A DNA stretch of 64,000 nucleotides from the NCBI RefSeq assembly GCF_003097515.1, contig NZ_CP029188.1:1574501-1638500 (forward strand), written 5' to 3'. Numbering within the stretch: the stretch's first letter is position 1; the number at the start of each line of letters is the position of its first letter. A program made the translations under genes and the position numbers. The notes under the pieces are model-generated. The model worked only from the letters and a program-made list of their open reading frames with translations. It did not search any database and was not told the DNA's origin. Positions 1-64,000 of the stretch are shown one piece after another. This DNA comes from Streptomyces tirandamycinicus (GTDB lineage Bacteria > Actinomycetota > Actinomycetes > Streptomycetales > Streptomycetaceae).

Positions 1-2980
1 CGATGTGCAGCAGCAGATCGCGCCGGTTGGCGCCGAACTCGTCCAGCGCGCCGACCTGTGCCAGCCGTTCCGCGACCGGCCGCCCGGGGCGGGCCCGCTC
101 CCAGAAGTCCAGCAGCGAGGAGTACGGCTGCGCGCCCTCGATCCGCTCCGCCTCCGCCTCGCCGATGCCGTGGACGTCGGAGAACGCCAGCCGCAGACCC
201 CATGCCCCGGCTCCCCTGCCGGCGGCCCCCCTGTCAACGGACCCCCTGTCAACGGACGCCTCGCCAACGGAACCCCCACCAACGGCTCCCCCGCCAACGG
301 GACCTTCCTCACCCGAACCCTCACCATCGGACACCAGTTCGATGCGATGGGCGACCGCGGACCGGTTCACATCGAGCGGGAGCACCGGCACCCCCCGTCG
401 CCGGGCGTCCGCCAGCAGCAGCCGCTTCGGGTACATCCCGGGGTCGTGCGTGAGCAGCCCCGCGTAGAAGGCCGCCGGATGGTGCGCCTTGAGCCACGCC
501 GACTGGTACGTCGGTACGGCGAAGGCGACGGCGTGCGCCTTGCAGAAGCCGTACGAGCCGAACGCCTCGACGATCTCCCAGGTCCGCGCGATCACCTCGG
601 CCGTGTACCCCCTCCGCTCCGCCCGCTCGGCGAACCACGGCCTGATCCGCTCCTGCGACTCGGGGTCGGAGAGCCCGCGCCGCACCCGGTCGGCCTCGTC
701 CCGGCCGCAGCCGGTCATGATGTCCACCATCTCGATGATCTGCTCGTGGAAGACGACGACGCCGTACGTCTCCGCCAGCGGACCGGCCAGATCGGGGTGC
801 GGGAAGCGGACCGGCACCCGTCCGTGCCGCGCCTGGATGAACGGCCGCACCATGTCCGCCGCGACCGGCCCGGGCCGGAACAGCGAGATGTCCACCACCA
901 GGTCGTGGAAGTTCGCGGGCTGCAGCCGGCCGACGAGATCACGCTGGCCCGGCGACTCGATCTGGAAGCAGCCCAGCGTCTCGGCCGAGCGGATGAGTTC
1001 GTACGTCGCCGGGTCGCCGGGCGGCACCTGGGCGGGGTCGTCCAGATCGATCCGCCGGCCCGTGGTCCGCTCGATCTCGGCGACGGCGTGCGCCATGGCG
1101 GACTGCATCCGCACGCCGAGCACATCGAGTTTGAGCAGCCCGAGGTCCTCGACGTCCTCCTTGTCGAACTGCGACATCGGGAAGGGGGAGCCTCCCGTGC
1201 CCGCAGGGCCGTGGGGGATCTCACCGCTGGTCGGCACCACGGGGGTGCGCCGCAGCAGCGAGGCGTCGGAGATGAGCACCCCGCACGGGTGCATGGCGAC
1301 ACCGCGCGGCAGCGCGTCCAGGCTCTCGACGAGCTCCCACAGTCTGCGGTGGCCGCCCTTCTCCTTCGCCACCTCCCGCAGTTCGGGCAGTTCCTCCATG
1401 GCCGTGCGGGCGTCGCGGGCGCGGATGTGCGGGAACGCCTTGGCCAGCCGGTCGATCTCGGCCGGGTCCATGCTCAGCGCGGCGCCCACGTCCCGGATCG
1501 CGTGCCGCACCCGGTAGGTCTCGGGCATGGCGACGGCCGCGACCCGCTCCTCGCCGAAGCGGTCGAGGATCGCGCGGTAGACCTCCAGCCGGCGGGCGGA
1601 CTCCACGTCGATGTCGATGTCGGGCAGCGCGAACCGGCGCCGGGACAGGAAGCGCTCCATCAGCAGGTGCTGCTCGACCGGGTCGGCCTGCGCGATGCCG
1701 AGGAGGTGGTTCACGAGGGAACCGGCGCCGGAGCCCCGGGCGGCCACCCGGATCCCCATTCTCCTTACGTCGTCCACGACCTGGGCGACCGTCAGGAAGT
1801 AGGTGGCGTTGCCGTGGAAGGCGATGACGTCCAGCTCCGCGTGCATCCGTTCCCAGTACGCGCGGGCCTGCGCCGGCGGCAGCCGGTCATAGCCGCGCAG
1901 CACCATCCCGGCGGCGGCCCGGGAGGCGAGGACGCGCTGGGCGCGGCGTCCGTCGGCGCCCACGAGATGCGGCTCCGGGTAGTAGGCGTACCCCATCCCC
2001 AGGTCGCGCTCGGGGTCGACGCGGCACTCGGCGGCGGTCTCCTCGGTGACGGCGAGCAGCCGGTGCGCCGCGTCGCGGCGCCATCCGGCGGCCTCGGCGA
2101 TCCGCTCGGCCGCGCGGGCCATGTCGTCCGCGCCCTTGAGCCAGCGCTCGCCGCTGTCGAGCCCCCGGGCGGGGTCGACGGGGACGAGCCTGCGGGCCGC
2201 GTCGAGGACGTCGGCGACGGGGCCCTGGCCGGGATCGGCGTAGCGCACGGCGTTGCTGAGGACGGCCCGGACTCCCTGCTCGGCGGCGAAGCCCGCGGTG
2301 CGGGCGGCGAGGCGGAGCGAGCCGGGGCCCGTGCCCCCGGTCCCGTGGTGCACGGCTTCGAGACGGAGCGCGTCGCCGTACCGCTCCCGCCAGGGCGCGA
2401 GCAGCCGGGCGGCCCGGTCGGGGCGGCCATCGGCGAGGGCCCTGCCCACCTCGGAGTCCGGGCCGAGCAGCACGGTGAGCCCGTCGGCTCCGGAGGAGCC
2501 GGCGGCTCCGGAGGAGCCGGCGGCTCCGGCGGCTCCGGCGGCTCCGTCAAGAAGGTCCCGGCCGAGGACCGGCCGGTCGCCGGCGGCATGGGCCGCGGTG
2601 ATCAGCCGGCACAGCTCGGCCCAGCCTGCTGCGCCGTCGCGGGCGAGGAAGGTGACGCGGGGCGCGGACTCGTCGATGAAGGCGCCGCCCCGCACCGGGG
2701 TGCGCCGCCGTTCGGCGCGGACGGCCGGACCGGCGGCCCGTACGGCCTGTTCCCGTACGGTCTGTTCGCGTACGGCGAGCTCGGCTCCGAAGATCGGGCG
2801 GATGCCCGTCCGGGCACAGGCCTTGGCGAAGCGGACCGCGCCCGCGACGGTGTCGCGGTCGGTCAGGGCGAGGGCACCCATCCCCCGCTCGGCGGCACGC
2901 TCGGCCAGCCGTTCCGGGTGCGAGGCCCCGTACCGTACGGAGAAACCGGACACGGTGTGCAGATGCGTGAAACCGGGCAC
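1..2980 (-). CDS. dnaE2: DNA polymerase III alpha subunit, error-prone DnaE2 type (3' end outside window)
   Basis: Catalytic subunit of a C-family polymerase, used for translesion synthesis if it is the DnaE2/ImuC paralogue. About 993 residues are visible; the C-terminus lies beyond the left edge. The N-terminal PHP domain starts with HLHTVSGFSVRYGASHP (residues 6-22). The polymerase Asp motif PDIDIDVES is at about residue 452 (positions 1600-1626). The last visible residues, LDEFGANRRDLLLHI, are the helix-hairpin-helix part. Start GTG at 2980 is set by GGAGG at 2986-2990; an in-frame GTG at 2986 overlaps that site. Two low-complexity insertions are present: an Ala/Gly stretch at residues 145-165 and a Gly-rich stretch at about 893-918 encoded by a 15-bp tandem repeat. 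Assignment as dnaE2 rather than dnaE1 rests on the N-terminus and recalled synteny. The usual imuA/imuB partners would lie outside the window. Confidence 0.9.
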   Translation of the reverse strand, partial: MPGFTHLHTVSGFSVRYGASHPERLAERAAERGMGALALTDRDTVAGAVRFAKACARTGIRPIFGAELAVREQTVREQAVRAAGPAVRAERRRTPVRGGAFIDESAPRVTFLARDGAAGWAELCRLITAAHAAGDRPVLGRDLLDGAAGAAGAAGSSGAAGSSGADGLTVLLGPDSEVGRALADGRPDRAARLLAPWRERYGDALRLEAVHHGTGGTGPGSLRLAARTAGFAAEQGVRAVLSNAVRYADPGQGPVADVLDAARRLVPVDPARGLDSGERWLKGADDMARAAERIAEAAGWRRDAAHRLLAVTEETAAECRVDPERDLGMGYAYYPEPHLVGADGRRAQRVLASRAAAGMVLRGYDRLPPAQARAYWERMHAELDVIAFHGNATYFLTVAQVVDDVRRMGIRVAARGSGAGSLVNHLLGIAQADPVEQHLLMERFLSRRRFALPDIDIDVESARRLEVYRAILDRFGEERVAAVAMPETYRVRHAIRDVGAALSMDPAEIDRLAKAFPHIRARDARTAMEELPELREVAKEKGGHRRLWELVESLDALPRGVAMHPCGVLISDASLLRRTPVVPTSGEIPHGPAGTGGSPFPMSQFDKEDVEDLGLLKLDVLGVRMQSAMAHAVAEIERTTGRRIDLDDPAQVPPGDPATYELIRSAETLGCFQIESPGQRDLVGRLQPANFHDLVVDISLFRPGPVAADMVRPFIQARHGRVPVRFPHPDLAGPLAETYGVVVFHEQIIEMVDIMTGCGRDEADRVRRGLSDPESQERIRPWFAERAERRGYTAEVIARTWEIVEAFGSYGFCKAHAVAFAVPTYQSAWLKAHHPAAFYAGLLTHDPGMYPKRLLLADARRRGVPVLPLDVNRSAVAHRIELVSDGEGSGEEGPVGGGAVGGGSVGEASVDRGSVDRGAAGRGAGAWGLRLAFSDVHGIGEAEAERIEGAQPYSSLLDFWERARPGRPVAERLAQVGALDEFGANRRDLLLHI
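226..300. repeat. 15-bp tandem repeat x5 inside dnaE2
   Basis: Five head-to-tail 15-bp units, each ending in AACGG (226-240, 241-255, 256-270, 271-285, 286-300); the first two are nearly identical and the rest diverged. On the coding (minus) strand they give five-residue periods such as SVDRG and SVGGG. They sit in a Gly-rich insert just before the conserved LRLAFSDVHGIG segment. The length is a multiple of three, so the frame is kept. Confidence 0.85.
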
Positions 2981-3689
2981 CCGCACCTCCTGGATCAATC
3001 CGCTCTCACCTCCCCCTCACCACCACCATAGACCAAGTTTCGAACGTTCGTGCGATACGGGTTTCCGGGCGCACCCGGCCGCGCTCCCGGGCCCGGACGA
3101 CGCCCGTCCCCGGGCAGGCCCGGCCGCACTCCCGGCCCGTCCGATCCGCCGCCGATCCGCCGCCGTTCCACCGTCGATCCGCCGCAGAAGCGCCGCCGAC
3201 CAGCCGTCGAACCGTCGATGACCGGCCGCCGCCCCGGCCGCTGCCCCGGCCGACGATCGGCCCCGATTCCCACCGGCGGACGAGGCGGGGCGCATCGCTC
3301 ACCGAGGTCGCCGGGGGCCGCGAAGAGGGGCGACCGCTGCGGCACCCGGGCGCCGGGCCGCCGCCGGGTACCGGCCCGGCGGACGGCTCACGCCCGGTCG
3401 GCCGGGCAGCGCCACGGCCCGCACCGACCGCTCCCGGCTCCCGGCTCCCGGCTCCCGGTGCACCGGCCCCGGAATCCGCCCGACCGCGAAACCCACCCGA
3501 CCCTGGAACCCGCCCGGCCGCGGGAGATTCGCCGCACTCCCGGCCGCGGGGGATTCGCCGCGCTCCGGATCACGGGAGAATCCCGAACATCCAGTGCATC
3601 CCGGGCATCCCCGGAAGATTCCGTACCTTCGGGCGAATGAGGCCCCGCGCGCGTTGGTCCCGTGCCCGCCGGTGGTACCAGTCCGGGCG
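2981..3689. other. Divergent intergenic region dnaE2 / AI-2E transporter, no convincing gene
   Basis: About 700 bp without a gene I can defend on either strand. It holds a perfect 10-bp palindrome CGAACGTTCG at 3041-3050, about 60 bp upstream of dnaE2, near a possible -10 (TATGGT, minus strand, around 3025). Degenerate short repeats of the type gatccgccgcc lie at about 3140-3185, and a triplicated ggctccc run lies at about 3437-3460. Open frames here are GC-driven and look like no family I know. Confidence 0.5.
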
Positions 3690-4850
3690 ATGCCCACACG
3701 ATCCGCCCACCCGCGGCACCGGATCCGCGCGGCGCGCGGCGGCGTCGCGCGCGGTGATGCCCGCCCGGCGCCCGCTGCCCGGCCCGCCGCCGGTCCCCCG
3801 GTGGCACCGGCCCTGCGGACGGCCGCCGCCTACGCCTGGCGGCTGCTGGTCGTCGGTGCCCTCGTGTACGCCGTCTTCTCGGTCCTCGGGCGGTTCCACG
3901 AGATCGGTGTGGCCCTCTTCCTCGGTCTCGTCGGCGCGGCGCTGCTGCGGCCGCTGGTCGATCTGCTGGCGCGCCGGCTGCCGCGGCCGCTCGCCGTGAC
4001 CATCGCACTGATCGGCAGCATCGCCCTCGCCCTCGGCGTGCTGGCCCTGGTCGGGGAGACCGTCGCCGGTGAGCGGACCGTGCTGCAGCACGAGTTCGGC
4101 GCCGGGATCGAGCGGATCGAACGCTGGCTGGAGCAGCCGCCGTTCCGGCTCGACCCGGAAGCGCTCAGCGATCTCCAGTCACGGATCGGCCGGTTCCTCT
4201 CCAGCCATCGCTCCACGCTGATCAGTACGGCCATCAGCGGCGCGGCCCGGCTGGTGGAGGTGCTGACGACACTGGCACTCGGGCTGTTCTGCGCGGTGTT
4301 CTTCCTGCACTCCGGCGACAGGCACTGGCGCTGGGTCTGCGCCCAGCTGCCGCTCTCCGCCCGGGACCGGGTGTCGGTGGCGGGCCACGCCGCCTGGCGC
4401 ACCTTCACCGGTTACACGCACGGCATCGTGCTGGTCGCCGCGACCAACTCGGTCCTGGTGGGTCTGGCGCTGTACGCCCTCGGCGTGCCCCTCGCGGTGC
4501 CGCTGGCCCTGCTGGAGTTCTTCGCCGCCTTCGTCCCGCTCGTCGGCTCGCCCATCGCGCTCGCCGTCGCCGCCGTCGTGGCGCTGGCGACCAAGGGCCC
4601 GGTCGTCGCCGCGGTCGTCATGGCGCTGATCGTGGTCATCGGCCAGATCGAGGGGCATGTGCTGCACCCGCTCGTGCTGAGCTGGGCGGTACGGCTGCAT
4701 CCGCTCGTCGTGGCGATCTCGGTCGTCGCGGGGGCGATCGCCGCCGGGGTGATCGGCGCGGTGGTGGCCGTACCGCTCGTGTCGGTCGTCTGGTCGGTGC
4801 GCCAGGCGCTGCGCACCCGGAACGGCCGGGGCCCGGCCCGTCCCTCCTGA
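3690..4850 (+). CDS. AI-2E family transporter (PerM/TqsA-like membrane protein)
   Basis: Integral membrane protein of the AI-2E/PerM superfamily. Members include an autoinducer-2 exporter and Na+/H+ antiporters; the substrate here is unknown. From ATG 3690 it is 386 aa. A basic, proline-rich N-terminus is followed by paired hydrophobic helices (LLVVGALVYAVFSVL, then IGVALFLGLVGAALL), a cytoplasmic stretch around residues 120-180, and a C-terminal block of helices including the family-typical PLALLEFFAAFVPLVGSPIA and a GQIEGHVLHPLV segment. The start is uncertain because there is no good ribosome site. GTG 3801, in frame, is the main alternative and would begin just before the first helix. Transcribed away from dnaE2. 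Confidence 0.85.
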   Translation: MPTRSAHPRHRIRAARGGVARGDARPAPAARPAAGPPVAPALRTAAAYAWRLLVVGALVYAVFSVLGRFHEIGVALFLGLVGAALLRPLVDLLARRLPRPLAVTIALIGSIALALGVLALVGETVAGERTVLQHEFGAGIERIERWLEQPPFRLDPEALSDLQSRIGRFLSSHRSTLISTAISGAARLVEVLTTLALGLFCAVFFLHSGDRHWRWVCAQLPLSARDRVSVAGHAAWRTFTGYTHGIVLVAATNSVLVGLALYALGVPLAVPLALLEFFAAFVPLVGSPIALAVAAVVALATKGPVVAAVVMALIVVIGQIEGHVLHPLVLSWAVRLHPLVVAISVVAGAIAAGVIGAVVAVPLVSVVWSVRQALRTRNGRGPARPS

Positions 4851-4964
4851 GGGAACGGACCGGGCCGCGGCCGGGCCTGCCCGGGAACGGGCGTCGTCCG
4901 GGCCAACGACCGGGCGGCGCCTGCCGGTGGCGCGCCGTACCGGTGGCGCGCCGTGCCGGTCGGG

Positions 4965-6050
4965 TCAGCCGATCTCGGCGCCGAGGGCCTGCAGCGCCTC
5001 CGTCACGGGCTGGAAGAACGTCTCGCCGCCCGAGGAGCAGTCGCCGCTGCCGCCGGAGGTCAGGCCGATCGCGGCGTCCTCGGCGAAGAGCGAGCCGCCG
5101 CTGTCGCCGGGCTCGGCGCAGACGTTCGTCTGGATGAGGCCGTTGACGATCTGGCCGTCGCCGTAGTTCACGGTGGCGTCGAGGCCGGTGACCTCGCCGT
5201 CGTGGACCTGGGTGGTCGAGCCGCTGCGGGTGACCTGCATGCCGACGGTCGCGTCGCCCGCCCTGGTGATCTGCCGGGTGGTGCCGTCGTAGAGGTTGAC
5301 CTCGCTCGGCTGGGCGGTGCCGTCGCTGTACTTGACGAGTGCGAAGTCGTCCTCGGGGAACCGCGAGTCGAGCATGCTGCCGATCGCGGCGCCGCCCGCG
5401 GAGTCCGACCACTCGCTGCCGGTCTCACCGCAGTGCCCGGCCGTGACGAAGTGCGGGGCGCCGTCCTTGACGACGTTGAAGCCGAGCGAACAGCGGCCGC
5501 CGCCACTGTGGATGGCGTCACCGCCGGCGGCGAAGGGCTTGAACTCCCCGGCCGTCCTCTTCAGCTCCGCCTTCTCCCCGAGGCCCTCGACGACCTCCCG
5601 GAGCTTCGCCAGGTCCGCGCCCTCGACCGTGCGGTCGGCGGTGACGACCACCTTGTTGGTCACCGGGTCGGTCGCCCACGAGGTGCCCGGGATGGTGGCC
5701 CGGTCGGTGAGGGTCTGCCGGGCGGTCCTCAGCTCCGCCGGAGAGTTCTCGACGATTCTGGCCCTGCCTCCGGCCTCGCGTACGGCATCCGCCGCCGCCT
5801 CGTCGACCACGTTCATCACCAGGGCCTTGGCCTCGGCGTCGTAGTAGGCGCCGGCCGCGCTTCCGCCCAGGCTCTCGTGGAGCGTCGAGGCGAGGTTTCC
5901 GGCCGCCGAGGCGGAGAGCGTCTTCACCGTGACCGCGGACTTGTCCTCGCCGGCGTTCGCAGTCTGGAAGGTGACGCCGGCCGCCACCAGTGCGGCGACG
6001 GCTCCACCTGCCGCCGCCGCGCGCCTCTTGGGTATGCGTCGGTGCTTCAC
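4965..6050 (-). CDS. Streptogrisin-type secreted serine protease (S1E family)
   Basis: Secreted chymotrypsin-fold protease made as a pre-pro-enzyme, 361 aa. Basic signal peptide (KHRRIPKRR, then an Ala/Val core ending near TANA), an alpha-lytic-type propeptide to about residue 175, then the mature domain starting near AGGDAIHS. The catalytic triad is visible: His in FVTAGHCGE, Asp in FPEDDFALV, Ser in [11 protein letters not shown]. Paired cysteines flank His and precede the substrate pocket (CSSGGETFFQPV). GTG at 6050 follows a strong AGGAGGTCC site; longer starts add nothing typical of a signal peptide. A second paralogue lies at 18045-18950, but this one has a longer propeptide and more acidic surface loops. 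Confidence 0.93.
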   Translation of the reverse strand: MKHRRIPKRRAAAAGGAVAALVAAGVTFQTANAGEDKSAVTVKTLSASAAGNLASTLHESLGGSAAGAYYDAEAKALVMNVVDEAAADAVREAGGRARIVENSPAELRTARQTLTDRATIPGTSWATDPVTNKVVVTADRTVEGADLAKLREVVEGLGEKAELKRTAGEFKPFAAGGDAIHSGGGRCSLGFNVVKDGAPHFVTAGHCGETGSEWSDSAGGAAIGSMLDSRFPEDDFALVKYSDGTAQPSEVNLYDGTTRQITRAGDATVGMQVTRSGSTTQVHDGEVTGLDATVNYGDGQIVNGLIQTNVCAEPGDSGGSLFAEDAAIGLTSGGSGDCSSGGETFFQPVTEALQALGAEIG

Positions 6051-6475
6051 GTAGGACCTCCTGTGGGGGGCCGCGAACGGGCAAGTGGGGTGCCCGGACG
6101 CGGAGGATCGGGCGCCCACTATTCCGACGCGCGCCGGTAGCACACAAGGACGACTTCAGGACGCGCACATGAAACCGACAATGCGCCCTCTGCTTCTTCA
6201 CGACCCCCCGTCACCCCCGGGCCCGTACGGGTCGGTTCCGTTTGCGAACACCCCGCGCTACCGGCCCCTGGGCAGCAGGTAAGGACTAGTCCTGTCCGAA
6301 TCCCCGTGCCGGACGGGCTCATTGGGGACTTACGCCGGCCGCGCTCCGACGGGTAATCATCAGGGGGGCGGGGAATGCCAGGACGGTACTGCCGCACATG
6401 GCACATGTGCACGGCACTCACGGAATGTGCGGTATCTCCGGAATCCACGGAGGTCCACGGCGAAGGAGGCGGCGG
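6051..6475. promoter_or_regulatory. Divergent promoter region, protease / hydrolase, with a perfect palindrome
   Basis: This 425-bp divergent region contains the perfect 12-bp palindrome AGGACTAGTCCT at 6282-6293, a plausible dimer-binding site. A 37-codon open frame on the plus strand (6169-6282, ATG with AGGA seven bases upstream) ends in TAA immediately before the palindrome. Its sequence (MKPTMRPLLLHDPP...) resembles nothing I know, so I do not call it a gene. Confidence 0.4.
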
Positions 6476-7363
6476 GTGCGGCGGCGGGTGCACGCGTCGG
6501 ACGGGCGGCATCTGATGGTGGAGCGGCTGGGGGATCCGCGGGGCAGACCGGTCTTCCTGCTGCACGGCACCCCGGGCAGCCGTCTCGGACCGGCGCCGCG
6601 CGGGATGGTGCTGTACCAGCGGGGAATGCAGCTGATCGCCTACGACCGGCCGGGATACGGCGGTTCGGACCGGCTGGCCGGCCGCAGCGTGGCGGATGTG
6701 GTCGAGGACGTACGGGCGATCGCCGACGCGCTGGGGCTGGACCGGTTCGCGGTGGTGGGGCGCTCCGGCGGCGCACCGCACGCCCTGGCGTGTGCGGCGC
6801 TGCTGCCCGACCGGGTCACCAGGGCCGCGGCGCTGGTGACGCTCGCGCCGCGGGACGCGGACGGTCTGGACTGGTTCGAGGGCATGGCCGCGTCGAACGT
6901 GCTCGAGTACACGAGGGCCAGCGTCGACCCGGACGGGCTCACGGCGCGGTTCATCATGCGCTCGGCGGAGATCCGGCGCGACCCGGTCCGGCTCCTGGAC
7001 GACCTGCGCAGGGAACTCACCGATTCGGACCGGATGGTCGTCGCGGACGCCGGCGTGCGGTCGATGCTGCTGCGCAACTACCAGGAGGCGCTGCGCACCT
7101 CGGCGTACGGCTGGATCGACGACGCCCTCGCGTTCTGCAGCCCCTGGGGCTTCGACCCCGCCGGAATCTCCGCGCCCGTGCTGCTGTGGCACGGCGAGAA
7201 GGACGTCTTCTCGCCCGTCGGCCACTCCCGCTGGCTGGCGCAGCGCATCCCGGGGGTGACGGCCGTCCTGGAACCGGCCGCGGCCCACTTCGACGCGCTG
7301 CACGCGCTCCCCCGGATCCTCACCTGGCTGCTGGAGGACCACCCGGGGGACCCCGCCGGGTGA
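6476..7363 (+). CDS. Alpha/beta-fold hydrolase
   Basis: Alpha/beta hydrolase of unassigned substrate, 295 aa. The oxyanion motif HGTPGSRLG is near residue 43 and YDRPGYGGSD follows strand 4. The nucleophile elbow is GRSGGAPH (Ser in G-x-S-x-G). The acid is probably in LLWHGEKDVFSP and the catalytic His in the C-terminal PAAAHFDALH. GTG 6476 has AAGGAGG at 6463-6469 with a six-base spacer. An upstream ATG at 6398 would add an Arg-rich stretch without a ribosome site. Followed after 20 bp by a hairpin terminator. Confidence 0.85.
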   Translation: MRRRVHASDGRHLMVERLGDPRGRPVFLLHGTPGSRLGPAPRGMVLYQRGMQLIAYDRPGYGGSDRLAGRSVADVVEDVRAIADALGLDRFAVVGRSGGAPHALACAALLPDRVTRAAALVTLAPRDADGLDWFEGMAASNVLEYTRASVDPDGLTARFIMRSAEIRRDPVRLLDDLRRELTDSDRMVVADAGVRSMLLRNYQEALRTSAYGWIDDALAFCSPWGFDPAGISAPVLLWHGEKDVFSPVGHSRWLAQRIPGVTAVLEPAAAHFDALHALPRILTWLLEDHPGDPAG

Positions 7364-7382
7364 GCGGCTGAGGCGTCCACGG

Positions 7383-7407
7383 CCGCAGCGGCGCGCGCCC
7401 GCTGCGG
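7383..7407 (+). terminator. Hairpin after the alpha/beta hydrolase
   Basis: Perfect 9-bp stem CCGCAGCGG / CCGCTGCGG with a 7-base GC loop, starting 20 bp after the hydrolase stop. No T tract, as is usual in Streptomyces. Confidence 0.5.
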
Positions 7408-7410
7408 TCA

Positions 7411-7590
7411 GGCCCGTCCTTCACCGAGACCCCCGCCACCGGACCCGTCCTCGCGAAGGCCCCCGCCACCAGGCCCGTCTGCGCCGCACGCCCCCGCCAC
7501 CGGCCCCGTACTCACCGAGACCACTGCCACCAGCCCCGTCCGCACCAATACCCCCGCCACCGGCCCCGTCCTCACCAAGGCCCGGAGGAG
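7411..7590. repeat. 30-bp degenerate tandem repeat x6 downstream of fxsT
   Basis: Six head-to-tail units of 30 bp, each roughly of the form ccccgtcctcaccgag + acccccgccaccgg; the last is the most diverged. The array fills the space between the hydrolase hairpin and the fxsT stop codon. Read on the minus strand in a frame other than fxsT it would give a ten-residue period (VRTGPVAGVL-like), but nothing joins that frame to fxsT. Confidence 0.75.
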
Positions 7591-7604
7591 CGGGCCCTGA
7601 GCGG

Positions 7605-10600
7605 TCAGACGGCCAGCGGTTCCAGGTCGCGGTGGGTTCTGCGCTCGTCCCTGGCGATCCGGGTCAGCGCGTGCTCCTCCCCCAGCAGCCGCGCCAGTTC
7701 CTCCGCCGTCTCCGCCCGCAGCGCCGCGGCCTCGTCCTTGCGGCCCAGCGCGCCGAGGGTGACGGCGGTGTTGGAGGAGACGGCGAGGACCTCGGGGTGG
7801 TGGACGCCCAGCACCTCGCGCAGCCTCGTCACCGCCCGCCGCTCGGTCTCCAGCGCCGACTCCAGCTCGCCCAGGTCGGCCCGGGCGTTGGCGAGGTTGA
7901 CGGTGCAGAACAGGGTGTGCGGGTGGGCCGTGCCGAGGACGTCGGTCATCCGGCGGACGGCGGCCACCAGGAGCTGCTCCGAGGCTTCGGGATCGCCGCA
8001 GCCCCACTGGTAGATCCCGAGGTTGTTGATCGCGGCGAGGGTGTAGGGGTGCTTCGCGCCCGGCACCTTCGTGTACTGGTCGACGACCTCCTGGGCCAGG
8101 TCCCGGGCCGCCACCGGTTCCCCCGCCGCGAACAGGTCGGCCGCCAGGTTCAGATCGCAGGCGAGGGAGTCCGGGTTGGCCGAGGTGTACTTGGCGCGGT
8201 AGCGGTTGCGGGTGGCCGTCGTCAGCCGGCGGGCGTCCTCCAGCCGGCCGGCCCGCCGCAGCGACACCGCGAGGCTCTTGCCCGCCGCCAGGGTGCCGGG
8301 GAAGGCGCGGCCGAGGGTCCGCTTGTAGCTCTCGTAGGTGCGGCTGAGCAGACTGACGGAGTCCTCGTACCGGCCGACCTCGCGCAGGTCGCGGGCGAGC
8401 GAGGTGGCGGAGGAGAGCGTGTACGGATGCTCGGGGCCGAGGACCTCGGTACGGCGGTCGAAGACGTCCTGGTCGATCTCGCGGGCCCGCGCGTACTGGC
8501 CGACCATGCGCAGGTTCAGCGCCAGGTTGTTGGCGGCGGCCAGGGTGCGCGGGTGGGACTCGTGGAAGATCTGGCTGAACCCCTCGTGCGCCTCGGTGGC
8601 CAGTTCCATGGCCTTGCCGTACTGGCCGAGGGTGCCCAGGTCCATCGCCAGCCCGCTGGTGGTCATGTACGTGTGCGGGTGCGACGGGCCGAGCACGGCG
8701 CGCTGGCGCTCCAGGGTGACCTCGTCCAGTTCCCTGGCCTCCACGTAGCGGCCCTGCGAGCGGAAGATGTTGGAGAGGTGGAAACGCAGGTAGAGGTACT
8801 GCAGGTCGTCGTTGCCGAGCATCTCCCGCCAGGCTTCGCGCAGATCGTCGCCGAGGGCCCCGGCGGCCTGCCAGTCACCGCGCTTCCAGAGGTAGCGGAC
8901 CCGGTCGATGAGCAGCCGGCGGGTCTCGGGCTCCTTGCAGTACCGGGCCTCGGAGGGGCCGAGATGCGGCCAGATGGTGGCGAACCGCGGCCAGGTCTCG
9001 GGGTTGTCGATCGGTTCGTCGTCGTCGGGCCGGGCGCCGGCGAGGATGCGGTGGACGGCGTGCCGGGCGTCCCGCTGCTCCTCGTCGCTGAGCTGGGCCC
9101 GGATGACGGCCTGCACCAGCCGGTGCACCTGGATGGAGTTGGAGACCTGGTCGACCTTGGCGAGGGCGAACCGGCCGATCTCGCGGATGACGCGGCCGAG
9201 TACGAGCTTCTCCTGGAGGGAGGGGTCGTACGGCTTGAGCGCGTCGATCATCTCCTTGCTGTAGAGGAGGTTCGCCGAGATCGGCTCGGGGGCGAAGAAG
9301 GCGCAGAGCTGCAGCAGCCGCACCGCGGCCGGTGAGCGCTCCTTGAGGCGCTCGATGGAGACGTTCCAGGTCGCGGCCACCGGCTCCGGGTAGCCGGCGG
9401 GCTGGTTGAGCGCGAGGACGCGGGGCGCCTGCTGGGCGAGCTGCTCCAGATAGGCGGCGACGGGCGTGGCGGTCTCGGCGATCCACGCCGCGGCCTGCTC
9501 GACGGCGAGCGGCAGGTCGCCGACGGCGGCGGCGACCTGGTCGGCGTCCTCCAGGGTGAGTCCGGGCGCGCGGCGCTGGAGGTGCTCGACGGACTCCTCG
9601 CGGAGGAAGACGTCGACGGGCAGGGCGTCGCCGTACTGGGACCAGGTCTGGTTCCTGGAGGTGACGAGGATGTGGCCACCGCTGGGGAAGAACCGCTTGA
9701 GCTGCTCGGGGTCGTCGGCGTTGTCGAAGACCAGCAGCCAGCGGGAGGTCGGCACGCCCCGCCTGAGCAGGTCGACCGCCTCCTGCGAGGCGGCGGCCAT
9801 GTCCTCGCCGCCCTGGGCGCCGAGCCGGGTGGCGAGTTCGGCGAGTCCGGCGACGACGTCGTCGGTCTGCTCGGAGGAGATCCACCACACCAGGTCGTAG
9901 TCGGCCATGAAGCGGTGCACGTACTCCAGCGCGACCTGGGTCTTGCCCACGCCGCCGAGGCCGTACAGCGTCTGGGGCTGCGGCAGCACGACGGCCATGC
10001 CGCCGCCGAGCTGGTCCCGCATCCGCTCCAGGACGACGGACCGGCCGGTGAAGCCGGGGTTGCGGGCGGGAGCGTTCCAGATCTTGGGGACGGTGCCGGG
10101 GAACCGCGGGCCGGGCGCGACCCCGTCGGTGAGCTGGACCGGACGGTCGAGGGCGCGCAGCAGCGCGCTGGTGGCGTGCACCTCGTCGAGGCGGAAGAGG
10201 TCGACGGGGTTGCGGTCGATGTAGGGGGTGGTGAGGCGTACGTCGCCGACCCGCAGCGGCAGCAGATGGCGGCCGCGGCCGCCGCCCGGGTCCTCGGCCG
10301 CGGCCCGTTCCCACACCTGCACGGCGCGGGCGGACTTGAGGTAGGCGCTGGAGAGCAGGACGACCGTCCGGGCGGTGTTCTCGGGTGCGGGGAGGGCGGT
10401 GCCGTCCCCGGTCGGTTCCGCCGAGACGTCGCGCGGCACGACCCGGAAGCCGGCGCGGGTGAGGACGGACTCGATCCAGTCGGCCCACATGCGGTTCTCG
10501 GCGACGTAGCTGAGGAACAGGTCGGCGGGCAGCGCGGGCCGGCGGCGGGTGAAGGCGTCCCTGATCCGCAGTCTGGTCTCCTCGGCGACGGTGGGCATGG

Positions 10601-11537
10601 CGGTGATCTCGCCCTCGGTGATGACGGCGGTGAGCCGTTCGAAGGCGGAGAGCAGGGAGTTGGTGAGTCCGGCCTCGTCGCCGAAGGTCGCCAGGGTCTC
10701 CTCGTAGGCGTAGTAGGGGCGGTACGGGATCTCCACCGCGCCCCAGTAGGCGGTGAGTTCCTCACCGGAGAGGCCGTTGGGGAACCGGTCGAACTTCAGC
10801 CGGGCGAGGGCGCGGCCGGCGTCGGCCTTCTCCTTCTCGCCCTCGTCGATGCGCATGGGGACGGGCAGGACGCGGATGCCGCGGCCGCCGTAGCGCTCGT
10901 CGATCTGGCGGGCGACGGCGGCGGCGCCGTCGATGGACTGGTCGCTGAGGGTGAAGCAGTCGACGAGGACGTCCGGGAGGTGGACGGTGCAGATGTCCGC
11001 GATGTCGCTGAGCCCGGTGCGGCTGTCGATGAGGACGTAGTCGTAGTTGGCCTTCATGTCGTCGCGCAGTGCGTCGAAGAAGTGCCCGCCGCCGAGCCGG
11101 TCGTAGAAGTTGTCCCAGTCGAAGGTGGAGACGGTCGCCGAGTACTCGCGGTTCTGCCGGCCCGCGGAGACGAAGTCGAGGGTGCCGCCCTCGGGGAACT
11201 CCCAGCCGAGGTTCTCGGGGGTGAGGGAGACGGCGTGCGGCTGGATGCGCGCGTAGTCCCGGTGCCAGTCGTCGGGACGCTGCGCGGGGCTCGTCGCGGC
11301 CCACGCGTACTCGGTGATCAGGTCGATGACACCGGTGGTGGCGCCGAGCGTGGACGGGTCGAGGAAGGGGTGGAAGAAGCGGTGCAGGCCGGGTGCTTCC
11401 AGGTCCCAGTCGACGGCGAGGACCCGCTTGCCGTTGGCGGCGAGTATCCAGGCGGTGTTGGCCATGGCCATCGTCCGCCCGGTTCCTCCTTTGTACGAGT
11501 AGAACGTGACGATGCGTCCGTCACGACTGGCTGTCAT
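7605..11537 (-). CDS. fxsT: FxsT: ParA-like ATPase / TIR-like / NB-ARC / TPR protein of the Fxs system
   Basis: Large multidomain signalling ATPase of the FxSxx-COOH system, 1310 aa. Order: ParA/MinD-like ATPase with deviant Walker A (YSYKGGTGRT, residues 14-23) and VLIDSRTGLSD near 170-180; TIR-like domain from about 335 (DLFLSYVAENRMWADW) to 470; NB-ARC NTPase with P-loop YGLGGVGKTQVAL at about 520 and Walker B WLLVFDNADD; a winged-helix-like linker; then many tetratricopeptide repeats from about 880 to the end, with AxxLG/HPxTL periodicity. ATG 11537 with GGAGG six bases upstream overlaps the end of fxsC by 17 bp, so translation is coupled. Last gene of the operon. The architecture recalls STAND-type sensors; its activity and target are unknown. 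Confidence 0.92.
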   Translation of the reverse strand: MTASRDGRIVTFYSYKGGTGRTMAMANTAWILAANGKRVLAVDWDLEAPGLHRFFHPFLDPSTLGATTGVIDLITEYAWAATSPAQRPDDWHRDYARIQPHAVSLTPENLGWEFPEGGTLDFVSAGRQNREYSATVSTFDWDNFYDRLGGGHFFDALRDDMKANYDYVLIDSRTGLSDIADICTVHLPDVLVDCFTLSDQSIDGAAAVARQIDERYGGRGIRVLPVPMRIDEGEKEKADAGRALARLKFDRFPNGLSGEELTAYWGAVEIPYRPYYAYEETLATFGDEAGLTNSLLSAFERLTAVITEGEITAMPTVAEETRLRIRDAFTRRRPALPADLFLSYVAENRMWADWIESVLTRAGFRVVPRDVSAEPTGDGTALPAPENTARTVVLLSSAYLKSARAVQVWERAAAEDPGGGRGRHLLPLRVGDVRLTTPYIDRNPVDLFRLDEVHATSALLRALDRPVQLTDGVAPGPRFPGTVPKIWNAPARNPGFTGRSVVLERMRDQLGGGMAVVLPQPQTLYGLGGVGKTQVALEYVHRFMADYDLVWWISSEQTDDVVAGLAELATRLGAQGGEDMAAASQEAVDLLRRGVPTSRWLLVFDNADDPEQLKRFFPSGGHILVTSRNQTWSQYGDALPVDVFLREESVEHLQRRAPGLTLEDADQVAAAVGDLPLAVEQAAAWIAETATPVAAYLEQLAQQAPRVLALNQPAGYPEPVAATWNVSIERLKERSPAAVRLLQLCAFFAPEPISANLLYSKEMIDALKPYDPSLQEKLVLGRVIREIGRFALAKVDQVSNSIQVHRLVQAVIRAQLSDEEQRDARHAVHRILAGARPDDDEPIDNPETWPRFATIWPHLGPSEARYCKEPETRRLLIDRVRYLWKRGDWQAAGALGDDLREAWREMLGNDDLQYLYLRFHLSNIFRSQGRYVEARELDEVTLERQRAVLGPSHPHTYMTTSGLAMDLGTLGQYGKAMELATEAHEGFSQIFHESHPRTLAAANNLALNLRMVGQYARAREIDQDVFDRRTEVLGPEHPYTLSSATSLARDLREVGRYEDSVSLLSRTYESYKRTLGRAFPGTLAAGKSLAVSLRRAGRLEDARRLTTATRNRYRAKYTSANPDSLACDLNLAADLFAAGEPVAARDLAQEVVDQYTKVPGAKHPYTLAAINNLGIYQWGCGDPEASEQLLVAAVRRMTDVLGTAHPHTLFCTVNLANARADLGELESALETERRAVTRLREVLGVHHPEVLAVSSNTAVTLGALGRKDEAAALRAETAEELARLLGEEHALTRIARDERRTHRDLEPLAV

Positions 11538-12873
11538 CCGAGTCCTCCGCATCCGGCGCATGGTCGAGCGTGTCGGGGATGTAGTGCGTGGTGGCGTACT
11601 CGGCCGCCATGGGGCCGCGCAGCCTCGGACGTTCGGTGTGGCTGCCGCCGGCGGGCGGATAGACCTGGGCGTGGCGCAGGTACTGCTGGGCGGCCGCCTC
11701 CACGACCTGGGGCAGGATCTGGCCGAACGCCTCCATGCTCGGTACGCCGCGGGCGGCGGCGCGGCAGGCGGCGCGGCCCTGGCCGAGCTTGGTCGGCAGG
11801 GTCTGTGCGAGTTTGGCGCTGAGGGTGCCCTCGGCGCCGCGGCTCTGGGGGTCGTCGCGGCTGAAGGGGACGACGACGCTGACCCAGGGCCGGTTCTCGG
11901 CGTCGAAGGCGGCGAGCTGCTCGCGTCGGTCGTCGTCCTCCAGGGCCCAGCGGTCGACGATCAGCAGCTCCGGTCTGGTGGGGGCCTGTTTGCTGTCGAG
12001 CGGCGTGCTGTCGTGGTCGAACGAGGCGATGGTGGCCTGGTAGTTGAGGGTCCGCACCAGATCGCGGGCGACGTAGGCGAGCGGCCGGTGCACCTCGGGG
12101 TAGTAGGGGTTCCAGTCCTGCGGCATGTCGCCGTAGTACTGCGGGTCCCGTCCCGGGGGCAGGTCGTGCAGGGTCGGGGCGGCCACGGTCAGCTGGATGG
12201 GGCGGGGGCCGGTGCGGCGCGGGCCGGCGGCGTCCGGGGGCCCGAAGGCGCTCGGGGCCTGCCGGTAGTCGAGCGGTCTGCCGGGCCCGACGGCGGTGGT
12301 GTCCGCGACGCTGACGATGCGCTTGGCGAGTTCGTAGACCGCCCGCTCGTACTCCTCGGCGAATATCCGCAGTTTGATCAGCCCGTAGAGCCCGTCGGTG
12401 ACGTAGCGGTCGCCGAAGGCCCGGTGGTTGAACTGCAACCGCTCGGCGGGACCGGGTAGTTGCTCGGCCGGCACCGGCACCCACAGCGCGGGCACGATGG
12501 CCTCGGCGGGCCGGTTGCTCTTGGCCTGGTGGAAGATCTCCCGCTGGGCGAAGGCGTACCACTCCTTGCCGCACATCTCGCTGGCGAAATAGCGGGGGGA
12601 GAAGAGCGGGACGAAGACCCGGCAGGTGGCGAGGACTTCGGCGAGCCGCTCGGACCACCCCTCGCCGGAGCGTATCTCCCGGTCCATGAATCCCGCCTGC
12701 GCCCCGGCGGGGAGATCGGTCATGGCCATCACATGGCCGCACAGGTCCCGGAAGAGCCGCTCCACCCACATGTCGGGATCCGGCACACCCGCTCCGTACC
12801 TCGGTGTGTGCGCATAGCTCAAGAAGAAGTACGGCCTATGGTCCGCCGCCCGCTGCTGCGATGACGCCTGCAC
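11521..12873 (-). CDS. fxsC: FxsC: TIR-like protein of the Fxs system
   Basis: TIR-like protein that accompanies FxsA/FxsB in actinobacteria. The N-terminal domain begins YFFLSYAHTPRYG, the TIR strand-A signature, followed by VFVPLFSPRYFASEMCGKEW (TIR strand D and helix). A second, less conserved part follows from about residue 220. TIR domains can act as adaptors or NAD-cleaving enzymes; I cannot tell which applies. The start is uncertain: I use GTG 12873 (450 aa; purine-rich GGGGGG three bases before it) because the conserved part starts shortly after, but ATG 12936 would give 471 aa. The gene follows the AAC(3)-like gene and overlaps fxsT by 17 bp. Confidence 0.88.
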   Translation of the reverse strand: MQASSQQRAADHRPYFFLSYAHTPRYGAGVPDPDMWVERLFRDLCGHVMAMTDLPAGAQAGFMDREIRSGEGWSERLAEVLATCRVFVPLFSPRYFASEMCGKEWYAFAQREIFHQAKSNRPAEAIVPALWVPVPAEQLPGPAERLQFNHRAFGDRYVTDGLYGLIKLRIFAEEYERAVYELAKRIVSVADTTAVGPGRPLDYRQAPSAFGPPDAAGPRRTGPRPIQLTVAAPTLHDLPPGRDPQYYGDMPQDWNPYYPEVHRPLAYVARDLVRTLNYQATIASFDHDSTPLDSKQAPTRPELLIVDRWALEDDDRREQLAAFDAENRPWVSVVVPFSRDDPQSRGAEGTLSAKLAQTLPTKLGQGRAACRAAARGVPSMEAFGQILPQVVEAAAQQYLRHAQVYPPAGGSHTERPRLRGPMAAEYATTHYIPDTLDHAPDAEDSDDSQS

Positions 12874-12978
12874 ACGCCCCCCGTCCCGTATGAACACCCG
12901 CACTCGGTGACGACGAGGTGCGAGCGGTCCAATCATTCCGGAGCAGACGTTGCTCCATCCCCTGGTCCTTCGGTCAAA

Positions 12979-13755
12979 TCAACGCCGCTTTTCGGACATC
13001 CACGTCACTGCATGGTCCACCGCATCGGTGATCGAGAACAAGGTCGCCGTCGTCCCGCCCAGTTGTGTCCGCCGTTCGGCATTCCAGGAGAAGGCGGCTC
13101 CGATGGCCTCGAAATCGCGGTCGTCGAGTTCCACGTCCAGGTATTCCGTCCATGTGGGTCCGTGCGCCCCGCGCACCACACAGGCGTACCGGCGCAGCGG
13201 CGCGCCGATTCGGTACTCCGCCAGGTGGAAGGCGGTGCAGACGGAGAAACCCACATTGATCATCAATACCCGCGCCCCGGCCCGGTAGAGCGCCCCGAGG
13301 GGGGATTCCTCGCCGAGGTGGCAGGTGAGCGGATGCCGGGAGAGGAGTTCCGCCGCCCGCCGGCCGAGCGCGGCGAACGACGTCTGGGGATGGGCGCTGC
13401 GCACCGCGCCCGGGGCGGTCCGCACGCACTCGGCCAACCGGCCCATCCCGGTGCTCGGTGTGGTGGCCGGGTCGAAGGCGGGCATGGTGGCCCGAAAGGC
13501 CGCCGCCTGAGTGGGTGTCATCCCCGCCACGCGCCGCAGATGGGCGGAGGACGTGTCGGAGTTCCCGGCGGTGAAGGCGGGGACCACGAGCGTGCCCTCC
13601 TCGCCGACCGCCCTCAGCAGCGCGTCGCGGAGCCCGGCGGCGCGGATGCCGGTGCCGCCGAGGCCCGCGTGGACGAGGACCGTCTCCCCGGTCCGCAGAC
13701 CCAGTTCCGTCAGCTGCCGCGTGAGCCCGTCGCGCTCAGCGAGCGTGCCGGTCAC
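12979..13755 (-). CDS. AAC(3)-family N-acetyltransferase-like protein in the Fxs operon
   Basis: 258-aa protein of the aminoglycoside 3-N-acetyltransferase fold. Family landmarks: ETVLVHAGLGGTGI near residue 24, EEGTLVVPAFT, an SAHPQTSFAALG segment, and INVGFSVCTAFHLAEY, the position of the acetyl-CoA/catalytic His region. AAC(3) enzymes transfer acetyl from CoA to an amino group. Located inside an RiPP operon, it more likely modifies the peptide or a precursor than confers drug resistance (inference). GTG 13755 overlaps the fxsB end by 20 bp and has GGGAAGAGG six bases upstream. Confidence 0.85.
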   Translation of the reverse strand: MTGTLAERDGLTRQLTELGLRTGETVLVHAGLGGTGIRAAGLRDALLRAVGEEGTLVVPAFTAGNSDTSSAHLRRVAGMTPTQAAAFRATMPAFDPATTPSTGMGRLAECVRTAPGAVRSAHPQTSFAALGRRAAELLSRHPLTCHLGEESPLGALYRAGARVLMINVGFSVCTAFHLAEYRIGAPLRRYACVVRGAHGPTWTEYLDVELDDRDFEAIGAAFSWNAERRTQLGGTTATLFSITDAVDHAVTWMSEKRR

Positions 13756-15958
13756 GGTCCGCCTCTTCCCAGAGCAGCGCCAGCAGCGCCTTCCCGCCGG
13801 CGGTGAGTTCCGCGGCGCGGCCCAGGGTGTCCAGGGCCCTCAGGGCGGCTTCCGCCCCGTCCGGGTCGAAGGCGCCGAGCCCGGTGCGTTCGTACGCCCC
13901 CGCCAGCAGCTCGGACACCGGGACCGGCGTCTCCCGCCACGGCGCCGGATGTGTCCACAGGCCGTCGTCGGCGTAGAGGTCGGTGACCTCCAGCAGGGCC
14001 CGCAGCCGCGCCCGGCGCCAACCGCGCAGCAGCAGCAGCGCCAACTCCCCGGAGCCGGCCCGCAGCGGGACGCCCAGGGCACCGAGCCCGTGCCGCCCGA
14101 CCGCGGGTCCCGGGCCGTGGACGGGGGTCAGCGTGGTGAGCGACGCGGCGGCCGCCGCGGCCTGTTCCGGTGCGCGGGCGCGCAGCAGTCCCCAGGCCCG
14201 GGCCAGCCGGTCGGTCCATTCCGCCGCTTCGCCGTGACCGAGCCGGGGCGGCACCGGGACGTCGAAGCAGTCCCGGTACGGGTCGAGGTCGTCGATGGCG
14301 AGGTCGGGCGCCCCGTCCCGGCCGAGCCTGCGGACGGGCCGCCAGCCGGCACCCGGTTCGTCGGGTCGCGGGATGTGCGTCTCGCCGTCGCCGGCCCGTA
14401 CCAGGAGTCCCTTCTCGACGGGCCGCACCTCGGCGGTGCCGCCCGGTTCCGCCCCGGTGAGCCGGAGTTCGCCGAGCGTGGGCAGCAGCAGCGTCCCGCC
14501 CTCGTACGGGACGGGGACCGCGAGGTCGAGGCCGCGGCGGACGACGGCGGCGGCGACCGAGGCGGCGAGCCTGGCGGCCGGGCGCAGTGCCGCGTCCGGC
14601 CCGCCCTCGTCCAGGGCGTCCAGGGCGCCGAGCAGCCAGCCGCGGGTGTAGGGGTGGGTCAGTACGCCGTCGAGCGCGCCGGGATGCCGGTCGACGTCGC
14701 CGGCCAGCTCCCAGGCGCGGGCCCATGCGTCGCCGCCGCGGCCGTCCAGCTCCCGGTGGAGGCCGGCGAGGAGCAGCCGCGTCAGCTCGTGCTGCTCGGT
14801 CCGCAGTTCCCCGTCGTCGGCGACCGCGGCGGGCACCGACCGGGCGGCGGTGCGGTGCTCGATTCCGCGGACGAGGGCCTCGAGGTCGGTGCAGTAGACG
14901 GACGGGTTGTCGAAGCCGGTGCCGGAGCGGTAGCGGTGGGTGTAGAGGCCGCCGCCGCAGGAGCGGACGACGGGGCAGTCCCGGCAGGTGCCGCCGACGC
15001 CGGCGAGGCCGAGCTGGCGGGCCCGGACGCCCGGGTGGGCGGCGACCTCGTCGAGGGTGTGGGTGAAGACGTCGAAGCCGGTGGCCGCCGCGCCCTCGTA
15101 GGCGGTCTTGAGCGAGTCGACCTGCTCCAGGGTGCCGTCGGTCTCGACGACGACGAGGTCGGTGGGGGTGAGGCCGAGCGATTCGGTGAGTCCGGGTCCC
15201 CCGGAGAGCGTGGACAGCACCGAGGCGAAGAGCCGCACCGGCACCCGGCGGCCCTGCCGGTCCCAGCGGTCGAAGACGGTCAGCAGCCAGTCGGCGTACG
15301 CGGTCGGGGAGCCGTCCGGCCTGGGCGGCGGCTCGTCCCATGTGGCGTGCGGCAGCAGGAAGTCGACGCGCGGGGGGTCGAGTTCCATCAGCGCGTCGTG
15401 GACGGCGACGGGGTCGTTGGCGACGTCGACGGTGCACAGCAGGCCGAGGTTCAGATGGCGCCAGCGGTCCGTGCCCAGCAGTGCGACGGCCTTCAGCACC
15501 TGCGGGTGGCTGCTGCGCCCGTCCGCGAAGCGCCGGTGGCGGTCGTTGGCGGCTTTGTCGCCGTCGAGGGAGATGCCGACCCTCACGCCGAACTCGTCGA
15601 AGAGTTCCAGATAGCGGGGGCTCAGCTGGAGGCCGTTGGTGTGGATGCGCAGGTCGAGGGCGGCGACACCGTCGAGGGCCCGGGTGAGTTCCTCACAGAC
15701 CCGGCGTAACCGGGCGGGGCCGGCGAGCAGCGGCTCCCCTCCGTGCAGGATCACTGACACGGAGGGCAGGGCATGTTTCTCGGCATGCTCGGCCAGTCGC
15801 AGAGCTGTCCAGGAGATCGCCTCGTCAGAGAGTGCTTTCGGGCGGGTGCGCCAGCTCTGATCAGCGTGTTCGTAGATGTAGCAGTGGTCGCAGGCGAGAT
15901 CGCATCTGCTGTGGACCTTCAGTACGATCTCGCGGAACGGGACCACGGGTCGGGTCAT
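13736..15958 (-). CDS. fxsB: FxsB: radical SAM/SPASM cyclophane-forming peptide maturase
   Basis: Maturase that, in characterised homologues, links the aromatic ring of Phe to the beta carbon of the residue two positions on in the Fxs precursor. 740 aa. The radical SAM cluster motif C-x3-C-x2-C is at C19, C23, C26 (SRCDLACDHCYIY). GGEPLL, an IHTNG strand and GISLDGDKAANDRHR follow. The SPASM auxiliary cluster region contains CRDCPVVRSCGGG and a later VYC near residues 340-375. From about 400 to the end is the domain that in relatives carries an HExxH motif; here the equivalent segment reads LLLLRGWRRARLRALLEV (positions about 13998-14050), so the putative metal site is lost. ATG 15958 lies 50 bp after fxsA. 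Coupled to the AAC(3)-like gene. Confidence 0.93.
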   Translation of the reverse strand: MTRPVVPFREIVLKVHSRCDLACDHCYIYEHADQSWRTRPKALSDEAISWTALRLAEHAEKHALPSVSVILHGGEPLLAGPARLRRVCEELTRALDGVAALDLRIHTNGLQLSPRYLELFDEFGVRVGISLDGDKAANDRHRRFADGRSSHPQVLKAVALLGTDRWRHLNLGLLCTVDVANDPVAVHDALMELDPPRVDFLLPHATWDEPPPRPDGSPTAYADWLLTVFDRWDRQGRRVPVRLFASVLSTLSGGPGLTESLGLTPTDLVVVETDGTLEQVDSLKTAYEGAAATGFDVFTHTLDEVAAHPGVRARQLGLAGVGGTCRDCPVVRSCGGGLYTHRYRSGTGFDNPSVYCTDLEALVRGIEHRTAARSVPAAVADDGELRTEQHELTRLLLAGLHRELDGRGGDAWARAWELAGDVDRHPGALDGVLTHPYTRGWLLGALDALDEGGPDAALRPAARLAASVAAAVVRRGLDLAVPVPYEGGTLLLPTLGELRLTGAEPGGTAEVRPVEKGLLVRAGDGETHIPRPDEPGAGWRPVRRLGRDGAPDLAIDDLDPYRDCFDVPVPPRLGHGEAAEWTDRLARAWGLLRARAPEQAAAAAASLTTLTPVHGPGPAVGRHGLGALGVPLRAGSGELALLLLRGWRRARLRALLEVTDLYADDGLWTHPAPWRETPVPVSELLAGAYERTGLGAFDPDGAEAALRALDTLGRAAELTAGGKALLALLWEEADRDRHAR

Positions 15959-16008
15959 TCCGCCAGTCTAGGGCAGCCTGCCCGCCGTACGGACGGTCCG
16001 GAACCGGA

Positions 16009-16173
16009 CTAGAGCGCGGAGTTGAACGTGGACATCCGTGCGGAACGGTCGGCACCGGCGGGGCGCACGCGATCCAGTTTCCTGGCCGCCTCGGCGTCTC
16101 GCACATCGATCTCGGCGAGGGGCACCCGGCCCTTTTTCACGGAAGCAAAGGTGACTGAGGTCTGGAGGGTCAC
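16009..16173 (-). CDS. fxsA: FxsA: FxSxx-COOH RiPP precursor peptide
   Basis: 54-residue precursor, easily missed because it is short and starts with GTG. The leader contains VPLAEIDVRDAEAARKLDRV, typical of this family; the core is the C-terminal MSTFNSAL with the terminal pattern F-x-S-x-x-COOH (Phe50, Asn51, Ser52, then Ala-Leu and TAG). FxsB is expected to join Phe50 to Ser52 in a three-residue cyclophane. GTG 16173 has AGGA at 16182-16185 (minus strand) with an eight-base spacer. First gene of the operon fxsA-fxsB-aac-fxsC-fxsT. No cysteine is present, so it is not a lanthipeptide or sactipeptide. Confidence 0.93.
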   Translation of the reverse strand: MTLQTSVTFASVKKGRVPLAEIDVRDAEAARKLDRVRPAGADRSARMSTFNSAL

Positions 16174-16243
16174 GGCGGCCGTCCTAGGTCAAATCGTGCT
16201 GACGGGGGGGAGCACCGGGCACCGTTGCAGTGTCGGCGGCACG

Positions 16244-16271
16244 ACTTTACTCTCATGACCACCCGCAGCAA
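16244..16271 (-). promoter_or_regulatory. Candidate promoter of the fxs operon
   Basis: On the minus strand TTGCTG (16271-16266) and TAAAGT (16249-16244) are separated by 16 bases, giving a 5' leader of about 65 bases before fxsA. Pattern match only. Confidence 0.3.
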
Positions 16272-16380
16272 CTCGGCACGGAGCGCTGGAACAAAAGCGT
16301 GGCGCGAGTATGCCCCACTCCGAACGGAACAAGCCATTCCATCGAACGAGTGAAGCCACCATCCGCAGAGGGGGGTACGG

Positions 16381-17313
16381 ATGACCGGCATTCCCGGCCA
16401 TCTGCAAAGCATGGTCTTTCGCAATGCCGATCTGCCGGCACTGTTCCACCGGGCGGACGAGACGGCCGTCGACCGGCAGCGCGAGGCGGTCAAGGGAACC
16501 CGGCTGCAGCTTCTCCTGCTGGTGCTGGGCTCGGTGTTCGCGGTGCTGCCGTGGCGCGGGACGATCGGCGGCTCCTTCCAGCTCATGGGTCTGCTCAGCG
16601 CGGCGGCGTACGCCTGGGTGCTGGTGGCCGGCTTACGCGGGACCCGCCGCCGGGCGAAGTCGCACTGGCAACTGAACCGCTCCGCGGCCGAGTTCATACG
16701 GTCGATGTGCTGGCGCTACGCCGTGCACGGGGCGCCCTTCGACTCCGGCTCGCCCGATCCCGACCGGCTGTTCACGACCCGGCTGGAGGAGGGGCTCCGG
16801 GAACTGCGCAAGGTCGGCTGGGCGGACCCCCGCGAGGACGGCGGCAGCGCGGTCGACGGCGAGCTGATCACCACGCCGATGCGGCTGCTGCGGGAGAAGG
16901 TCTTCAGCGTACGCAAGGAGACGTATGTCAGGGACCGTCTGATCGAGCAGCGCAACTGGTACCACCGGCGTGCGGAGATCTCACGGCGTGCCACCGCGCT
17001 GTGGACGGTGATAATCAGTCTGCTCACCTCGCTCGCGCTGCTGTTCGGGGTGCTGCGCACGTTCTCCGTCACCGACTCGGCCGAACCGGTGCCGCTGCTG
17101 TCCGCGGCGGCGGCCGCGTGTCTGGCCTGGAGCGAGATCCGGCGCCACCAGCCGCTGATCGCGGCCCACTCCCTGGTGGAGGAGGACCTGGCGGCGATCC
17201 ACATCGCGATGGAGACCTCGGTGACGGAGGAGCAGTGGCCCTCGGCCGTGTACGAGACGGAGCGGATCGTCTCGCCCCAGCACACCGACTGGCTGGTGCA
17301 GCACCGCAGTTGA
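16381..17313 (+). CDS. SLATT/DUF4231-type membrane protein
   Basis: 310-aa membrane protein divergent from the fxs operon. Two pairs of helices are visible: LQLLLLVLGSVFAVLPW with LMGLLSAAAYAWVLVAGL (residues 43-82), and LWTVIISLLTSLALLFGVL with LLSAAAAACLAWSEI (about 206-260), each flanked by basic, soluble segments (GTRRRAKSHWQLNRSAAEF). This is the layout of SLATT-domain proteins, predicted pore-forming effectors that pair with nucleotide-sensing partners such as SLOG or SMODS proteins. ATG 16381 follows GAGGGGGG at six bases. The convergent neighbour at 17438-17917 is a SLOG-fold protein, which supports the call. No function has been shown. Confidence 0.8.
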   Translation: MTGIPGHLQSMVFRNADLPALFHRADETAVDRQREAVKGTRLQLLLLVLGSVFAVLPWRGTIGGSFQLMGLLSAAAYAWVLVAGLRGTRRRAKSHWQLNRSAAEFIRSMCWRYAVHGAPFDSGSPDPDRLFTTRLEEGLRELRKVGWADPREDGGSAVDGELITTPMRLLREKVFSVRKETYVRDRLIEQRNWYHRRAEISRRATALWTVIISLLTSLALLFGVLRTFSVTDSAEPVPLLSAAAAACLAWSEIRRHQPLIAAHSLVEEDLAAIHIAMETSVTEEQWPSAVYETERIVSPQHTDWLVQHRS

Positions 17314-17359
17314 CGTCGCGACGGATGAGCGGTGCGAATGTGTGCGGCGCCGGCTCCCA

Positions 17360-17420
17360 CGGGTGACGGGCCCCGCGGGTGACGAGCCCCGCGGGTGACG
17401 AGCCCCGCGGGCGAGCCCCG
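17360..17420. repeat. 16-bp tandem repeat between the SLATT and SLOG genes
   Basis: Three full units of cgggtgac(g/a)(g)gccccg and a shortened fourth lie head to tail between the two convergent stop codons. Each unit is partly self-complementary, so the transcript could fold and act as a terminator. Confidence 0.7.
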
Positions 17421-17437
17421 GCCGTACGGCGCGCCGG

Positions 17438-17917
17438 TCAGTCGCGCTCCACCCCGTCGCACCACACCACCGTCACGGGCCTGCCGCGCTCCCGCGCGTA
17501 CCGGACGATGTCGCCGGTGCCACCGAGCCCGCGGGCGGGCCGGCCGTCCCAGACCGCCAGGAGCCGGTCGCAGTTGTCGGCGATGTAGGTGCCGGCCGCG
17601 TAGTACGCCTCGTCCGTGGAGTGGGGGAACGCCAGCCGGACCTCCTGGCTGGCCCGGCGCCGGAGGCGCCGGTAGCAGGCCAGCGCGCCGGGGTCGCCGA
17701 AGCCCTCCTCGTAGTCCCCGCTCGGGATGACCACGGTGAGCTCGGCACCGCGGGCGAGGGCCAGGTCGGCGAAGATCTGGTCGGCCCCCTCGGCCAGGCT
17801 GGAGAGCGCCTGCAGCGGACCCTGGTGGCCGCAGAGCACCGCCTTCATCCCGGCCAGCACGTGCGGCATGGCCGCTGAGGGGATGTCCCGGTGTCCGGTC
17901 ACTCCGATGCGCTTCAT
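17438..17917 (-). CDS. SLOG-fold (Rossmannoid nucleotide-sensing) protein
   Basis: 159-aa Rossmann-like protein. It opens with GVTGHRDIP (GxTGHR, the SLOG N-terminal motif). SSLAEGADQIFADLAL follows, then LTVVIPSGDYEEGF, and a late glycine-rich segment WDGRPARGLGGTGDIV that would contact a phosphate group. SLOG domains are proposed to bind or process nucleotide-derived ligands and commonly neighbour SLATT proteins. ATG 17917 has GGGGGG five bases upstream. Convergent with the SLATT gene, so the pair is not in one operon. Ligand unknown. Confidence 0.78.
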   Translation of the reverse strand: MKRIGVTGHRDIPSAAMPHVLAGMKAVLCGHQGPLQALSSLAEGADQIFADLALARGAELTVVIPSGDYEEGFGDPGALACYRRLRRRASQEVRLAFPHSTDEAYYAAGTYIADNCDRLLAVWDGRPARGLGGTGDIVRYARERGRPVTVVWCDGVERD

Positions 17918-17980
17918 CGCGCCCCCCGATCCGTTGTGGCCTACCGCTCCTGCATCCTCTCAAAAGTGTGCAATACGTCG

Positions 17981-18006
17981 AGCCCCCGCCGGTGCCGGCG
18001 GGGGCT
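17981..18006 (-). terminator. Terminator of sprB
   Basis: Perfect 12-bp inverted repeat, arms AGCCCCCGCCGG and CCGGCGGGGGCT with TG between them, 39 bp after the sprB stop codon (minus strand), followed by a short pyrimidine-rich stretch on that strand. Confidence 0.8.
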
Positions 18007-18044
18007 CTTGGTGCCCGCTGTCGCCCCGGTCTCCCGGGAACGGG

Positions 18045-18950
18045 TCAGTAGACGCTGACGCCGTAGGCGCTCAGTGCCTCGGTGACGGGCTGGTAGAAGG
18101 TCGTACCGCCGCTGGAGCAGTTGCCGCTGCCGCCGGAGGTGAGACCGATCGCCCGGCTGCCGGAGTACAGCGGGCCGCCGCTGTCGCCGGGCTCCGCGCA
18201 CACATTGGTGCGGATCATGCCGTAGACGACGTCGCCGCCGCCGTAGTTGACCGTGGCGTTGAGGCCGGTGACGGTGCCGCTGTGGGTGCCCGTGGTGGAG
18301 CCGCGGCGGGTCACGGCCATGCCGACCGTGGCGTTGGCCGCGCTGGTGATGTCGACGCTGCCGACGGTGCCCGGCTTGGAGATGGAGGTGTTGCTGTAGC
18401 GCACGATGCCGTAGTCGTTGCCCGGGAAGCTGGAGCCCGCGGTCGGACCGAGGACGGTGGTACGGGACGAGTTCGCGTACCAGGTGCCCGCACCGTCGGT
18501 GCAGTGGCCCGCCGTCAGGAAGTACGAGGTGCCCGCGCTGTTGCGGACGTTGAAGCCGAGCGAGCAGCGCCAGCTGGTGGCGTAGACGGCGTCGCCGCCC
18601 GAGATGAGCTTGCTGAACCTGCCGGGGGTGCGCTCGATGCGGAGGGCGTCGGCGTTGGCACCGGCCTCCCGCTTGATCTGCGCGATCTCGGCCTGGGAGA
18701 CGGTGGAGTCGGCGGTCACGACAAGGGTGTTGGTCGCCTTGTCGACATGCCAGGCGGTGCCTGCCACATCGGCGGTCAGCACGGCGTCGCTCGCGGCGGA
18801 GAGCTGGGACGCGCTGAAGGCGGCGGGGGTCTCGGCGGCACCGGCGGTGGGGACGGCCAGTGCGGCGGCGGCGACGAGACCGGTCGCCACGGCGAGCAGA
18901 CGGGTGCGTCTCGCCACACCGTGGGTGGGAGTGGTGCGCTTGATCCTCAC
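18045..18950 (-). CDS. sprB: Streptogrisin B-like serine protease
   Basis: Secreted S1E protease, 301 aa, closely matching my memory of S. griseus protease B. Signal peptide [18 protein letters not shown]..., a short propeptide ([11 protein letters not shown] ... [10 protein letters not shown]), and a mature domain from about [10 protein letters not shown]. Catalytic His in FLTAGHCTD, Asp in FPGNDYGIV, Ser in [14 protein letters not shown]-terminal SAYGVSVY as in SGPB. GTG 18950 is preceded by GGGAGGA. It is shorter than the paralogue at 4965 mainly in the propeptide. Terminator at 17981-18006. Confidence 0.95.
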
Positions 18951-19627
18951 TTCTCGTTCCTCCCGAGGGGAATCGGGGGCCCGCCTGTGGGGTGACGGAC
19001 CCGTGAGGCGCAGTCAGGGGCCGGGGATGTGTCCGGATTCCGGTCACGTTGTGCCCCTGACAAGCGCTGTTCGGGAGTATTCGGCGGGTCAACTGGCCGC
19101 GCAAGGGCACCTTTCGGCCGTACGGCGACCCGGCGCACCGGCCGGTCCCGTGGATGTGCTATTCCCGTGGCGGGTACCGTCCGCGCCGGGCCGGACGGAT
19201 CGGCCGGTGGCGGGATCTCCCTCCCCAGCGGGTGGTTCGTGCGCCCGGTGGGCCCGGGCCGGACGGCACGGCCGACGGCACGCCGCCGGGGCCGCGCCCT
19301 CGGGCGGCGACCGTCCGCGGCCCGGGCCGCCGTTCCCGTACCGGCCCCGGGATGACCGGAATTCACTCTTCCGTCGAGCTGCGGCGGCGCCGGGGGACGC
19401 CCCGGTGCCCGGCACCCCGTCGGCGGCTCCGATCCCCGTCGGGTACGGCCGACCGCTCCCCACCGGAATCGAGTCCCGGCAGGTCTCCCAGACGTCCGGC
19501 CCGGCCGTCTCCCCGGCCCGTTCCTCCTTCGCACACCACGGGTCCGGCCCGACCGCTCACACGGCGAGGCCCCTTGCGGACACGGTGGCACCGGGGGACC
19601 GCGGGACGGCCTCAGTCGGCCGTACGG
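18951..19627. other. Intergenic region upstream of sprB, no convincing gene
   Basis: 677 bp between sprB and the end of the DUF5685-like gene, which also reads leftwards. TTGACC (minus strand, near 19085) is a possible -35 for sprB, but no good -10 follows. Several long open frames exist on both strands because of the GC content; none has a ribosome site or a recognisable protein. Confidence 0.4.
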
Positions 19628-20914
19628 CTAGCCGCCGTCGCAGGGGCAACAGCATTCGCAGCACTCACAGCCGCAGTCGCGGCCGCCCTTGTGGCAGCAG
19701 CCCTCGCGCTTCTTGCGCGACCAGGGACCCTCGTACTCCTCGGCGCAGCAGAGCCGGCAGGTGCAGCACAGCCCGGCGAAGGCCGCGCAGCCCGCCCAGA
19801 AGCCCCGGGGCCCGGGCTTCGGGGGCTTGCCGCCGACGTGCGACCGGGGCGGCTCGCCTCCGTCCCCCCCGGTCCCGCCGCCGTACGGACTGCCGCCGCC
19901 GGGGACCCCGCCGTACGGATTGCCGTCACCGTGGGCGTCGGCCCGCCCGTACGGTCCCGCCGCCCCGCCGTACGCGCCGCCGTACGCGCCGCCGTGCGGG
20001 CCGCCGTGCGGAGCCTCTCCCCGCGGCGGGTGCCCGCCGCGGCCCTGGTGCGGACAGGACGCGGTGCCGAAGGCCCGGTCGACGGACCGCCGGAGTTCGT
20101 GCGTGAGGAGCACGTGCAGCAGCCGGTCGTCGGTGAACTCCGCCTCCCGCAGGGCGAGCCGTGTTCCGTGGAGGGCGCCGTCGGCGAGGCGGCGGGCCTC
20201 GGCGAGGCTCGTGCCGGTGGCCGTGAGCGGGTTCCAGGCGCCCGACGCGGCGTCCGCCTCCCGGTCCTCCACGGCGTCCAGGAGATGGGCCAGCCGGCCG
20301 AAGAGCCGGCCGGCCTCGGCGAGCGGTGCGGCGTTGCGGGGACGCCCGGCCAGGACCGCGGTGTGCGCGAAGGCCGCCGCGGTCGCCGTCTCCGTCGGCT
20401 CGGTCACGGCCGTCAGCGGGGTGCCGGGGGCGGCCAGCGACTCGATCCCGGCCTGCCGTTCCACGGCGTCGGCCAGCACCCCGGTGTCGAAGCCCAGTGC
20501 CGAGCCGGTCCGGGCACCGGCGCGCTCCCAGCCCGTCGCGATCCGGCGCGCGACCGCGGCCACCGGCCTGCGGGCCAGCGCCCCGTCCCGGTCGGCCACG
20601 TGGTCGCGGACCTTGGCGGAGGCGAGGACGAGCGACACCGCGGCGGCCAGCCGGGCGCCCGCCCCGCGGGCCACGGTCGCGGTGCGCATCGCACGCAGGG
20701 GGCAGGGTCCGGCGGTGCGGCGCTGCGCGGGGGTGCGCTCGGTCTGAGCTTCCGTCAGGACCGAGACGACGAGCCCGTCGTAGTTCGTGACGATCCTGGC
20801 GAACTGCCCGTGGTCCGCGCGAAGTGCCAGGCACAGCCCGCAGAGATGGGCCATCCACTCCGCCTTGAGCCCGTCCGTGAGGCGATGGGTGCAGGGCCTG
20901 ACGATTCCGAACAC
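19628..20914 (-). CDS. DUF5685-family protein with a cysteine-rich tail
   Basis: 428 aa from GTG 20914 (GGGGG six bases upstream). It begins [19 protein letters not shown] and continues [18 protein letters not shown], a CxxC-containing start typical of this uncharacterised actinobacterial family; VVSVLTEAQ and CPLRAM follow. A helical middle spans residues 80-280. Then comes a Gly/Pro/Tyr-rich linker with repeated AYGG and PYGG, and the final 60 residues are extremely cysteine-rich ([28 protein letters not shown]). The tail could bind zinc or iron-sulfur (inference). An upstream ATG at 20953 exists, but the conserved part starts at FGIVRPC. Divergent from the SepF-like gene. Function unknown. 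Confidence 0.8.
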
Positions 20915-21203
20915 GACGTTCCCCCGGGTGCCGTTCACCTGTGCGGCCGACATCGCGTCCGGCCGCCCGTTCACCCGGACGCTCCGACACTCACCCGTCT
21001 GCCGAGACATTCATATTTTGCTTCGATATGAGCCCCTTCAGGGCCCCTACGCAGGAAGAACCTTGACGAACCGCCACATGTTCTGCACCAGTACCGTCAC
21101 GAATCCCCTGCGCGGCGACTATCCACTTGGCGCGCGATCCGCATTATGGACGACCATAGGGATATGCGGAACCACAAGTGACCGCGGTCGAAAGGAGGCG
21201 TCC

Positions 21204-21638
21204 ATGGGATCGGTGCGCAAGGCGAGTGCATGGCTCGGCCTCGTCGAGGACAACGACGAGCGCTACTACGACGACGAGTACGCCGAGGGTACGGGATCCG
21301 GGGACCAGTGGGTGACCGACCCGCGCGTCCGGGTGGCCTCCGAGACCGCCGAGGAGCAGGGGCGCCGGATCGCCACCGTCTCCCCCGACAGCTTCCGGGA
21401 CGCCCGCGGCATCGGGGAGCACTTCCGCGACGGCGTCCCGGTCATCGTCAACCTGACCTCCATGGAGCCCGCGGACGCCAAGCGCGTGGTGGACTTCGCC
21501 GCCGGGCTGACCTTCGGTCTGCGCGGCTCCATCGAGCGCGTGGCGACCCGGGTCTTCCTGCTGACCCCCGCCGACACCGAGATCGTCAGCGGGGAGTCCG
21601 CGGGCCGCCCCGGCGACGGCTTCTTCAACCAGAGCTGA
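21204..21638 (+). CDS. SepF-like cell division protein (SflA-type paralogue)
   Basis: SepF family: membrane-anchored FtsZ partner that forms rings on the septal membrane. 144 aa. The N-terminal amphipathic segment [18 protein letters not shown] is the membrane anchor, an acidic YYDDEY linker follows, and the core is [40 protein letters not shown] and [18 protein letters not shown] 21204 follows AAAGGAGG at five bases. The position (near gcdH and a PAP2 gene) fits the S. coelicolor paralogue I recall as sflA (SCO1749) rather than the sepF of the ftsZ cluster. The 290-bp upstream region contains a small inverted repeat TATGG-ACGA-CCATA near 21145-21158. Confidence 0.9.
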
Positions 21639-21677
21639 GCGAGGTGCTCGCCGGCCGGCCGGAGCGGGACGGCCGGC

Positions 21678-22868
21678 CTACCGGAACGCGTCAAGACCGG
21701 TGAGCGCCTTGCCCAGGACGAGCTGGTGCATCTCGACGGTGCCCTCGTAGGTGAGCACCGACTCGAGGTTGGTGGCGTGGCGCATCACGGGGTACTCCAG
21801 CGAGATCCCGTTGGCGCCGAGGATCGTGCGCGCGGTGCGGCAGATCCCGATCGCCTCACGTACGTTGTTCAGCTTCCCGAAACTGACCTGCTCGGGACGG
21901 AGCGTCCCGGCGTCCATCCGCCGCCCGAGGTGATGGGCGAGCAGGATTCCCTTGTGCAGTTCGAGCGCCATGTCGGCGAGCTTGGCCTGGGTGAGCTGGA
22001 AGCCCCCGATGGGCTTTCCGAACTGCTCCCGCGTCCTCGCGTAGTCGAGCGCCGTCTCGAAGCTGGAGCGCGCCGCGCCCATGGCGCCCCAGACGATGCC
22101 GTAGCGGGCGTGCGAAAGGCAGCCGAGCGGGCCCTTCAGCCCCGTCACACCCGGGAGGACGGCGTCCTGCGGCAGCCGCACGTCGTCCAGGACGAGTTCG
22201 CTGGTGACGGAGGCCCGCAGCGACCACTTGTGCCGGATCTCGGGGGCCGAGAAGCCGGGTGCGTCGGTGGGCACGGCGAAGCCGCGGATGCCGTCGTCGG
22301 TCCGGGCCCAGACGACGGCGACACCGGCGACGGAACCGTTGGTGATCCACATCTTGCGGCCGTTGAGCACCCAGTCGGAGCCGTCGCGCTTGGCGTAGGT
22401 GCGCATCCCGCCGGGGTCGGAGCCGTGGTCGGGCTCGGTGAGCCCGAAGCAGCCGATGGTCTCGCCGGACGCCATGGCCGGCAGCCACCGCTGCTTCTGC
22501 TCCTCCGAGCCGTACTTCCAGATCGCGTACATGGCGAGCGAGCCCTGCACGGACACGAGCGAGCGGATGCCGGAGTCCGCGGCCTCCAGCTCCAGGCAGG
22601 CGAGTCCGTACTGGACCGCGGTGGCGCCGGCGCAGCCGTAGCCGGTGAGCGACATGCCGAGGGCGCCGATCGAGCCGAGTTCCCTGGCCAGTTCGCGGAC
22701 GGCGGGCAGTTCACCGCTCTCGTACCACTCGGCGATGTGCGGCAGCACGCGGCCGGCGACCCAGGAGCGGACGGTGTCGCGTACCGCGAGGTCCTCCGGC
22801 TCCAGCAGGTCGTCGATGCCGAGGGGGTCGGCGGGGTCGAAGGGCGGCAGCTTCGAGGGTGCGGACAT
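21678..22868 (-). CDS. gcdH: Acyl-CoA dehydrogenase, glutaryl-CoA dehydrogenase type
   Basis: FAD-dependent oxidative decarboxylation of glutaryl-CoA to crotonyl-CoA (lysine/tryptophan breakdown). 396 aa, the usual length. Helical N-domain, then the FAD/substrate strand GCFGLTEPDHGSDPGGM (residues about 140-157) and WVLNGRKMWITNG. The C-terminal domain has ARTREQFGKPIGGFQL and the catalytic-base region TYEGTVEMHQLVLGKALTG. TYEGT and the LPPFDPADPLGIDDLL start favour the glutaryl-CoA branch. ATG 22868 has GGAGG five bases upstream. The MFS gene upstream is transcribed in the same direction, 102 bp away. Confidence 0.88.
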   Translation of the reverse strand: MSAPSKLPPFDPADPLGIDDLLEPEDLAVRDTVRSWVAGRVLPHIAEWYESGELPAVRELARELGSIGALGMSLTGYGCAGATAVQYGLACLELEAADSGIRSLVSVQGSLAMYAIWKYGSEEQKQRWLPAMASGETIGCFGLTEPDHGSDPGGMRTYAKRDGSDWVLNGRKMWITNGSVAGVAVVWARTDDGIRGFAVPTDAPGFSAPEIRHKWSLRASVTSELVLDDVRLPQDAVLPGVTGLKGPLGCLSHARYGIVWGAMGAARSSFETALDYARTREQFGKPIGGFQLTQAKLADMALELHKGILLAHHLGRRMDAGTLRPEQVSFGKLNNVREAIGICRTARTILGANGISLEYPVMRHATNLESVLTYEGTVEMHQLVLGKALTGLDAFR

Positions 22869-22970
22869 GAGTGCCTCCGGCGGCTCGCACAGGCGCTGTC
22901 CAGGTCCGACGGCTGCCGGGGACCTGGAAACCTAGCAGTGGTAGTTAATGCTCGGCGCCGACGTTACGGC

Positions 22971-24734
22971 TCAGCGGGCCGTGCGTCCAGTGCGAGCCGG
23001 GCCGGCCGCCTCCGCCGGCGTACGGCGCCCCGGGACCACCGACTCGGACCGGACGCGGTCCAGGAGCGGGTCGCCCGCGAGCGCGGGTCCGGGCACCGGG
23101 CACCCCGACCGGGCCTCCGGCACCCCCTCCGCGTCCGTGAGCCCGCCGCGTCCGTCGCGGTCGCGGAGTCCGCCCTGGCCGCCGGGGCCCTCGGGCTCCG
23201 CGCACTCCATGGCCCTCGGCAGCCGGAGCGCCGCCACCGCGCCGAGCAGCAGCAGCCCCGCGCTGACCAGGAGCGTCACATGCAGTCCGTGCACGAACGC
23301 CTCCCGGGCGGCGGTCCGCAGCGCGTCCCCGACGGGGCCGCCGAGCTGGAGTGCCACCTGGTACGCCTCGCCGAGCGAGTGGGCCGCCGCGCTGCGCGCC
23401 TCGGGCGGAGCGCTCACGGCGTCGTCGAGCCCGGGGGCGTAGGCGGCGTTCATGACGCTGCCGAGCAGCGCGATGCCCATGCCGGCGCCGAGCTGGTACG
23501 AGGTCTCCCCGATCGCGGCGGCGCCGCCCGCGTCCTCGGGCGGGGCCTCGCTGAGCATCGACTCGTAGGCACCGAAGAGCGTGGTCTGCAGCCCGAAGCC
23601 GAGGAGGACGAACCCGGTGGTGAGCAGCAGCGGCCGGTCGTGCTGCCCCATCAGGGTCAGCAGCACCACGGCGGCGGCCGTGAGCACGAAGCCCCAGCCG
23701 ACCATCCGGCGGGGGCCGACGCGGCGGAGGGTGAAGGAGCCGGTGGCCCCGGCCGCCATGGCGGCGAAGGTGAGCGGCAGCAGCCGCAGGCCGGTCTCCA
23801 GCGGGCTCAGTCCGAGCACGAGCTGGAGGTACTGGACGGCGATCAGCTCCAGGCCGACCAGCGCCAGCATGGCGAGCACGATGCAGCCCACCGCGGTGGA
23901 GAAGGTCGCCCGGGCGAACATCCGCATGTCGATGAGCGGGTGGCTGCGGCGCTTCTGGCGGTGGACGAAGAGGGCGAGCAGCCCCGCCCCGGCGAGCAGC
24001 GGACCGGCCGTGCGGAGGTCCGTCAGGGCGTCGCCCGCGCCGAGCCGCTTCACGCCGAGGACGATGCCGAGGACACCGGCCGCGGCCATCAGGGCCCCGA
24101 TGACGTCCCACGGCCCTTCGCGGTCCCCCCGGGACTCGGGGAGCAGCCAGCGGCCCACCGGCAGGATCAGCAGCATCAGCGGAATGTTGATCAGGAAGAC
24201 CGAGCCCCACCAGAAGTGCTGGACGAGGAAGCCGCCCAGAACCGGACCGGTGGCGGCGCCGACCGCGGCGACCGCGGTCCAGATGCCGATGGCGGTGGCG
24301 CGCTCGCGCCGGTCCGGGAAGACGGCCCGGAGTATGGAGAGCGTCGCGGGCATGATCATCGCCCCGCCGACGCCGAGCAGGGCGCGGGCGCCGATGAGCA
24401 CCTCGGGCGTGGTGGCCAGTGCGGCGACGGCGGAGGCCACGCCGAAGAGCGCGTAGCCGAGCAGCAGGACACGCCGGCGCCCGACCCGGTCGCCGAGGGT
24501 GCCGAAGAGGATCAGCAGCGAGGCGCAGACCAGGGGGTAGGCGTCGACGATCCACAGGAGCTCGACCCCGGAGGGACGGAGGTCCTCCGTGACCGCGGGC
24601 ACGGCGACGTGCAGCACGGTGGCGTCGACCGCGACCAGGAGCAGGCTCACGCAGAGGACGAGCAGGACGACCCAGCGGTTGGCACCGCCGCCGGCGGCAC
24701 GCGGGCGTGCTCCGGCCGTGGTCCTGCCGAACAT
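22971..24734 (-). CDS. MFS drug-efflux transporter, DHA2 (14-TM) family
   Basis: Proton-driven multidrug exporter of the EmrB/QacA type, 587 aa. Motif A FGTLGDRVGRRRVLLLG follows helix 2; motif C WTAVAAVGAATGPVLGGFL lies in helix 5; helix 1 carries VAVDATVLHVAVPAV. Fourteen hydrophobic segments can be counted. The final 70 residues are hydrophilic (ECAEPEGPGGQGGLRDRD...) and unusual for the family. ATG 24734 is set by AGGAGGT eight bases upstream; a longer form from 24785 lacks a site. A 14-bp palindrome at 24890-24903 upstream could be an operator, but no regulator gene is adjacent. Confidence 0.9.
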   Translation of the reverse strand: MFGRTTAGARPRAAGGGANRWVVLLVLCVSLLLVAVDATVLHVAVPAVTEDLRPSGVELLWIVDAYPLVCASLLILFGTLGDRVGRRRVLLLGYALFGVASAVAALATTPEVLIGARALLGVGGAMIMPATLSILRAVFPDRRERATAIGIWTAVAAVGAATGPVLGGFLVQHFWWGSVFLINIPLMLLILPVGRWLLPESRGDREGPWDVIGALMAAAGVLGIVLGVKRLGAGDALTDLRTAGPLLAGAGLLALFVHRQKRRSHPLIDMRMFARATFSTAVGCIVLAMLALVGLELIAVQYLQLVLGLSPLETGLRLLPLTFAAMAAGATGSFTLRRVGPRRMVGWGFVLTAAAVVLLTLMGQHDRPLLLTTGFVLLGFGLQTTLFGAYESMLSEAPPEDAGGAAAIGETSYQLGAGMGIALLGSVMNAAYAPGLDDAVSAPPEARSAAAHSLGEAYQVALQLGGPVGDALRTAAREAFVHGLHVTLLVSAGLLLLGAVAALRLPRAMECAEPEGPGGQGGLRDRDGRGGLTDAEGVPEARSGCPVPGPALAGDPLLDRVRSESVVPGRRTPAEAAGPARTGRTAR

Positions 24735-25159
24735 GTACGTACCTCCTGCTGGGTCTCTCGCGTCGGTGGGCCCGGCCGGGGGCATGGCCCGGTGGGCGGC
24801 CCGGCATCGACGGGCGAGTGATCAGCCAGACTACGCGAGTCCCGGGCGGCGGCGCGTGGTGCACCTCTCACCTCGGCGGGCGCACGGGTGTGGCGTACGC
24901 CACGCCGGCCGCCCCCAGGAGAGGGCTGCCCGGCTGCGCCGAACGGCCGCGGAATTCGGTGCGGCAATCCCGTGAAGCGTCACCCACGCCTGCAAACACA
25001 CTTACGGGCATCCGGTGCGTGCAATAGGCATCTCGTCTCCCCGGATTTAGTCCGCCGCACTCTTTCAATGCACCGGCGAGACGCACTCCACATCACATCG
25101 TCATCACGAAGAGCCTGGATCGGCCTGGCCGGACACTCACTCGCTGTAACGTCGATTGG
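24735..25159. promoter_or_regulatory. Divergent region MFS / PAP2 with palindrome at 24890-24903
   Basis: 425-bp divergent region. Perfect 14-bp palindrome GTGGCGTACGCCAC at 24890-24903, about 155 bp upstream of the MFS start. TGTAAC at 25145-25150 ends nine bases before the PAP2 GTG, compatible with a leaderless or near-leaderless transcript. No gene seen. Confidence 0.35.
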
Positions 25160-26221
25160 GTGCGTACCGACATCTTTGCCCGTCTGGACCGGGAGCCGGA
25201 GCCGCCGAAGATAGAGATCCCGCGGATGAGCCGCACCCGTCTCGCCCTCTTCGGCGGGACTTCGGCGTTCTATCTCGCGATCGTCGTCGCCGTGCTCATC
25301 TCGTCCTGGCTGGTGATCGTCGACTGGAAGGTCATGCTCTTCCGGCCGTATCAGCAGTGGCCCGAACTGCACGCGTTCCTGGACTACTTCGTGGTGCTCG
25401 GCCAGCGCGGCCCGACGGCCGTGATGGTCGCCGCCTGGCTCGGCTGGCGCTCGTGGCGGCAGCACACGCTGCGTCCGCTGCTGGTGCTGGGCGCCGCGCT
25501 GCTGCTGCTGAACACCACGGTGGGCGCGGTCAAGCTGGGCCTGGGCCGGCTGGGCCCCCACTACGCGACGCAGATCGGCTCCGCCGAACTCTTCGCCGGC
25601 GGCGATATATTCCCTTCCGGCCACACCGCCAATGCCGTCGTGACCTGGGGAATCCTCGCCTATCTGGCCACCACCCCGCGGGCCAGGCGGTATCTGTCGG
25701 CCCTGTCCGCCGTGGTCGCCCTGGGCGTGGGACTGACGACCGTCTACCTCGGTACGCACTGGCTCAGCGACGTGCTGCTGGGCTGGGCCGCCGGGCTGCT
25801 GATCCTGCTCGCCCTGCCGTGGTGCGAGCCGCTCATCGGGCGCGTCGAGGACGCCATCCTCTCGCTGCGCGACCGGCTGCGCGCCCGCCGTCTGCCGGTG
25901 CCGTCGCTGCCCGTGGCCTCCGGCGGCCCCCGGCCCGCCATATACCCGCAGCGGCTGCCCGCCGAGAACGGCGGGGAGCCGGTGCGCCACCCGGTGGGCG
26001 CGACGAGCGCCGCCCGTGGGGCGGCGCGGAGCACCGTCGGCAGCGCGGTGGCACCGGCCGGGCAGAAGCCGGCCGGTACGCCGGGCGCGCAGGGCGTGGC
26101 CGCGCCCGCCCGGCACGGGGCGCCCCGTACCTACGCGGTGGCGCGGTCGCCGCACGCGCCCTGGACCCCCGCTCCGGCCGGGAGCAGACGCCCGCCCCGG
26201 TCGCGGCCGTCGGGCGGCTGA
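25160..26221 (+). CDS. PAP2-family membrane phosphatase
   Basis: Lipid or isoprenoid phosphatase of the PAP2 superfamily, 353 aa. Five to six helices between residues 28 and 230. Active-site motifs: KLGLGRLGP (a shortened KX6RP-like motif, without the canonical Pro right after Arg), PSGHT (residues about 153-157) and GTHWLSDVLLGW (S-R/W-xxxxH-xxxD type; His and Asp present). The C-terminal 110 residues are a basic Pro/Ala-rich cytoplasmic tail. GTG 25160 is the only sensible start. A strong hairpin follows the stop. Confidence 0.88.
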   Translation: MRTDIFARLDREPEPPKIEIPRMSRTRLALFGGTSAFYLAIVVAVLISSWLVIVDWKVMLFRPYQQWPELHAFLDYFVVLGQRGPTAVMVAAWLGWRSWRQHTLRPLLVLGAALLLLNTTVGAVKLGLGRLGPHYATQIGSAELFAGGDIFPSGHTANAVVTWGILAYLATTPRARRYLSALSAVVALGVGLTTVYLGTHWLSDVLLGWAAGLLILLALPWCEPLIGRVEDAILSLRDRLRARRLPVPSLPVASGGPRPAIYPQRLPAENGGEPVRHPVGATSAARGAARSTVGSAVAPAGQKPAGTPGAQGVAAPARHGAPRTYAVARSPHAPWTPAPAGSRRPPRSRPSGG

Positions 26222-26250
26222 CGGGCCGCGAGGCCGCGGCGGCGGACACA

Positions 26251-26290
26251 CATGGCGAGGGCCCCGACCGAGGTCGGGGCCCTCGCCATG
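26251..26290. terminator. Bidirectional terminator between PAP2 and I78 genes
   Basis: Perfect 18-bp inverted repeat (26251-26268 with 26273-26290) and loop CGAG, between the convergent PAP2 and I78 genes. One of the strongest hairpins in the window. Confidence 0.85.
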
Positions 26291-26417
26291 TCCGGGGGGA
26301 TTCCGGGCCGCTGCAGGGCTGCTTCCGGGCCGCCTCGGGCCGGCCGGGTGGACTGCCGGACCGCTGCAGGGCCACTGCAGGGCTTCTTCCGGGCCGCACC
26401 GCCCGTGGTCGGTACGG

Positions 26418-26633
26418 TCAGCCCGTCCAGCAGCGCACGACCGTGCCGTGGTCGACCTCGAAGTTCAGCCGGCCCTCCAGGTACTCCATGGTGATGACGG
26501 AGCCGGGCGGAAGCGATCTGACGGTGGTCCAGCCGCGGCCGCGGGCGCGGCTCTCGGCCTGGTCGGCGTCGAGGCCGACATAGGTCTCCGGGGCGTCGTC
26601 CGGCTGTCCTTCGGGGATCGGTGTCGGTGCCAT
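26418..26633 (-). CDS. I78-family peptidase inhibitor
   Basis: Small protein of the I78 (Aspergillus elastase inhibitor-like) family, 71 aa. The family core is visible: GLDADQAESRARGRGW, then VRSLPPGSVITMEYLEGRLN and the C-terminal VVRCWTG. Members bind serine proteases; no signal peptide is evident, so it may act inside the cell, possibly against the strain's own proteases (inference). ATG 26633 has GGTGA at five bases. Confidence 0.85.
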   Translation of the reverse strand: MAPTPIPEGQPDDAPETYVGLDADQAESRARGRGWTTVRSLPPGSVITMEYLEGRLNFEVDHGTVVRCWTG

Positions 26634-27235
26634 GGGAATCACCGTAGGCGGCAGCGGACGGTGACGGAAGGCCGGCCCGCGACCGGCGCAAAACAGTCCG
26701 GATGAGCGGGATCGCAAGTGCTCTTCCGTCCCACATACCCCACCGGTCACACTTCTGTCACAGGTTCACGACAGGCGTTTAGCAGGCCGCCGGGCATCGG
26801 CGCAGGTAATCCGGGGCGTTCGCACAGGAATTCACCCCGAATTCCGGGAACGCCGCCGCACCTCCCCGCCCGGGGCCGCGAACGATTTCCGGCGCGTGTT
26901 TCCCCCGCCGCCCGTACCGCATCAATTCATCACGCCTTATAAACGTCCTACTTCTGGACGAACCGGAAATACGTCCGGCCCGGTTCGAGTGGCTTCCCGG
27001 CGGCTTACGGACGGGTTCGGGACGAGTTCAGCAGGGCCTCAGGACGAGGCCGGGAGGGCTTCCGGTCGGCATCCGGTCGGCTTCGGGACGAGTTCGGGAC
27101 GGCTTCCGGGCAGAGCCGTGAGGGCTCCGAACCCACCGGCGGCTCACCCATGCGCGTATCGTCCATGCGCGTATCGCGCGCGCCCCGCCCCGTGTCCGAC
27201 CGGCCGGTGCGGACCCCCGTGGCTAGCATCGGCCC
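26634..27235. other. Intergenic region upstream of ctaD, no gene seen
   Basis: About 600 bp, less GC-rich around 26690-26790 and 26920-26960 than the genes beside it. Direct repeats: ccatgcgcgtatcg twice near 27148-27175, and gcttcgggacgagttcggga-like copies at 27000-27110. TAGCAT at about 27222-27227, nine bases before ctaD, could be a -10 for a leaderless message. No ORF with a recognisable product. Confidence 0.4.
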
Positions 27236-28960
27236 ATGGGCACGGACACCGCCGAGGCCTCCGCCTCACCGGCGCCGGTGCGCCGGCCTGGCCGGGTGGT
27301 CGTGGACTGGCTGACGACCACCGACCACAAGAAGATCGGGCACCTCTATCTCGTCACGTCGTTCGTCTTCTTCCTGATCGCCGGACTGATGGCGATGGTG
27401 ATGCGGGCGGAGCTGGCCCGCCCCGGGCTCCAGATCATGACCAACCAGTCGTTCAACCAGGCGTTCACCCTGCACGGCACGATCATGCTGCTGCTCTTCG
27501 CCACCCCCACCTTCGCCGGCTTCGCCAACGAGATCGTGCCGCTCCAGATCGGCGCCCCGGACGTCGCCTTCCCCCGGCTCAACATGCTCTCGTACTGGCT
27601 GTTCCTCTTCGGCGGGCTGATGGTGCTGGGGTCGCTGCTGGTGCCGTCCGGCCCCGCCGCCTTCGGCTGGACCGCGTACGCGCCGCTCAACAGCCTGGAC
27701 CGCTCCCCCGGTGTCGGCATCGACCTGTGGATCATGGGCCTCGCCCTGTCCGGCTTCGGCACGATCCTCACGTCGGTGAACTTCCTCGCGACGATCATCG
27801 GGATGCGGGCGCCGGGCATGACGATGTTCCGTATGCCGATCTTCACCTGGAACATCCTCTTCACCACGATCCTGGTGCTGGCGGCGTTCCCGGTGCTCGC
27901 CGCCGCGCTGCTGGTGCTGGAGTCCGACCGGCGGTTCGGCTCGGTGGTCTTCGCGTCGGGCAACGGCGGCGCGCTGCTGTGGCAGCACCTGTTCTGGTTC
28001 TTCGGCCACCCCGAGGTCTACATCATCGCGCTGCCGTTCTTCGGCATCGTCACGGAGATCATCCCGGTCTTCTCCCGGAAACCGGTCTTCGGCTATCTGA
28101 CCCTCGTCGGCGCCACCATGGCGATCACCGGCCTCTCGTTGGTGGTGTGGGCCCACCACATGTTCGCCACCGGTGCCGTGCTGCTGCCCTTCTTCTCCCT
28201 GCTGTCGTTCCTCATCGCCGTGCCGACCGGGGTGAAGTTCTTCAACTGGACCGGCACGATGCTCAGGGGCTCGCTGTCGTTCGAGACGCCGATGCTGTGG
28301 GCGGTCGGCTTCCTGGTGTCGTTCCTCCTCGGCGGGCTGACCGGCGTCATCATCGCCTCGCCGCCGATGGACTTCCATGTGACCGACTCGTACTTCATCG
28401 TGGCCCACTTCCACTACACGGTGTTCGGCACGGTCGTCTTCGCGATGTTCGCCGGCTTCTACTTCTGGTGGCCGAAGTTCACCGGCAAGCTCCTCGACGA
28501 GCGCATCGGGAAGATCCACTTCTGGACGCTCTTCCTCGGCTTCCAGGCCACCTTCCTGGTCCAGCACTGGCTGGGGGCCGAGGGGATGCCCCGGCGGTAC
28601 GCCGACTACCTCGCCGCCGACGGCTTCACCACGCTGAACACCGTGTCCACCATCGGCGCCTTCCTGCTGGGCGCGTCCACGCTGCCGTTCCTCTACAACG
28701 TGTGGAAGACCCAGAAGTACGCCGGCAAGGTCACCGTCGACGACCCGTGGGGGTTCGGCCGGTCGCTGGAGTGGGCGACGTCCTGTCCGCCGCCGCGGCA
28801 CAACTTCACCACCCTTCCGCGGGTGCGCTCGGAGTCGCCCGCGTTCGATCTGCACCATCCGGAGTTCGCGCCGCTGCGTCCGGCGGTGCCGGAGTCCCCT
28901 CACGACGACGTCGCCCGGAGGCGTCCACGGCCCGGCCCAGCCGGTCCCGGACCGTCCTGA
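27236..28960 (+). CDS. ctaD: Cytochrome c oxidase subunit I (aa3-type), stand-alone copy
   Basis: Haem-copper oxidase subunit I: binds haem a, haem a3 and CuB, and reduces O2 while pumping protons. 574 aa, 12 helices. Haem/CuB ligands: His in [19 protein letters not shown] (His and the crosslinked Tyr), the His pair in WAHHMFATG, and [10 protein letters not shown]-terminal [14 protein letters not shown] is typical. No ctaC, ctaE or qcr genes are nearby, so this is an extra copy outside the main oxidase cluster (assumed present elsewhere). The last 50 residues overlap the 3' end of the convergent WYL gene by 155 bp. No good ribosome site before ATG 27236. Confidence 0.95.
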
Positions 28961-29876
28961 CGTGCTCGGTCAGCTCCGCCGGCTCGACCACCTCGAAGTC
29001 GAAGCCGAGCAGCGCGATGTGAAGGACCATCACCTCCAGGCTCCCGGCGCCGGTGCGCAGCAGACAGCTGCCGGGCCCCTCCGGCTCCAGCACCCCGGCG
29101 GACGGTGACACCACCGCGGCCGCGCGCTCGACGGGTACCAGCAGCCTCACCACCGCCCGCTCCGCGTACGTCGCCGTCGACACGCCCCGGGACACATAGG
29201 CGGCGAGGTCCTCGGCGGGCGGGGTGCGCGGCGGGACACGCGGTCCGTGCGGCGGCGTGGGCGTGACCCGGTCGACGCGGAAGGTACGCCAGTCGTCGCG
29301 GTCCACGTCCCAGGCGACGAGGTACCAGCGGCGCTCGGAGCAGACGAGCCGATGGGGGTCGGCCGTCCGGCGGCCCGCCGAGCCGTGGTGGTCGCGGTAC
29401 TCGAAACGCAGCCGCTCGCCGTCGCGGCAGGCGTTCGCCAGCTCGGTCAGCACGGCGGGATCCACCTGGTCGCGCGGGGCGCGCAGCATCGGCACCGTGA
29501 AGGCGGTGAGCGCGCCGATCCGGCGGCGCAGCCGGTGGGGCAGCACCTGCTCGAGCTTCGCCAGGGCGCGCAGCGAGGTCTCCCCGATGCCCTCGACGCC
29601 GTGCCCCGCTGCGGTGCGCAGCCCGACCGCGACGGCGACGGCCTCCTCGTCGTCGAGCAGCAGGGGCGGCAACTCGGCGCCGGCGCCGAGCCGGTAGCCG
29701 CCGCCGGTGCCGGGGCTCGCGTCGACCGGGTAGCCGAGCTCGCGCAGCCGGTCGACGTCCCGCCGCACGGTGCGGGGGGTGACGCCCAGGCGGTCGGCGA
29801 GCTCGGGCCCCGACCATTCGCGGTGGGCCTGCAACAGGGACAGCAGGCGCAGCAGGCGCGCCGAGGTCTCCAGCAT
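28806..29876 (-). CDS. WYL-domain transcriptional regulator (YafY type)
   Basis: 356-aa DNA-binding regulator. N-terminal DeoR-like winged helix ([20 protein letters not shown] ... [18 protein letters not shown]), then a WYL ligand-sensing domain ([21 protein letters not shown]) and the WCX C-terminal region ending near [13 protein letters not shown] proteins often sense single-stranded DNA, nucleotides or other small ligands; the target is unknown. The 3' end overlaps ctaD by 155 bp on the opposite strand. ATG 29876 lies next to a 20-bp tandem repeat array. Confidence 0.88.
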
Positions 29877-29893
29877 GCGGACGATTGTGCCTT

Positions 29894-29973
29894 CGAACGC
29901 CGAGCAACGCCGCCGAACGACCAGGAACGCCGTCGAACGACCAGGAACGCCGTCGAGCGCTCGGCAACGCCCG
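29894..29973. repeat. 20-bp tandem repeat x4 upstream of the WYL gene
   Basis: Units of 20 bp of the form cgaacgaccaggaacgccgt: 29914-29933 and 29934-29953 are identical; 29894-29913 and 29954-29973 are diverged. A triplet of gggagggtc follows at about 30009-30035. Lies 18 bp upstream of the WYL start, where its promoter should be. Confidence 0.75.
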
Positions 29974-30064
29974 GGAACACCGTCGAACGCCTACAGCCGC
30001 CGTCCTGGTCGGGAGGGTCGGGAGGGTCGGGAGGTTCCGGGGCGGCGTGCCCCGCCGGGGGCGT

Positions 30065-31348
30065 TCACACCGCCCCTCGCCCGCGGATGACGCCTGCCGC
30101 CCGGTACCGCAGCGCGTACGCCGCGTCGAGGACGGAGCCGCGGGAACGGTGCACCGCGTCCCGGAGCACCGAGCGGGAGCGGCGCCGCCCGCCCCGGGCG
30201 GCCAGCTCGGCGAACAGGGCCTCGTGGCGCTCGGCGATCCGCGCCGGGTCGAACCGCCGGGACGCCTTCAGCGCCGCCGCCCCGGCGCTGCGCCGCAGCC
30301 GGTCGTCGTTGATCAGGGCGAGCAGGGCGCCGGCGACCGCGCCCTCGTCGCCGACGGGCACCAGCAGCCCGTCGACGCCGTCCTCGATGATCTCGCGCGG
30401 CCCGTGCGGGCAGTCGGTGGAGACGACGGGCAGTCCGCAGCGCATCGCCTCCACGATCGTCATGCCGAACGACTCCCGGTCCGAGGTGACCGCGGCGATG
30501 GAGCCCCTGACCCACTCCGGCTCCAGCGGATGGACCGGCCCCATGAGGAAGACGTGGTCGTGCAGACCGAGCCGGGCGATCAGGGCCTGCAGCGCGCCGC
30601 GCTCGTCGCCGGTCGCGTCGCCCCCTCCGTAGATCCGCAGCCGCCAGTCGGGGCGCGCCGCGACGACCCTGGCGAACGCGCCGACCAGCAGGTCGTAGCG
30701 CTTGACCCGGAGCAGCCGGCCGGCCGCGACGACCCACCGGCTGTCCGCGTCCGCTGGGGCGACGGCCGGCGCGGGCACGGCGTTGGGTACGGCCTCGATC
30801 CGGACGTCCGGCAGCCTCAGGCGCGTCCGGTAGGCCCGGGCGTCGGCCTCGGTGACGGTGGTGACCGCGTCGAGCAGGGCGTACCGGTGGGCGATCTCGC
30901 GGCGCAGGCGGTAGCCGTGGCTGTCCAGGGTCAGATGCTCCTGGCCGACCCGGACCGGGCCGCGGGGGGCCTGGCGGGCGATGTGGACGTTGAGGCCGGG
31001 GCGGGTACCGATCACGACGTCCGCCTCCAGGGACTTCAGATGGGCGCCGATGCGCGCGTCGGTGAGGCGGCTGTACTGCTTCCAGCGTCCGTCGCCGCGC
31101 GGGAACACCCGGGCCGGCCGGGTGTAGCCGGGGTCGGTCCCGTCGTACGTGGGGCTGCCCTGGCGCAGGTCGAGGAGGTGACGCAGGGTCACGCCCGGCG
31201 GTGCGCCCAGGGCCGGTTCCGGGCGGTGGCGGAAGACCGACACGATCTCCACGTCGTGCCGCTCGGCGAGGGTGCCGGCGAGGGTGAACGTGGTGCGGAT
31301 GGTCCCGCCGATTCCGTAGGCGTTGTGGAGCAGGAACGAGATGTGCAT
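30065..31348 (-). CDS. Glycosyltransferase family 4
   Basis: GT-B retaining glycosyltransferase, 427 aa. The N-lobe begins MHISFLLHNAYGIGGTIRTT (GGT glycine loop). The C-lobe carries VVAAGRLLRVKRYDLLVGAF, LRIYGGG and the donor-binding SDRESFGMTIVEAMRCGLPVV (E-x7-E type), then TDCPHGPREII. Sugar donor and acceptor are unknown; this GT4 subtype often glycosylates wall or surface polymers (family knowledge). AGGAG nine bases before ATG 31348. A decamer repeat array occupies the 31-111 bp upstream. Confidence 0.88.
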   Translation of the reverse strand: MHISFLLHNAYGIGGTIRTTFTLAGTLAERHDVEIVSVFRHRPEPALGAPPGVTLRHLLDLRQGSPTYDGTDPGYTRPARVFPRGDGRWKQYSRLTDARIGAHLKSLEADVVIGTRPGLNVHIARQAPRGPVRVGQEHLTLDSHGYRLRREIAHRYALLDAVTTVTEADARAYRTRLRLPDVRIEAVPNAVPAPAVAPADADSRWVVAAGRLLRVKRYDLLVGAFARVVAARPDWRLRIYGGGDATGDERGALQALIARLGLHDHVFLMGPVHPLEPEWVRGSIAAVTSDRESFGMTIVEAMRCGLPVVSTDCPHGPREIIEDGVDGLLVPVGDEGAVAGALLALINDDRLRRSAGAAALKASRRFDPARIAERHEALFAELAARGGRRRSRSVLRDAVHRSRGSVLDAAYALRYRAAGVIRGRGAV

Positions 31349-31859
31349 GCGATGCCGCTCCTGGTGGTTCCGTTGCGGTTCACGGTGGGTTCACAGCCGT
31401 TCACAGCTGTTCACAGTGTTTTACGGCGGTTCACGGCGGTTCACGGCGGTTCACGGCGGTCGGGACGGGATGTCGCCGGGTGCGCGGGGCGGGATGTCGC
31501 CGGGTGCGGGGATCGGGGCTCGGGGCTCGGGGCGGCCGTGGGCGGAGGGTGATCGCCCCCGTCATGTCCCCACTGTGGGCGATCCGGCCGCTCCCGTCCT
31601 GTCGGCATGCCGTCGCCGGGCCCGGCGTGTCGCCGGGTGACCGGGGCCCGTCCTCGCGGTGCCGATGTGCCGCGGCACCCGGACACCGCGGTGTCGAGAT
31701 ATCGAGATGTCGAGGTGTCGTTGTATCGATGTGTCTCTGTGCCGTTCTGTCGGCCCGGCACCGCCGTGGCGTGACTCTTGCCCCGCCTCTCCCGTTGTGC
31801 TCTTCGCGAGCCGGGAACCGCCCGGCGCACCACCACGCACCGAGTCCGAGGAGCAACCC
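31349..31859. other. Divergent repeat-rich intergenic region
   Basis: 511 bp between the glycosyltransferase and the protein at 31860. It contains three repeat blocks: eight 10-bp units (31379-31459), two copies of cgggatgtcgccgggtgcg (31467-31510), and an 8-9-bp degenerate repeat of (a/g)tgtcga-type units at about 31690-31735 (gtgtcgagatatcgagat...). No gene seen. Confidence 0.6.
31379..31459. repeat. 10-bp tandem repeat x8 (TTCACGGCGG family)
   Basis: Eight units in direct orientation, starting at 31379 (11 bp), 31390, 31400, 31410, 31420, 31430, 31440 and 31450. The last three are identical TTCACGGCGG. The 10-bp period means all copies face the same side of the DNA helix. Upstream of the glycosyltransferase start. 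Confidence 0.85.
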
Positions 31860-32678
31860 GTGCCGCGCATGCTCGACGTCAGCGAGGACGTACGCGCCGA
31901 GATCGGCGACGAAGAAGCCGACCGGCTGCTCGCGGGCGAGAACGCCCCGGGCAGCTACGACTGCACCTCCTGCCGCACCCCGGGCGACTCCGACCAGGAG
32001 CGGACCAGCACCGTGCTGTTCGTCGGGGAGGAGACCGCCGTCCTCGCCTTCGCCCATGCCAGCTGCATCCCCTCCCAGGTCGTCCAGGTCGCCGAGGAGC
32101 AGCTCAAGGGGGCCGTCCGCTCCATCACCGGCGAGGCCGCCGCCCCGGTGGCCCAGCAGCAGTCCGTCCACCCGGGCCACGGTGTGCCCGCCGCTCCGCA
32201 GCAGCAGGCGGTGCTCGGGGTGACCAGCGGCCTGGTCCTGATCGGCGACGAGCTGCACCCCGCGCTCGTCGTGGAGCCGACCGCCCCGATCGCCCGCCCC
32301 GGCAGCCTCGGGGAGGGCGGCGACGACTTCCTGCCGCTGCTGATCGAGCAGGGCTTCCTGCCGGTCTCCACGGTCGACCAGCTGCCCCCCTCGCTGCACG
32401 GCTGGTCGGTGCTACTCGCCATGGGGCAGCTGCACGCCGTGCTGCAGCCGGGCACCGGCGGGAGCGGCCAGGTCGCGTGGTGGCAGGCCCACCAGCCGCT
32501 GCAGGTCACCGACGGCTGGCGCACCGCGGCCAACCGGTCTCACAAGGTCCTGGTCTTCGCCGCCCCGGTCGGCTCGATCGGCCAGCAGCCGCGCGAGGAC
32601 CTGCTCCGTGACGCGCTCGACAAGGCCGCCGCGAACGGCAGGCTGGTCGCCGCCGCGATGCCGCTCGCGGGCACCTGA
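31860..32678 (+). CDS. Conserved hypothetical protein with a CxxC motif
   Basis: 272 aa, not recognised beyond a Streptomyces-type conserved protein. No signal peptide or membrane helices. DVSEDVRAEIGDEEADRLL is followed by SYDCTSCRTPGDSD (CxxC, a possible zinc knuckle) and VLFVGEETAVLAFAHASCIPSQ. The second half (GLVLIGDELHPALVVEPTA ... GWSVLLAMGQLHAVLQP) looks like a compact alpha/beta domain, ending with VAAAMPLAGT. GTG 31860 has GAGGAG at six bases. The location upstream of der fits the core order. Confidence 0.75.
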   Translation: MPRMLDVSEDVRAEIGDEEADRLLAGENAPGSYDCTSCRTPGDSDQERTSTVLFVGEETAVLAFAHASCIPSQVVQVAEEQLKGAVRSITGEAAAPVAQQQSVHPGHGVPAAPQQQAVLGVTSGLVLIGDELHPALVVEPTAPIARPGSLGEGGDDFLPLLIEQGFLPVSTVDQLPPSLHGWSVLLAMGQLHAVLQPGTGGSGQVAWWQAHQPLQVTDGWRTAANRSHKVLVFAAPVGSIGQQPREDLLRDALDKAAANGRLVAAAMPLAGT

Positions 32679-32805
32679 CGGCCACGGGTCCGCGGCCGCC
32701 GGGTGGCCGGAAGCGCTCCCCGGTGTGCGCCCCCCGTACCCCCGCCGAACTGCGTTTTCCGGGACAGGACCGCATCCGACGGACATCGGGGTCGTTGGCC
32801 TCTAT

Positions 32806-33099
32806 GTGCACACAGACGACCCCATCCGCCGGCCGTACGAGAGCCGGAACGCCTCGGCCACCCCGATCTACGACACGCTGTACTCCGAGTACCGGAGGGC
32901 CTTCCGGGCACTGCCCGGTGACCGTACGGGCGAGGAGGACCTCACCTTCAAGGGATTCGGAACCGGGCTGAACGGCGATGGCGCCGGTCCGGGCGCCGTG
33001 GCCGTGGGCCGGTTCAGCCCCTGGCCGGCCGGTATCCGGCAGCACGCCGGAGGGCTTCACGCCCGCGCGCTGCCGCCCGCACCCCGCAGGGGGCTGTGA
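32806..33099 (+). CDS. Small hypothetical protein
   Basis: 97 aa from GTG 32806. The first half, HTDDPIRRPYESRNASATPI followed by YDTLYSEYRRAFRALPGD, has ordinary amino-acid composition and reads like a short Streptomyces protein I have seen upstream of der. The second half is low complexity. No clear ribosome site, so the start may be wrong. Followed directly by a 29-bp hairpin. Confidence 0.6.
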   Translation: MHTDDPIRRPYESRNASATPIYDTLYSEYRRAFRALPGDRTGEEDLTFKGFGTGLNGDGAGPGAVAVGRFSPWPAGIRQHAGGLHARALPPAPRRGL

Positions 33100-33101
33100 G
33101 G

Positions 33102-33165
33102 GACGGCGGTACGGGAACGGCCGGGACGCAACTGACTGCGTCCCGGCCGTTCCCGTACCGCCGTC
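33102..33165. terminator. 29-bp perfect hairpin between the small ORF and der
   Basis: Arms 33102-33130 and 33137-33165 are perfectly complementary (29 bp) around the 6-base loop ACTGAC. Two bases after the upstream stop and 164 bp after the der stop on the other strand, so it can serve both convergent transcripts. A partial copy of the right arm (gtaccgccgtctt) follows. Confidence 0.85.
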
Positions 33166-33329
33166 TTCTCGTACCGCCGTCTTCCCGTACGGCCCGTCCC
33201 GTACGCCGCCCCGTTCCGGGCGCCGCGCCCGTCCCGTAACGCCGTGGCGCCGTCCCGCCGGGGCCGTACGCGAGACGCGCCCCTCGCGCCCTACTTCCTC
33301 GCCCTGCGTCGTGGCCCCGCTTCTTGGCC

Positions 33330-34778
33330 CTACTTCTTCCTGGACCGCTTCTCGCGCACCCGCACGGAGATGTGGATCGGGGTGCCCTCGAAGCCGAACT
33401 CCTCACGCAGCCTGCGCTCCACGAAGCGGCGGTAGCCGTGCTCCAGGAAGCCGGAGGCGAAGAGCACGAAACGCGGCGGCTTCGTGCCCGCCTGCGTACC
33501 GAACAGGATGCGGGGCTGCTTGCCGCCCCGGATCGGGTGGGGGTGGGCCGAGACCAGCTCGCCGAGGAAGGCGTTGAGCCGGCCGGTCGGCACCCGGGTC
33601 TCCCAGCCCGCCAGCGCCGTCTCGATCGCCGGGACCAGCTTCTCCATGTGGCGGCCGGTGCGGGCCGAGACGTTCACCCGGGGCGCCCAGGAGACCTGCT
33701 GCATCTCGGTCTCGATCTCGCGCTCCAGGTAGTAGCGGCGCTCCTCGTCGAGGGAGTCCCACTTGTTGTACGCGATGACGAGGGCGCGGCCCGCCTCGAC
33801 GGCCATGGTGATGATCCGCTGGTCCTGGACGGAGATGGACTCGCTGGTGTCGATCAGTACGACGGCGACCTCGGCCTTCTCGACGGCGGCCGCGGTGCGC
33901 AGCGAGGCGTAGTAGTCCGCGCCCTCCTGGAGGTGGACGCGCTTGCGGATACCGGCGGTGTCCACGAACTTCCAGGTGGTGCCGCCGAGTTCGATGAGCT
34001 CGTCGACCGGGTCTCGGGTGGTGCCGGCCGTCGCGTCGACGACGACCCGCTCCTCGCCGGCGACCTTGTTCAGCAGGGAGGACTTGCCGACGTTGGGGCG
34101 GCCGATGAGAGCGATGCGGCGCGGCCCGCCGACCGTGGCACCGAAGGTCTGCGCGGGTGCGTCGGGGAGGGCCTTGAGGACCTCGTCGAGCAGGTCGCCG
34201 GTGCCCCGGCCGTGCAGGGCGGACACCGGGAACGGCTCGCCGAGACCGAGCGACCAGAGCATGGCCGCGTCCGCCTCGCCCGAGGGGCCGTCGACCTTGT
34301 TGGCCGCGAGGACGACCGGCTTCCCCGCCCGGCGCAGCAGCTTCACGACGGCCTCGTCCGTGTCGGTGGCGCCGACGGTGGCGTCCACGACGAAGACGAC
34401 GGCGTCGGCGGCCTCGATGGCGAACTCGGCCTGGGCCGCCACGGAGGCGTCGATACCGAGGACGTCCTGCTCCCAGCCGCCGGTGTCGACGACCTTGAAG
34501 CGGCGGCCCGCCCACTCGGCCTCGTAGGTGACGCGGTCGCGGGTGACGCCGGGCTTGTCCTCGACGACGGCCTCACGGCGGCCGATCATCCGGTTCACCA
34601 GGGTCGACTTGCCGACGTTCGGGCGGCCGACGACGGCGAGGACGGGCAGCGGGCCGTGGCCCGCCTCCTCGATGGCGCCTTCGACGTCCTCGAGGTCGAA
34701 GCCCTCCTCCGCGGCGAGCTCCATGAACTCCGCGTACTCGGTGTCGCCGAGTGCCCCGTGGTCGTGCTGGTCGTTCAT
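33330..34778 (-). CDS. der: Ribosome assembly GTPase Der (EngA)
   Basis: Double GTPase for 50S subunit maturation, 482 aa. First G domain: [16 protein letters not shown] (about residue 55), [19 protein letters not shown]. Second: [29 protein letters not shown] and YNKWDSL. C-terminal KH-like domain ending in a basic EKRSRKK tail. The acidic N-terminal extension ([20 protein letters not shown]) is usual in actinobacteria. ATG 34778 with GAGGA upstream. Downstream of plsC-cmk in the same direction. Confidence 0.97.
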
Positions 34779-34851
34779 GAAGTCCGTTCCTCGTTCATTC
34801 GTGGTCGGTGGGCCGGGCCCGTGCGGCCGGGGCCCACTACTGGAGTCTCGC

Positions 34852-35496
34852 TCAGCGCCCGCTGAGGCGCCTGGCGTTTTCCAGGTGCGCGGTGAGCCGC
34901 TCCTGGATGTGGACGGTCGCCTCGTCGAGCGCCTTGCGGGTACGCCGCCCGCTGCCGTCGCCGGGCGTGAAGGGCTCGCCGAAGACGATGTCGAAGCGGC
35001 TGCGCAGTGGGGGCAGCGCCGGTATCAACCGTCCGCCGCGTCCGCTGCTTCCCAGCACGGCGACCGGGACGATCGGGGCCCCGGAGCGCACGGCGAAGTA
35101 CGCCAGCCCGGCGCGGATGGAGCCGAAGTCGCCACCGCCCCGGGTGCCCTCGGGGAAGATCCCGAGGACCCCGCCGCCGTCCAGGACGCCGAGGGCGCCG
35201 GTCACGGCGGTGCGGTCCGGGCCGGAGCGGTCCACCTTCAGCTGCCCGATCCCGGTCAGGAACGGGTCCAGGGGGCCGGCGAACGCCTCCTTCTTGATGA
35301 GGAAGTGCACCGGCCTGGGCGCCGTGCCCATGAGCATCGGGCCGTCGATGTTGTGGGCGTGGTTGACGGCGAGGATCACCGGCCCGGTGGCCGGCACCCG
35401 CCAGGCGCCGAGCACCCGCGGACGCCACAGCGTGTGCATCAGGCCGATGCCGATGGCCCGGCCGACGGCAGCGCCCCGCTCGGACGGTGAGGTCAC
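34852..35496 (-). CDS. plsC: 1-acyl-sn-glycerol-3-phosphate acyltransferase
   Basis: Acylates lysophosphatidate to phosphatidate at the membrane. 214 aa. Catalytic NHAHNIDGP (HX4D, about residue 40) and the glycerol-phosphate-binding FPEGTRGGG (about 109); later [12 protein letters not shown] 35496 overlaps the cmk stop by 4 bp (GTGA), so translation is coupled. A longer in-frame reading through cmk is not used. Confidence 0.94.
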
Positions 35497-36173
35497 CGCG
35501 CGGCCCGCTTCTCCTCGACGAGAGCGACGACACACTCGATGACCTGCTGGAGCGTGAGATCGGTGGTGTCGACCTCGACGGCGTCGTCCGCCTTGGCGAG
35601 CGGGGAGGCCTTCCTGCTGGAGTCGGCGGCGTCCCGCCTGATCAGCGCCTCGCGGGTGGACGCGAGATCGGCCGCCTCCTTGCCCTTCAGCTCGCCGCTG
35701 CGACGGGCCGCACGCGCCTCCGGGGAGGCGGTGAGGAAGATCTTGACATCGGCGCCGGGGAGGACGGTGGTGCCGATGTCCCGGCCCTCGACGACGATGC
35801 CCTTCTCGGCGGCCGCGGCGATGGCCCGCTGCAACTCGGTGATCCGGGTCCGCACCTCCGGGACCGCGCTGACGGCGCTCACCTTGGAGGTCACCTCCCG
35901 GGTGCGGATCGGACCGGCGGCGTCCGCCCCGTCGACGCTGATCGCCGGGGCGAGCGGGTCCGTACCGGACTCGATCACCGGCTTGCCGCAGACGGCGGCG
36001 ACGGCCCCCGGGTCGTCCACGTCGATGCCGTTGGTCAGCATCCACCAGGTGATCGCCCGGTACTGCGCGCCGGTGTCCAGGTAGCTGAGGCCCAGCTCTG
36101 CGGCGACCGCCCTGGAGGTGCTCGACTTGCCCGTGCCGGAGGGCCCGTCGATGGCGACGATCACGGATTCCAC
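35493..36173 (-). CDS. cmk: Cytidylate kinase
   Basis: Phosphorylates CMP/dCMP with ATP. 226 aa. P-loop IDGPSGTGKSSTSRAVA at residues 8-24; YLDTGAQYRA; EGRDIGTTVLPGADVKIFLT; C-terminal LIRRDAADSSRKASPL (lid and NMP binding). Starts at GTG 36173 (V-E-S-V-I-V-A-I-D-G). Coupled to plsC by a 4-bp overlap. Confidence 0.96.
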   Translation of the reverse strand: MESVIVAIDGPSGTGKSSTSRAVAAELGLSYLDTGAQYRAITWWMLTNGIDVDDPGAVAAVCGKPVIESGTDPLAPAISVDGADAAGPIRTREVTSKVSAVSAVPEVRTRITELQRAIAAAAEKGIVVEGRDIGTTVLPGADVKIFLTASPEARAARRSGELKGKEAADLASTREALIRRDAADSSRKASPLAKADDAVEVDTTDLTLQQVIECVVALVEEKRAAR

Positions 36174-36289
36174 GGTGTCGGAGACCTTCCTGAAGCTGGT
36201 GTGCGGGCAGGGCGGAGTGCCGAGGTGCCCTGCACAAGGTTACCGAGTGCGGGACGGGCCCCATGCACCGCTTCCCGGACCGGGCGGCA

Positions 36290-36412
36290 GGGTCCGGGAG
36301 GGATCCGCGACCGCGGGGCCGTGCCCGGGAGGGATCCGCAGGCGCGGCCGTGCCCGGGAGGCTTCCGCGGCCGTGCCCGGGAGGCTTCCGCGACCACGCG
36401 GCCGGGAGGCAG
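36290..36412. repeat. About 29-bp degenerate tandem repeat between cmk and tyrA
   Basis: Four units of roughly 29, 29, 23 and 30 bp with the shared core gtgcccgggagg(g/c)(a/t)tccgc, followed by a shortened copy. They fill the gap between the tyrA stop and the cmk start. Confidence 0.7.
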
Positions 36413-36424
36413 CACGCCCGTGGG

Positions 36425-37510
36425 TCACTGGCGCAGCGCCCAGCCCCGCTCCCGGAGCGCCGCCGACAGCACGGGGGCGGCCGAGGGCTCCACCATGAGC
36501 TGGACCAGACCCGCCTGCTGCCCGGTCGCGTGCTCGATGCGCACGTCCTCGATGTTGACGCCCGCGCTGCCCGCGTCGGCGAAGATCCGGGCCAGCTCGC
36601 CCGGCCGGTCGCTGATCAGGACGGCGACGGTCTCGTACACCGCGGGCGCGGCGCCGTGCTTGCCGGGGACCCGCTCGCGGCCCGCGTTGCCGCGGCGCAG
36701 GACGTTCTCGACCCCGCTCGCGCCGTCGCGCCGCTTGTCCTCGTCGGGGGACTGCAGGGCACGCAGGGCACGGACCGTCTCCTCCAGGTCCGCGGAGACG
36801 CCCGCGAGTACGTCGGCGACGGGGCCCGGGTTCGCCGTCAGGATGTCGATCCACATCCGGGGGTCGGAGGCCGCGATCCGCGTCACGTCGCGGATGCCCT
36901 GCCCGCACAGCCGCACCGCCGTCTCGTCCGCGTCCGCCAGCCGCGCGGCGACCATGGACGAGATCAGCTGGGGCGTGTGCGAGACCAGCGCGACCGCGCG
37001 GTCGTGGGCGTCGGCGTCCATCACGACGGGGACCGCGCGGCAGAGCGCGACCAGTTCCAGCGCCAGGTTGAGCACCTCGGTGTCGGTCTCCCGGGTCGGT
37101 GTGAGCACCCAGGGCCGTCCCTCGAAGAGGTCGGCGGTGGCCGCCAGCGGTCCCGACCGCTCCTTGCCGGCCATGGGGTGCGTACCGATGTACGCCGACA
37201 TGTCGACACCCAGCGCCTCCAGCTCGCGCCGCGGCCCGCCCTTGACGCTGGCCACGTCGAGGTAGCCGCGGGCGACCCCGGCGCGCATCGCCTCGGCGAG
37301 CGCCGCGGGCACATGGGCGGGCGGCACGGCGACGACCGCGAGGTCGACGGGGCCCTCGGGGGCGTCCTCGGTGCCCGCGCCGAGCGCGGCCGCGGTCCTG
37401 GCCCGGGCGAGGTCGTGGTCCGTGAGGTGCACGGCCACCCCCCGCCCGGCGAGCGCGAGGGCCGCCGAGGTGCCGATCAGGCCGGTTCCGATGACGAGCG
37501 CGGTTCTCAC
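36425..37510 (-). CDS. tyrA: Prephenate dehydrogenase with ACT domain
   Basis: Tyrosine biosynthesis: NAD-dependent oxidative decarboxylation of prephenate. 361 aa. Rossmann motif LVIGTGLIGTSAALAL (residues 4-19); GTHPMAGKERSG; SHTPQLISSMVA with the catalytic His region. Residues about 285-350 form a C-terminal ACT domain (VLISDRPGELARIFADAGSA), suggesting feedback by an amino acid. GTG 37510 overlaps the aroH stop by 4 bp, pairing the two shikimate-branch enzymes. Confidence 0.95.
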   Translation of the reverse strand: MRTALVIGTGLIGTSAALALAGRGVAVHLTDHDLARARTAAALGAGTEDAPEGPVDLAVVAVPPAHVPAALAEAMRAGVARGYLDVASVKGGPRRELEALGVDMSAYIGTHPMAGKERSGPLAATADLFEGRPWVLTPTRETDTEVLNLALELVALCRAVPVVMDADAHDRAVALVSHTPQLISSMVAARLADADETAVRLCGQGIRDVTRIAASDPRMWIDILTANPGPVADVLAGVSADLEETVRALRALQSPDEDKRRDGASGVENVLRRGNAGRERVPGKHGAAPAVYETVAVLISDRPGELARIFADAGSAGVNIEDVRIEHATGQQAGLVQLMVEPSAAPVLSAALRERGWALRQ

Positions 37511-37869
37511 TGGGCGATGTCCTTGCGGAGGGCGGCCGCGGCACCGAGGTAGACGTGCGCGATCCGGGACCTGGGCAGGTCGGACTCGATGTGGGCGAGT
37601 ACCCGTACGACCCGGGGCATCGCCCCGGCGATGTCGAGTTCCTGGGCGCAGATGAGCGGGACGTCGACGATGCCGAGGGCCCGCGCGGCGGCGGCCGGGA
37701 AGTCGCTGTGCAGATCCGGTGTGGCCGTGAACCAGATGCTGATGAGGTCGTCCGCCGTGAGCCCGTTGCGCTCCAGGATGGTGGTGAGCAGCTCACCGAC
37801 CTGCTCGTCCATGTGCCCGGCCTCGTCCCGTTCCAGCTGGACGGCTCCCCGGACGGCTCGTACCGCCAC
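37507..37869 (-). CDS. aroH: Chorismate mutase, AroH class
   Basis: Converts chorismate to prephenate, feeding TyrA next door. 120 aa, the standard AroH (trimeric, Bacillus-type) length. Motifs: AVRAVRGAVQLERDEAGHM (Arg active-site residues), LISIWFTATPDLHSDFPAAA, QELDIAGAMPRVVRVLAH, and AHVYLGAAAALRKDI. GTG 37869 with GAGGAG six bases upstream. Confidence 0.95.
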   Translation of the reverse strand: MAVRAVRGAVQLERDEAGHMDEQVGELLTTILERNGLTADDLISIWFTATPDLHSDFPAAAARALGIVDVPLICAQELDIAGAMPRVVRVLAHIESDLPRSRIAHVYLGAAAALRKDIAQ

Positions 37870-38167
37870 CTTGCGCTCCTCCTCGGCGTCGACTCCGCGG
37901 CTCCGCTCCCGCGGATGCTCCGATCAGCCTAGTAGTGCCGCCCCGAGGCGACGCCGCGGCGGCCGGTCCGCGAGACGCGGGCGCGGCCGGCGCGGTCCGG
38001 CCGAGGGCGTTGCGGGGCGGATGCGCCGCTGCCCGGTGGTCAAATGTCGCCCACGGGGGCGCCTGCCGCCACCCGGGCGATCACCGGGCGTCGTTGCGGT
38101 GGACACGGGGTGTGACCTCGGCTTGGCTGGACATCCCACTGCCCGACCGTCCCCGCGGGAGTCGCCG

Positions 38168-38848
38168 ATGAAGCGCGCAGGGCCGCTGATCACGCTGTTC
38201 GCCGGACTGCTGCTCGGCATGTTCATGCTGTCGCTCAACGCCACGACCGGCGAGCCCGCTTCCACGTCGCCCGACCGGACGGCCGCGAGCCCGCCCGCGA
38301 GTCCGGCGCCTCCGACGGGCCCGGCCACCAGCCCCCCGGCGCAGCCGAGGGTGCCCGCGGTCCGGTCACCGTCCCCGACGCCCCCGGCGGACGCCAGGTA
38401 CGCGGGGCGCACCCGGGACGACCGGGCCTCCGTCGCCATCACGCTGCGCGAAGGCAAGGCGGTCGCCTACTACTGCGACGGCCGCACCCAGGAGGCGTGG
38501 CTGCGCGGCGACGTGGCGGCGGACGGCAGCATGCGGCTGAGGAGCAAGGCAGGGGCGACGCTCGACGGCACCGTGCACGACGACCGGGTCGACGGGACGG
38601 TCACGGTGCGGAACGCCGGCCATCCGTTCACCGCCGCCCGCGCGTCCGGGCCCGCCGGCGTCTACCGCGCCACCACCGAGGTGCGCGGAACCAAGGTCGA
38701 CGGCGGCTGGATCGTGCTCCAGAACGGCCGCCAGATCGGCATCGTCAGCCGCGACGGCGAGCCGGGCGCCGCTCCGCCGATCGATCCACGGACCGGCGCC
38801 GTCACGATCGACGGCGAACAGGTCACCGCCCGTCCCGTCACCCCCTGA
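38168..38848 (+). CDS. Secreted or membrane-anchored protein with a Pro/Ser-rich linker
   Basis: 226 aa. N-terminal hydrophobic segment PLITLFAGLLLGMFMLSLNA is a signal anchor or uncleaved signal; then a Pro/Ser/Thr-rich linker (residues 30-75) and a beta-rich domain (VAITLREGKAVAYYCDGRTQ ... LDGTVHDDRVDGTVTVRNA) ending VTIDGEQVTARPVTP. Family unknown. ATG 38168 has GGGAG at six bases. First of three co-directional genes (DUF6529 protein, Rieske protein), so it probably works with them at the membrane. Confidence 0.78.
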   Translation: MKRAGPLITLFAGLLLGMFMLSLNATTGEPASTSPDRTAASPPASPAPPTGPATSPPAQPRVPAVRSPSPTPPADARYAGRTRDDRASVAITLREGKAVAYYCDGRTQEAWLRGDVAADGSMRLRSKAGATLDGTVHDDRVDGTVTVRNAGHPFTAARASGPAGVYRATTEVRGTKVDGGWIVLQNGRQIGIVSRDGEPGAAPPIDPRTGAVTIDGEQVTARPVTP

Positions 38849-38868
38849 ACGTCCCCGAGGTGCAATCC

Positions 38869-39465
38869 ATGAGTGTGGACCCCAACGCACGGGCCCGGGA
38901 CCTCCCACCCGGCGGACCGAACGGCCAGCCCCCGGGCGGCGCGGCCGTATACCTGGTACCGGTGCTGGTCGGAGCAGCGGTGGCGGTGGTCCTCGGGGTG
39001 TACGGCGCGCTCCACGAGCCGGCGGGGACCGCGTTCAACCTCGCCGGGTTCAGCAGCACGGGCGCGGTGAAGTCGTGGCTGGCCACGGCGGCGTTCGCGT
39101 GCGGACTGGGGCAGCTCGTCTCGGCGCTCGCGATGTACGGCAGGCTGCCGGGCGTGCGTCCGGCCTCCTGGACGCCGGCTCTGCACCGCTGGTCGGGGCG
39201 GGTGGCCTTCCTCCTCGCGGTGCCGGTGGCGGTCCACTGCCTGTACGCCCTGGGGTACCAGACGCAGAGCGCCCGCGCGGCGTGGCACTCGCTGCTGGGG
39301 TGCTTCTTCTTCGGCGCGTTCAGCACGAAGATGCTGTTGCTGCGCGTGGAGCGGCTGCCCGGATGGCTGCTGCCGGTCGCCGGCGGACTCGTCTTCGCCG
39401 CGCTCACGGTCCTGTGGCTCACCTCGGCCCTGTGGTTCTTCCGCACCTTCGGAGTGACGACATGA
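38869..39465 (+). CDS. DUF6529-type membrane protein
   Basis: 198 aa with about five helices: VYLVPVLVGAAVAVVLGVYG, WLATAAFACGLGQLVSALAM, the VAFLLAVPVAVHCLYALGY helix, a HSLLGCFFFGAFSTKMLLL helix, and VAGGLVFAALTVLWLTSALW. Histidines in helices 3 and 4 (VHCLY, WHSLLG), about 30 residues apart, resemble the cytochrome b561/ferric-reductase-like haem arrangement, which would fit the adjacent Rieske protein (inference). The stop overlaps the Rieske ATG by 4 bp. In-frame GTG 38860 is an alternative start. Confidence 0.75.
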   Translation: MSVDPNARARDLPPGGPNGQPPGGAAVYLVPVLVGAAVAVVLGVYGALHEPAGTAFNLAGFSSTGAVKSWLATAAFACGLGQLVSALAMYGRLPGVRPASWTPALHRWSGRVAFLLAVPVAVHCLYALGYQTQSARAAWHSLLGCFFFGAFSTKMLLLRVERLPGWLLPVAGGLVFAALTVLWLTSALWFFRTFGVTT

Positions 39466-39929
39466 CGGACGGCAGGAGGGACGCCGTGGCCCGCCGGACG
39501 GTGGTACGGGCCGGGGCGGCGGGCGCACTGGCGGCGACGGCGGCAGGCTGCAGCCGCTACGGCGAGGAGAGCGGCGGCGGGACGTCCCCGCCTCCCGCGG
39601 CCGAGCGGACCGGCGGCACGGCTCCGCCGCCCGCGGACGGTGGCACGCGGCTCGGCACCACATCCGAGGTGCCGGAGGGCGGCGGAAAGGTCTTCACGGC
39701 CGAGAAGGTCGTGGTGACCCAGCCGGTGGCGGGGGACTTCAGGGCGTTCTCGGCCGTCTGCACCCACCAGGGCTGCCTCGTCGACAAGGTGGCGGACGGC
39801 ACCATCGACTGCCCCTGCCACGGGAGCGAGTTCGATGCCGCCGACGGAGCGGTGGTGAAGGGCCCGGCGACACGGCCGCTGGCGGAGAAGCGGATCATCG
39901 TGTCCGGGGACGAGATCCGGCTCGTCTGA
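39462..39929 (+). CDS. Rieske [2Fe-2S] lipoprotein, Tat-exported
   Basis: 155 aa. The N-terminus has twin Arg (ARRTVVRAGAAGALAATAAG) followed at once by a lipobox-like AAGC, so it is probably a Tat-dependent lipoprotein. A Ser/Gly/Pro linker follows, then the Rieske fold with both cluster motifs, CTHQGC (Cys, His) and CPCHGSEF (Cys, His). The spacing of 14 residues between boxes is that of small stand-alone Rieske proteins. ATGA overlap with the DUF6529 gene implies joint electron transfer. Confidence 0.92.
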   Translation: MTDGRRDAVARRTVVRAGAAGALAATAAGCSRYGEESGGGTSPPPAAERTGGTAPPPADGGTRLGTTSEVPEGGGKVFTAEKVVVTQPVAGDFRAFSAVCTHQGCLVDKVADGTIDCPCHGSEFDAADGAVVKGPATRPLAEKRIIVSGDEIRLV

Positions 39930-39940
39930 GGCCGGCGTGC

Positions 39941-39974
39941 CGAACTCCACGGCCGACCGAACTCCACGGCCGAC
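39941..39974. repeat. 17-bp direct repeat x2 after the Rieske gene
   Basis: Two adjacent copies of cgaactccacggccgac directly downstream of the Rieske stop codon. Confidence 0.7.
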
Positions 39975-40148
39975 CGGACCTCACCTCGATCGGCACTTCA
40001 CCCCCGCCCGGAGCTCCACCACCGACCGGGCCGAAGCCGCCCGGTCCGGCCGACCTCGTCACCGCCGCCCCGGCCTCTCCACCCGCGGCCGACGCACGGC
40101 GGCCCGGCGGACGGTCTGGACACGGGGCGCGCCGCGGCGTACCCCGAC

Positions 40149-40178
40149 TCGACAGGCAAGCGACTGCTTGCCTATTCT
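40149..40178 (+). promoter_or_regulatory. Promoter and operator of the ArsR-type regulator
   Basis: -35-like TCGACA (40149-40154), 18-base spacer, -10 TATTCT (40173-40178), and GTG at 40185 six bases later, i.e. probably a leaderless transcript. Between the boxes is a perfect inverted repeat AGGCAAGC-GACT-GCTTGCCT (40154-40173), a good autoregulatory operator for the gene product. Confidence 0.7.
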
Positions 40179-40184
40179 GCACTC

Positions 40185-40487
40185 GTGGCCGACAACCTCT
40201 TCAGGGCCCTGGCCGACGCCACCCGCCGCACCATCCTCGACGAGCTCGCGGAGAGGTCGGGACAGACACTGTTCGAGATCTGTGCGCGCCTGAGCACGAG
40301 GCACGGGCTCGGCATCTCGCGCCAGGCGGTCTCCCAGCACCTCGCCGTGCTGGAGGCCGCCGGTCTGGTCGAGACCAGGCGGGAGGGCCGCTGCAAGTTC
40401 CACGACCTGAACACGGCTCCGCTGCGGCGGATCACCGAGCGATGGCCCGTGCCCCACGCGCCGAACCCGGAGGACAGCACCTCATGA
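40185..40487 (+). CDS. ArsR-family winged-helix regulator
   Basis: 100-aa winged-helix repressor. Starts MADNLFRALADATRRTILDE, typical of non-metal ArsR proteins paired with VOC or SRPBCC genes. Recognition helix in ISRQAVSQHLAVLEAAGL; wing VETRREGRCKFHDLNTAPL. No cysteine metal site of the CVC type. ATGA overlap with the VOC gene. Likely autoregulated through the inverted repeat at 40154-40173. Confidence 0.9.
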   Translation: MADNLFRALADATRRTILDELAERSGQTLFEICARLSTRHGLGISRQAVSQHLAVLEAAGLVETRREGRCKFHDLNTAPLRRITERWPVPHAPNPEDSTS

Positions 40488-40876
40488 AGATCCATCTGAC
40501 CAGCGTCTTCGTCGACGACCAGGCCGAGGCCCTGCGCTTCTACACCGAGATCCTCGGCTTCGTGAAGAAGCACGACGTCCCTCTCGGCGAGCAGGACCGG
40601 TGGCTGACGGTCGTCTCACCCGAAGAGCCCGGCGGCACCGAACTGCTCCTGGAGCCCGCCCGCCATCCGGCCGCCAGGACCTACCGCGACGCGCTCGTCG
40701 AGGACGGCATCCCGCTCGCCCAGTTCGCCGTCGACGACGTGGCGGTGGAGTACGAGCGCCTGAGCGCCCTCGGCGTCCGCTTCACCCAGAAGCCCCTGGA
40801 AACGGGCCCGGTCACCACCGCCGTCCTCGACGACACCTGCGGCAACCTCATCCAGATCGCCGGCCTGCCGCAGTAG
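40484..40876 (+). CDS. VOC-family (glyoxalase-like) protein
   Basis: 130 aa, one complete vicinal-oxygen-chelate domain: MKIHLTSVFVDDQAEALRFY, then a LGFVKKHDVPLGEQDRWLTV strand, LLLEPARHPAARTY, FAVDDVAVEYERLSALGVRF and the closing DTCGNLIQIAGL. Such ArsR-coupled VOC proteins act on or bind small toxic or antibiotic molecules; the substrate is unknown. AGGAGG upstream lies inside the regulator gene. Confidence 0.88.
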   Translation: MKIHLTSVFVDDQAEALRFYTEILGFVKKHDVPLGEQDRWLTVVSPEEPGGTELLLEPARHPAARTYRDALVEDGIPLAQFAVDDVAVEYERLSALGVRFTQKPLETGPVTTAVLDDTCGNLIQIAGLPQ

Positions 40877-40965
40877 GCGGGCGGCCCCGGCAACGGTCGG
40901 CCCCGGTGGGCGGCCGGCCGCGAACGGCGCTCTCCCGGACGGTCCGCTCCACCGCACCGGTTCGC

Positions 40966-41850
40966 TCAGGCTTCCCGCCCACCGGCGCCCGCGTGCGCAC
41001 CCACGATCGCCACCGCCTGCCCGCTCACCCGCACGCGCGGGTCCGCGGCGGAGGCTTCCACCCGGAGCAGGCTGGGCCGACCGAGATCCTCCCCCTGACG
41101 GATGGTGAAGGCACCGGAGGGCGGGAGAGCGCCGAGGGCGCGCAGGTAGCCGCCGAGGGCGGCGGCCGCGGCACCGGTGGCCGGATCCTCGACGACACCG
41201 CCGACCGGAAAGGGGTCGCGGGCGTGGAAGAGCCCTTCGGCCTCACGCCAGACCAGCTGGAGCGTGGTCCAGCCGTGACGGTGCATCACCTCCGCCAGAG
41301 CGTCGAAGTCGTAGTCGAGTGCGGCGAGACGCTCACGGGTGGCCGCGGCCAGGACCAGGTGCTCGTTTCCGCCGAAGGCGACGTGCGGGGGAAGCGCGGG
41401 GTCGAGGTCTTCCGGGGACCAGTGCAGGGCCGCGAGGGAGGCATGCACTTCCTCGTGACTCGCCGGCCGGGAGCGGGTGGGGACGCTGGTGAGCGTCGCC
41501 GTCACCGAGCCGTCCGGCTCTGCCGAGGTGTCCAGGGCGATCTCACCCACCGGCGTGCCGAAGGCGAGCGGGCCGGGGCCGATCCGCTCGGCCAGGGCCA
41601 CCGCGGTGGCGACGGTCGCGTGGCCGCAGAAGGCGACCTCGGCGAGGGGGCTGAAGTAGCGCAGCCGGAATCGGCGCGCCGGGAGGTCGGCGGCCGTGAC
41701 GAACGCGGTCTCCGAGTAACCGACTTCGGCGGCGGTGGCCAGCATGGCGGCATCGTCCAGTGCGGCCGCGTCGAGCACGACGCCGGCCGGGTTGCCACCG
41801 GCGGGGTCGGTGGTGAAAGCGGTGTAGCGAAGGGTCTCGGGGTGTGTCAT
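40966..41850 (-). CDS. PhzF-family isomerase/epimerase
   Basis: PhzF/DapF-fold enzyme, 294 aa from ATG 41850 (ATG 41859 adds three residues but has its AAGGG too close). Signatures: RYTAFTTDPAGGNPAGVVLD at the N-terminus, SETAFVT (catalytic Glu), RYFSPLAEVAFCGHATVA (substrate pocket), VEDPATGAAAAALGGYL. The natural substrate of most family members outside phenazine clusters is unknown, and no phenazine genes are here. Divergent from the LysR regulator, its probable controller. Confidence 0.9.
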   Translation of the reverse strand: MTHPETLRYTAFTTDPAGGNPAGVVLDAAALDDAAMLATAAEVGYSETAFVTAADLPARRFRLRYFSPLAEVAFCGHATVATAVALAERIGPGPLAFGTPVGEIALDTSAEPDGSVTATLTSVPTRSRPASHEEVHASLAALHWSPEDLDPALPPHVAFGGNEHLVLAAATRERLAALDYDFDALAEVMHRHGWTTLQLVWREAEGLFHARDPFPVGGVVEDPATGAAAAALGGYLRALGALPPSGAFTIRQGEDLGRPSLLRVEASAADPRVRVSGQAVAIVGAHAGAGGREA

Positions 41851-41953
41851 CGGGCTCATGCCCTTACCGTCACAGCACGCAACCATTTCCACAAACGATG
41901 GATATCGATAGCGGTCATCGCTGTTCCCGATGGTGGCGGTTATCGTCGGCGGC

Positions 41954-42862
41954 ATGGAGACACGACTGCTGCGCACCTTCGCCACCGTCGCACGGACCGG
42001 GAACCTGACAGCCGCCGCGGAGCGCCTGCACCTCGTCCAGTCCACCGTCACCGCCCAGGTGCAGGCACTGGAGAAGGAGCTCGACCTGCGCCTGTTCGAC
42101 CGGCTGCCGCGCGGGGTGGTGCTCACCGGCGCCGGACGCGAGGTGCTGGCACAGGCCGAGGCGGTGCTGGAGGCCGAGTCCCGGTTGCGGGCGGCCGCCG
42201 CCTCGGCCGGTGGCGCGGGCGGCCGGGTGACCGGACGGGTGGTGCTCTCGGCCGGCGAGACGCTGGTGTCCGCGCGGCTGCCGGGAGTCATCGCCGCGCT
42301 CCGGCGCAGCCACCCCGGGATCGAGGTGGACCTGCACACGATGGGAACCGCAACCGCCGTCGCCGCGCTCCGCACCGGCGAGCTGGACCTGGCCCTGCTC
42401 CTGGAGGACGAGGCGAACTTCCGCGACATCGAGTGCACGCCGCTGGCCCGCGAACCGCTCGTCCTCGTCTGCTCCCCCGACCACCCCGTCGCCCGCAGCG
42501 CCACCGACTCACCCGCCGGCTGGGCGGAGCTGGCCCGCCAGGACTACTTCCTGCACGAGCAGGGCTGCTCCTACAGCGACCACTTCATCGACCGGCTGCT
42601 CGCCGCCGCCGAAGGGTCGCAGCCCCGGATCACCCGCTTCGGCAGTCTGGAGGCCGCCAGGTCCTGCGTCGCCGCGGGCCTCGGCCTCAGCCTGCTGGCC
42701 CGCGTCAACGTCGCGGACGCGCTCGCGGCGGGCCGCCTCACGCAGGTGCCCGGCCCGCGGTTCCCCGACGTCACCGTCCAGCTGGCCCGCCACCAGCGGC
42801 GCTGGCTCTCCCCCGCGGCGGCCGCGCTCGCCACGGAACTACCGCACCACTTCCCCGGCTGA
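41954..42862 (+). CDS. LysR-family transcriptional regulator
   Basis: 302 aa. N-terminal winged helix (LLRTFATVARTGNLTAAAERLHLVQSTVTAQ), linker helix, then a periplasmic-binding-like effector domain (GRVVLSAGETLVSARLPGVI ... EGSQPRITRFGSLEAARSCVAAG). ATG 41954. The 103-bp divergent region to PhzF holds AGCG-GTCAT-CGCT and cggttatcg half sites suited to LysR binding. The stop lies 24 bp inside the convergent methyltransferase gene. Confidence 0.9.
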   Translation: METRLLRTFATVARTGNLTAAAERLHLVQSTVTAQVQALEKELDLRLFDRLPRGVVLTGAGREVLAQAEAVLEAESRLRAAAASAGGAGGRVTGRVVLSAGETLVSARLPGVIAALRRSHPGIEVDLHTMGTATAVAALRTGELDLALLLEDEANFRDIECTPLAREPLVLVCSPDHPVARSATDSPAGWAELARQDYFLHEQGCSYSDHFIDRLLAAAEGSQPRITRFGSLEAARSCVAAGLGLSLLARVNVADALAAGRLTQVPGPRFPDVTVQLARHQRRWLSPAAAALATELPHHFPG

Positions 42863-43978
42863 ACGCGGTCGCCCGGCGGCCTCCGGAACGGCAGCGAGAA
42901 CGTTCCCGGGCTCGTGCAGCCACAGGTCCCCGCCCTCCGGCCGCACGGTGAGCCCGAACGCCTCGGCCGCCGGCGAGCCGAGGCCGGCGTAGTCGCGGTG
43001 CGTCCGCTCGATCTCCGCCCACAACGCGCGCGGCCCGTACTCCCACACGTCCCCCGCGACCGCGGTCGCCGCCGAGCCGTCCGGGTGCTGCGCCCACACC
43101 TGCACGCCCGCCGGGCCCTCGCTGTGCCACAGCCGCACGCCCGGCAGCCGGGTACCGCCCCAGAGGGCGAACCCCAGGTGCAGCACCGCGGCCGGGCCGA
43201 GGCCGGTCCGCCGGCCGCGGGCCGTTCGGCTGTCGACCGGCTCGCCGCCGGCGACGCGGTGCGACCGCATCGGCATGTACGACGCGCCGCCGTGGAACCG
43301 GCCCGTCGCCGTGCCGTCGCCCCGCACGGCGAGCCGCACCAGGGCGCCCGACCAGAACTCGCGGGCGAGCGGGGCGACGATCAGCCCACCCGGCCGCACC
43401 TGGTCGACGTACGCCCGCGGTACGTGGCGCAGGGCGCACGTCGCGAGCAGCCGGTCGAACGGCGCGGCCTCGGGCCAGCCCCGCTCGCCGTCGCCGCAAC
43501 GGAGGTTCGGCCGGTAGCCGGCGGTGTGCAGCGCCGTCTCGGCGTGCGCGGCGAGCGCCGGGTCGAGCTCGATACTGAACACCCGCTCGCCGCCGAGCCG
43601 CTCGGACAGCAGCGCCGCGACGTACCCGGACGCGGTGCCGATCTCCAGTACGCGTGAGCCGTCCTCGACCCGCAGCAGCCCGAGCATGCGGGCGACCATG
43701 CTCGGCCGCGAGTTCGACGACGTCGCGATGCCGGGCCCGTCCTCGGCGCCGTCGTCGAGCTGGATCACGACCGGCTCGTCGGCGTGGACGAGCGCGTGCC
43801 GCTCGGCCGGCGAGCCGAGCAGTGTGCATCCGTCGTCGTCCTGCCGCCACGCACGGGCGGGGATGAACGGTTCGCGCGGTACGGCGCCCCACACGCGGCG
43901 CCATGTGCCGTCGAGCAGACCGCGCTCGTGCAGGTCCTGGACGAGCGCGGCGTGCCCGCCCGGTCGGGCGGTCGTCAC
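42839..43978 (-). CDS. Protein-L-isoaspartate O-methyltransferase-like protein (peptide-coupled)
   Basis: 379 aa, SAM-dependent methyltransferase of the PIMT family. The pre-motif region has a HALVHADEPVVIQLDDG-like segment and STSSNSRPSMVARMLGLL-type lead-in; SAM motif I VLEIGTASGYVAALLSERLG at about 110; IELDPALA; LRCGDGERGWPEAAPFDRLL; VRPGGLIVAPL. It is about 160 residues longer than housekeeping PIMT, with a C-terminal extension, as in RiPP-associated PIMT homologues that methylate Asp and lead to aspartimide. GTG 43978 overlaps the stop of a 39-aa peptide gene (GTGA), with GGAGG ten bases upstream. This coupling points to the peptide as substrate (inference). Confidence 0.85.
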   Translation of the reverse strand: MTTARPGGHAALVQDLHERGLLDGTWRRVWGAVPREPFIPARAWRQDDDGCTLLGSPAERHALVHADEPVVIQLDDGAEDGPGIATSSNSRPSMVARMLGLLRVEDGSRVLEIGTASGYVAALLSERLGGERVFSIELDPALAAHAETALHTAGYRPNLRCGDGERGWPEAAPFDRLLATCALRHVPRAYVDQVRPGGLIVAPLAREFWSGALVRLAVRGDGTATGRFHGGASYMPMRSHRVAGGEPVDSRTARGRRTGLGPAAVLHLGFALWGGTRLPGVRLWHSEGPAGVQVWAQHPDGSAATAVAGDVWEYGPRALWAEIERTHRDYAGLGSPAAEAFGLTVRPEGGDLWLHEPGNVLAAVPEAAGRPRSAGEVVR

Positions 43979-44094
43979 GACGTCGAGTCCTCCGTGGCCT
44001 TGCCGGGCCCGCTGCCGTCCGGTGAGGGCGGCTGCGGCGGCGGGTTCCACGGCCTGTCGCTCGGCTGCCCGGCGTGCTTGCCGCTGTCGCTCAT
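43975..44094 (-). CDS. 39-aa peptide, candidate RiPP precursor for the PIMT-like methyltransferase
   Basis: Small ORF: ATG 44094 with a perfect AGGAGGT eight bases upstream; its TGA stop overlaps the methyltransferase GTG. It reads MSDSGKHAGQPSDRPWN, then PPPQPPSPDGSGPGKA and TEDSTS. No Cys. Four Asp (3, 13, 26, 36); Asp26-Gly27 in SPDGSG is the sequence type most prone to aspartimide formation. Pro-rich middle with a single Trp16. I know no named family for it. It may be the substrate of the downstream enzyme; the alternative is an unstructured small protein of unrelated use. Confidence 0.65.
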   Translation of the reverse strand: MSDSGKHAGQPSDRPWNPPPQPPSPDGSGPGKATEDSTS

Positions 44095-44184
44095 GGTCCT
44101 GACCTCCTGTGTGGTGGGGGTGTGCACGGGTCGGCGGACGTGGTGCAGTGTGCCCCGCCCGTACGGTCCGCCTCAGTCCGGCGG

Positions 44185-44206
44185 GCGGGGCCTCTGAGGG
44201 CCCCGC
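44185..44206 (-). terminator. Hairpin between the 71-aa protein and peptide genes
   Basis: 8-bp stem GCGGGGCC / GGCCCCGC with loop TCTGAG, about 120 bp after the 71-aa ORF and 90 bp before the 39-aa peptide. It suggests that the peptide-methyltransferase pair has its own promoter. Confidence 0.4.
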
Positions 44207-44325
44207 GGCCTGCCGGGGCACACGATCCGGAGGGAGACGGTCGTGTCGGCGGCCAACGGGGAGTGAATGCCACGCCTCTCGAGCGGCTGGCCGGGCGGGG
44301 ATGGCTTGGCCGCACCGGGCGTAGT

Positions 44326-44541
44326 TCACGGCCGACCGCCCTTCGGGCAGGTCCGGCAGTGCCGCGGATACCAGCGGACGCGCATCCCCGCACGGCGAAA
44401 GTAGTGCTCGCCCTCGAAGTCGACCACCGTCGAGGGCAGGAGCGTGACCGCGCAGAACGCGCACTCGACGCCGCGCTGCTGCTGCCGCGTCAGCGTGCCG
44501 ATCGGCGGGGGCAGTGGGCGGTCGGAGGTGCGCTGCCTCAT
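44326..44541 (-). CDS. Small protein with two CxxC motifs
   Basis: 71 aa: MRQRTSDRPLPPPIGTL then VECAFCAVTLLP, a hydrophilic FEGEHYFRRAGMRVRWYP, and HCRTCPKGGRP. The C-x2-C ... H-C-x2-C spacing suggests a zinc ribbon. Such proteins accompany XRE-TPR regulators in streptomycetes (recollection). ATG 44541 overlaps the upstream stop as TGATG; GTG 44544 is equally close. Confidence 0.75.
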   Translation of the reverse strand: MRQRTSDRPLPPPIGTLTRQQQRGVECAFCAVTLLPSTVVDFEGEHYFRRAGMRVRWYPRHCRTCPKGGRP

Positions 44542-44768
44542 CACACAGCCTGCGGGGTGACATAGCCGAGGGTGCGTTCGGCGCGGTTCAGCTGCCAGGT
44601 GAGCGCGGCGTGATGGTGCTCGGCCTCGACATGGGACAGCACCAGGTCGACGACGCCGACAGGGTGATCGAGGACGAAGAGCTGCAGCGGTACGCGGATC
44701 TCGCCCGTGCTCGGGTCGCCGCTGGGTGCGACGCCGGGGCGTGGTGACGCGTGCGACGGCATAGGCAT
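44541..44768 (-). CDS. Small hypothetical protein
   Basis: 75 aa: a Pro/Ser-rich start (MPMPSHASPRPGVAPSG) and a compact part IRVPLQLFVLDHPVGVVDLV ... HHHAALTWQLNRAERTLGYV. ATG 44768 has AGGGAG at five bases. Overlaps the start of the 71-aa gene, so the two are co-translated. Not recognised; 101 bp after the XRE gene in the same direction. Confidence 0.72.
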   Translation of the reverse strand: MPMPSHASPRPGVAPSGDPSTGEIRVPLQLFVLDHPVGVVDLVLSHVEAEHHHAALTWQLNRAERTLGYVTPQAV

Positions 44769-44869
44769 CCGGACTCCCTTTGTGTGAGCCGTCGTTGACC
44801 GAACGTCACCGTAAAGGGGCAACCGGCCAGTAACGGGGACGGTCTGTCCCCCTGTCCCGAGCCGTCCCC

Positions 44870-46102
44870 CTAGCCGGCTTCGCGCAGGCCGATTCGCTCG
44901 GCGAGCCGGGCAGCCTCGGGGCGCAGCGCGCGTGGGGCGTCGCGCCACAGCTCGGCGACCGCCGACCGGGCCGACGGGGTGAACTCGACCGTCTCGGCAC
45001 CGACCGTGTAGGAGAGCTGCATCACGTGCAGCGCTGCCGTGCGGTCGCCGCGCTGCAGGTGTCCGCGGGCGACCTCGACCCACAGCCGGGCCCGGCGCTC
45101 GACCGAGGGCATTGCATCCGGGTCGAGATCGTCGGCGAGGTTCAGCGCCTTGCCCGCGGTACGCAGATCCGTCGCCACGGACACGGCGTGAAAGTCGACG
45201 TTCGCCCGACCGAACACGGTCGACGGGTGCACATACGCGGCGGGGAGACTCTTCGCGACCTGGTCGCCGACTCCCCAAAAGCGCCACGCGTCTCCGGACC
45301 GGCCCTCGCGGGCGGCGGTCACCGCGGCGTGCAACTGCAGCGCGCCGTACACGCCTCGCCAGTCGTCCGGGGCACCGTCGAGGTGCGGACGGATCAGGTC
45401 GGCCGCCTCGGTCACGACCCGCATCGCTTCCTCGGGATAGGACGTCTCGCGCAAGATGTTGCCCATGTTCCACGCGGCGGCCGCGATCGCGGCCGGATCG
45501 TCGGCATCCTGCGCCGCGGCGAGCGCCCGGTCGGCGACGACCCACGCGAGCTCGGCGGGCGCGACATACGCGGTCGCCTGCCCGGTGAGTCGGTACACGT
45601 CCGAGAGCGCGACGAGCCCCGCCCGACGCTCGGCGCCGTCGAGGCCGCGGCCGGCTGCCTCGGCATCGCGGATCAGCTTCGGCAGCAGCCGGGCGACTTC
45701 CGTGCGGTTGTGGCCGCTGCTGTGCCACAGCTCCCACGTCTGGTCGACGCGCCCCTGCAGCGCGGCGACATCGACCGGGCACTCGGGCCTTGACGGGATG
45801 AGCCGGCGGTTCATCACCGCGTCCCAGATCGCGGGCATTCCCGGATGGTGCAGGCGACCACTCGGCACCGTCTGAGCCGGGCCCGCAGCGCCGGTGATGA
45901 TCGAGGCGTCCGAGATCTGCAGCGCGGCGGCGAGACGCAGAATCAGGGTGTTGGAGCGCAGCTCACGCTCCCCTGTCTCGATCTTCTTCAACCAGTCGAC
46001 GCCGCGGCCGCACATGCCCGCGAGGATCTCGCGGGTCATGCCTCGGGACTCGCGCAGCAGCCGGATGCGTTCGCCGGTCGTGAGTTCGTCGGGGATGTCC
46101 AC
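44870..46102 (-). CDS. XRE-family regulator with a TPR-like C-terminal domain
   Basis: 410 aa. N-terminal helix-turn-helix of the XRE type (GERIRLLRESRGMTREILAG, GVDWLKKIETGERELRSNT, LILRLAAALQ, residues 10-65), then a long helical region with TPR-like periodicity (DVYRLTGQATAYVAPAELAW, AAAWNMGNILRETSYPEEAM, ARGHLQRGDRTAALHVMQL). This regulator type senses a peptide or small molecule through the TPR part and often heads small RiPP-like loci. GTG 46102. First gene of the cluster 42839-46102 and divergent from the nucleotidyltransferase. Confidence 0.88.
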   Translation of the reverse strand: MDIPDELTTGERIRLLRESRGMTREILAGMCGRGVDWLKKIETGERELRSNTLILRLAAALQISDASIITGAAGPAQTVPSGRLHHPGMPAIWDAVMNRRLIPSRPECPVDVAALQGRVDQTWELWHSSGHNRTEVARLLPKLIRDAEAAGRGLDGAERRAGLVALSDVYRLTGQATAYVAPAELAWVVADRALAAAQDADDPAAIAAAAWNMGNILRETSYPEEAMRVVTEAADLIRPHLDGAPDDWRGVYGALQLHAAVTAAREGRSGDAWRFWGVGDQVAKSLPAAYVHPSTVFGRANVDFHAVSVATDLRTAGKALNLADDLDPDAMPSVERRARLWVEVARGHLQRGDRTAALHVMQLSYTVGAETVEFTPSARSAVAELWRDAPRALRPEAARLAERIGLREAG

Positions 46103-46194
46103 GATCGGTGCCCCTTCTCTGTTCCGTTTCGGTCAGGGTACGGGCGTAGTCCCCGGCGAGGGAACGTCGTTCGTGTGCAAGCCGTCCGGGTATG

Positions 46195-46317
46195 CCAAGG
46201 CTCCCCCGGTGCGGACCCGCCGGGCGGACCCTGCGGCCGCCCGTAGACCTGCGGGCCCCCAGGCCCCTCCGGACCGGGCGGGCCCGGCTCGCCCTGCGCG
46301 CCGTACGGGCCCGTCAC
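46195..46317 (-). pseudogene. Collagen-like Gly-X-Y remnant
   Basis: On the minus strand, from GTG 46317, a frame encodes a run of about a dozen Gly-X-Y triplets (GPYGAQGEPGPPGPEGPGG, then PQVYGRPQGPPGGSAPGEPW) before it runs on without structure into the XRE start region. No ribosome site and no trimerisation head. Possibly the remnant of a collagen-like gene, or chance in GC-rich DNA. Confidence 0.3.
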
Positions 46318-46380
46318 CGCACTTGGGAGCCCTGCCCGCCTTCGCCCCGGCCCTCGGCCGGGTTCACGTAGCCTTCGTCC

Positions 46381-47082
46381 ATGACTCCCGAGGACCTGGT
46401 GCGCGACCACACGATCTACTCCTGTGTGATGGGGTCACGGGCCTTCGGCCTGGCCACGGACGGCAGCGACACCGACCTCCGCGGTGTGTTCCTCGCACCG
46501 ACCGCCCTGTACTGGCGGTTCGACAAGCCCCCGACCCATGTGGACGGTCCCGCGGAGGAGCAGTTCTCGTGGGAGCTGGAGCGCTTCTGCGAGCTGGCGC
46601 TGCGGGCCAACCCGAACATCCTGGAGTGCCTGCACTCCCCCCTCGTGGAGCGCGTCGACGACACCGGCCGTGAACTGCTCGCGCTGCGCGACGCGTTCCT
46701 GTCCCGGCGGGTCCACGAGACGTTCGTCCGCTACGCAGTCGGCCAGCGGCGCAAGCTGGACGCGGACGTCCGGCAGTACGGCGCTCCGCGCTGGAAGCAC
46801 GCGATGCATCTGCTGCGGCTGCTGGCGACGTGCCGCGACCTCCTCCGCACGGGCCGGCTGGTGACCGACGTGGGCGACGGCCGTGAGCGGCTGCTCGCGG
46901 TCAGGCGGGGCGAGGTGCCCTGGCCCGAGGTGGAGTCCTGGACCGCCCGGCTCGCCGCGGAGGCGGACACCGCGGTGGCCGGGAGCCCGCTCCCCGCCGA
47001 GCCGGACCGGGCGCGGGTGGAGGACTTCCTGGTCCGGGTACGGCGGGCGTCGGCGCTGCGGGAGGCCCAGCAGGGTCCGTAA
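46381..47082 (+). CDS. Nucleotidyltransferase-superfamily protein (RlaP/YcgL type)
   Basis: 233 aa, DNA polymerase beta-like nucleotidyltransferase. Active-site motif MGSRAFGLATDGSDTDLRGVF (GS followed by DxD) at residues 17-37; a later helical domain WKHAMHLLRLLATCRDLL. Family members transfer a nucleotide to RNA or protein and occur with RNA ligase/repair genes; none is here. It faces the NAD operon with ADP-ribosylglycohydrolase, 150 bp away and convergent. ATG 46381. Confidence 0.85.
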   Translation: MTPEDLVRDHTIYSCVMGSRAFGLATDGSDTDLRGVFLAPTALYWRFDKPPTHVDGPAEEQFSWELERFCELALRANPNILECLHSPLVERVDDTGRELLALRDAFLSRRVHETFVRYAVGQRRKLDADVRQYGAPRWKHAMHLLRLLATCRDLLRTGRLVTDVGDGRERLLAVRRGEVPWPEVESWTARLAAEADTAVAGSPLPAEPDRARVEDFLVRVRRASALREAQQGP

Positions 47083-47232
47083 GGCAAGTCGTGCAGGTCG
47101 TGGCGGGCGGTGGCCTCGTCGGGCGGTGACGAGCGCGCCCGGGCCCGGCCCTGGGCGGAGTGCGGTCCTCTCACCTCCGCGCGCACGGAGTCCGACCGCG
47201 AACTCGGCGGGGTGAAGGGCCGGTGCGCCGGC

Positions 47233-48273
47233 TCAGGCGTCCCAAAGGGCACCCAGGGTCAGCAGTTCGCTGCGGTACTCGATGCGCTCCTCCCACTCCT
47301 TGGGCCAGGCCCGGGCACCGAGGTGCGCCCCGGCGAAGGCGCCCGCGAGGCAGGCGATCGAGTCGGAGTCCCCCCGGGTGCACGCGGCGCGGCGCAGCAC
47401 CGTCAGCGGCTCCTCGGGGAAGAGCAGGAAACAGTGCAGCGCGGTGGCGAGGGCCTCCTCGGCGATCCAGCCGTCGCCGGTGGCGAGGCAGGGGTCGGTC
47501 TCCGGGTCGGGGTCGCGCAGGGCGGCGGCCAGGCGCTCCAGCGCCGCGAGGCACTCGTCCCAGCCGCGCTCGATGAAGTCCTCCGGCGTGGCGTCGTGGG
47601 CGTATGTCCAGAGGTCGCCGAGCCAGCCGTGGTGGTAGCGGGAGCGGTTCTCGTACGCGTACGACCGCAGCCGTCCGACGAGGCCGAGGGGTTCCGTGCC
47701 GCGCGCCAGCAGGTACACGGCCCGTGCGGTGAGGTCGGAGGCGGCCAGGGCGGTCGGGTGGCCGTGCGTGAGCGCGGCCTGGAGCTGGGCGGCTCCGGCG
47801 CGCTGGCCGTCGCTGAGGCCGGGCACCAGCCCGACGGGCGCCACGCGCATGTTCGCTCCGCAGCCCTTGGACGCGATCTGGCTGGCCTCCTGCCACGGCA
47901 TGTCGCTGTCGAGCTTGCGGCAGGCGACCAGGCAGGTGCGGCCGGGGGCGCGGTTGTTGTCGGGCGAGTGGTACCAGTCCACGAACTCCTCGCGCAGCGG
48001 CCGGGTCAGCCGCAGCGGGGCGAGCAGTCCCCGGTCCGTGGCCGTGCGGATGGCGCGGGCCAGCGCGAGCGTCATCTGGGTGTCGTCGGTGACGACCGCG
48101 GGCCTCGGCAGGGCCGCCTCCCGCCAGGGACCGAACGAGGCGAGGATCGACGGCACGTCCTTGAACTCGGTGGGGAAGCCGAGCGCGTCGCCGAGCGCCA
48201 GCCCGACGAGGGCGCCGGTGGCGGCCTGCTTGGTGGCGGTCCTCGCCGCCGCCAGGCCGGTCGGGTCCTTCAT
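47233..48273 (-). CDS. ADP-ribosylglycohydrolase (DraG-like)
   Basis: 346 aa. Hydrolyses ADP-ribose from protein, nucleic acid or small molecules using two Mg2+. Metal-binding motifs: GALVGLALGDALG and VVTDDTQMTLALARAI near the N-terminus, and CTRGDSDSIACLAGAFAGAHLG near residue 298. ATG 48273 overlaps the NrtR-type stop by 4 bp: last gene of pnuC-nadR-nrtR-ADPRG. Its presence links NAD salvage with ADP-ribose removal or recycling. Confidence 0.93.
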   Translation of the reverse strand: MKDPTGLAAARTATKQAATGALVGLALGDALGFPTEFKDVPSILASFGPWREAALPRPAVVTDDTQMTLALARAIRTATDRGLLAPLRLTRPLREEFVDWYHSPDNNRAPGRTCLVACRKLDSDMPWQEASQIASKGCGANMRVAPVGLVPGLSDGQRAGAAQLQAALTHGHPTALAASDLTARAVYLLARGTEPLGLVGRLRSYAYENRSRYHHGWLGDLWTYAHDATPEDFIERGWDECLAALERLAAALRDPDPETDPCLATGDGWIAEEALATALHCFLLFPEEPLTVLRRAACTRGDSDSIACLAGAFAGAHLGARAWPKEWEERIEYRSELLTLGALWDA

Positions 48274-48998
48274 GTCGATTGCCGTCCTTCCGGTCGCAGA
48301 AGCGGAGGGTGCAGGGCGTTCGCCGGCCCCGCGCGGTAGAGCGCGGCCGGTTTCCCCCGGCCGCCGGTCAGGCGCGCGCGTCCTTCGACGGCTTCCACGA
48401 AGCCTGGCGTGGTGAGGACCTTGCGCCGGAAGTTGGGGCGGTCGAGTTCGACGCCCCAGACGGTCTCGTACACCTGCCGCAGCTCGCCGAGGGTGAACTC
48501 GGCGGGGCAGAAGGCGGTGGCGAGGCCGGTGTACTCGAGTTTGGCGCCGACGCGTTCATGGGCGTCGGCGAGGATGCGCTCATGGTCGAAGGCGAGGCGT
48601 GCCCGGCTGCCGTGGGCCACCCAGCGGGCGTGTGCGGCGTCGCCGCCGCCGATCGGTTCGGGCAGGTCGGGCACGAGGGCGGTGTAGGCGACCGACACGA
48701 CCCGCATCCTCGGGTCCCGGCCGGGGTCGCTGTAGGTGCGCAGTTGCTCCAGGTGGAGGCCGGCGACGGTGGTCTCCGACAGGCCGGTCTCCTCGGCGAG
48801 TTCACGGCGGGCGGCCTGCTCGGCGGACTCCCGCGGGAGGATGAAGCCGCCGGGCAGCGCCCAGGCGCCCTTGTACGGCTCGGTGCCGCGTTCGATCAGC
48901 AGGACGTGCAGCAGGCCGTCACGGACCGTGAAGACGGCGAGGTCCACGGTGACGGCGAAGGGCGGGAACGCCCTCGGGTCGTATCCCTCGACGGTCAC
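48270..48998 (-). CDS. nrtR: NrtR-type NUDIX-winged-helix regulator
   Basis: 242 aa. N-terminal Nudix domain with box GGFILPRESAEQAARRELAEETGL (a full GX5EX7REUXEEXGU, so it may be catalytic) and a C-terminal winged helix (FTLGELRQVYETVWGVELDR, PNFRRKVLTTPGFVEAV), the NrtR layout. NrtR repressors bind ADP-ribose or related NAD metabolites and control NAD genes. It lies inside the operon it should control, with an operator at 50811-50833. GTG 48998 overlaps the nadR stop; its own stop overlaps the next ATG. Confidence 0.9.
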   Translation of the reverse strand: MTVEGYDPRAFPPFAVTVDLAVFTVRDGLLHVLLIERGTEPYKGAWALPGGFILPRESAEQAARRELAEETGLSETTVAGLHLEQLRTYSDPGRDPRMRVVSVAYTALVPDLPEPIGGGDAAHARWVAHGSRARLAFDHERILADAHERVGAKLEYTGLATAFCPAEFTLGELRQVYETVWGVELDRPNFRRKVLTTPGFVEAVEGRARLTGGRGKPAALYRAGPANALHPPLLRPEGRQST

Positions 48999-50101
48999 CG
49001 GAGCTCCGGCACGGGTGCGTCCCCGCCGCGGGTGGGCAGGGGGTCGGCGAAGTACCAGCCCTCGGCGAGCAGTTCGTCGACGGCGGCGACGGCGGCGGCC
49101 AGCCGCTGTTCACGCGGTCCGGTGACGGTGACGAACCGCCGTCCGGTGCGGGTGAGTTCCTCGGTGAACCGGGCGGTCATCCAGGGGCGCAGATGTTCGC
49201 CGTCGCGCAGGCCGTCGTCCTCGAAGGGAACTCCCTCGTGGTCGGTGAGCACCCAGAGGTCGCCGCGGCCGGCCGCGGCGATCCGGGCGACCTCCTCGTG
49301 CGGGCCGCCCATATAGCGCTCGTGCCAGACGGTGGTGGCGAAGGCGTCGGTGTCGCAGATCAGGACCGGGGAGCCGGTCCGGGCCGCGGCGTTCTCCCGT
49401 TCGGTCTGGCGCCGGGCGATCAGCGGGAAGTCGTCGGTGTCGAAGCGGACGTCGGACCAGACCGCGCCCGGCTGTTCGGCGCGCAGGGCCGCGAGCTTCC
49501 GCTCGCTGTACTCCCTGCCGTACTCGGGTACCACCGCGGTGCGCGCCCAGATGCCGCCGCGCGCCCGGTAGTGGGCGGCGAGCGCGTCGGCCAGGGTGGT
49601 GGTGCCGGTGGACTCCGCGCCGAGGACGACGACCCGCCGGGCGAGGGCGGCGCGTACCGGCGGCTCCAGGAAGTCCCAGCAGCCGGCGGGGTCGTCGCGC
49701 ACGGCGGTGCCGGAGACCGGGAAGACCGTGCGCCCCGGGTCGACGCAGACCGAGTCGGCGCGGAACCTGCGGGCCAGTTCCTCGCCGTACGCCTCGGAGG
49801 TGAACACGGCGTCCACGCGCTCGGGGACGGCCGATCGGAAGACCGCCATGTGCGCGTCCCACACCGCCGGGTCGGTGATGTCGACGGGGATGTCGTCGAC
49901 GGCGCCGACCACCCGGACGTCGGGGTGCACCTCGCTCATCCACGCCGTGCGGGCGTCGAGCGGGATCGACTCCACGGACGCGGCGCAGACGAGGACGGTC
50001 AGCCGGTCGCAGCGGTCGCGCGCGGTCCGTACCAGGTGGTGGTGGCCCGCGTGCGGCGGATAGAACTTGCCGAGGACGAGCCCGTGCCGGTAGCGCCTCA
50101 C
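48995..50101 (-). CDS. nadR: NadR: NMN adenylyltransferase / ribosylnicotinamide kinase
   Basis: 368 aa. The N-terminal nucleotidyltransferase domain opens YRHGLVLGKFYPPHAGHHHL (H-A-G-H) and has PVSGTAVRDDPAGCWDFL (SGTxxR). The C-terminal kinase domain has P-loop VVLGAESTGTTTLADAL near residue 180 and CDTDAFATTVWHERY. It converts nicotinamide riboside imported by PnuC to NMN and NAD. GTG 50101 overlaps the pnuC stop (GTGA). No N-terminal repressor HTH as in E. coli NadR; NrtR takes that role. Confidence 0.94.
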   Translation of the reverse strand: MRRYRHGLVLGKFYPPHAGHHHLVRTARDRCDRLTVLVCAASVESIPLDARTAWMSEVHPDVRVVGAVDDIPVDITDPAVWDAHMAVFRSAVPERVDAVFTSEAYGEELARRFRADSVCVDPGRTVFPVSGTAVRDDPAGCWDFLEPPVRAALARRVVVLGAESTGTTTLADALAAHYRARGGIWARTAVVPEYGREYSERKLAALRAEQPGAVWSDVRFDTDDFPLIARRQTERENAAARTGSPVLICDTDAFATTVWHERYMGGPHEEVARIAAAGRGDLWVLTDHEGVPFEDDGLRDGEHLRPWMTARFTEELTRTGRRFVTVTGPREQRLAAAVAAVDELLAEGWYFADPLPTRGGDAPVPELR

Positions 50102-50796
50102 GTCGTCGCCTCCGCGGTCGCGTCCACCGGCGCGTCCTGCCGCGCCGCGCCGGTGGGCACCGGCAGGGGCTGCCGGGCCGCCAGGTCGCGCGACCAGTTC
50201 CGCAGCCCGAGGACGCACAGCGTCATGAAGCCGATGTACAGCAGCGCGGTGAGGTACAGCTCCTTGTACGCGTACAGCGGCACATAGACCACGTCCGCCG
50301 CGATCCACAGCCACCAGGACTCCAGCCGCTTGCGGCACTGCCCGTACGTCGCCATGAGGGACAGCGCGGTGGTGAGCGCGTCCCAGAACGGGACGTCCGA
50401 GTCGGTGGCCCGGTCCAGGAGCAGTGTCAGCCCGGCTGTCCCCACCACCCCCGCCGCGAGCAGCCACGTCCACTCGGCGCGCGTGGTGCGGCGCACCGGG
50501 AGGGTGTCGGAGCCTGGTCCACCCCCGTGGGTCCAGGTCCACCAGCCGTACACGGCGAGGGTGATGAAGACGACCTGCAGCCCCGCGTCGGCGTACAGGC
50601 CGGCCTGGGTGAAGAGCAGGACGAAGAGCACGTTGTTGGCGATGCCGACGGGCCAGTTGGCGATGTGCTGCCGGGCCACGAGCCAGACGCACAGGGCCCC
50701 GGTGCCGAAGCCGAGCACCTCGGTCCAGCTGACCGGCGTGCCGAGCGGCGTGAACAGCGGCTGCTGCAACGGCGCGAGTACCTCCGCGAGGCTCAC
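50098..50796 (-). CDS. pnuC: Nicotinamide riboside transporter PnuC
   Basis: 232 aa, about seven helices. Family signatures: WTEVLGFGTGALCVWLVA, WPVGIANNVLFVLLF, VVFITLAVYGWWTW, ESWWLWIAADVVYVPLYAYK and YLTALLYIGFMTLCVLGLRNW. Imports nicotinamide riboside by facilitated diffusion driven by NadR phosphorylation. GTG 50796, GGGGGG upstream. First gene of the NAD operon, directly downstream of the palindromic operator. Confidence 0.95.
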   Translation of the reverse strand: MSLAEVLAPLQQPLFTPLGTPVSWTEVLGFGTGALCVWLVARQHIANWPVGIANNVLFVLLFTQAGLYADAGLQVVFITLAVYGWWTWTHGGGPGSDTLPVRRTTRAEWTWLLAAGVVGTAGLTLLLDRATDSDVPFWDALTTALSLMATYGQCRKRLESWWLWIAADVVYVPLYAYKELYLTALLYIGFMTLCVLGLRNWSRDLAARQPLPVPTGAARQDAPVDATAEATT

Positions 50797-50810
50797 GATC
50801 GCCCCCCTTC

Positions 50811-50833
50811 TTTAGAGTCACTATGACTATAAA
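50811..50833 (-). promoter_or_regulatory. NrtR-type operator upstream of pnuC
   Basis: Inverted repeat TTTAGAGTCA, spacer CTA, TGACTATAAA: 10-bp arms with one mismatch, AT-rich in a very GC-rich region, 15 bp upstream of the pnuC start. On the minus strand it includes TATAGT, a good -10, so a bound repressor would block initiation. Confidence 0.8.
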
Positions 50834-50938
50834 GGTGGAAGGGGTGGCCCGGCAAGCAGGACGGCGGAAGGCTGGGGCACGGCATCCGGCGCGGGCACCC
50901 CGGCGCCGTCACAGACCGGGTGAAGGGAACGGAACGGG

Positions 50939-51949
50939 ATGAACATGCCGTTGCTGCACAGGAGTTTCCCCGAGGCGGCCGGGGCACTGCCGCGGATGCC
51001 GCTCGGCGACGGGCCGACGCCCGTGCGGGTGCTGAGCGGTCTCACCGGCCGGGTACCGCTGTGGTGCAAGGACGAGAGCGGGTACGGCTCCGGGGGCTGG
51101 GGCGGCAACAAGGTGCGCAAACTGGAGTGGATCCTCCCCGATGTGCTCCGCCGCGGCGCCCGCACGATCCTCACGGTGGGAGGCACGGGCACCAACTGGG
51201 GCCTGGCGACGGCCCTCTACGCGAGGGAACGGGGGCTGCGGACGGCCGTCGCCCTGGTCGACCAGCCCTTCGACGACCACGTCCGCGGGCAACTGGAGCG
51301 GCTGCGCCGGTCCGGCGCGACCCTCCACTTCACCCGCACCAGGGCCCGGACGATCGCCGCGGCGCCCTGGCTCTTCCTGCGCCACTCGGCGCACGGGCGC
51401 CCGCCGTACTTCCTGCCCGCCGGCGGCTCGTCCCCGGTCGGCGCCCTCGGCTATGTGGAGGCGGCCCTCGAACTCGCCGACCAGATCGCCGCGGGGGCCG
51501 TCCCCGAGCCTTCCCACGTGGTGACCGCCGTCGGCTCCGGGGGGACGGCGGCCGGCCTCGCCCTCGGCCTGCGGCTCGCCGGCCTGGAGCGCACCCGGGT
51601 CGTCGGCGTGGTCGTCAACGACACGCTCCGGCTCGACGCGCGCACCGTCTCCGCGCTCGCCGCCCGGACCGGACGGCTGCTGCGCGCACGGGGCGCGAAG
51701 CTGCCCGGCGACGTGGTCGCACCGGACGACGTCACGCTCGTGCGGGACTGGCTGGGGCGCGGCTACGGGCACCCCACCCCGGGCGCACTGCGGGCCCGGC
51801 GCCTGGCGGCGGACCAAGCGGGGCTGGCACTCGAACCCGTCTACACGGCCAAGGCGCTGGGCGCCCTGCTGGACATGGCGGCCGACGGCCGCTTCGGCGC
51901 CGGTCCGGTGCTCTTCCTGCAGACCCACGGGCCCCGGGACGGCGCCTGA
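50939..51949 (+). CDS. PLP-dependent ACC deaminase / D-cysteine desulfhydrase-family enzyme
   Basis: 336 aa, fold type II PLP enzyme. Lys-PLP in GGWGGNKVRKLEWIL (residues about 53-67); TVGGTGTNWGLATALYARE is the phosphate-side loop; VTAVGSGGTAAGLALGLRL is the PLP phosphate-binding Gly loop. C-terminal LEPVYTAKALGAL as in D-cysteine desulfhydrase. Whether it is a true ACC deaminase is unclear. ATG 50939 (second Met at 50945). Divergent from the NAD operon. Confidence 0.85.
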   Translation: MNMPLLHRSFPEAAGALPRMPLGDGPTPVRVLSGLTGRVPLWCKDESGYGSGGWGGNKVRKLEWILPDVLRRGARTILTVGGTGTNWGLATALYARERGLRTAVALVDQPFDDHVRGQLERLRRSGATLHFTRTRARTIAAAPWLFLRHSAHGRPPYFLPAGGSSPVGALGYVEAALELADQIAAGAVPEPSHVVTAVGSGGTAAGLALGLRLAGLERTRVVGVVVNDTLRLDARTVSALAARTGRLLRARGAKLPGDVVAPDDVTLVRDWLGRGYGHPTPGALRARRLAADQAGLALEPVYTAKALGALLDMAADGRFGAGPVLFLQTHGPRDGA

Positions 51950-52000
51950 CGGGCGGCGCGGTGGGCACCCAGGCGCCGACCGCCCGTCACGGAGGGCGGG

Positions 52001-52017
52001 CGCCCGGTTCCCGGGCG
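52001..52017. terminator. Hairpin between the convergent desulfhydrase and rluB genes
   Basis: Perfect 7-bp stem CGCCCGG / CCGGGCG with loop TTC, between convergent genes. A looser pair GACGGGCGG (51948-51956) / CCGCCCGTC (51980-51988) overlaps the desulfhydrase stop. Confidence 0.55.
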
Positions 52018-52053
52018 TTCGGCGTCACCGGCGGCGGAGGCGCGGCGGGCAGT

Positions 52054-52153
52054 CGCTTCCGCCGGGCCCCGCCGGAGAACGGCAGGCGCTCCCACCGCAC
52101 CCCGCCGGAGAACGACAAGCGCTCCCGCCGAGCCCCCCGCCGGAGAACGGCAG
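52054..52153. repeat. 33-bp tandem repeat x3 next to the rluB stop
   Basis: Three head-to-tail units of 33-34 bp sharing cgct(t/c)cc(g/a)ccg...ccccgccggagaacg. The last ends four bases before the rluB stop codon, so the rluB 3' end is right beside the array. Confidence 0.8.
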
Positions 52154-52156
52154 CCG

Positions 52157-53239
52157 TCAGAGGCCGACTTCCTTCATCAGCATGCCGACCTCGGTGTTGC
52201 TCAGCCTGCGCAGCCAGCCGGACTTCTGGTCGCCGAGCGCGATGGGGCCGAACGCCGTCCGCACGAGCTTGTCGACCGGGAAACCCGCCTCGGCCAGCAT
52301 GCGCCGGACGATGTGCTTGCGGCCCTCGTGCAGCACGACCTCGACGAGGTAGTTCTTGCCGATCTGCTCCACGACCCGGAAGTGGTCGGCGCGGGCGTAC
52401 CCGTCCTCCAGCTGGATGCCTTCCCGGAGGCGCTTGCCGACCTCGCGCGGAAGGGGGCCCTGGACCGCGGCGAGGTAGGTCTTCTTCACGCCGTACTTGG
52501 GGTGGGTCAGCCGGTGCGCCAGCTCGCCGTGGTTGGTGAGCAGGATGATGCCCTCGGTCTCGGTGTCGAGCCGGCCGACGTGGAACAGGCGGGTCTCGCG
52601 GTTGGTGACGTAGTCCCCGAGGCACTGGCGGCCGTCCGGGTCCTCCATCGTGGAGACGACGCCGGCCGGCTTGTTCAGCGCGAAGAACTGGTACGACTGC
52701 GTGGCGACGGTCAGCCCGTCGACCTTGATCACGTCCTTGGCCGGGTCGACCCGCAGCCCCTGCTCGGTCACGATCTCGCCGTTGACCTCGACCCGCGCCT
52801 GGTCGATCAGCTCCTCGCAGGCGCGCCGGGAGCCGTAGCCGGCGCGGGCGAGCACCTTCTGCAGCCGCTCGCCCTCCTGCTCGGCACCCGGGAACGTCCT
52901 GGGCGTGCTCGTCCGGGGCTTGTCCGCGTGGCGCTCGCGGTTGCGCTCCTCGGCACGGGCCTCGTACTCGCGGGAGCGCGCGGGGGCCGTACGGCCGCCG
53001 CCGCGCTGCGGGGACTGCTTGGGCCCGCCCTTGGCACCGCCCCGGGCGGCCGCGCCGCGGCCCTTCTTCTGGCCCTCGGAGGCCGGGCCCCCCACGTCGT
53101 AGCGGCGCTCCTCGGGACGGGGCTTGCCCGCGCGCTTCGGCTTGTCGTCGCGCTGTCCCCCGCTCCTCGACCGGGCGGCGCCCCCACCGGCACCCCGGTA
53201 GTCGCCGCGTCCGCTGCTGTTCCTGCCGCTGCTTCGCAT
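52157..53239 (-). CDS. rluB: 23S rRNA pseudouridine synthase RluB
   Basis: 360 aa. A basic disordered N-terminus (about 120 residues, rich in RG, KP and GG) precedes an S4 domain RLQKVLARAGYGSRRACEEL and the RsuA-family catalytic domain, with FFALNKPAGVVSTMEDPDG and the catalytic Asp in HVGRLDTETEGIILLTN. Modifies 23S rRNA near helix 80. ATG 53239 overlaps the scpB stop (TGATG). In actinobacteria it travels with scpA-scpB. Confidence 0.95.
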   Translation of the reverse strand: MRSSGRNSSGRGDYRGAGGGAARSRSGGQRDDKPKRAGKPRPEERRYDVGGPASEGQKKGRGAAARGGAKGGPKQSPQRGGGRTAPARSREYEARAEERNRERHADKPRTSTPRTFPGAEQEGERLQKVLARAGYGSRRACEELIDQARVEVNGEIVTEQGLRVDPAKDVIKVDGLTVATQSYQFFALNKPAGVVSTMEDPDGRQCLGDYVTNRETRLFHVGRLDTETEGIILLTNHGELAHRLTHPKYGVKKTYLAAVQGPLPREVGKRLREGIQLEDGYARADHFRVVEQIGKNYLVEVVLHEGRKHIVRRMLAEAGFPVDKLVRTAFGPIALGDQKSGWLRRLSNTEVGMLMKEVGL

Positions 53240-54018
53240 CAAAGTTCCGTCGTCGTCGTGTCGTCTGCGTCTGTGTCCGGTGCGTCCGGATCGAACGACG
53301 GGACGCCCTCCTGGGTCTCGGCCTCGATCGCCTCCGCCTCGGGGAGGAACGGCGCGAGCTCGGGGAGCTCGTCCAGACCGCGCAGGCCCATCCGCTCCAG
53401 GAAGTAGTTCGTCGTCCTGTACAGGATCGCACCTGTCTCGGGTTCCGTGCCCGCCTCCTCCACCAGACCGCGCTGGAGCAGGGTCCGCATGACGCCGTCG
53501 CAGTTCACTCCGCGCACCGCCGAGACCCGGGAACGGCTGACCGGCTGCCGGTAGGCGACCACCGCCAGCGTCTCCAGGGCGGCCTGGGTGAGCCGGGCCT
53601 GCTGGCCGTCGAGGACGAACCGCTCCACGGCGGCGGCGTGCTCGGGACGGGTGTAGAAGCGCCAGCCTCCGGCGACGAGCCGCAGCTCGAAGCCGCGGCC
53701 CTGGATCGTGTACTCGTCGGCGAGCTCCCGCAGGGCGTCGGCGACGGCGCGGCGCGGCTGCTCGAGGACCTTGGCGAGGTGCTCCTCGGTGGCGGGTTCG
53801 TCGACGACCATCAGGACGGCCTCGAGGGCGGGCTTGAGGGCGGGCTTGAGCACGGACCGGGCGCCGGAGGCGTCCCCGGCCCGGGGCTCGTCCCCGGCTC
53901 CGGGCGCCGTGACGGTACCGGACGCGGCGGCCGACCCGGGCGCGAGGGCGGTGCGGGTCCCGGGCACGTCGGCGGTGCGTGCCCCGGACGGGGTGGACTC
54001 TCCGGACTCGTCGCTCAC
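53239..54018 (-). CDS. scpB: Segregation and condensation protein ScpB
   Basis: Winged-helix partner of the SMC-ScpA condensin. 259 aa. A disordered Ala/Gly-rich N-terminus of about 55 residues, then KPALEAVLMVVDEPATEEHLAKV, the RGFELRLVAGGWRFYTRPEH segment, LTQAALETLAVVAYRQPVSR and GVMRTLLQRGLVEEAG, the two winged helices. Acidic Asp/Thr-rich C-terminus. GTG 54018 overlaps the scpA stop by 4 bp. Confidence 0.95.
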   Translation of the reverse strand: MSDESGESTPSGARTADVPGTRTALAPGSAAASGTVTAPGAGDEPRAGDASGARSVLKPALKPALEAVLMVVDEPATEEHLAKVLEQPRRAVADALRELADEYTIQGRGFELRLVAGGWRFYTRPEHAAAVERFVLDGQQARLTQAALETLAVVAYRQPVSRSRVSAVRGVNCDGVMRTLLQRGLVEEAGTEPETGAILYRTTNYFLERMGLRGLDELPELAPFLPEAEAIEAETQEGVPSFDPDAPDTDADDTTTTEL

Positions 54019-55430
54019 GCCTTGTCCTCCATGCTCTCGGGGGTCCGGTCGAACTCGTCGGTGACGTGTGCGCCGGCCTCGCCGCCGGCCCAGGTGATCA
54101 CGAGCTCCCCCAGCGCGTCCTCCTGGTCCAGGACGACGGCCTTCTCACGATAGAGCTCCAGCAGGGCGAGGAACCGGGCGACCACGGTGAGGGTGTCCGC
54201 CGCACCTTCGGTCAGCTCCCGGAAGCTCGCCCGGCCGCGCTCCCGCAGCAGGCCCACGACGACCTCGGCCTGCTCGCGCACGCTCACCAGCGGCGCGTGG
54301 ATGTGCTCCACGTACACCTGCGGCGTGGGCTTGGGCTGCATCGCCTTGACCGCGAGCCTGGCGAAGCCCTCCGCGCCGATGCTGATGACGACGTCGGGCA
54401 GCAGCTCGGCGTGGTGGTCCTCCAGGCCGACGGTACGGGGGTGGCGCCGGGACTCCTCGTCCAGCCTGTCCCTGAAGATTTCGGCGACCCGCTTGTACGC
54501 GCGGTACTGGAGCAGCCGGGCGAACAGCAGGTCCCGCGCCTCCAGCAGCGCGAGATCCGCCTCGTCCTCCACCTCGGCGGCCGGCAGCAGCCGGGCGGCC
54601 TTCAGGTCCAGCAGGGTCGCCGCGACGACGAGGAACTCGGTGGTCTGGTCGAGGTCCCAGTCGGGGCCCATCGCGCGGATGTGCGCCATGAACTCGTCGG
54701 TGACCTTGGACAGCGCGACCTCGGTGACATCGAGCTTGTGCTTGGAGATGAGCTGCAGCAGCAGGTCGAACGGCCCCTCGAAGTTCGCCAGCCGAACCGT
54801 GAACCGCCCGTCGTCGACCGGCTCCGCGACGGGCCCCGCCGCCGCGGCGTCCTCCCCGGGCACCGTCGGCGCGCCGGCCGGCGGCGCGCACGGAGCGGGA
54901 GCGGCAGCCCGAGCGGCGACCGTATCGGCCACCGCAACCGGCACCGGATCGGCGACGGGCCCCCGAGCGACGGCAGGATCGGCCACCGCGTCCGGCACCG
55001 GGTCGGCGACCGGCATCGGGTCGGCGACCGCGTCCGGCACCGGATCCGCAACCGGCACCGGATCGGCGACCGGATCGGCGACTGGATCAGGGACCGCCAC
55101 CCGCGCCGGGGTGGGTGTCGCCTCCGCGGTGAAGGCGGCCGTGGAGTCGTCGGGCTCCGGGACGGACGGCTGCTGCCGGCCCTGCCCCGGGTCCGGCCCG
55201 CCGCCGGCAGCCGTCTCGGGAAGGGGGTCACCGGGCCCGGGGGTACCGCCCGGTGCCCCGGGCGCCCGCCGGGTCGCCGAGGGGGCCTCGCGGGCGGCGT
55301 CCGGAGCCTCCGGCGGCGCGGGGGCCGTACCCGGGCCGCGGCCCAGGGTGCGGCGGGGCGGGCGGGCCGGGGGCGGGGGGTCGGAGGGATAGGCGGGGTC
55401 GGCGGGGTCGGCGGGGTCGTTCGGCGGCAT
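54015..55430 (-). CDS. scpA: Segregation and condensation protein ScpA with long disordered N-terminus
   Basis: Kleisin subunit of the SMC complex. 471 aa, against about 250-270 in most bacteria. The ScpA domain proper starts near residue 208 with FTVRLANFEGPFDLLLQLI, continues KLDVTEVALSKVTDEFM, and ends with SFRELTEGAADTLTVVARFL and LELYREKAVVLDQ. The first 205 residues are Pro/Ala-rich, including repeated PVADPVPDAVADP (about residues 112-165). ATG 55430; later starts inside the extension are possible, but none has a better ribosome site. Coupled to scpB. Confidence 0.92.
   Translation of the reverse strand: MPPNDPADPADPAYPSDPPPPARPPRRTLGRGPGTAPAPPEAPDAAREAPSATRRAPGAPGGTPGPGDPLPETAAGGGPDPGQGRQQPSVPEPDDSTAAFTAEATPTPARVAVPDPVADPVADPVPVADPVPDAVADPMPVADPVPDAVADPAVARGPVADPVPVAVADTVAARAAAPAPCAPPAGAPTVPGEDAAAAGPVAEPVDDGRFTVRLANFEGPFDLLLQLISKHKLDVTEVALSKVTDEFMAHIRAMGPDWDLDQTTEFLVVAATLLDLKAARLLPAAEVEDEADLALLEARDLLFARLLQYRAYKRVAEIFRDRLDEESRRHPRTVGLEDHHAELLPDVVISIGAEGFARLAVKAMQPKPTPQVYVEHIHAPLVSVREQAEVVVGLLRERGRASFRELTEGAADTLTVVARFLALLELYREKAVVLDQEDALGELVITWAGGEAGAHVTDEFDRTPESMEDKA
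54930..55095. repeat. Tandem repeats encoding the VADPVPDAVADP region of ScpA
   Basis: In-frame imperfect repeats of about 18-39 bp built from gcgaccgcgtccggcacc- and ggatcggcgaccgg-like blocks. They encode repeated VADPVP and PDAVADP steps in the disordered N-terminal part of ScpA. Confidence 0.7.
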
Positions 55431-55474
55431 CGTGGTCCAGGGGGCGGAAGGAACGTCGCGCGAAGGCTATCCGG

Positions 55475-56065
55475 TCAGCGGCCGCGCAGGCGCCGCACCA
55501 GGATGCTCGCGTCGCCCCGGGACTCCAGGTCCGCCAGGACGACCGCCACCGCCTCGCGGACGATGCGCCCGCGGTCCACGGCCAGCCCGTGCTCGCCGCG
55601 CAGCACCAGCCGGGCGTGCTCGAGGTCCATCAGTTCCTCGGCCGAGACATAGACCGTGATCTTCTCGTCGTGCCGTTCCCGGCCGCTGGGCCTGCGGCCC
55701 GCCGCGCGTCCCCGGCGGCGCGGGGCGGCGGCCTCCTGCGGGCGGCGGCTCTTCTGCGCGGCCTGTGCCGCGGGGGACGGCTGATCGCCGTCCGCGGCGC
55801 GGCTGCGCGGCACGGACGCCTCCGTGTCCCCGGCCGAGGAGTGCTCCTCGGAGGCCGCCGGGGCGCCCGGTCCGGACGCCGCGGGCGGACTGTGCGGCCC
55901 GGCCGGAGGCGGCTCCACCGGGTCGCTCTCCCCGGCGGGCGCCGGCACCCGCGCCTCGCCGTTCGCCCCCGCCGGCCCCCGCCTCGGGGACGAGGACTGC
56001 AGCCCCATGCCCCCGGTCGTACGGAACAGTTCGTCGGCTCCGGGCAGACTCACTCGGCGTGACAC
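55475..56065 (-). CDS. ParA-linked small protein with a DNA-binding-like C-terminus
   Basis: 196 aa. N-terminus MSRRVSLPGADELFRTTGG, then about 100 disordered residues and a basic stretch ([18 protein letters not shown]). The final 65 residues, EKITVYVSAEELMDLEHARL ... DRGRIVREAVAVVLADL, look like a ribbon-helix-helix (strand then two helices). That fits a ParB-like or RHH partner of the ParA-type ATPase next door. GTG 56065 overlaps the parA stop by 16 bp. Same arrangement as recalled for SCO1771-SCO1772. Confidence 0.75.
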   Translation of the reverse strand: MSRRVSLPGADELFRTTGGMGLQSSSPRRGPAGANGEARVPAPAGESDPVEPPPAGPHSPPAASGPGAPAASEEHSSAGDTEASVPRSRAADGDQPSPAAQAAQKSRRPQEAAAPRRRGRAAGRRPSGRERHDEKITVYVSAEELMDLEHARLVLRGEHGLAVDRGRIVREAVAVVLADLESRGDASILVRRLRGR

Positions 56066-57255
56066 CGGGCGAGCACCTCCCTGGCGAGCTGGCGGTAGGC
56101 GGCGGCACCGACGGAGTTGGACGCGTACGTGGTGATGGGTTCCCCGGCGACCGTCGTCTCCGGGAAGCGCACCGTGCGCCCGATGACCGTGTGGTAGACG
56201 TGGTCGTCGAACGCCTCGACCACCCGCGCCAGCACCTCACGGCTGTGCACCGTGCGCGAGTCGTACATGGTGGCGAGGATGCCGTCGAGCTCCAGGTCCG
56301 GGTTGAGCCGCTCCTGGACCTTCTCGATCGTCTCGGTGAGCAGGGCGACGCCGCGCAGGGCGAAGAACTCGCACTCCAGCGGCACGATGACCTTGTGAGC
56401 CGCCGTCAGGGCGTTGACGGTCAGCAGGCCGAGCGACGGCTGGCAGTCGATCACGATGTAGTCGTAGTCCTGCAGCAGCGGCTTCAGGGCGCGCTGCAGC
56501 GTGGACTCGCGCGCGACCTCGCTCACGAGCTGGACCTCGGCCGCCGAGAGGTCGATGTTGCTGGGCAGCAGGTCCATGTTGGGCACGGCGGTCTTCAGCA
56601 GGACCTCGTCCGCGGACATGCCCCGCTCCATGAGCAGGTTGTAGACGGTGAGGTCGAGTTCCATCGGGTTCACGCCGAGTCCGACCGACAGGGCTCCCTG
56701 CGGGTCGAAGTCGACGAGCAGCACCCGGCGGCCGTACTCCGCGAGCGCGGCACCCAGATTGATGGTCGACGTCGTCTTGCCGACGCCGCCCTTCTGGTTG
56801 CACATTGCGATGATCTTCGCGGGGCCGTGGTCGGTGAGCGGGCCCGGGATCGGGAAGTACGGCAGCGGGCGCCCGGTCGGGCCGATGCGCTCGCGGCGCT
56901 GGCGGGCCGCGTCGGGGGCGAGTGTGGCCGCGTACTCCGGATCGGGCTCGTACTCGGCGTCGGGGTCGTAGAAGTGCCCCTCGGGCACCTCGTCGTAGTC
57001 GGCGAAGTGGGTGGACTCTCGGCCACTCCCGTTGCCGGCCATGGCGTTCACGTGTTGGCCGTCCGTCATCTTCATCGTGTGGGCTGTCGTCGTCGTGTGC
57101 TGGTGCGTCGCGAAGGTACGGACAGCGACGGAGCCGACAGCTTCGGGCCCGGACGAGGGCGCCCGGCCCGGCGTCGGGGGTACCTCCACGCCCAGGGGGC
57201 GCACCGTGAGCATTCCCGGTTGTCCGCCCCCGGGAGAAAATGTCGACTCATTCAC
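56050..57255 (-). CDS. ParA/Soj-family partition ATPase
   Basis: 401 aa. Deviant Walker A MCNQKGGVGKTTSTINLGAA at about residue 150; LLVDFDPQGALSVGLG; DYDYIVIDCQPSLGLLTVNA; C-terminal GRTVRFPETTVAGEPITTYA. A 140-residue N-terminal extension (VPPTPGRAPSSG ..., ADYDEVPEGHFYDPDAEYEP) is absent from classical ParA. This is a second, non-oriC ParA-like protein; it is linked to scpAB and thus to chromosome organisation. GTG 57255 has AAGGAGG eleven bases upstream, slightly far. Confidence 0.9.
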   Translation of the reverse strand: MNESTFSPGGGQPGMLTVRPLGVEVPPTPGRAPSSGPEAVGSVAVRTFATHQHTTTTAHTMKMTDGQHVNAMAGNGSGRESTHFADYDEVPEGHFYDPDAEYEPDPEYAATLAPDAARQRRERIGPTGRPLPYFPIPGPLTDHGPAKIIAMCNQKGGVGKTTSTINLGAALAEYGRRVLLVDFDPQGALSVGLGVNPMELDLTVYNLLMERGMSADEVLLKTAVPNMDLLPSNIDLSAAEVQLVSEVARESTLQRALKPLLQDYDYIVIDCQPSLGLLTVNALTAAHKVIVPLECEFFALRGVALLTETIEKVQERLNPDLELDGILATMYDSRTVHSREVLARVVEAFDDHVYHTVIGRTVRFPETTVAGEPITTYASNSVGAAAYRQLAREVLARCHAE

Positions 57256-57603
57256 AAGTCGTCTTACCTCCTTGGACGTGACCAGGCAACTTATCGATAG
57301 GTCAGCGTGGCACCATGCCGACGGTTGGCGACTCTATGGCGTGTCACCACTCCGCAGCAACACAATCCGCCGGACCCGGCCCGATGTGTCGGCAACCGAA
57401 CACCCCGCTGTCAAGGGTGCACAGCGGCCGTTCCGCGCCTTTCGCGGAGGTGCGAATCGGTTGAAGGGTTACGTTCAAGGCGAGTTGAGCGAGCGGTCCC
57501 CGTCGGCCGGACACACGTCCGGCCGGACCTCGCTCCTCAAGGTCCGGCCGGATAAGTGATGTTGACGACCCGGGTTGACCGGGCGGTCAGCCGCCGCCGG
57601 GCG
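57256..57603. other. Intergenic region ald / parA
   Basis: 348 bp. Contains the ald terminator (57504-57525) and, for parA, the AAGGAGG site; TTGACA at 57414-57409 (minus strand) is a possible -35 without a convincing -10. No gene seen. Confidence 0.5.
57504..57525 (-). terminator. Terminator of ald
   Basis: 9-bp perfect stem CGGCCGGAC / GTCCGGCCG with loop ACAC, about 80 bp downstream of the ald stop. Confidence 0.55.
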
Positions 57604-58719
57604 TCAGCCGAGCAGCGTGTTCAGCTCGACCCCGGTGAGGCCGTGCGCCTCGGCCACCTCCTGGTAAACGACCTGGCCCTCATGGACGTTGAGGCCCTTG
57701 GCCAGCGCCGGATCACGGCGGAGCGCCTCGGCCCAGCCGTTGTTCGCCAGCGACACGACGTACGGGAGCGTGGCGTTGGTGAGCGCGTTGGTGGAGGTGC
57801 TCGGCACCGCGCCGGGCATGTTGGCGACGCAGTAGAAGACCGATTCGTGGACCCGGAAGGTCGGCTCGGCGTGCGTGGTCGGACGGGAGTCCTCGAAGCA
57901 GCCGCCCTGGTCGATCGCGATGTCGACAAGGACACTTCCCGGCTTCATCCGGGAGACGAGCTCGTTGGTGACCAGCTTGGGGGCCTTGGCGCCGGGGATG
58001 AGCACCGCGCCGATGACGAGGTCGGCGTCGAGGACGGCCTTCTCCAGCTCGAAGGAGTTGGACATGACGGCCTTGACCTTCGTACCGAAGATCCTGTCGG
58101 CCTCACGCAGCTTGTTGATGTCGCGGTCCAGCAGCGTCACCTCGAAGCCCATGCCGACGGCGATCTGGGTGGCGTTCCAGCCGGAGACCCCGCCGCCGAT
58201 GACGACGGCCTTGGCCGGGGTGACTCCCGGGACGCCGCCCGGCAGCACGCCGCGGCCGCCGGCCGGGCGCATCAGGTGGTAGGCGCCGACCTGCGGGGCC
58301 AGCCGGCCCGCGACCTCGGACATCGGGGCGAGGAGCGGCAGCGAGCGGTTGGGGAGCTCGACCGTCTCGTAGGCGATGGCGGTGGTGCCGGACTCGATCA
58401 GGGCGTCCGTGCACTCCTTGGACGCGGCGAGGTGCAGGTAGGTGAAGAGGACCTGGTCCTTGCGCATGCGGTGGTACTCCTCCGCGATGGGCTCCTTCAC
58501 CTTGAGCACCATGTCGGCGGTGGCCCACACCTCGTCGGCGGTGGGGAGGATCCGCCCGCCCGCGGCGACGAACTCCTCGTCCGTGATCGACGAGCCGGCC
58601 CCGGCGTTCGCCTCGATGAACACCTGGTGGCCGTTGCGCACGAGTTCGTGCACGCCGGCGGGGGTGATGGCCACCCGGAACTCGTTGTTCTTGACCTCGC
58701 GGGGGATGCCGACCTTCAC
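57604..58719 (-). CDS. ald: Alanine dehydrogenase
   Basis: NAD-dependent interconversion of alanine and pyruvate plus ammonia. 371 aa from GTG 58719, the family's usual length and start ([21 protein letters not shown]). GTG 58728, three codons upstream, is possible. NAD-binding [20 protein letters not shown]; catalytic Lys in [12 protein letters not shown] and His in [33 protein letters not shown]-terminal [12 protein letters not shown]. Read in the same direction as the TPR gene upstream (161-bp gap). Confidence 0.96.
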
Positions 58720-58880
58720 GTCGATCACGGTCCTTGGCTCAGGGGGATTCTGGTGCAGTTCCATAGTTACCCGGATACGCCGGGCGTATCGGATGGACCG
58801 GGGCGACACCCGGCAGAGCCAGTCTAATGAAGGACTTCCAGCTGTCTAGCCTTGCAAAGTAACTTTCTCTGACGAGAAGA

Positions 58881-61010
58881 CTACGGATTTCGCAGGCCGG
58901 AAGCATTGCCTTCCAGCAGTCGATCAGCGGCGGAACGATGCAGTCCGGCCGCGGCGGCGTCACCGAGACGCTCCAGCGTGTCGGCCAGCCGCAGCTGCAG
59001 CGCGGCCTGCAGCCGCAGGTCCCCGGCCCGGCGCGCCCAGGCCACGGCCTCCTCGCAGGTGCGCAGCGAGTCCTCCGGGCGGCCCGCGTACTCCTGGACC
59101 CGGGCCGCCTCGCTCAACGCCCGCGCGTGACCGGGCAGATCACCGAGCCGCCGGTAGCCCGCCGCGGCCGCCCGCCAGCTGCGCAGCGCCTCCCCGTACC
59201 GCCCGGCGTAGGTGTGCACGCCCCCCAGCCGCCCGTACAGCCGGGCCTCGTCGGCCCGCTCGCCCCGGGAGAGGCGCTGGGAGAGGGCGCGCCCGTACCA
59301 GTCAGCCGCCCGCTCCCAGTCCCCGAGCTCCTGGTAGGCGCCGCCTACGGATTCCATCGCCCTGGCCACCGCGTACGGGTCGTTTCCGCGCCGGCCGGCG
59401 TCCAGGGCGGCCCGGTACCGCGCCAGTGCGTCCTGGGTCCGGCCCGTCTGCGCGTCCAGGTCGGCCAGGTTCAGCAGCGCGGCGGCCTGCTCCCGGTGCA
59501 GTCCGCGGCGCACGGCCACATCCAGGACGAGCTGGTGCAGTCCGTAGAGCTCGGGCGCGGCCGGCTCCGTGCCGCGGTGCGCCACCAGGGCCCGGACGAG
59601 CGCGGAGATCAGCCGCCGGGCCAGGGTGTCCAGCTCCCCGTCGGCCACCGCGATCCGGGCGGCGGCGATCAGCACGGGCCGGCGCGCCTCCAGCCAGGCC
59701 CCGGCGGCCTCGGCGCCGGGGAACCGCAGGGCGCGCGGCAGCCCCGCGATCTTCCTGCGGGCCGCGGAGCCCTCGGGTTCGGTGACGGCGCGGCAGGACT
59801 GCAGCAGCCGTACGGTCCGCTCCAGCATCCGGGCCCGGGCGAGCTGCACCTCCGCGGGCCGCTCCTCCTCGGTCACCAGTGCCTGCAGCAGCGGGGCGAG
59901 GCAGCCGGGCACCTCGTACTGTCCGCCGCCCACCGGCTCGCCGCCCTCCGGGGCGCTTCCCCGTGCCACGCCGCCCTCCGCCACGCCGCCGGCGGCGTGC
60001 AGCAGCCCGAGCGCGGCGAAGTCCTCCAGGGTCGAGCGGGCCGCCGACACCGAGCATCCGGCCAGCGCCGACGCGATGTGCGCGTCCGCCCGCCCGGCGG
60101 GGGCGAGGGCCAGCAGCCGCAGCAGCCGCGCCGCGGACTGCGGCAGCGAGTCGTGGACCAGCCGGAACGCCCGGGCCAGCGGCCGGGCGCCGACGGGTGC
60201 CTCCGGATCGTCCGGCAGCCCGTGCAGCTGCTTGGTCGCGTCGGCGACCGAGGCCTGGGGCCGGGCCGCCAGCCAGCCGCCGACCAGCATCATCGCGGCG
60301 GGCTGCCCGCCGCACTGCTCGACCAGCGACTCGGCGGCCTGCGGGTCGACGGTGACCCGCACCGACCCGGTGAAACGGCTCAGCAGCTCGATCGCCGACT
60401 TGGCGTCCATGCCGCCGATGGTGCACGGCCGCACATCGGGGATGCCGGTGAGCGGTCCCTGCGAGACGGCGACGACCAGGCACTCCGGATTGTCCGGGAG
60501 CAGGGAGTCCACCTGCTCCGCGTCGGCCGCGTCGTCCAGCACGAGCACGCACCGCCGGCCGGCGAGGGCCTCGCGGACCATCTCGGTGAGCACGTCCTCG
60601 TCGGCGCCGGCCGGTGCGGCGGAGCCGAGCGTCTCCAGAAGCCCCCGCGCGGTGCGGCCGACGGGGACGGGTTCGCCGCCGGGCTCGGTGAGCCTGGCCC
60701 ACAGCACCCCGTCCGGGTACGCGTCCGCCAGCCGCCGCGTCAGTTCCGCGGCGAGCGCCGTCCGGCCCGAGCCGGGCCGCCCGGCGACGAGCAGCACCCG
60801 GGCGCGAGGCGCCTTGCGCCCGGAGATCGTGTCCAGCCCGGCCCGCTCGATGTCGGCCCGCAGCGCCTTCAACTCCCGCTGCCGCCCGATGAATCGCCCA
60901 CCCACGGCGCCAACGGTCCCATGTCCGGTCCGCTCCTCCGGCACGGGCCCTGCCTGCGACGGGCGGTTCTCGGACGAGGGCTCCTCGAAGTCCACCGCCT
61001 GATCCGTCAC
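58881..61010 (-). CDS. NB-ARC/TPR ATPase-type regulator
   Basis: 709 aa from GTG 61010, where GGGGAG lies eight bases upstream; GTG 61034 would add eight residues with no site. GGRFIGRQRELKALRADIE leads into a P-loop VAGRPGSGRTALAAEL and Walker B RCVLVLDDAADAEQVDSLL, then a helical middle and C-terminal tetratricopeptide repeats (AALLNLADLDAQTGRTQDAL, ESVGGAYQELGDWERAADWY, GRLGGVHTYAGRYGEALRSW). Resembles SARP/AfsR-type NTPase-TPR proteins lacking the DNA-binding domain. Sits between ald and the NUDIX gene, as recalled for SCO1774. Target unknown. Confidence 0.85.
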   Translation of the reverse strand: MTDQAVDFEEPSSENRPSQAGPVPEERTGHGTVGAVGGRFIGRQRELKALRADIERAGLDTISGRKAPRARVLLVAGRPGSGRTALAAELTRRLADAYPDGVLWARLTEPGGEPVPVGRTARGLLETLGSAAPAGADEDVLTEMVREALAGRRCVLVLDDAADAEQVDSLLPDNPECLVVAVSQGPLTGIPDVRPCTIGGMDAKSAIELLSRFTGSVRVTVDPQAAESLVEQCGGQPAAMMLVGGWLAARPQASVADATKQLHGLPDDPEAPVGARPLARAFRLVHDSLPQSAARLLRLLALAPAGRADAHIASALAGCSVSAARSTLEDFAALGLLHAAGGVAEGGVARGSAPEGGEPVGGGQYEVPGCLAPLLQALVTEEERPAEVQLARARMLERTVRLLQSCRAVTEPEGSAARRKIAGLPRALRFPGAEAAGAWLEARRPVLIAAARIAVADGELDTLARRLISALVRALVAHRGTEPAAPELYGLHQLVLDVAVRRGLHREQAAALLNLADLDAQTGRTQDALARYRAALDAGRRGNDPYAVARAMESVGGAYQELGDWERAADWYGRALSQRLSRGERADEARLYGRLGGVHTYAGRYGEALRSWRAAAAGYRRLGDLPGHARALSEAARVQEYAGRPEDSLRTCEEAVAWARRAGDLRLQAALQLRLADTLERLGDAAAAGLHRSAADRLLEGNASGLRNP

Positions 61011-61320
61011 GGGCCACGCTCCCCAGTCCGTCACCGTACGAGCCGAGCCCGCACCGGGTGCCCGGGCGGGCGCTCCGAGCGTAGTTCAGGGATCACGCCG
61101 AATCCGGGAGAGCACGGCGGCGCGCGGCGGGAGTATCCCTCGATCGGATGAGCGGATGGTCACACCAGCCCTGGACCGGGGCCGTGCACCGGCCCTGCCT
61201 GCGGGGTGCCGGACGACGGCGCACCAGCGGCCCCGCCGGAGGCCGCCGCGGGCGGGCCCCGGCCTGCGCCCGGAACGGGCCGGCCGGCGGGCCCGGTCTG
61301 CGCCCGGAACCGGCGCCGGC

Positions 61321-61947
61321 CTACGCCTCGAACGGGCGGGCCGGCCAGGGCGCCTCGGCGGGACGCAGGGAGTCCGGTCCGTCGCCCGCGAGCGCCGCGG
61401 TCAGCGAGAGGACGCCGACCACCAGGCAGTTGTTGTGCAGCTCGCCGGCGAGCACGCCGCGCACCAGGTCCCCGAGCGGGACGCGGGCCAGCTCCATGTC
61501 CGCCTCCTCCTCGGAGACCTGGAAGCGCTCGCCCTCCACCTCGGACAGATCACGGGCCAGGAAGATCCGCACCGCCTCGTCGCAGCCGCCCGGTGTGGTG
61601 TACACGTCCGCGAGGACCCGCCAGTCGACGGCCTTGACGTGCGCCTCCTCGTACAGCTCGCGCTGGGCCGCGGTCAGCGGGTTCTCGCCGGGGACGTCGA
61701 GGAGCCCGGCGGGGATCTCCCAGAGCTTGTGCCGCACGGGATGCCGGTACTGACGCAGCACCAGGACCCGGCCGTCCTCGTCGAGCGCGACCACCGCCAC
61801 CGACCCCGGGTGCACCTGGTAGTCGCGGCGCGCGACCGAGCCGTCGGGCATGACCACGTCGTCGGTGCGGACACTCGTCTTGTTGCCCCGGAACGGCGTC
61901 GCGGTGGCGGTGACCCGCCATTCCTCGGGGGTGTCCTTGATGGTCAT
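61321..61947 (-). CDS. NUDIX hydrolase, ADP-ribose pyrophosphatase type
   Basis: 208 aa. Cleaves ADP-ribose or a related nucleoside diphosphate to AMP and sugar phosphate (family). Domain-swapped N-terminal strand region, then VLVLRQYRHPVRHKLWEIPA and the Nudix helix GLLDVPGENPLTAAQRELYEEAHV; the usual Gly after EEx is His. ATG 61947 has GGAGG ten bases upstream; ATG 61965 is before that site. Between the TPR gene and pyrG. Confidence 0.92.
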   Translation of the reverse strand: MTIKDTPEEWRVTATATPFRGNKTSVRTDDVVMPDGSVARRDYQVHPGSVAVVALDEDGRVLVLRQYRHPVRHKLWEIPAGLLDVPGENPLTAAQRELYEEAHVKAVDWRVLADVYTTPGGCDEAVRIFLARDLSEVEGERFQVSEEEADMELARVPLGDLVRGVLAGELHNNCLVVGVLSLTAALAGDGPDSLRPAEAPWPARPFEA

Positions 61948-62031
61948 GTGCGTGCGTCCTCCCATAACGCCGGAACCGGGGCGCGGGACGTCCTTCCGTC
62001 CCCCGCCCCGGCCACCGTAACGCCCTTCGCC

Positions 62032-63717
<1,686 letters not shown>

Positions 63718-64000
63718 GGCCAAGAGGGGGCTCCCGTGGTCGCGAGGTGGTCGTGCGTAACGGCGCCCACGGGGAACATCCGGGATCACCCGGGGTGCCG
63801 TCGCTGCGGTTCGGGGGCCGCCGTCCCTAGCGGGGGCACCACCGGTCCACGGGCTACCAGGGTATCAGCGCCCCGGGGAGACTGCTTCCGGCCACACGGG
63901 GCATGATGGCCTTCAGCGGGCTCCACCGGGGTTCACCGGGCGCTCACCCGTTCGGCCGCGATGCATTGCCGAGAGCGTCGCGCGGATCACCGGGGTGCGT

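Follow-up and report, generated by a model that had tools for sequence, protein, structure and literature searches.

The window, i.e. the whole stretch of 64,000 nucleotides analysed here, contains an eight-gene block of about 11.5 kb, composed of an alpha/beta hydrolase gene, fxsT, fxsC, an AAC(3)-like gene, fxsB, fxsA, a SLATT gene and a SLOG gene; their coordinates are reported in Table 1. Open reading frames and profile searches place the five Fxs genes (FxsA, FxsB, AAC(3)-like, FxsC and FxsT), all on the minus strand, at 7605-16173, and family profiles confirm each of them where an earlier, sequence-only reading of this DNA had put it. The operon had there been called complete, which is wrong: the hydrolase, SLATT and SLOG genes are also part of the block, and the first two were absent from that reading. 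Two reading frames used as early neighbour queries, at 6119-7342 (minus strand) and 17727-18995 (plus strand), were dropped, since they run on the opposite strand over the hydrolase gene and the second protease gene, respectively. The start of fxsT may be the ATG at 11561 or, alternatively, 11537, which overlaps fxsC.

Table 1. Features of the eight-gene block and of its edges, with positions in the window.
Feature	Position	Strand	Basis
Alpha-lytic-type protease gene, left site edge, outside the block	4965..6143	-	PF02983, PF00089
Alpha/beta hydrolase (ABH) gene, convergent with fxsT	6398..7363	+	PF00561, 77 bits
fxsT, ParA-like (KGGTGRT)-TIR-NB-ARC-TPR protein, putative sensor	7605..11561	-	NF047398, PF13676, PF00931, NF040586
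fxsC, TIR with catalytic-position Glu125 and FxsC C-terminal domain	11521..12936	-	NF040588, TIGR04276, TIR fold matches
AAC(3)-fold acetyltransferase-like gene, optional	12979..13755	-	PF02522, 241 bits
fxsB, radical SAM/SPASM putative cyclophane maturase, inactivated HExxH hydroxylase extension	13736..15958	-	TIGR04269, NF040587
fxsA, RiPP precursor, 54 residues	16009..16173	-	TIGR04268, 37.9 bits
FNSAL core, extreme C terminus of FxsA	16012..16026	-	F-x-S-x-x-COOH motif
Intergenic region common to the divergent fxsA and SLATT genes	16174..16380	.	gene coordinates
SLATT_3-SLATT_1 membrane protein gene, predicted pore-type effector	16381..17313	+	PF18184 125.5 bits, PF18181 129.1 bits
SLOG-fold protein gene, 159 aa	17438..17917	-	predicted structure
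Alpha-lytic-type protease gene, right site edge, outside the block	18045..18950	-	PF00089, PF02983

The two proteases at the edges are both of the secreted type. They mark the site, since the same two genes adjoin each other where the block is absent, and they were dropped as candidate processing enzymes, as they occur without the block too. Inside the block, Pfam scans of the proteins found neither a transporter nor a dedicated leader protease; the earlier reading, which saw no transporter or protease gene, is corrected in that secreted protease genes flank the operon on both sides. The hydrolase itself shows a second, weaker similarity to serine aminopeptidase family S33 (38 bits). No insertion junction was found in the intergenic DNA, which is too diverged, and no 12-mer is common to both flanks; tRNA genes are missing from window positions 1-30000, and the scan of the fxsA/SLATT intergenic region gave no match to the sigma-70 consensus.

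In order to describe empty sites, 26 genomes were searched for the DUF5685 marker. Nine of them carry fxsB, SLATT and hydrolase, three (G112, G072, G056) are without the marker and G144 was left out; the other 13, relatives without the block, were examined. In six of these (G127, G048, G009, G068, G060, G097) the flanking protease genes stand side by side, with 133-1117 bases, stop to stop, between their reading frames. The hydrolase alone is kept in two, between the proteases in G040 and beside one protease in G091, and five (G052, G044, G106, G124, G115) are uninformative. At this one site, most informative relatives have or lack the eight genes as a block. The order found in the window recurs in four other stretches (L148, L149, L152, L162), in which no such proteases were found, and L198, from another family, carries the same gene set differently arranged.

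Linkage was also evaluated gene by gene. SLATT is found in 23 of 393 genomes, and in 13 of the 23 it lies within 8 kb of FxsC; all 11 SLATT matches over 200 bits in the 393 genomes are located beside fxs, which SLATT adjoins in several gene layouts. A further comparison of SLATT linkage covered 41 chosen genomes. Among 59 chosen genomes, 36 of the 38 hydrolase matches of at least 260 bits have an FxsB gene within roughly 9 kb, and a strong hydrolase match was found in only one (G091) of the 14 genomes lacking FxsB. At 113 loci, counted with floors of 150 bits for SLATT, 100 for SLOG, 150 for the hydrolase, 100 for AAC(3) and FxsC and 400 for FxsT, the hydrolase is present 99 times, and its triad S123/D269/H297 is complete in 100/100 aligned sequences.

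These data bear on the possibility that SLATT, SLOG and hydrolase are bystanders at a common chromosomal site, the functional unit being the five Fxs genes only. In one clade the five-gene Fxs cassette is inverted between hydrolase and SLATT, as if separable, and the two genomes which keep the hydrolase alone point the same way. Against this stand the joint absence of the three genes and fxs at the six informative sites, the same set in stretches without proteases and, reordered, in another family, a SLATT-hydrolase pair at a further site, and the strongest SLATT matches, all next to fxs. We regard the bystander explanation as very unlikely.

FxsB-like matches, at E up to 1e-3, occur in 136 of 150 family genomes, some of them weak and probably due to other radical SAM enzymes. 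The loci L017-L096 are close kin, having been drawn as the best 80 of 404 FxsB matches. Clustering took 57 of 121 loci, with a GC3 filter by which FxsC and AAC(3) are undercounted. In the class, 36 of 393 genomes have an FxsC scoring above cut-off, and 14 control genomes gave no match, which places the identification of Fxs beyond chance. A search of 50,697 phage records for FxsC, at E up to 1e-5, came back empty.

The fxsA gene starts with GTG and encodes 54 residues, with the C-terminal end ...MSTFNSAL. Its TIGR04268 score (cut-off 28) is the only match above cut-off in its genome and, together with the F-x-S-x-x ending, identifies it as an Fxs precursor. With the motif itself as the search key, 108 of 121 loci have a reading frame ending in F-x-S-x-x-COOH 5' of FxsB. 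FxsB scores 590.9 bits with TIGR04269 (cut-off 370), as an FxsB-type radical SAM/SPASM enzyme, and CxxxCxxC is found in 120 of 121 FxsB sequences. Its C-terminal extension is the 'lost HExxH' form of NF040587 (457.6 bits): HExxH is present in 21 of 121 FxsB and missing from that of the window, which is thus outside the active aKG-HExxH peptide hydroxylases, and an active hydroxylase or protease in the second half of the protein was dropped for this reason. SLOG is present in 0/21 HExxH-bearing loci, among 121 FxsB loci; a rule confining SLOG to lost-HExxH FxsB fails outside the 121 loci, since L198, L199 and L200 have SLOG with HExxH in or beside FxsB.

The family of MscB, IPR026335, we take to be that of FxsB. 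Passages of PMC11002830 describe a link formed by MscB from Phe C4 to Ser C-beta of its substrate. The window FxsB belongs to an NCBI-named cyclophane-forming family, and the F-x-S core of FxsA resembles the Phe-Ser link of MscB among the triceptide enzymes (MscB, XncB, OscB) treated there; the FxsA peptide is predicted to be ring-closed (a cyclophane). Unlike the triceptides, as presented in those passages, the window peptide, known here from genes alone, sits among TIR and NB-ARC genes, with no transporter found in the block.

FxsT combines a KGGVGR-type ParA domain (NF047398, 148 bits), TIR_2 (51.7 bits), NB-ARC (34.4 bits) and the FxSxx TPR protein profile NF040586 (1060.7 bits, above cut-off). 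In 113 FxsT sequences KGGTGRT of the ParA-like domain is fixed, and the NB-ARC shows the residues of a STAND/NB-ARC NTPase, i.e. the P-loop Lys, Walker B Asp and GxP Pro (K540, D613 and P684, each 113/113) and the sensor Arg (R636, 112/113). Only 6% of the columns of the TIR are conserved at 95%, versus 31% for the ParA part, and alignment alone shows no conserved Glu at the CxxE position of the TIR in the 113 sequences. The TIR is likely an adaptor, and FxsT likely an NLR-like sensor. Conserved TPR columns were considered as proof of peptide binding and set aside as not decisive.

FxsC, which scores above cut-off with both its profiles (NF040588, 234.6 bits; TIGR04276, 236 bits), has by alignment the catalytic-position Glu of NADase TIRs. 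Glu125 aligns with CxxE of RUN1, and position 125 is E in 106 and Q in 5 of 111 FxsC sequences (from the window and 106 other loci). The nearest folds are SPARTA, AbTir, RUN1, SARM1 and other TIRs. The TIRs of SPARTA, AbTir, RUN1 and SARM1 bind or cleave NAD. FxsC is likely the enzyme of the block, acting via Glu125. The NADase activity formerly considered for FxsC and FxsT alike would be confined to FxsC, the FxsT TIR being without a catalytic Glu by alignment. FxsC could instead be a non-enzymatic TIR scaffold, the output being FxsT assembly or another partner; the five Gln sequences, the weak sequence scores to solved TIRs and the non-enzymatic TIRs among the fold matches would agree with it. 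Yet Glu125 is retained in 106/111 sequences of a family whose columns average 41% identity (59 sequences), and the best folds include NAD-binding or NAD-cleaving TIRs, so that we consider a scaffold quite unlikely.

SLATT and SLOG proteins are proposed nucleotide-linked modules. The 159-aa protein of the block belongs to the SLOG superfamily by its predicted Rossmann-like SLOG fold; sequence searches with it found nothing in Pfam and nothing meaningful in the PDB. Together the two proteins are likely the output of the block, with SLATT as a predicted membrane pore. Both types have been proposed for nucleotide-signal conflict systems in parts of PMC7159879 and PMC9503650.

The operon type, and the idea of a peptide in conflict, are already published in outline: section 24 of Kaur et al. 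2020 (PMC7159879), citing Haft and Basu 2011, outlines stand-alone FxSxx systems of actinobacteria. The window block has the parts listed there (FxSxx peptide, radical SAM/SPASM enzyme, AP-ATPase (NB-ARC) with TIR, TPRs, variant MinD/ParA) and, in addition, SLATT, SLOG, hydrolase, AAC(3)-like gene and block edges, which that section does not mention. The same section takes the HExxH protein as a peptidase, whereas in the window this domain is inactivated; in passages of PMC12636437 a radical-SAM-fused HExxH member is described as a hydroxylase, and PflC and PosC cut the backbone as well. A SLATT/SLOG/hydrolase arm of Fxs systems was not found in the literature texts searched, and the open-access matches listed, chemistry papers and reviews, include no study of the function of an Fxs-type operon.

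Similarity with Thoeris (TIR protein ThsB, SLOG-bearing ThsA) lies in a candidate TIR enzyme and a SLOG-fold protein within one block. Here, in contrast, SLOG is a separate small protein beside SLATT, the block further includes an NB-ARC/TPR protein and a RiPP, and no block protein has a Pfam match to SIR2 or Macro(-TM), as a Thoeris effector would. On plasmids, FxsC is fused within VMAP-type conflict systems (L222-L224), related to the MoxR-vWA-VMAP ternary systems treated in part of Kaur et al. 2020; in two of these plasmids FxsT-type TPRs and FxsC form a single protein, the fusion being of the type SAV_2336-TPR-FxsC. MoxR, vWA and VMAP, present in these relatives, have no Pfam match in the window block proteins, and the FxsB profile has none in the plasmid stretches around the FxsC fusions. 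Plasmids were dropped as carriers of the whole block, 3 of 5 plasmid records holding FxsC fusions and another, H4, carrying no annotation.

From the gene set and its linkage we infer a flow of signal, a role for the peptide and a part in phage defence. Our tentative reading, held at somewhat less than an even chance, is that the block is an intracellular alarm. The state of an NLR-like sensor would be set by a peptide predicted to be ring-closed, and the sensor would in turn drive a TIR enzyme and a membrane pore, both predicted. Within the FNS at the C terminus of FxsA, FxsB would join Phe and Ser, by analogy with MscB and its substrate; the peptide, uncleaved, would stay inside the cell, its fixed FxSxx-COOH end bound to the FxsT TPR region. 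Phage takeover, or some other trigger, might break or alter this binding, upon which FxsT would assemble and recruit FxsC through TIR-TIR contact. FxsC would then turn NAD+ into a nucleotide signal, sensed by SLOG, and SLATT would permeabilise the membrane. We lean towards a peptide that holds the sensor off rather than switching it on. The sequence-only proposal of a peptide-gated signalling or anti-phage device, not a secreted antibiotic, gains from SLOG/SLATT, from FxsC in VMAP systems, from the missing exporter (Pfam) and from FxsA, which has no hydrophobic stretch; its gene set was incomplete, and for phage defence PADLOC gave partial matches only and no direct evidence.

An exported antibiotic or bacteriocin was dropped on the same two grounds, exporter and hydrophobic stretch. 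The peptide might still be the effector of a toxin-like RiPP pathway, a self-poison or exported toxin regulated by FxsC and FxsT. Section 24 of PMC7159879 suggests a 'peptide toxin or signal' as the FxSxx product, and section 14 of the review PMC12360287 reports anti-phage lanthipeptides inside Streptomyces cells, i.e. RiPPs acting where the present one is proposed to act, although of different chemistry and, in that section, with no TIR/NB-ARC circuit described. However, the block lacks an exporter in Pfam, the plasmid VMAP-type systems have fused FxsC and no FxsB matched in those stretches, and SLATT already provides a predicted membrane effector; a toxin is unlikely. We judge it equally improbable that the block is a Streptomyces developmental or stress regulator, with the peptide informing FxsT of the state of the cell and growth being adjusted by the TIR output: the very common FxsB-like matches, partly weak, and the phage records free of FxsC would fit, but the window-type block is patchy and cassette-like, TIR, NB-ARC, SLOG and SLATT, here together, are components that conflict systems are known or predicted to use, and plasmid FxsC sits in VMAP-type systems.

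Taken further, the alarm would be a portable RiPP-regulated NLR immune cassette, where the cyclophane serves as an intracellular password for the TPR/NB-ARC receptor and its loss or alteration in phage takeover fires a TIR-SLOG-SLATT second-messenger pathway, killing the infected cell; we hold this extended form to be rather unlikely. We know of no earlier case of a post-translationally modified peptide as ligand guarded by a bacterial NLR, and, if true, RiPP chemistry would be linked to NLR-type immunity. Many Streptomyces and related bacteria carry Fxs-type operons. A candidate enzyme (FxsC, Glu125) and a candidate output (SLOG/SLATT) can now be named, the eight-gene edges delimit 11.5 kb of DNA suitable for deletion or transplantation, and the peptide poses an either/or question, guarded ligand versus trigger.

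In the proposed alarm, processing or silencing, whether of the peptide or of the signal, may fall to the hydrolase and to the AAC(3)-like protein. The AAC(3)-like protein belongs to the PF02522 fold family, and its 143 bits against the NCBI AAC(3) cut-off of 270 leave it outside the aminoglycoside AAC(3) enzymes; the best-scoring solved chain by sequence is FrbF (3sma, 155.7 bits). The gene is an optional member, found at 63 of 113 loci, and His177 is present in 67/67 sequences.

In relatives without the block, the corresponding site was located by using both flanking protease genes, together with the outlying DUF5685 (present in 23/26 genomes) and acyl-CoA dehydrogenase genes. The proteases adjoin on one strand in 6 of the 13 block-less genomes examined (G127, G048, G009, G068, G060 and G097), where their open frames lie 133 to 1117 bases apart, versus 11.9 kb in the window. 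The window order, continuing with DUF5685 and the dehydrogenase, is kept in five of these six; the G097 site is rearranged, since DUF5685 lies on the opposite side. Five of the 13 genomes tell nothing about the site, as the stretch did not show both proteases. Genome G040 (stretches L196/L238) carries the hydrolase alone between the proteases, and G091 (L195) carries it beside one protease, the rest of the block being absent; these lone hydrolases are probably a trace of block loss (or an early stage). Four further loci (L148, L149, L152, L162) hold the block in window order, no such protease being found in stretches which extend only about 1.5 kb beyond the hydrolase and about 6 kb or more beyond SLOG. 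The site comparison and these four loci thus delimit a unit of about 11.5 kb, from hydrolase to SLOG. Most informative cases show gain or loss of this whole unit, and in two everything but the hydrolase is lacking.

The five Fxs genes, placed by the sequence-only reading at 7605-16173, were all found at those positions, on the same strand. FxsA, FxsB, FxsC and FxsT were identified by NCBI family models, each above its curated cut-off, and FxsA is the sole match above the TIGR04268 cut-off in the 7.29-Mb genome. The AAC(3)-like protein matched PF02522, and did not reach the NCBI AAC(3) cut-off. Within KGGTGRT, the canonical P-loop Lys is replaced by Arg in 112 of 113 FxsT proteins, despite which the ParA-like part is the best-conserved region of FxsT.

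Features of the block and of related plasmid loci
Feature	Location	Strand	Description
Alpha/beta hydrolase	6398-7363	plus	
fxsA	16009-16173	minus	GTG start; 54 residues, ending MSTFNSAL
fxsB, AAC(3)-like gene, fxsC, fxsT	next after fxsA	minus	overlapping or with short gaps
KGGTGRT	11472-11492	minus	FxsT residues 24-30
SLATT	16381-17313	plus	
SLOG	17438-17917	minus	
L222	plasmid NZ_CP108204.1		1524 residues: SAV_2336-type N-terminus, FxsT-type TPRs, complete FxsC
L223	plasmid NZ_CP109474.1		same architecture as L222, by annotation and profile
L224	plasmid NZ_CP108290.1		SAV_2336-FxsC fusion beside annotated MoxR ATPase gene and VMAP-C protein

Linkage was evaluated on 80 named Streptomyces loci and 40 stretches from more distant genomes. 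Among the 113 loci with enough flank, FxsT was found in 107, FxsC in 105, the hydrolase in 99, SLATT in 90, SLOG in 79 and AAC(3) in 63; the hydrolase is convergent, at most 2.5 kb away, in 80 of the 107 FxsT loci. SLATT may be divergent from fxsA, immediately 3' of fxsT (in a clade with an inverted five-gene cassette), or, elsewhere on the chromosome, paired with the hydrolase in the same orientation, several of these pairs having a citrate synthase gene on the far side; in L198, from another family, it lies 5' of fxsB and is co-oriented with SLOG, and in L199 it lies past AAC(3). Over 393 genomes of the class, SLATT was detected in 23 (E up to 1e-3) and FxsC in 41, 36 of them above cut-off. 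The two are at most 8 kb apart in 13 genomes, including all 11 SLATT matches over 200 bits; FxsC was not matched in the other ten genomes with SLATT. In 59 chosen genomes, 36 of 38 hydrolase matches of at least 260 bits have an FxsB gene no more than about 9 kb away; the exceptions are in G091 and G040. G091 is also the single FxsB-less genome (n=14) with such a match, the next best reaching 186 bits. The hydrolase occurs in 7/7 loci of family f15 (8/8 with L198), while neither SLATT nor SLOG was found in 20 loci of other families examined. Between fxsB and fxsC of one locus (L044:12254-12490), a short segment resembles AAC(3), at 27 bits, as if the gene had decayed there.

Outside Fxs loci, FxsC matched 5 of 72,556 plasmid records and none of 50,697 phage records. 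In three plasmid stretches it forms the C-terminal part of fusions with a SAV_2336-type protein, each next to a VMAP-type protein and an AAA/MoxR ATPase; in L222 and L223, TPRs lie between the two fused parts. The L222 fusion scores 381 bits for the TPRs (NF040586) and 236 and 211 bits for FxsC; its neighbours are an AAA ATPase and a caspase-VMAP-M2 protein. No FxsB profile match was found within the three stretches; in L222 and L223, the left edge falls inside a gene annotated as radical SAM, at a distance of about 8 kb from the fusion. A plasmid-wide FxsB search matched 118 records, and these three plasmids are not among the 20 of 118 listed. The joining of TPRs and FxsC in one protein speaks for a single complex in which FxsC and FxsT-type TPRs work, and for FxsC as a mobile effector part; the plasmid SAV_2336/VMAP loci are conflict systems sharing the Fxs effector.

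The analysis shows which genes the block holds, how they are linked, where its edges lie, and its motifs and predicted folds; the following mechanism is proposed. TPR peptide receptors exist and, by analogy, mature FxsA would be an intracellular ligand bound by the FxsT TPRs. FxsT, once triggered, would recruit FxsC, whose product, from a putative NAD+ chemistry, would act via SLOG as presumed signal sensor and SLATT as candidate pore. The latter role is predicted in PMC7159879 and PMC9503650, and a cyclophane on FxsA would be expected from MscB (PMC11002830). Pfam scans show no dedicated leader protease in the block and the HExxH domain of FxsB is inactivated, which suggests that FxsA stays uncleaved; the hydrolase could be an FxsA-cutting enzyme. 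SLATT and SLOG are absent in many Fxs loci, which counts against the proposed chain, and the resemblance of SLOG to YpsA/DprA is closer than that to ThsA. PADLOC returned nothing beyond partial matches to FxsB and to the ParA-like part of FxsT, the latter from candidate defence family PDC-M28B; a defence role of the block is putative.

Stand-alone FxSxx systems with TIR/NB-ARC/TPR and ParA-like domains were described in 2020 (PMC7159879), and FxsB-family chemistry is known in outline. The passages on SLATT and SLOG consulted in that paper do not connect either of them with FxSxx systems. Among the matches listed by a search of open-access literature, no paper dealt with FxsC, FxsT or Fxs function. 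The eight-gene block with its edges, its SLOG gene, the proposed division of roles between an enzyme TIR in FxsC and an adaptor TIR in FxsT, and the TPR-FxsC fusion are taken as new.

Fxs layouts vary further. HExxH (HEFQHVK and alike) is kept in the FxsB extension of 21 of 121 loci (e.g. L150, L153-L161, L163, L165, L166), none of these 21 having SLOG; L198 has HExxH in FxsB together with SLOG, and L199 and L200 an HExxH ORF and SLOG. Ten f16 loci (L207, L209-L211, L213-L218) have two FxsT-like genes and, between them on the opposite strand, an FxsB match in two pieces; hydrolase, SLATT and SLOG gave no match there, and the pattern used picked up no ORF ending in FxSxx. Six stretches (L127, L134, L158, L160, L161, L165) contain two FxsT matches each and, in most, two FxsC, which suggests that a peptide locus can have several sensors or effectors; L127 and L134 also have two FxsB matches. 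In L140 (G029:C12), an ORF about 300 bp 5' of FxsB is a putative precursor with a tandem multi-core end, FNSYVPSSFNSYVPSGFNSYVSSGFNSYVG. A DNA search also gave short repeated matches at G000:C1 6504743-6528750, with a 4,650 bp spacing for three of them, a pattern resembling that of a modular megasynthase region.
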